Of a DNA stretch of 12,550 bases, positions 1 to 12,550 are shown one piece after another; position 1 is the first letter of the stretch; every line of letters begins with the position of its first letter. This stretch comes from Promethearchaeota archaeon. Lineage in GTDB: Archaea; Asgardarchaeota; Lokiarchaeia; Sigynarchaeales; SOKP01. The DNA is taken from NCBI GenBank assembly GCA_019894735.1, contig JAGXOB010000001.1:1-12550 (forward strand), given 5' to 3'. Both the position numbers and the translations under genes were made by a program. A model generated the notes under the pieces. The model searched no databases. It was not told where the DNA came from and saw nothing but the letters and a program-made list of their open reading frames with translations.

Positions 1-62
1 CATTTAACTGTACCTATAGTCAATTTTAAAACCAGTTTTTATATAAATTATTTTTTTTCATC

Positions 63-109
63 AGTTCATACTGAACTATTTAAGAAAATGAGTGATGATG
101 TAAATAGTT
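63..109. repeat. Two overlapping, mutually exclusive inverted repeats
   Basis: AGTTCA (63-68) and TGAACT (72-77) form a 6-bp hairpin with a 3-nt loop. AACTATTTA (74-82) and TAAATAGTT (101-109) form a perfect 9-bp stem with an 18-nt loop. The two share bases 74-77, so an RNA could form only one at a time. No gene is close enough to assign this as a leader or attenuator, and AT-rich DNA yields such pairs by chance. Confidence 0.3.
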
Positions 110-237
110 TACCTCACAGATAATCTAAATTAACTTATAAATTTTCAATTAATTTTCATTCTCCTTTACTGCAAAAATGTAATTATTAGTGACGTGAAGG
201 AAGAGAGCATCACAGGATTTAAAAAATATCCTAGAGT

Positions 238-334
238 AAGTCGGGCTTGTGTGAGTAGCAGACGATACGAGTTTAACGAAATTGAGAAGTTGAGACGTAA
301 GGTGTCGGGCTTGTGTTCCGGCTTTAAATTCTTT
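238..334 (+). repeat. Dispersed repeat, copy A (degenerate)
   Basis: This copy shares a 12-nt identical block, ACGATACGAGTT (262-273), with copy C (1838-1849), and the flanks are also alignable. Read in the plus frame it gives CVSSRRYEF, then a basic stretch, then GFKFFY and a stop. Copy C gives CLSDKRYEL, then KLKGG and FQIIFF. The shared residues suggest decayed copies of a common coding sequence, though a non-coding repeat is equally possible. Confidence 0.4.
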
Positions 335-423
335 TATTAAAAAAGAGAATATTAATCGAATCTCAATCAGCAGTGAATTTAAATACTCTGTTTGCATTTG
401 GTCATTTCCCTAAAGATAAGAGA

Positions 424-600
424 TTATTTTTCATAATCTTCTTCATGGAAATCGTTTTCATTTTCGCCGTTTTCCTTATCTTCATAGTTTTTTTCATCCC
501 AGTCATCGTCTACTTTTTTTGTTTTCTCTTCTTCACTATTAATAACTCTCTCGTTCCATTCATCAGCTTTCATTCTTTTTCTAAAAATTTTTTTCTTCAT
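424..600 (-). CDS. Small highly acidic/charged hypothetical protein (58 aa)
   Basis: This frame begins with ATG at 600 and ends with TAA at 424-426. The product starts with a basic segment (MKKKIFRKRMKADEW) and then turns very rich in Glu, Asp, Asn and Lys, ending DFHEEDYEK. The basic head and acidic tail suggest a soluble, probably disordered protein, but I recognise no family. A Shine-Dalgarno-like GGTTAGGAG at 610-618 ends 9 nt before the ATG, which decides the start. The opposite strand has a longer frame (373-660) that would encode an implausible Phe-rich peptide; that is the shadow of this gene. The coding call rests on the ribosome-binding site and the charged composition. The function is unknown. 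Confidence 0.6.
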   Translation of the reverse strand: MKKKIFRKRMKADEWNERVINSEEEKTKKVDDDWDEKNYEDKENGENENDFHEEDYEK

Positions 601-728
601 AATTTTAATCTCCTAACCCTTTTTTCTAATCTACAAATTAAACTCTTTCAAAATTCTTAAACATACTTGTTATAACATATAAAATTTCTAAATATTAATT
701 CCATTAATCCAGGACAGAGTTTTCGAAA

Positions 729-752
729 ATTAAGAATGGGATTGTGTTCAAG
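729..752 (+). repeat. Possible fourth, very degenerate repeat copy (D)
   Basis: Bases 729-752 align to the 3' core of copies B and C with one gap and about five mismatches over 25 positions. The conserved parts are TGGGA and GTGTTC. On its own this similarity could be chance. It is listed because it has the same orientation and lies between copies A and B. Confidence 0.22.
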
Positions 753-783
753 GGTTTTTAGACCACAATTTTTTATATTTTGC

Positions 784-981
784 CTATGTAACGTTGTGTA
801 AATGAAGTGCGAGTAAGATCATACCAACAACGAGAAATAGAATCCCCGGTGATAGAAAACCGACGATAAATATTATATCAAATTCTGCGGAGCTTGTATT
901 AACTCCAATCACACCTATAATTAGTAACATAATCCCTATAAGCAGAATGGTAATCCCTAGAGTTTTTTTATTTGTAGCCAT
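784..981 (-). CDS. Small two-helix membrane protein (65 aa)
   Basis: The product begins MATNKK and then has two hydrophobic segments. Helix 1 is at about residues 8-28 (LGITILLIGIMLLIIGVIGV) and helix 2 at about 38-60. A short polar linker (NTSSAEFD) joins them, and the protein ends HLHNVT. It is most likely a small integral membrane protein with no recognisable catalytic motif. A GTG at 988-990 would add three residues (MIL), but ATG at 979-981 is the more usual start. An AT-rich TATA-like element (reverse complement of ATATAAAAA, 1028-1036) would start transcription about 25 nt upstream of this ATG. It is a monocistronic minus-strand gene. No function can be assigned, and hydrophobic AT-rich frames can arise by chance, so confidence is moderate. 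Confidence 0.6.
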   Translation of the reverse strand: MATNKKTLGITILLIGIMLLIIGVIGVNTSSAEFDIIFIVGFLSPGILFLVVGMILLALHLHNVT

Positions 982-1063
982 TAAGATCACGCTTTTTATT
1001 AATTTGGTAGTAACATGAATTTACTGCATATAAAAACATTTGGCTTTTTATAATGCCTACTCC

Positions 1064-1122
1064 GCTAGTTGAGAGATTGAAGGGTGGGAGGGTGTTCCAG
1101 ATTAAATTTTTTGTTGCTTCAT
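1064..1122 (+). repeat. Dispersed repeat, copy B
   Basis: The core at 1076-1104 matches copy C (1859-1887) at 27 of 29 positions without a gap, starting ATTGAAGGGTGGGAG and ending GTTCCAGATTA. Both are followed by a T-rich stretch. In the plus frame this copy reads LVERLKGGRVFQIKFFVAS and a stop; copy C reads LVSKLKGGSEFQIIFFLLYL and a stop. The preservation of the amino-acid pattern at equal spacing hints at a coding ancestor. Confidence 0.55.
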
Positions 1123-1197
1123 AAGTATTAGAAAAATAATATCGAAATGATATTCTTACTTAAAATCAATTGAATAATTTTTATTACCGATTCACTT

Positions 1198-1722
1198 ATG
1201 GAGGAAAAGAGAAAACTTCAGCATAGTGTTGTCCGAATGAAGCTGAATAATGGAGAGGAAATAGAGACGCTCGTTTTATTATCTAATGCATTAGGCATTA
1301 TTGATAATATTCCCACTTCGGTTGAAGTTGATGAAAATTACATTAGTTTTGAAAATAAAGAAGCTCAGAAAATTCAATTTCATCGCGTTTTTTACGACCT
1401 TTGGGTCATGGAAATTAGTTTTAATATTCCAACCTTAAACGTTAATTTGAAGCATAAATATTTGAGGACTAGAACAGTTAAAGCTATTGTAATTAACTTT
1501 TTTAACAGGGTTTTTATTGGTACCTTTGTTTGTGGAACACCTACTATAATAAAAACAGAATCAAGAAATCAAAATTTAAGAAAAGTTATTGACCTAATAG
1601 ACATGAAATTGAATAAGTTGTCTCTCTGCAAATATTGTGGCATGAAACTACCTTACAATTTAAAAGAAAAATGTGAATTTTGCGGAGTAGAACTTAATTT
1701 TACTGATATTTTATTAAAATAG
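1198..1722 (+). CDS. Hypothetical protein with C-terminal zinc ribbon (174 aa)
   Basis: The protein starts with ATG at 1198 and ends with TAG. The N-terminal 140 residues are predicted mixed alpha/beta and match no family I recognise. The C-terminal 35 residues hold a compact zinc ribbon with two CxxC knuckles, C144-K-Y-C147 and C159-E-F-C162, separated by 11 residues. The zinc site is probably structural and may support nucleic-acid or protein contacts. Such a ribbon at the end of an otherwise unknown soluble domain is common in archaeal regulatory or scaffold proteins, but no role can be named. The gene is flanked on both sides by repeat copies B and C and has no operon partner. No clear Shine-Dalgarno sequence precedes the ATG, which fits a leaderless or short-leader transcript. 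Coding status is well supported by length and the zinc motif. Confidence 0.8.
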   Translation: MEEKRKLQHSVVRMKLNNGEEIETLVLLSNALGIIDNIPTSVEVDENYISFENKEAQKIQFHRVFYDLWVMEISFNIPTLNVNLKHKYLRTRTVKAIVINFFNRVFIGTFVCGTPTIIKTESRNQNLRKVIDLIDMKLNKLSLCKYCGMKLPYNLKEKCEFCGVELNFTDILLK

Positions 1723-1800
1723 GTTAACTCCAATCTTAGAAACCTAAGCAATTCTCAGAACGCAAGTTTTTGCTTTTTCATTCGAAAGAGGAGTTCAAAG

Positions 1801-1900
1801 TTCAGACTTAGAGCGGAAAGGTTTGTTTGAGCGACAAACGATACGAGTTAGTTTCAAAATTGAAGGGTGGGAGTGAGTTCCAGATTATTTTTTTTCTATT
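1801..1900 (+). repeat. Dispersed repeat, copy C (most complete)
   Basis: This copy joins both conserved blocks. The 5' block ACGATACGAGTT (1838-1849) is shared with copy A, and the 3' block (1859-1887) matches copy B at 27 of 29 positions. A short hairpin, GTTTGT with ACAAAC, sits just upstream of the first block (1821-1839). Copies A and B therefore look like partial remnants of the element seen here. Confidence 0.55.
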
Positions 1901-2030
1901 GTATTTATGAATTTTGCTAATTGGCTTAATTACTGAAAGTCCGTATTGAACGATAATTTCAAGGTTTGATTCGAAGTACTTTCATTCTGAAGATTAAATA
2001 AGATACGTGTTTTATCCTAATTAAATCACA

Positions 2031-2038
2031 TTTTATTC
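2031..2038 (+). promoter_or_regulatory. TATA-like element of the kelch gene
   Basis: TTTTATTC is centred near 2034. Archaeal transcription usually starts about 26 nt downstream, near 2060. That is just upstream of the ATG at 2065, rather than the ATG at 2097 that is in the long reading frame. The position supports the idea that the original start codon was at 2065. Confidence 0.35.
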
Positions 2039-2096
2039 AAGGTGAAGGAAAATTAAGAAAGCCTATGTTAGAAAAATTATCCTTTTTGGATTAATT

Positions 2097-3215
2097 ATGT
2101 TTCAGGTTTCCTGCTTGCTTTTAATCAATACAAATCAGATAATACAAGTTCAAGCTTCTACACCTAATCCCGGGCCACGAGCTGGGCATCAAATGGTATA
2201 CGATGCAGGATCTAAAGAAATTGTCTTATTTGGGGGTATTGTAGAAGATGGTGATCATACACCGTTACCGAATATTTGGAGATATAATTTTGTTAATCAA
2301 CAATGGCGTAAAATTACACCTGAGGTCTCTCCTTCTCCTCGATTTAATCATAAAATGGTGTACATTCCTCTTAATCACACTGTGTTGTTATACGGTGGTC
2401 TTAATACTACGAATCACGTATGGTTAGGGGATACATGGTTGTATAACCTCCAAACAAATGAATGGATAAACAAAAACCCCGGAGTCTCTCCTCCCAAGTG
2501 TTCCGATACGGGGTTAATATACGATTCCCATACGCATCGTGTACTATTATTTGGAGGCTTTCTTAATAGTATACGTTACAATAAATTATATGAATATAAT
2601 ATTAATTTGAATAACTGGACGGAAGTAAGTGATTTAAACACCCCCTCGGCAAGATATGGTCATTCACTAATTTATAACAATATGGATAACATGACTTACC
2701 TTTTTGGGGGGCGGACCTCGGTTTATAAAAGAGATTTGTGGAAATACAATCAATCTTCTTTTAATTGGAGTCAAATTTCTAGTGTTACTACACCCCCAAT
2801 TAGATATTGGCATGATATGACTTATGTAAATGATTTGAATGTCGGATTTCTATTCGGAGGGAGAAACGCAGAAGTATTAGATGACACTTGGTTTTTTAAT
2901 TTTGATAGCTCTGATTGGGTTAATCCTACTCCGGAACATTCTCCATCCCCAAGGCTGCTATTTAGTATGATCTATAATAGCAATGATAAACGAGTATATC
3001 TTTACGGAGGAATGGGTGAATCTTCAGCAAGAAATTATGATGACTTCTGGAGTTTCGATTTTACTTCAAATAGGTGGGAACAAATCCAAGGCATTCCAGA
3101 TATACTCCAGTTTTTTATAGATTATTGGTGGAGTTTTGCATTAATTGCTATCGTGGGTGTAGGCAGTTTTATTGGACTTAGATATCGAAAAAATAAGCGA
3201 AATGACAAAAAATGA
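2097..3215 (+). CDS. Membrane-anchored kelch-repeat (beta-propeller) protein
   Basis: Six kelch repeats of about 50 residues fill residues 28-330. The diagnostic di-glycines are at 45-47 (FGG), 99-101 (YGG), 152-154, 203-205, 253-255 (FGG) and 303-305 (YGG), each followed by a W-x-Y/F-N/D strand and a Trp. Together they should form one beta-propeller, a protein- or glycan-binding platform. Residues 340-361 form a transmembrane helix followed by a basic tail (RYRKNKRNDKK), so the propeller probably faces outside and the tail the cytoplasm. The N-terminus is hydrophobic but has no charged n-region. Codons in frame upstream of the ATG encode KKAYVRKIILFGLI without a usable start, while an ATG at 2065 is in another frame. 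One extra base in the A run at 2072-2076 would join them into MLEKIILFGLIMFQ, a normal signal peptide. The start is therefore uncertain. Confidence 0.88.
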   Translation: MFQVSCLLLINTNQIIQVQASTPNPGPRAGHQMVYDAGSKEIVLFGGIVEDGDHTPLPNIWRYNFVNQQWRKITPEVSPSPRFNHKMVYIPLNHTVLLYGGLNTTNHVWLGDTWLYNLQTNEWINKNPGVSPPKCSDTGLIYDSHTHRVLLFGGFLNSIRYNKLYEYNINLNNWTEVSDLNTPSARYGHSLIYNNMDNMTYLFGGRTSVYKRDLWKYNQSSFNWSQISSVTTPPIRYWHDMTYVNDLNVGFLFGGRNAEVLDDTWFFNFDSSDWVNPTPEHSPSPRLLFSMIYNSNDKRVYLYGGMGESSARNYDDFWSFDFTSNRWEQIQGIPDILQFFIDYWWSFALIAIVGVGSFIGLRYRKNKRNDKK

Positions 3216-3330
3216 TATTTATCTAGCTTAGGTTTTATTATAATATTGCTCATAAAACAGATTTAGCCAATAAGATTTAAATAAGAAAAATCTAACAGAG
3301 ATAGTATTCCTAAATATATTCAATTTATCT

Positions 3331-3993
3331 ATGCCAAATCCTTTAATATCTCATCAAGTACCAGGATTATTACTTAAAAGGAAGTATCCCAAGAGGATTG
3401 ATGGAACTGCTATTTGTTTGGGTGCTTTCGCTCCCGATCTCAGCATTCTTTTCGAACCTTTTATGTACTCCTTCCCATTTAGACATATAACGCACAGTTT
3501 TCTTGGGTTGCTCATATGGGTTGCTCCAATTACTATTATGCTGACTATAATATTTTCTAGATACATTGGGCCGAGAATCTCTAAGATTGCGATGAAGGAG
3601 GGGAGAATTTACAGGCTCGTGGCTTATTTTGGATTTGATGAGTTACTTCACTTAAAAAAGAAGAGATTTAACAAGCGTTTTTATATTGTCGCGTTTTATT
3701 CTGCGTTAATTGGGGGATTGACTCATTTTTTAATAGATTTACCTGCTCATGGAATTATCGAATTGTTTTTTCCTTGGACTGTCTTTTCGCATCCGGAATT
3801 CTTATTTATAACAATATTTGATTTTGGATTACCACCTTTAGTTATTGATAGATGGCAAATTAATAGTGTTATTACATTGTTTGAACTCATCTGGTATATT
3901 GAAGATCTTATTCTTATGGTAATTTCGCTCTTTCTTTTAAGAATGATTAAGAAACATAAATTGATAGAAAGCTGGTACAGTAATGAACTATAA
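3331..3993 (+). CDS. DUF4184 family membrane protein, paralogue 1 (220 aa)
   Basis: The start MPNPLISHQVPGLLLKRKYP, followed by DGTAICLGAFAPDL, is typical of DUF4184 integral membrane proteins of unknown function. Conserved polar residues stand out: H8, D36, H52 and H55 (RHITHS), then H132, D136 and H140 in GGLTHFLIDLPAH. This His/Asp pattern at membrane edges resembles a metal site, as in the related YdjM/DUF457 metal-dependent hydrolase-like proteins, but no activity is established. About five hydrophobic segments are visible (for example 56-77, 117-135, 154-170, 180-204). The protein shares its whole length with the gene at 5118-5705 but has about seven extra residues between D36 and H52 and about eighteen more near residues 160-180. 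The ATG is confirmed by the identical N-terminus of the paralogue. The likely promoter is the AT-rich ATTTAAATAAG near 3275. Confidence 0.85.
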   Translation: MPNPLISHQVPGLLLKRKYPKRIDGTAICLGAFAPDLSILFEPFMYSFPFRHITHSFLGLLIWVAPITIMLTIIFSRYIGPRISKIAMKEGRIYRLVAYFGFDELLHLKKKRFNKRFYIVAFYSALIGGLTHFLIDLPAHGIIELFFPWTVFSHPEFLFITIFDFGLPPLVIDRWQINSVITLFELIWYIEDLILMVISLFLLRMIKKHKLIESWYSNEL

Positions 3994-4165
3994 ATCAAGA
4001 TTCAGGCTTAAATTCCTGTCGAAAGTTTAGCAAGTTTACCATAATTCATAAAAGTTCCTCAATTTGACTCGAAATGATAAGCTCTATAATAAAAAAAATA
4101 CTAGATAAAATAATTTAGAAAATCTCTAAAAAATTGAAAGTTACTATTATAAGAACAAGAAAAAC

Positions 4166-4615
4166 ATGCCTAACAAAGATAAAATCCTTGAAAATTATAG
4201 AGAACCTGATGTTATTATTGAATACATCTTTATCGAAAGAGCAGAGAAACAAATTAAACCAATTAACGATGATCAGGGTTATCAAATGGGATATTTTAAT
4301 GTGTTCTTCTCTGGTACTTTTAAGAATGATAATTTTCTTTCGTTTAAGACTCAATTAATAGACGAGTTAAACTACAGTGTGAAAACATATGATCATTTTA
4401 ATTCTGAAACAGTTGATTTGAACTGCTATAAATTTGGGTTGGTTGATAACGATAGAAATGTTAGTGAATTCAAAGTATTAAACGAAGCTTTCTTAAAGGA
4501 TCTGATAAGTTCATTAAGAAATTTAATGATTGTTGGAACCAATTTTGCAATTGAAAAATTCATGAGTCACGATATCTTTAACCGATGGTTTGGCAATTAT
4601 ACTAATAGAAGATAG
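4166..4615 (+). CDS. Hypothetical protein (149 aa)
   Basis: This soluble protein begins MPNKDKILENYREPDVIIEYIFIERAEK by conceptual translation and ends FGNYTNRR. It is mixed in composition and has no signal peptide, membrane helix or metal motif that I can see. Residues 12-55 look like beta strands (DVIIEYIF, GYFNVFFSGTF), and the C-terminal third looks helical (FLKDLISSLRNLM, FAIEKFM). I recognise no family. It sits between the two DUF4184 paralogues and converges with the minus-strand gene at 4670-4975. A shorter plus frame and a minus frame cover part of the same DNA but have poorer composition. The coding call rests on length and balanced amino-acid use. ATG at 4166 is the first start in frame near the expected promoter region. 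Confidence 0.65.
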   Translation: MPNKDKILENYREPDVIIEYIFIERAEKQIKPINDDQGYQMGYFNVFFSGTFKNDNFLSFKTQLIDELNYSVKTYDHFNSETVDLNCYKFGLVDNDRNVSEFKVLNEAFLKDLISSLRNLMIVGTNFAIEKFMSHDIFNRWFGNYTNRR

Positions 4616-4669
4616 AAGATAAACTACAAATCTAAGCACGATGGCATTAAATCTCTAGTTCTGTTAAAA

Positions 4670-4975
4670 TTATTTTGCGAGCGTTTTAGCAAATTTTTTT
4701 GCTTCTGAAGCATACTCAATCCATTTATCCGAAACCTCTTTTGATATTATTACCCATTCCTTCATTATTTTTCCGTTTCCGGGATCGTACGGTATTCCTT
4801 CTCCAGAGTTAATGAGTTCCTCTACCCGTTCTTTCGGTAATTTCGCAATGTAATTTCCCTTGCTAAACATGACAAACATTTTTTTCCTTATTTTTAACGA
4901 CTCCCCTTGCTTCTGAACCTCGCCCAATTTTAAAAAATGTGCTTTGATTTTCGACCAAATTTCTTCTGATGTCAT
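4670..4975 (-). CDS. TfoX N-terminal/YjbR-like small protein (101 aa)
   Basis: The central segment KMFVMFSKGNYIAKLPKERVEELINSGEGIPYDPGNGKIMKEWVII matches the TfoX N-terminal domain, a YjbR/MmcQ-type alpha/beta fold. The recognisable parts are LPKERVEELI, then a Gly-rich turn ahead of PYDPG, then MKEW (about residues 64-93). The full protein is about one such domain plus a C-terminal helix (WIEYASEAKKFAKTLAK), the usual size of the stand-alone family. In bacteria the domain is found in the competence regulator TfoX/Sxy, but single-domain archaeal versions have no known role, so no competence function is implied. The start is ATG at 4975, preceded by GGTAGGAAG and by a TATA box at 5004-5012 that places the transcript start about 6 nt upstream. 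Confidence 0.8.
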   Translation of the reverse strand: MTSEEIWSKIKAHFLKLGEVQKQGESLKIRKKMFVMFSKGNYIAKLPKERVEELINSGEGIPYDPGNGKIMKEWVIISKEVSDKWIEYASEAKKFAKTLAK

Positions 4976-5003
4976 CTTCCTACCCTTAAAATAATGAAAA
5001 TGT

Positions 5004-5012
5004 GAATATAAG
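5004..5012 (-). promoter_or_regulatory. TATA box of the TfoX-like gene
   Basis: On the minus strand this reads CTTATATTC. Its centre is about 32 nt from the ATG at 4975, giving a predicted start near 4981 and a leader of about 6 nt. Confidence 0.4.
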
Positions 5013-5075
5013 CATTATTATGATTTCGAGATTTTCTTAGAGTAATTTATCACTAAATTTCAACAATTCATTGAA

Positions 5076-5096
5076 TTTTTATAAAACCTTATAAAG
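5076..5096 (+). promoter_or_regulatory. TATA-rich promoter of the second DUF4184 gene
   Basis: TTTTTATAAAA (5076-5086) and TTATAAAG (5089-5096) are both good archaeal TATA elements. The first predicts a start near 5107 with an 11-nt leader; the second predicts a leaderless transcript at the ATG (5118). Confidence 0.4.
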
Positions 5097-5117
5097 TTTT
5101 ATAGATACTACAAGAAG

Positions 5118-5705
5118 ATGCCTAATCCGATAATTTCTCATCAAGCCCCGGCGCTCTATTTAAAAACGAAGTTTCCCAAGTGGATTGATGATGTTGCAAT
5201 CTGTATTGGCGCTTTGGTTCCAGATCTTGTAATTAGTAATGAGTTAAGGCACATATCTCACAGTTTATTAGGACAAATATATTGGACCGTTCCTTTAACA
5301 GTAATCTTAAGTATTTTATACTGTAAATATATTACCTCCGTTTTATCAAATATTGCAAGGAAAAAAGGATTCATTCCTAACCTTTTACAATATTTTGGAG
5401 TAGACGATTGGGGGATAACAAAAAGCAAGAAGTTTGACAAAAGATTCTTCGTTGTAGCGTCCTATTCAGCGCTAATTGGAGGATTAACTCACCTTTTATT
5501 TGACTTTCCATCCCATCCTTATGTCGAACTATTCTTTCCTTGGGACATTTTCCCATTATATGAGTTTTTGTGGATTTCTGGAGTGATTTGGGTTATCGAA
5601 GATATAAGTTTATTTATAACTTCTCTTTATCTTCTCAGAATGATTAAAAAAAAGGATTTGATAAGAAGCTGGTATACCCTAAAACTCAATTATTCTAAAA
5701 AATAA
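5118..5705 (+). CDS. DUF4184 family membrane protein, paralogue 2 (195 aa)
   Basis: This is a close full-length paralogue of the gene at 3331-3993. It has the same start (MPNPIISHQAPALYLKTKFP), the same VPDL motif at D36, RHISHS (H45, H48), SALIGGLTHLLFDFPSH (H125, D129, H133) and the same C-terminal stretch SLYLLRMIKKKDLIRSWY. All putative metal-ligand His/Asp residues are kept in both copies. It is shorter because the loop after D36 and the loop after FPWDIF are deleted relative to copy 1, removing about one hydrophobic segment. The paralogues are in the same orientation and separated by two unrelated genes, so they probably arose by local duplication followed by insertion. Function is unknown. 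The Rag-like GTPase gene follows 130 nt downstream on the same strand. Confidence 0.86.
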   Translation: MPNPIISHQAPALYLKTKFPKWIDDVAICIGALVPDLVISNELRHISHSLLGQIYWTVPLTVILSILYCKYITSVLSNIARKKGFIPNLLQYFGVDDWGITKSKKFDKRFFVVASYSALIGGLTHLLFDFPSHPYVELFFPWDIFPLYEFLWISGVIWVIEDISLFITSLYLLRMIKKKDLIRSWYTLKLNYSKK

Positions 5706-5723
5706 ACATTTTAAAATAAGCTT

Positions 5724-5744
5724 AGAATACAGAAGTGTAATTCT
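5724..5744 (+). other. Hairpin after the second DUF4184 gene
   Basis: AGAATACA (5724-5731), loop GAAG, then TGTAATTCT form an 8-bp stem with one bulged A. It begins 18 nt after the stop of the DUF4184 gene. No T run follows, so it is not a typical archaeal terminator. A similar sequence with the same AGAAGTG loop region occurs at 9731-9748. Confidence 0.3.
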
Positions 5745-5821
5745 TGCCATAAATTTAAATATCAACTTAACCGTTCAAATCTTAGCGGAACGAATTATCA
5801 ATTCTTAGTTAATTAAGTATT

Positions 5822-5827
5822 GAGGTG
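5822..5827 (+). promoter_or_regulatory. Ribosome binding site deciding the TTG start of the Rag-like GTPase
   Basis: GAGGTG lies 8 nt before the TTG at 5836, while no such site precedes the alternative ATG at 5887. The sequence therefore favours the longer product with a 17-residue acidic N-terminal extension. Confidence 0.5.
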
Positions 5828-5835
5828 TAAATCTA

Positions 5836-6801
5836 TTGGAAGATTCTTTAATATTTCATGAAAAGGAAGGGGAACCTTCAGAAAAAATGCACAAGATATT
5901 GTTTACCGGTTTGGATGGCGCAGGTAAAACGAGTATCATTTTAGCTTTACAGAGGGAATTCTCAAAAATTGCTTTAATTGAGCCAACGAGGGGTGCTCAA
6001 AGGAGCAGCTTTAATTTGTTGGGAAGGGAGATCACTGAATGGGATTTAGGAGGTCAAGAAAGTTATCGTATATCCTACCTAGAAAACCCAAGTAAGTATT
6101 TTGACGATACAGAAGTTGCAATCTATGTCATTGATATACTCGATGCAGCTCGTACCAAGAAATCTCTGAGTTACTTATATGAGGTCGTTGATAAATTCAA
6201 AGAATTACAAATTGAACCCCATATCAACATTTTCTTTCATAAATACGATCCTAAATTAATTCATAGCGTTGAAAATCAAATTAAATCTGAAGTGCTTGCG
6301 TTAAATAAAGATATTGTTAAAAGGTTGGATTACGAGAAGCTTCAATTCTTTACCACATCAATATATAATCCATATACTATCATGAACGCGATGTCTAAAG
6401 TACTGCTTAACTTATTTCCAAAAGCAGAGTTGTTACAAAAAACGATTGTTCAATTTGCGAAAAAACTAGATTGCGAAGGATTACTTATTACCGATCAAAA
6501 TTCGATTATTTTGGGTTCCTGCTTCAAGGATGATGAGTCAAAAAAACTATTGAGTAGCACGATTGCTTACTTTTTGACACTTAACGATGTTTTTGAAGAC
6601 ATGGGCCTAGAACAACAAGAAGATCAAATAGTTGTGAGAAAAAAGGGAAAATACTTTTTGTTCAAACCAGTCACTTTACAAGAAAAAGCTTTACCATACT
6701 ACATGCTAGTACTGAAAAGTCGCGATCCTATGGGGATCTATTTTATGAACAAAGATTTTAACGCGTTTGTTCACATGTTCAACAATCTTGTTAAAAGCTA
6801 A
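5836..6801 (+). CDS. Rag/Gtr-like GTPase with C-terminal roadblock-like domain (321 aa)
   Basis: Residues 18-195 form a Ras-superfamily GTPase. G1/Walker A is GLDGAGKTS (25-33), G3 is WDLGGQES (69-76), G4 is HKYD (135-138) and G5 is TTSI (173-176). The G4 form H-K-x-D instead of N-K-x-D, together with YVID and the sequence LFPKAELLQKTIVQFAK (193-209) leading into a second domain, matches eukaryotic RagA/RagC and Gtr1/Gtr2. In those proteins the C-terminal roadblock domain mediates dimerisation. Residues 210-321 fit such a domain by position and strand pattern (EGLLITDQNSIILGSCF). In eukaryotes these GTPases signal nutrient status to TORC1 at the lysosome; in archaea the role is unknown. The TTG at 5836 is chosen because GAGGTG (5822-5827) lies 8 nt upstream. 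ATG at 5887 (M18) would also keep every motif. Confidence 0.92.
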   Translation: MEDSLIFHEKEGEPSEKMHKILFTGLDGAGKTSIILALQREFSKIALIEPTRGAQRSSFNLLGREITEWDLGGQESYRISYLENPSKYFDDTEVAIYVIDILDAARTKKSLSYLYEVVDKFKELQIEPHINIFFHKYDPKLIHSVENQIKSEVLALNKDIVKRLDYEKLQFFTTSIYNPYTIMNAMSKVLLNLFPKAELLQKTIVQFAKKLDCEGLLITDQNSIILGSCFKDDESKKLLSSTIAYFLTLNDVFEDMGLEQQEDQIVVRKKGKYFLFKPVTLQEKALPYYMLVLKSRDPMGIYFMNKDFNAFVHMFNNLVKS

Positions 6802-6846
6802 AGACTAAGATAGATCTTTGGTATAACTGTTCAAATGTATTTTATT

Positions 6847-7287
6847 TTATTTTGTCAACCATTTTGGAATCATATAATCATCAACTACAATACATACACC
6901 ATGCTCCCAATCGGGATATGGTTTTATATCCAAAACTGGAGTACCATCATAAGCGTCAATTCCTTTTACCCAGAGGACATTCGTTTCTCGTTTTACAAGC
7001 TCTACTAATGTTAACCCAATTGGATTTGGATGTATCGGAGCTCTCGTCGCAAAAATACCAACTGGCTCTGACTCAAGTATTTTAGCAGTATGGTGCAAAT
7101 ATTCCGCGTTCACCACTTGATGCATCCAAAAGATTACGTATATGTGGGAAAAATCTTCAATACCGTCCAAAGCTTTGGTTAGTTCCTTATTAATTATTAC
7201 TTTTGAAATAAGTTGTCTATCTTTATCCTCCTCGTTAGCTGAAAACCTCTCAATAAAACCTACTGGTTTAATTTGGATGTCATTCAT
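6847..7287 (-). CDS. trmO: tRNA (N6-methyladenosine-37) methyltransferase TrmO
   Basis: TrmO uses S-adenosylmethionine to methylate N6 of t6A37 in certain tRNAs. This protein has the full family pattern: an N-terminal strand IKPVGFIE (6-13), IEDFSHIYVIFWMH (43-56), the signature ATRAPIHPNPIGLTLVELV (80-98), and GIDAYDGTPVLDIKPY (109-124), then PDW. These make the beta-barrel that binds the cofactor. At 146 residues it is the short archaeal form without the C-terminal extension seen in the longer E. coli protein. The start at ATG 7287 fits a TATA-like TTTTTTATTC at about 7310-7319 on the minus strand, giving a nearly leaderless message. It is transcribed alone and converges with the Rag-like GTPase gene, leaving 45 nt between stops. 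Confidence 0.95.
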   Translation of the reverse strand: MNDIQIKPVGFIERFSANEEDKDRQLISKVIINKELTKALDGIEDFSHIYVIFWMHQVVNAEYLHHTAKILESEPVGIFATRAPIHPNPIGLTLVELVKRETNVLWVKGIDAYDGTPVLDIKPYPDWEHGVCIVVDDYMIPKWLTK

Positions 7288-7396
7288 AAATTAAGATAAA
7301 ATATTCGAGAATAAAAAAGATTTGATTATCGATATTCTAGAGGTTTTTATCCTTTAAGAGTAAAATTTATCCATTAAAGAAAAATCACCGAGATAT

Positions 7397-7657
7397 ATGA
7401 TAAAAAATTGTGAACAGTGTGGGACCGAAATCGTAGGATTATCGTATAAGTGCAAATACTACGGTTGTTTCTACTGCTTGAACCATCAGCTACCAGAAAA
7501 TCACATGTAAATGTTTTTAAGTTCTAAAGGATTAGTACCTCAGAAATTAGAAGTTAGTGGCACCTACTACCAAGATAGTGACATAAAAAAACGCCATCAG
7601 AAATCCAAAAAAGTGTTGCGTAAGAAAAAACAAAAGAAGAAAAAAAGAAAGAATTAG
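7397..7657 (+). pseudogene. AN1-type zinc finger reading frame with in-frame stop and lost zinc ligands
   Basis: From ATG 7397 the frame reads an AN1-type finger: C5-E-Q-C8, GLSYKC19, a Cys/Tyr cluster, FYC27-LN-H30, LPENH36. In intact AN1 fingers of the form CxYCGGYFC..HRLPENHxC, eight ligands bind two zincs. Here the second Cys of the middle pair is Tyr22 (TAC), with a Cys two residues later at position 24. The last ligand, expected at codon 38, is a TAA stop (7508-7510). The same frame continues without another stop for 48 codons to TAG at 7655-7657, ending in a very basic tail rich in KKK and RK. AN1 proteins bind ubiquitin-system or membrane partners in eukaryotes; small archaeal ones are uncharacterised. 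The sequence fits a decaying gene, a 37-residue degenerate finger, or readthrough. Confidence 0.6.
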
Positions 7658-7703
7658 CCCGAATAATCATAGAATATTTATTAAAACTATAAAACCGGCT
7701 CAT

Positions 7704-7760
7704 AGTAAAAAATAAAAAGAAAAGAGGTGGTAAAATACTAATAGAAATAGTATTTTTACC
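7704..7760 (-). terminator. Hairpin plus T-rich terminator of the 7756-7965 gene
   Basis: GGTAAAATACTA (7729-7740) and TAGTATTTTTACC (7748-7760) pair over 12 bp with one bulged base and a 7-nt loop. On the minus strand the hairpin begins at the stop codon of the small gene and is followed by a pyrimidine tract (CCTCTTTTCTTTTTATTTTTT-like, 7706-7728), as expected for T-rich transcript release. Confidence 0.6.
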
Positions 7761-7965
7761 GTTTAATTAGGTGGAATACATACACTCTATCTGAACCGTG
7801 CACATTTACGAGATCGAATCCGTTTTTTGTCATATGATCTTCGATGTACTTTAAAGCGTTGGAATAAAATTTCTCTTTTTCGAACTTCATCGTATTAACT
7901 TCCGTAGAATTAGCATGGCTGAGAGAGCGAGCAAGTAAGCTTATTGATATAGTTTCAATCTTCAT
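7756..7965 (-). CDS. Hypothetical small protein (69 aa)
   Basis: The product starts MKIETISISLLARSLSHANS and ends DLVNVHGSDRVYVFHLIKR. The second half (a helix around FYSNALKYIEDHMTKNGFDLV, then a strand pair) looks like a small alpha/beta fold. It loosely recalls DUF4177-type proteins, in which a helix leads into G-x-x-L-V-x-V and a closing strand ending KR, but that is only a weak resemblance. ATG at 7963-7965 is preferred because AAAGGTAA lies about 7 nt upstream. An earlier ATG at 8013 would add 16 residues (MRLIHNLKLKFKGNFK) and cannot be excluded. The gene ends inside a hairpin terminator, which supports its being a real transcription unit. No function can be assigned. Confidence 0.6.
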   Translation of the reverse strand: MKIETISISLLARSLSHANSTEVNTMKFEKEKFYSNALKYIEDHMTKNGFDLVNVHGSDRVYVFHLIKR

Positions 7966-8013
7966 TTTAAAATTACCTTTAAATTTTAACTTCAAATTAT
8001 GAATTAAACGCAT

Positions 8014-8039
8014 TTAACACTTTGCTTCAAAAATGTTAA
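8014..8039. repeat. Inverted repeat upstream of the small minus-strand gene
   Basis: TTAACA (8014-8019) and TGTTAA (8034-8039) are perfect 6-bp arms 14 nt apart. They lie just upstream of the alternative start at 8013 and could be an operator, but the arms are short and AT-rich. Confidence 0.25.
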
Positions 8040-8109
8040 AAAACAAGAATTAAAAAAATAGGTTTGATAATTTTTTGTTCGAAAACTTTTTATGCTTCTT
8101 TTTTAGAGA

Positions 8110-9144
8110 TTAAATATATCTTTGGCTAACATTCGTTTGAAAAACCTGCTCTCTTTGCTCTGTTTGCTGTGTACTACCCCCTCTCTTCGACACGATATAA
8201 AACTGAACTAACGAATTATCGTGTACGAGCGTATTACCGCGCCATTTACTATTTTTCGACTCGAACTCAACTACTTCACCTAGGCCTATACCCTTTCGAG
8301 TGGTGAAATTCAAATTGAGGCTCTGTAAAGCTTTAATCAAACCATTTTCACTTAAATCTGAGTTTTCTTTAAACTTTTTGTTTTTAAACCTCAAAGATTC
8401 GATGGCAAACGCTTTAAGGATGTCCTTACTCATGACTTCCCATACTTGTACGTTAGCGTAGAACTCTATACCAATGAACTCACCATTGATAAAAGTAGCA
8501 ATTCCACACTGATTCTCAACATTTCTAAACGAACTTTCAATTTTCTCCGTTTCTTTATCGATGTTCTCAGTCATTTCAAGGTAACTCTGAGTTGGGGCAA
8601 TGTTAGTATTATAGTTCATTTCAGTTCTATACGATTGGATTTCGTTCCAGACTGAACCTTGACCAGCAGATGATAACGCTTCGTAAGCAACGTTGGGATG
8701 TAATCTTGTATTGGAAGATTTAAATCCTTTTCCCTCGCGATAATTCCATCTGGATTGTTCGACGCATTTCGCGGGAATCGTGTATTTTTGCTCCATTGCT
8801 CCTTTATTGGTACTCGAAATGTTTTGCTTTCCACCTGCTGCCAATAGGATCGGTTCCCAAATGGTTCTATCTTGTTTTCCTCCATGAACCGTTACACCAA
8901 AAGGGATTAGAACTTGTTTATCGCTATTGTTAATAACTTCCAATTGACTAACGGTATCTGTTTCATTTATGCTAATTAAGCCGAGCTCTTCGGCTTCTTT
9001 AACGCTAATAAATTCTAAGGTTTTACCCTTATAGATAATCGGGATAATTGTCATATTACCAAAAGATTGAGGTTTTTCAAATTCCAAAATTTCTAATGGA
9101 TTTTCAAACAACATTTCTACAATTTGAACGCTTATATTATTCAT
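8110..9144 (-). CDS. ARPP-1 family protein (344 aa)
   Basis: The sequence matches the ARPP-1 family (ADP-ribosylglycohydrolase and rhodanese-phosphatase associated protein domain). It has an N-terminal strand region with the family's pattern of a Gly/Asn-initiated strand (SFGNMTIIPI, 27-36). This is followed by a FISVKEAEELGLISINE segment (45-61), then LEVINNSDKQVLIPFG and HGGKQDRTI (87-95), IPAKCVEQSRWNYR (123-136), a Gly/Val-Trp segment (GQGSVWNEI, 161-169) and CGIATFINGEFIGIEFY (213-229). Length is normal for the family, and a Gln/Thr/Ser-rich tail (321-344) is probably disordered. The biochemical activity is unknown; comparative genomics has linked the domain to ADP-ribose/NAD-related enzymes. 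It is the second gene of an operon with the winged-helix regulator. GGAGG (9155-9159), inside the end of that gene, lies 10 nt before this ATG. Confidence 0.85.
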   Translation of the reverse strand: MNNISVQIVEMLFENPLEILEFEKPQSFGNMTIIPIIYKGKTLEFISVKEAEELGLISINETDTVSQLEVINNSDKQVLIPFGVTVHGGKQDRTIWEPILLAAGGKQNISSTNKGAMEQKYTIPAKCVEQSRWNYREGKGFKSSNTRLHPNVAYEALSSAGQGSVWNEIQSYRTEMNYNTNIAPTQSYLEMTENIDKETEKIESSFRNVENQCGIATFINGEFIGIEFYANVQVWEVMSKDILKAFAIESLRFKNKKFKENSDLSENGLIKALQSLNLNFTTRKGIGLGEVVEFESKNSKWRGNTLVHDNSLVQFYIVSKRGGSTQQTEQREQVFQTNVSQRYI

Positions 9145-9147
9145 AAT

Positions 9148-9576
9148 CTACTTTCCTCCTTTTTTTTTATTGTTGCGTTCTTTTTTATGCTCTTCTTCTA
9201 CATTTGCCTCTTCATAAAGAGGGGCTATAAATTGGTTAGCTATCTCTTTTCCGTTCTTTGTAAGTTCAACCCCATAAGAAATTTTTAACTTTCCGTTCTC
9301 CGTTACTTTATTAACTATTGCACCTTTCAGTTTTGAAACTTCTTCTTCTGAAACTTCCATTTTCTGAGTTTTAATGATTCCCCCCCTCTTTAACGCACCT
9401 AAATGATAATTAATGTTTTGGCGTTCAACTTCCAATTTATTTGCTAAATCCACAGGTCGTTGAGAACTTGAAGAAAGTTCCCTAAGTATTTCTACTCTCA
9501 TAGGATTTCGAAACACAAGACCCACCTTTTTAAAGATTGGCTTTTTTTTCTCTTTTTTTTCATCATTTTTAGGCAT
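9148..9576 (-). CDS. ArsR-like winged-helix transcriptional regulator (142 aa)
   Basis: Residues 15-70 form a winged helix-turn-helix: VGLVFRNPMRVEILREL (helices 1-2), RPVDLANKLEV (helix), then the recognition helix ERQNINYHLGALKRGGII (51-68), typical of ArsR-family DNA-binding domains. Residues 71-112 form the wing and a strand-rich part (KLKISYGVELTKNGKEIA). Both ends are highly charged, with KKEKKK at the start and KKERNNKKKGGK at the end. No Cys or His cluster for metal sensing is seen, so the ligand is unknown. The gene is first in an operon with ARPP-1 (TAG, then 3 nt, then ATG). Twin near-palindromes lie on its own promoter (9592-9624), so it probably represses or otherwise controls its own operon. 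The ATG at 9576 has no Shine-Dalgarno; the predicted leader is about 19 nt. Confidence 0.88.
   Translation of the reverse strand: MPKNDEKKEKKKPIFKKVGLVFRNPMRVEILRELSSSSQRPVDLANKLEVERQNINYHLGALKRGGIIKTQKMEVSEEEVSKLKGAIVNKVTENGKLKISYGVELTKNGKEIANQFIAPLYEEANVEEEHKKERNNKKKGGK
9155..9159 (-). promoter_or_regulatory. Shine-Dalgarno site of the ARPP-1 gene
   Basis: GGAGG on the minus strand encodes the last Gly-Gly of the upstream regulator and also serves the ARPP-1 ATG 10 nt downstream. It is one of the strongest ribosome-binding sites in the window and suggests translational coupling. Confidence 0.65.
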
Positions 9577-9591
9577 AAAAAATCACATTAT

Positions 9592-9625
9592 TTTTTTACT
9601 GTAAAAAATCCTTTTACTATAAAAA
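9592..9625 (-). promoter_or_regulatory. Promoter with two operator-like palindromes for the regulator/ARPP-1 operon
   Basis: Site 1 is a perfect palindrome with 8-bp arms, TTTTTTAC-T-GTAAAAAA (9592-9608). Site 2 is the related TTTTACTATAAAA (9612-9624); together the consensus is TTTTACTRTAAAA. Site 2 overlaps the minus-strand TATA box TTTTTATA (9618-9625). Site 1 covers the predicted transcription start near 9595. The centres are 18 bp apart, close to two helical turns. A bound dimer pair would block TBP and RNA polymerase, which fits autorepression by the adjacent ArsR-like protein. Confidence 0.6.
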
Positions 9626-9730
9626 CAATTATTACTTTTTCTATTTAAATGTTTGTGTTGAGTCTTGATTTTTTTTAAAAAAACAAGCTAAAGAAAAACA
9701 GAAAGAGGATTACTAAGTATCTATATTAAA

Positions 9731-9755
9731 ATTCAGAAGTGAATTCTTAGAGAAT
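9731..9755. other. Hairpin-forming sequence downstream of the 9760-9981 gene
   Basis: AATTC (9730-9734) and GAATT (9741-9745) pair around the loop AGAAGT. An alternative stem ATTCT/AGAAT lies at 9743-9755. The loop region resembles the hairpin at 5724-5744. It follows the stop of the minus-strand gene and may mark its transcript end, without a T run. Confidence 0.25.
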
Positions 9756-9759
9756 CCTG

Positions 9760-9981
9760 CTAAATATTGATACCGACTTTTTCTTGAATGACAAATTTTG
9801 CGGAATTGAACACTTTACCAGCCGTAACTAACCTAGTTTTTCCCATATCTTCTAAATTACCGATATTTTCAAATTTGCTTCTTTTTAAGAATAAATTCAG
9901 GTATTTATGCTCGTTTAATGACATATCTAAAGATTTAAGAAACTTAGGATGACGGTAAATATTCCAATCAATATTTTGCAT
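9760..9981 (-). CDS. Hypothetical small protein (73 aa)
   Basis: The product starts MQNIDWNIYRHPKFLKSLDMS and continues as a basic, probably helical, soluble protein ending FVIQEKVGINI. No motif or family is recognised. An earlier ATG at 10005 would add eight residues (MTLHSNST). The TATA box at 10007-10014 predicts a transcript start near 9984, just before the ATG at 9981, which is why the shorter start is chosen. The well-placed promoter and a balanced composition support a real gene, but its length makes this uncertain. It is divergent from the acyl-CoA synthetase alpha gene, and the 200 nt between them carry both promoters. Confidence 0.5.
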   Translation of the reverse strand: MQNIDWNIYRHPKFLKSLDMSLNEHKYLNLFLKRSKFENIGNLEDMGKTRLVTAGKVFNSAKFVIQEKVGINI

Positions 9982-10006
9982 GGTACTATTGGAATGTAAA
10001 GTCATG

Positions 10007-10014
10007 ATTATAAA
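10007..10014 (-). promoter_or_regulatory. TATA box of the 73-aa minus-strand gene
   Basis: On the minus strand this reads TTTATAAT, preceded by CC (a BRE-like flank is weak). Its centre is about 29 nt from the ATG at 9981, giving a nearly leaderless message. Confidence 0.4.
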
Positions 10015-10138
10015 GGAGATGACTATGAGAGTTTTCTATTATTTCGACCTAGAATAATACTAAAGATATATTTCGAATAATTTAACTTGATTCTTTCTTT
10101 TTCTAACCCAACTGGTTATGTTTTTTAACACATTCTGT

Positions 10139-10164
10139 CAGATTTAATCTGTAAGATTTAACCT
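10139..10164 (+). promoter_or_regulatory. Repeated operator-like sites at the acyl-CoA synthetase promoter
   Basis: CAGATTTAATCTG (10139-10151) is a perfect palindrome with 6-bp arms around one T. Its inner part AGATTTAAYCT recurs 14 nt later at 10154-10164. The second site sits at the distance from the ATG (10185) expected for a TATA element of a leaderless transcript, so a bound regulator could control it. Confidence 0.35.
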
Positions 10165-10184
10165 TAAAAAAGTCACATGGTTGC

Positions 10185-11663
10185 ATGGTATTGGTAAATT
10201 CGGATATAATTGATGTGTTTTTGCACCCAAAATCTGTTGCTGTCATCGGAGCCTCAAAAAAATTAACAAAGGGAGGGTTCCGAATCACAACAAACCTTAT
10301 TACTAACAACTACAAAGGAAAGATTTATCTTGTTAACCCAAACGCAGATGGTAAGCTGTACGATTTAGAATTCAAGAAATCAATTTTGGATATTGAAGAA
10401 GATGTCGATATTGCGATATTTTACGTTCCAAATAGATTTATTCCTGACCTTCTAAAGGAGTGTATTGAAAAAGGCGTTAAAGGTGCGATCATTGAAGCAT
10501 CAGGATTCGAAGAAGTCGGTGACAAAGGCTTGGAATTGAAAAAAAAAATAGTCGAAATAACACAAAATTTTACTAAAATCAGAATCGTCGGGCCTAATTG
10601 CATGGGGCTGAGTACTTTTGAAGGGGATAGCGACAGTGAGGAAAAAGAAGGATTTTTCTCTGGATTTGGCGTATATACTACTTTTAAGAGAGGTAATATT
10701 GGGATAATTAGTCAATCAGGAATGCTGAATGGGGGATATCTAATGCATTTAGCGACCAAATATCCAAACTTAGGATTTAGATATTCCTGTTCGGTTGGAA
10801 ATAAAACAGACTTAAGCGAAATCGAATTTTTAGAATATATGCTAACGGACGACACTGTGAATGTTATTGCTATTTATTTAGAATCATTTAAAGATCCAAG
10901 AAAATTCATTGAATTGTGTAAAAAAGCTAGATCTATGCCAAATAAAACTATAATCTTGCTACGAGGGGGAATTACCAGCCAAGGTCAAAAGGCTGCTCGT
11001 AGCCATACGGGTTCTATGGCTGAAAATGCGCGTTTGATCAAAGGAATTATTAAACAATCGGGAGTACTTCACGTAAATAGTTTTTACGAATTATTTCAGT
11101 ACGCTCGTTCGTTTTCATTCATCTATAAATCCGGAAAAACATTCCCCAAAAAAGGTAACGTCTCATTTGTGGCAGGTTCTGGTGGTGCTGGAACAATTAC
11201 TGCAGATCTTACTATGAAATACGGTTTAAAACTACCCATTCTAGACGATAAAACCTACAGTGTCCTCCTTGACCTTTTTCCCGATTGGATGCCTCCAAAT
11301 CGGTTTGCTTTTGTAGATATTTGGCCTGCAATGGAAAAAGCTATGATGAACCATGTAAAACCCGAATTTGTGTCAACTCAAGTCTATAAAGCCTTGGTAA
11401 ACGATCCTAATATAGAAGGAATAATTAGCATGCTATTTTGCTCAAAGCAATTCAGAGGAATGAATGATATTGATGAAATTATTGAAATCGCTGACCAAGC
11501 TCCTAAACCATTTTATTTCTGGTTAGTGGGTGATGCAAAGGAAGTACGGAGAATATCAAACCAATTAGGACAACATAATATGCCTAATTTTCCTAGTTTG
11601 GAAGAAATGGTTAAGAACTTTAGTATTTTAGTTCAGGGATCAAGAGATGCTAACTTAACATAA
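10185..11663 (+). CDS. ADP-forming acyl-CoA synthetase, alpha subunit (CoA-binding and ligase domains, 492 aa)
   Basis: These enzymes convert acyl-CoA, ADP and phosphate to the acid, ATP and CoA during peptide or sugar fermentation in archaea. Domain 1 (about 9-145) is a CoA-binding Rossmann fold: FLHPKSVAVIGAS, IYLVNPN (47-53), ASGF (105-108), VGPNCMG (135-141). Domain 2 (170-310) has GIISQSG, VGNKTDLSEIEFLEYM (204-219), and the catalytic phosphohistidine site ARSHTGSMA with His274. Domain 3 (322-480) begins GNVSFVAGSGGAGTITAD. Length fits the alpha subunit. The usual NPVD motif of domain 3 is replaced by a longer WMPPNRFAFVDIWPAME (368-384), and residues 146-160 hold an acidic insertion. 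No beta subunit (ATP-grasp) lies in the window. ATG at 10185 is the first in-frame start. Substrate is unknown. Confidence 0.9.
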   Translation: MVLVNSDIIDVFLHPKSVAVIGASKKLTKGGFRITTNLITNNYKGKIYLVNPNADGKLYDLEFKKSILDIEEDVDIAIFYVPNRFIPDLLKECIEKGVKGAIIEASGFEEVGDKGLELKKKIVEITQNFTKIRIVGPNCMGLSTFEGDSDSEEKEGFFSGFGVYTTFKRGNIGIISQSGMLNGGYLMHLATKYPNLGFRYSCSVGNKTDLSEIEFLEYMLTDDTVNVIAIYLESFKDPRKFIELCKKARSMPNKTIILLRGGITSQGQKAARSHTGSMAENARLIKGIIKQSGVLHVNSFYELFQYARSFSFIYKSGKTFPKKGNVSFVAGSGGAGTITADLTMKYGLKLPILDDKTYSVLLDLFPDWMPPNRFAFVDIWPAMEKAMMNHVKPEFVSTQVYKALVNDPNIEGIISMLFCSKQFRGMNDIDEIIEIADQAPKPFYFWLVGDAKEVRRISNQLGQHNMPNFPSLEEMVKNFSILVQGSRDANLT

Positions 11664-11761
11664 TTTTTTAATAAACGATATTATTTAACATAACTTAGGA
11701 TAAAAAAAGTATAAAAAACTCAACCTTAAAATCTAAACCCTTCAAGACTGAGATTTGCGAT
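11664..11761. terminator. Short convergent intergenic with T-rich ends
   Basis: The two genes here converge. Right after the stop of the acyl-CoA synthetase gene the plus strand has a T6 run (11664-11669), and on the minus strand A-rich stretches near 11702-11719 read as T runs. Such T tracts are the usual archaeal terminators. A weak 6-bp inverted repeat AAATCT/AGATTT lies between about 11729 and 11757. Confidence 0.4.
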
Positions 11762-12460
11762 CTAAAATTTCACTTTATCTTTTTGTAGTTTCCAAGCTCC
11801 GAATCCTTGAATTAAAAAGCAGAGTAAAAAAGAGTATTGAGATATCTTTTGCATAGACGCTTGTATTGTTAGCCCCTCCAGCGATATGGATTTTGGTATA
11901 CTGACTAAAATTATAGTGTAAATAACTGCTATAATTAACAACGCGATGTATACGAAACCGTATAAATTAGGGTAGTTTTTGTTGTACAGAACGGCAATAG
12001 TAAAAAAAACTATGCCCCCCAAACCGGTAATGTTAAACAAATTAGCAAACAGCAAATGTGTTCTGTCAAAAATATCCCAAGGAGTAAAAATCGTACCGAT
12101 TAAGAAAACTACGGAAGTTAGACAGATGAAAGAACCTATCCTAGCCAATAAGTATTGCTTTTTATCGCTTTTAAAATACGAAGAGATAACGAAGGCAAAG
12201 GGTATGAAAGAAAAACTTAGCAGTAATGCCGTAATTGTAAATATCGTAAAGGAAACGAAATTTGGAGAACCTGAAAGCGCTATAAGGCGCCCCAAATCGC
12301 TAAAAAAATTCCCCCAAAAATCATACCCTGGACTTAGAGGATCTATCATTGTACCTCCCGCGTAAAACAACATTGCAATAGCTGTTAATACTATATATTG
12401 AGCAGGACCGAATATTATAAATAGAGAAGCAAATAATTTCCAATTTTTAATTAACTTCAA
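11762..12460 (-). CDS. DUF998-like six-helix membrane protein (232 aa)
   Basis: Six strongly hydrophobic helices are visible: FIIFGPAQYIVLTAIAMLFYAG, then FTIFTITALLLSFSFIPFAFVISSYF, IGSFICLTSVVFLIGTIF, LFNITGLGGIVFFTIAVLY, FVYIALLIIAVIYTIILVSI and a last one ending IQGFGAWKLQKDK. The loop after helix 1 (PGYDFWGNFFSDLGR, near residues 44-58) is the family signature of DUF998-type and related DRAM/Frag1-like integral membrane proteins. Function is unknown. A TTG at 12472 would add four residues (MVVL). TTG at 12460 is preferred because GGTGG lies 5 nt upstream and the TATA element TATATTATAAG (12483-12493) predicts a start near 12460-12465. It is monocistronic and divergent from whatever lies beyond the right edge. 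Confidence 0.75.
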   Translation of the reverse strand: MKLIKNWKLFASLFIIFGPAQYIVLTAIAMLFYAGGTMIDPLSPGYDFWGNFFSDLGRLIALSGSPNFVSFTIFTITALLLSFSFIPFAFVISSYFKSDKKQYLLARIGSFICLTSVVFLIGTIFTPWDIFDRTHLLFANLFNITGLGGIVFFTIAVLYNKNYPNLYGFVYIALLIIAVIYTIILVSIPKSISLEGLTIQASMQKISQYSFLLCFLIQGFGAWKLQKDKVKF

Positions 12461-12482
12461 TAAAACCACCAAATGGTTATTC

Positions 12483-12494
12483 TTATAATATATT
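12483..12494 (-). promoter_or_regulatory. TATA box of the DUF998-like gene
   Basis: On the minus strand this reads ATATATTATAAG. Depending on the exact core, transcription would begin at about 12460-12465, nearly at the proposed TTG start. Confidence 0.4.
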
Positions 12495-12550
12495 TAATTT
12501 AATGTTTTTAAAGCTCGAAATAATTACACCCAACAAAAAAAAAATAATAA

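Follow-up and report, generated by a model that had tools for sequence, protein, structure and literature searches.

The window, which is the whole stretch of 12,550 nucleotides that was analysed, carries at positions 5836 to 6801 of the forward strand an intact Lokiarchaeal gene whose product is a Rag-like GTP switch carrying a roadblock tail. The reading frame, stop codon included, encodes 321 residues and opens with TTG. The same start codon is used by the orthologues in L001, L003, L004, L005 and L007, in agreement with the start originally proposed, and ATG is used in L009. A likely ribosome-binding motif, GAGGTG (5822 to 5827, forward strand), is suggested by the sequence and the orthologue context 8 nt 5' of the TTG; among the orthologues, L005 has a variant of GGTGA ahead of its TTG, and the other four with this start codon (L001, L003, L004 and L007) have GGTGA itself. 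Comparison with the L001 orthologue gave a dN of 0.084 and a dS of 0.64, with nonsynonymous change well below synonymous change in the GTPase domain and the C-terminal domain alike, indicating that the gene is real. An archaeal origin had been predicted, and it can be narrowed to Lokiarchaea; all nine relatives taken from genome contigs carry the names Lokiarchaeota or Lokiarchaeia. The source names of close protein homologues vary and also include Hermod-, Hod-, Thor- and Odinarchaeota.

The next gene upstream codes for a DUF4184 protein, and a convergent gene for a TrmO-like protein follows downstream. Two related DUF4184 proteins are encoded upstream of the GTPase, at 3331 to 3993 and 5118 to 5705, and both start with MPNP-ISHQ. 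The product of 2097 to 3215 is a Kelch-repeat protein with hydrophobic stretches near both ends, as judged by eye, and is perhaps exported and anchored. Positions 8110 to 12472 hold genes for an ARPP-1 protein, an ArsR-like regulator, a small ORF, a CoA-binding/succinyl-CoA-ligase-like protein and a 236-residue protein. The order of this series is kept beside the orthologue of the GTPase gene in L001 and L007, and its first three members also occur at the end of L058. No partner operon was found in the window: in 20 of its 29 listed ORFs, Pfam scans detected neither a further GTPase nor a roadblock domain.

The GTPase motifs named in the original prediction were all found in the translation. 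These are the P-loop GLDGAGKT (residues 25-32, 5908 to 5931), the G3 motif WDLGGQ with Gln74 (residues 69-74, 6040 to 6057), the G4 motif HKYD (residues 135-138, 6238 to 6249) and the G5 motif TTSI (residues 173-176, 6352 to 6363), all on the forward strand and, for the P-loop and G5, backed by the homologue alignment. WDLGGQ aligned in all 38 homologue rows and was present in 120 of 120 homologues among the matches listed. Thr51 (5986 to 5988, forward strand), which does not vary in any of the 38 rows, was taken as the putative switch I threonine. The Pfam profile Gtr1_RagA (PF04670) scored 86.5 bits against a cut-off of 22, which bears out the proposed Rag-like GTPase domain, but the same profile gives 33-56 matches per genome at E 0.001 in eight relatives.

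Several characters of the GTPase domain are of the Rag type. The HKxD form of G4 that had been pointed out was confirmed in all 38 aligned homologues and in 120 of 120 homologues among the matches listed (700 found). The switch II segment (6058 to 6120, forward strand) has the Rag length, as the spacing from GGQ to the next strand is 21 residues in the window protein, 22 in RagA and Gtr1 and 20 in RagC, compared with 17 in Arf/ARL3; in two rows the automated count gave 12 and counting by eye 21. A switch II insert has been noted for GTPase-roadblock proteins by Tran and colleagues (PMC10933270). Pro195 (6418 to 6420, forward strand) aligned, both in structure and in sequence, with the hinge prolines RagA P182 and RagC P238. 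All 38 aligned rows have this proline, and the hinge pattern was unmatched in 5 of 120 homologues among the matches listed. The structural alignment starts at residue 190 of the window protein, RagC 233 and RagA 177, which is the same register as that of the three prolines. According to a 2025 paper (PMC12557722), the same proline controls the stance of the two GTPase heads in human Rags.

HKxD was set aside as proof of Rag kinship. It also occurs in several Lokiarchaeal paralogues, one of which (L066) is a single-domain protein, and the two other GTPases of the gene cluster described below have NKxD or SKGD.

The original prediction also described an acidic N-terminal extension. Residues 1-19 (5836 to 5892, forward strand) do form an extension, of which residues 1-15 have a pLDDT below 50. 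Its length and its EDSLxF-like start are largely conserved; among the matches listed (700 found), 19 residues precede KILFTGL in 96 of 120 homologues and [DE][DEN]S lies near the N-terminus in 90 of 120. However, its acidity was rejected as a feature because it is not conserved among the homologues, the extensions of P0031 and P0037 having 3 acidic and 7 basic residues.

The linker and the C-terminal domain span residues 190-321 (6403 to 6798, forward strand). When the C-terminal domain was modelled alone with AF2, the predicted fold (pLDDT 80.8) consisted of a helix, two strands, a helix, three strands and a helix, and its best structure matches in the PDB were to MglB and further roadblock proteins and to the C-terminal domains of Rag-like proteins. 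A non-roadblock outcome was checked for and did not occur; the roadblock assignment of the original prediction is thus backed by the predicted fold and the structure matches. A PDB profile search with this domain gave no clear relative besides 8YL2. A TNF-ligand match in that search (E 0.0012) was dismissed as chance, since no stretch of it passed alone, and weaker matches were treated likewise.

The full-length model had a mean pLDDT of 75.7. Superposition on 8YL2 gave an rmsd of 13.3 over 274 residues and, for the top rows covering the whole chain of RagA/Gtr1, 8.8-12.9; in both comparisons the domains were oriented differently. Only LokiRagM, which is titled monomeric, was nearer as a whole chain (rmsd 5.7 over 275). 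The sequence alignment with 8YL2 spans residues 12-316 of the window protein at 250 bits.

A tree of 57 GTPase domains was calculated, with Rab-like rows as the outgroup in the tree used for the Arf/ARL3 tests. The window gene fell in a clade of 19 rows, here called A (support 100/99), which is nested in a clade of 31 rows that includes LokiRagO 8YL2 (100/99). In another tree the window gene and 8YL2 shared a 12-row clade (99/99). Seven further copies formed a clade B (99/98), and 8YL2 branched outside both A and B, at a fork with a support of 90/83. A and B were not supported as sisters, and four copies from G006 and G007 stood beside both clades without a resolved position. RagA/Gtr1 and RagC clustered with other Lokiarchaeal paralogues, with supports of 95/98 and 99/99 in two trees. 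The exact order among the Rag-like rows is unsure because several of them are long branches.

Joint clades were compared by AU tests that were chosen with the first tree already in view, although the Rag grouping came from the original prediction. A joint clade of the RagO group with RagA/Gtr1 was rejected (p 0.0017). A joint clade with Arf/ARL3 was not rejected (p 0.355) but was absent from the best tree, where Arf/ARL3 stood outside the Rag-like rows at no more than 84/84. Of the expected placement with Rag rather than Arf GTPases, the grouping with RagA/Gtr1 is lost, and the separation from Arf/ARL3 is tentative by tree alone. The special link to the TORC1 GTPases that had been proposed did not hold, as the joint clade was rejected and RagA/Gtr1 group elsewhere. 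The notion of a single-gene relative failed as well, since each of the eight relatives' genomes, the completeness of which is unstated, yielded 12-19 matches when searched with the window protein (E 0.001 or better). In terms of its position in the tree, the product of 5836-6801 is a LokiRagO-type GTPase, a paralogue of LokiRagO itself, and the eukaryotic Rags have closer archaeal relatives.

Three Gtr/Rag-like genes of about 400 residues, L095 (G003:C29:72175-73371), L096 (G002:C27:99289-100485) and L097 (G002:C70:109513-110706), were also identified. Genes of this type were present in two of the eight relatives' genomes at E 1e-20. They scored 140-144 bits with Gtr1_RagA, far above the 86.5 bits of the window protein, and for the G003 copy Gtr1 and RagA came ahead of LokiRagO among the PDB matches. 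The C-terminal roadblock match of L095 was 22.6 bits by hmmscan, just below the cut-off, and in the genome scan the three genes gave 26-32 bits. Together with L065, RagA/Gtr1 and RagC they formed one group (99/99). A group with RagA/Gtr1 and RagC but without L065 was not in the best tree and was not rejected either (p 0.259); with RagA/Gtr1 only, the p was 0.148. L095-L097 are better candidates than the window gene for the archaeal root of the Rags. HKxD and a roadblock tail alone are therefore no mark of a eukaryotic Rag ancestor, other genes being closer in related genomes.

In a sample of 148 genomes of the phylum, with 15 candidates scored per genome, 32 gave a match with an E value of 1e-50 or lower. 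Copies of the A type are present in G001-G005 and G008 (by tree), in G129 (by identity) and on a bin49 contig (L007). G002 has two of them about 8 kb apart (L058:5146-6120 and L058:13889-14854). A B-like copy accompanies A in seven of seven genomes, G001-G005 and G008 by tree and G129 by identity alone (79% and 49%). A and B differ at 16 fixed positions (9 A vs 7 B rows), and the GTPase motifs are intact in both. B lies within a conserved cluster in seven of eight genomes (G001-G005, G007 and G008), and A is located elsewhere. In G006 the cluster (L045) has two tandem RagO-type copies that belong to neither clade. A is most simply regarded as an extra copy of the RagO-type cluster gene that would have formed in one group of Lokiarchaea, and it has probably acquired a partner or signal of its own.

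The cluster was found in all eight genomes, G001-G008 (L040-L048). With gene names taken from the G003 copies, it comprises an MtrH-like gene, a large GTPase, an AIRS-domain gene, a SLOG gene, the RagO-type GTPase (for example L042:9754-10716), an unassigned family of 318-363 residues, a family of 263-276 residues and a second large GTPase, which is split by a stop in G008. An NRDD-type reductase is present in five of the eight (L042, L043, L044, L046 and L047). Rag-like GTPases thus share the cluster with one-carbon and nucleotide enzymes. The two large GTPases (L042:5634-7136 and L042:14872-16335) are 487-500 residues long, with SKGD and NKFD at G4, and have a putative longin-like N-terminal domain and a putative roadblock-like C-terminal domain. 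The second also has a Folliculin match below the cut-off (residues 96-154, 18.5 bits).

By analogy with the Rag GTPases, the window protein would be a LokiRagO-type GTP/GDP switch that forms a dimer or tetramer by pairing of its C-terminal roadblock domains, a reading that we favour with some reserve. Once the roadblock domains had paired, GTP binding would shift switch I and switch II, and the stance of the two GTPase heads on a fixed roadblock base would be reset via hinge Pro195 between the domains. The arrangement of the heads might then be read by effectors or scaffolds, for which separate roadblock or longin proteins are the probable candidates. A homodimer of the window protein is plausible because its closest solved relative, 8YL2, is titled homotetrameric; this oligomeric state is carried over from a protein that is 35-40% identical to it by structure alignment. 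The differing domain orientation in the full-length model and the p of 0.355 for a joint clade with Arf/ARL3 count against the favoured reading. Nothing that was found supports a nutrient role. As the hinge proline is invariant, the mechanics at the heart of Rag signalling may be older than TORC1.

The possibility was considered that A and B pair through their roadblock domains in a Rag-like heterodimer, which would have arisen by a duplication independent of that of RagA and RagC. The co-occurrence of A and B, their separate supported clades and their fixed differences with intact motifs are consistent with this arrangement, as is the tandem pair in G006; in addition, an operon pair of Rag-like genes of MK-D1 was modelled as a heterodimer by Tran et al. 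(PMC10933270). However, A and B are not adjacent in any of the six genomes assigned by the tree, the G006 tandem copies lie outside both clades, and any recent duplicate would be expected to co-occur. Moreover, LokiRagO is titled a homotetramer, and WDLGGQ is kept in A and B alike, the RagC-like WDFPGQ being found in neither. Such a heterodimer is considered unlikely. The broader proposal that Lokiarchaea independently evolved a Rag-style heterodimeric switch, in which A and B would pair via their roadblocks on a LAMTOR3-like platform in some lineages, is decidedly doubtful.

A separate roadblock gene, F17 (L050:7862-8314, minus strand, and its orthologues in L051-L057), could alternatively encode a homodimer that acts on the GTPase in trans as a GAP or scaffold, in the manner of MglB on MglA or of LAMTOR for the Rags. 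F17 is present in eight of eight genomes, the G002 copy being cut by the contig end, and the seven full-length rows are 90-100% identical. The G001 copy scored above the cut-off for both Robl_LC7 (40.4 bits) and MAPKK1_Int (29.7 bits), the latter presumably the LAMTOR3 family, and matched MglB and an MK-D1 roadblock protein (Roadblock3) in the PDB. In three of the six genomes with A by tree (G004, G005 and G008), F17 lies directly upstream of A on the same strand. However, the called ORFs are 265-296 nt apart, a wide spacing for an operon, and a search with an F17-derived pattern matched nothing in the window or in the retrieved sequence around the A copies of G001, G002, G003 and bin49. Furthermore, F17 keeps its place between the same other genes, F11 and F7, in genomes where A lies elsewhere, and a GTPase with its own roadblock domain can pair without a second one. 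F17 is a candidate partner of the A GTPase and no more, and control in trans of this kind seems improbable.

That the protein is an Arf-like membrane GTPase to which HKxD and a roadblock tail were added secondarily is very hard to credit: the Arf profile matched above its cut-off (72.4 bits), ARL3 proteins were the best eukaryotic sequence matches after the two Loki structures and the joint clade was not rejected by the AU test, but the Arf-type G4 and short switch II are absent (HKYD rather than NKxD, and four residues more), the hinge proline and roadblock domain are Rag-like, the sequence has no Gly2 for myristoylation, and Arf stands apart in the best tree, though at no more than 84/84.

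With the window gene, the Asgard Rag-like GTPases gain a subfamily with clear bounds. Rag-like proteins of Lokiarchaeum in which a GTPase is fused to a roadblock domain had been published by 2016 (PMC4917890, Box 1, citing its reference 23), GTPase-roadblock Rag-like proteins of MK-D1 were modelled in 2024 (PMC10933270), and both belong to the same architecture class as the window protein. Two Lokiarchaeal Rag-like examples, LokiRagO and LokiRagM, have solved structures, and literature searches found no paper naming 8YL2, LokiRagO or LokiRagM. The available parts of PMC10933270 and PMC4917890 hold no description of the window's subfamily, its cluster paralogue or its neighbours. Nor did the accessible text describe the split into A and B, the genes clustered around B, F17 as a neighbour or the hinge proline of archaeal proteins.

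The nearest known system is LokiRagO 8YL2 ('Homo Tetrameric RagA-like small GTPase from Asgard Lokiarchaeota'), whose homotetrameric property is known from this title only. It shares with the window protein the domain order, HKxD, the hinge proline, the switch II length and membership of the 100/99 clade, but it is 35-40% identical and lies outside both A and B. LokiRagM (8ZLA/9M28), titled a monomeric Rag-like protein, differs more, with 24-27% identity and a position outside the RagO clade. Arf and ARL3 have a similar GTPase core and WDxGGQ but differ in NKxD and a shorter switch II and, to our knowledge, have no roadblock domain. RagA/Gtr1 and RagC/Gtr2 resemble the window protein in HKxD, switch II length, the hinge proline and the C-terminal roadblock domain, although they form a separate clade and are 14-22% identical over the whole chain.
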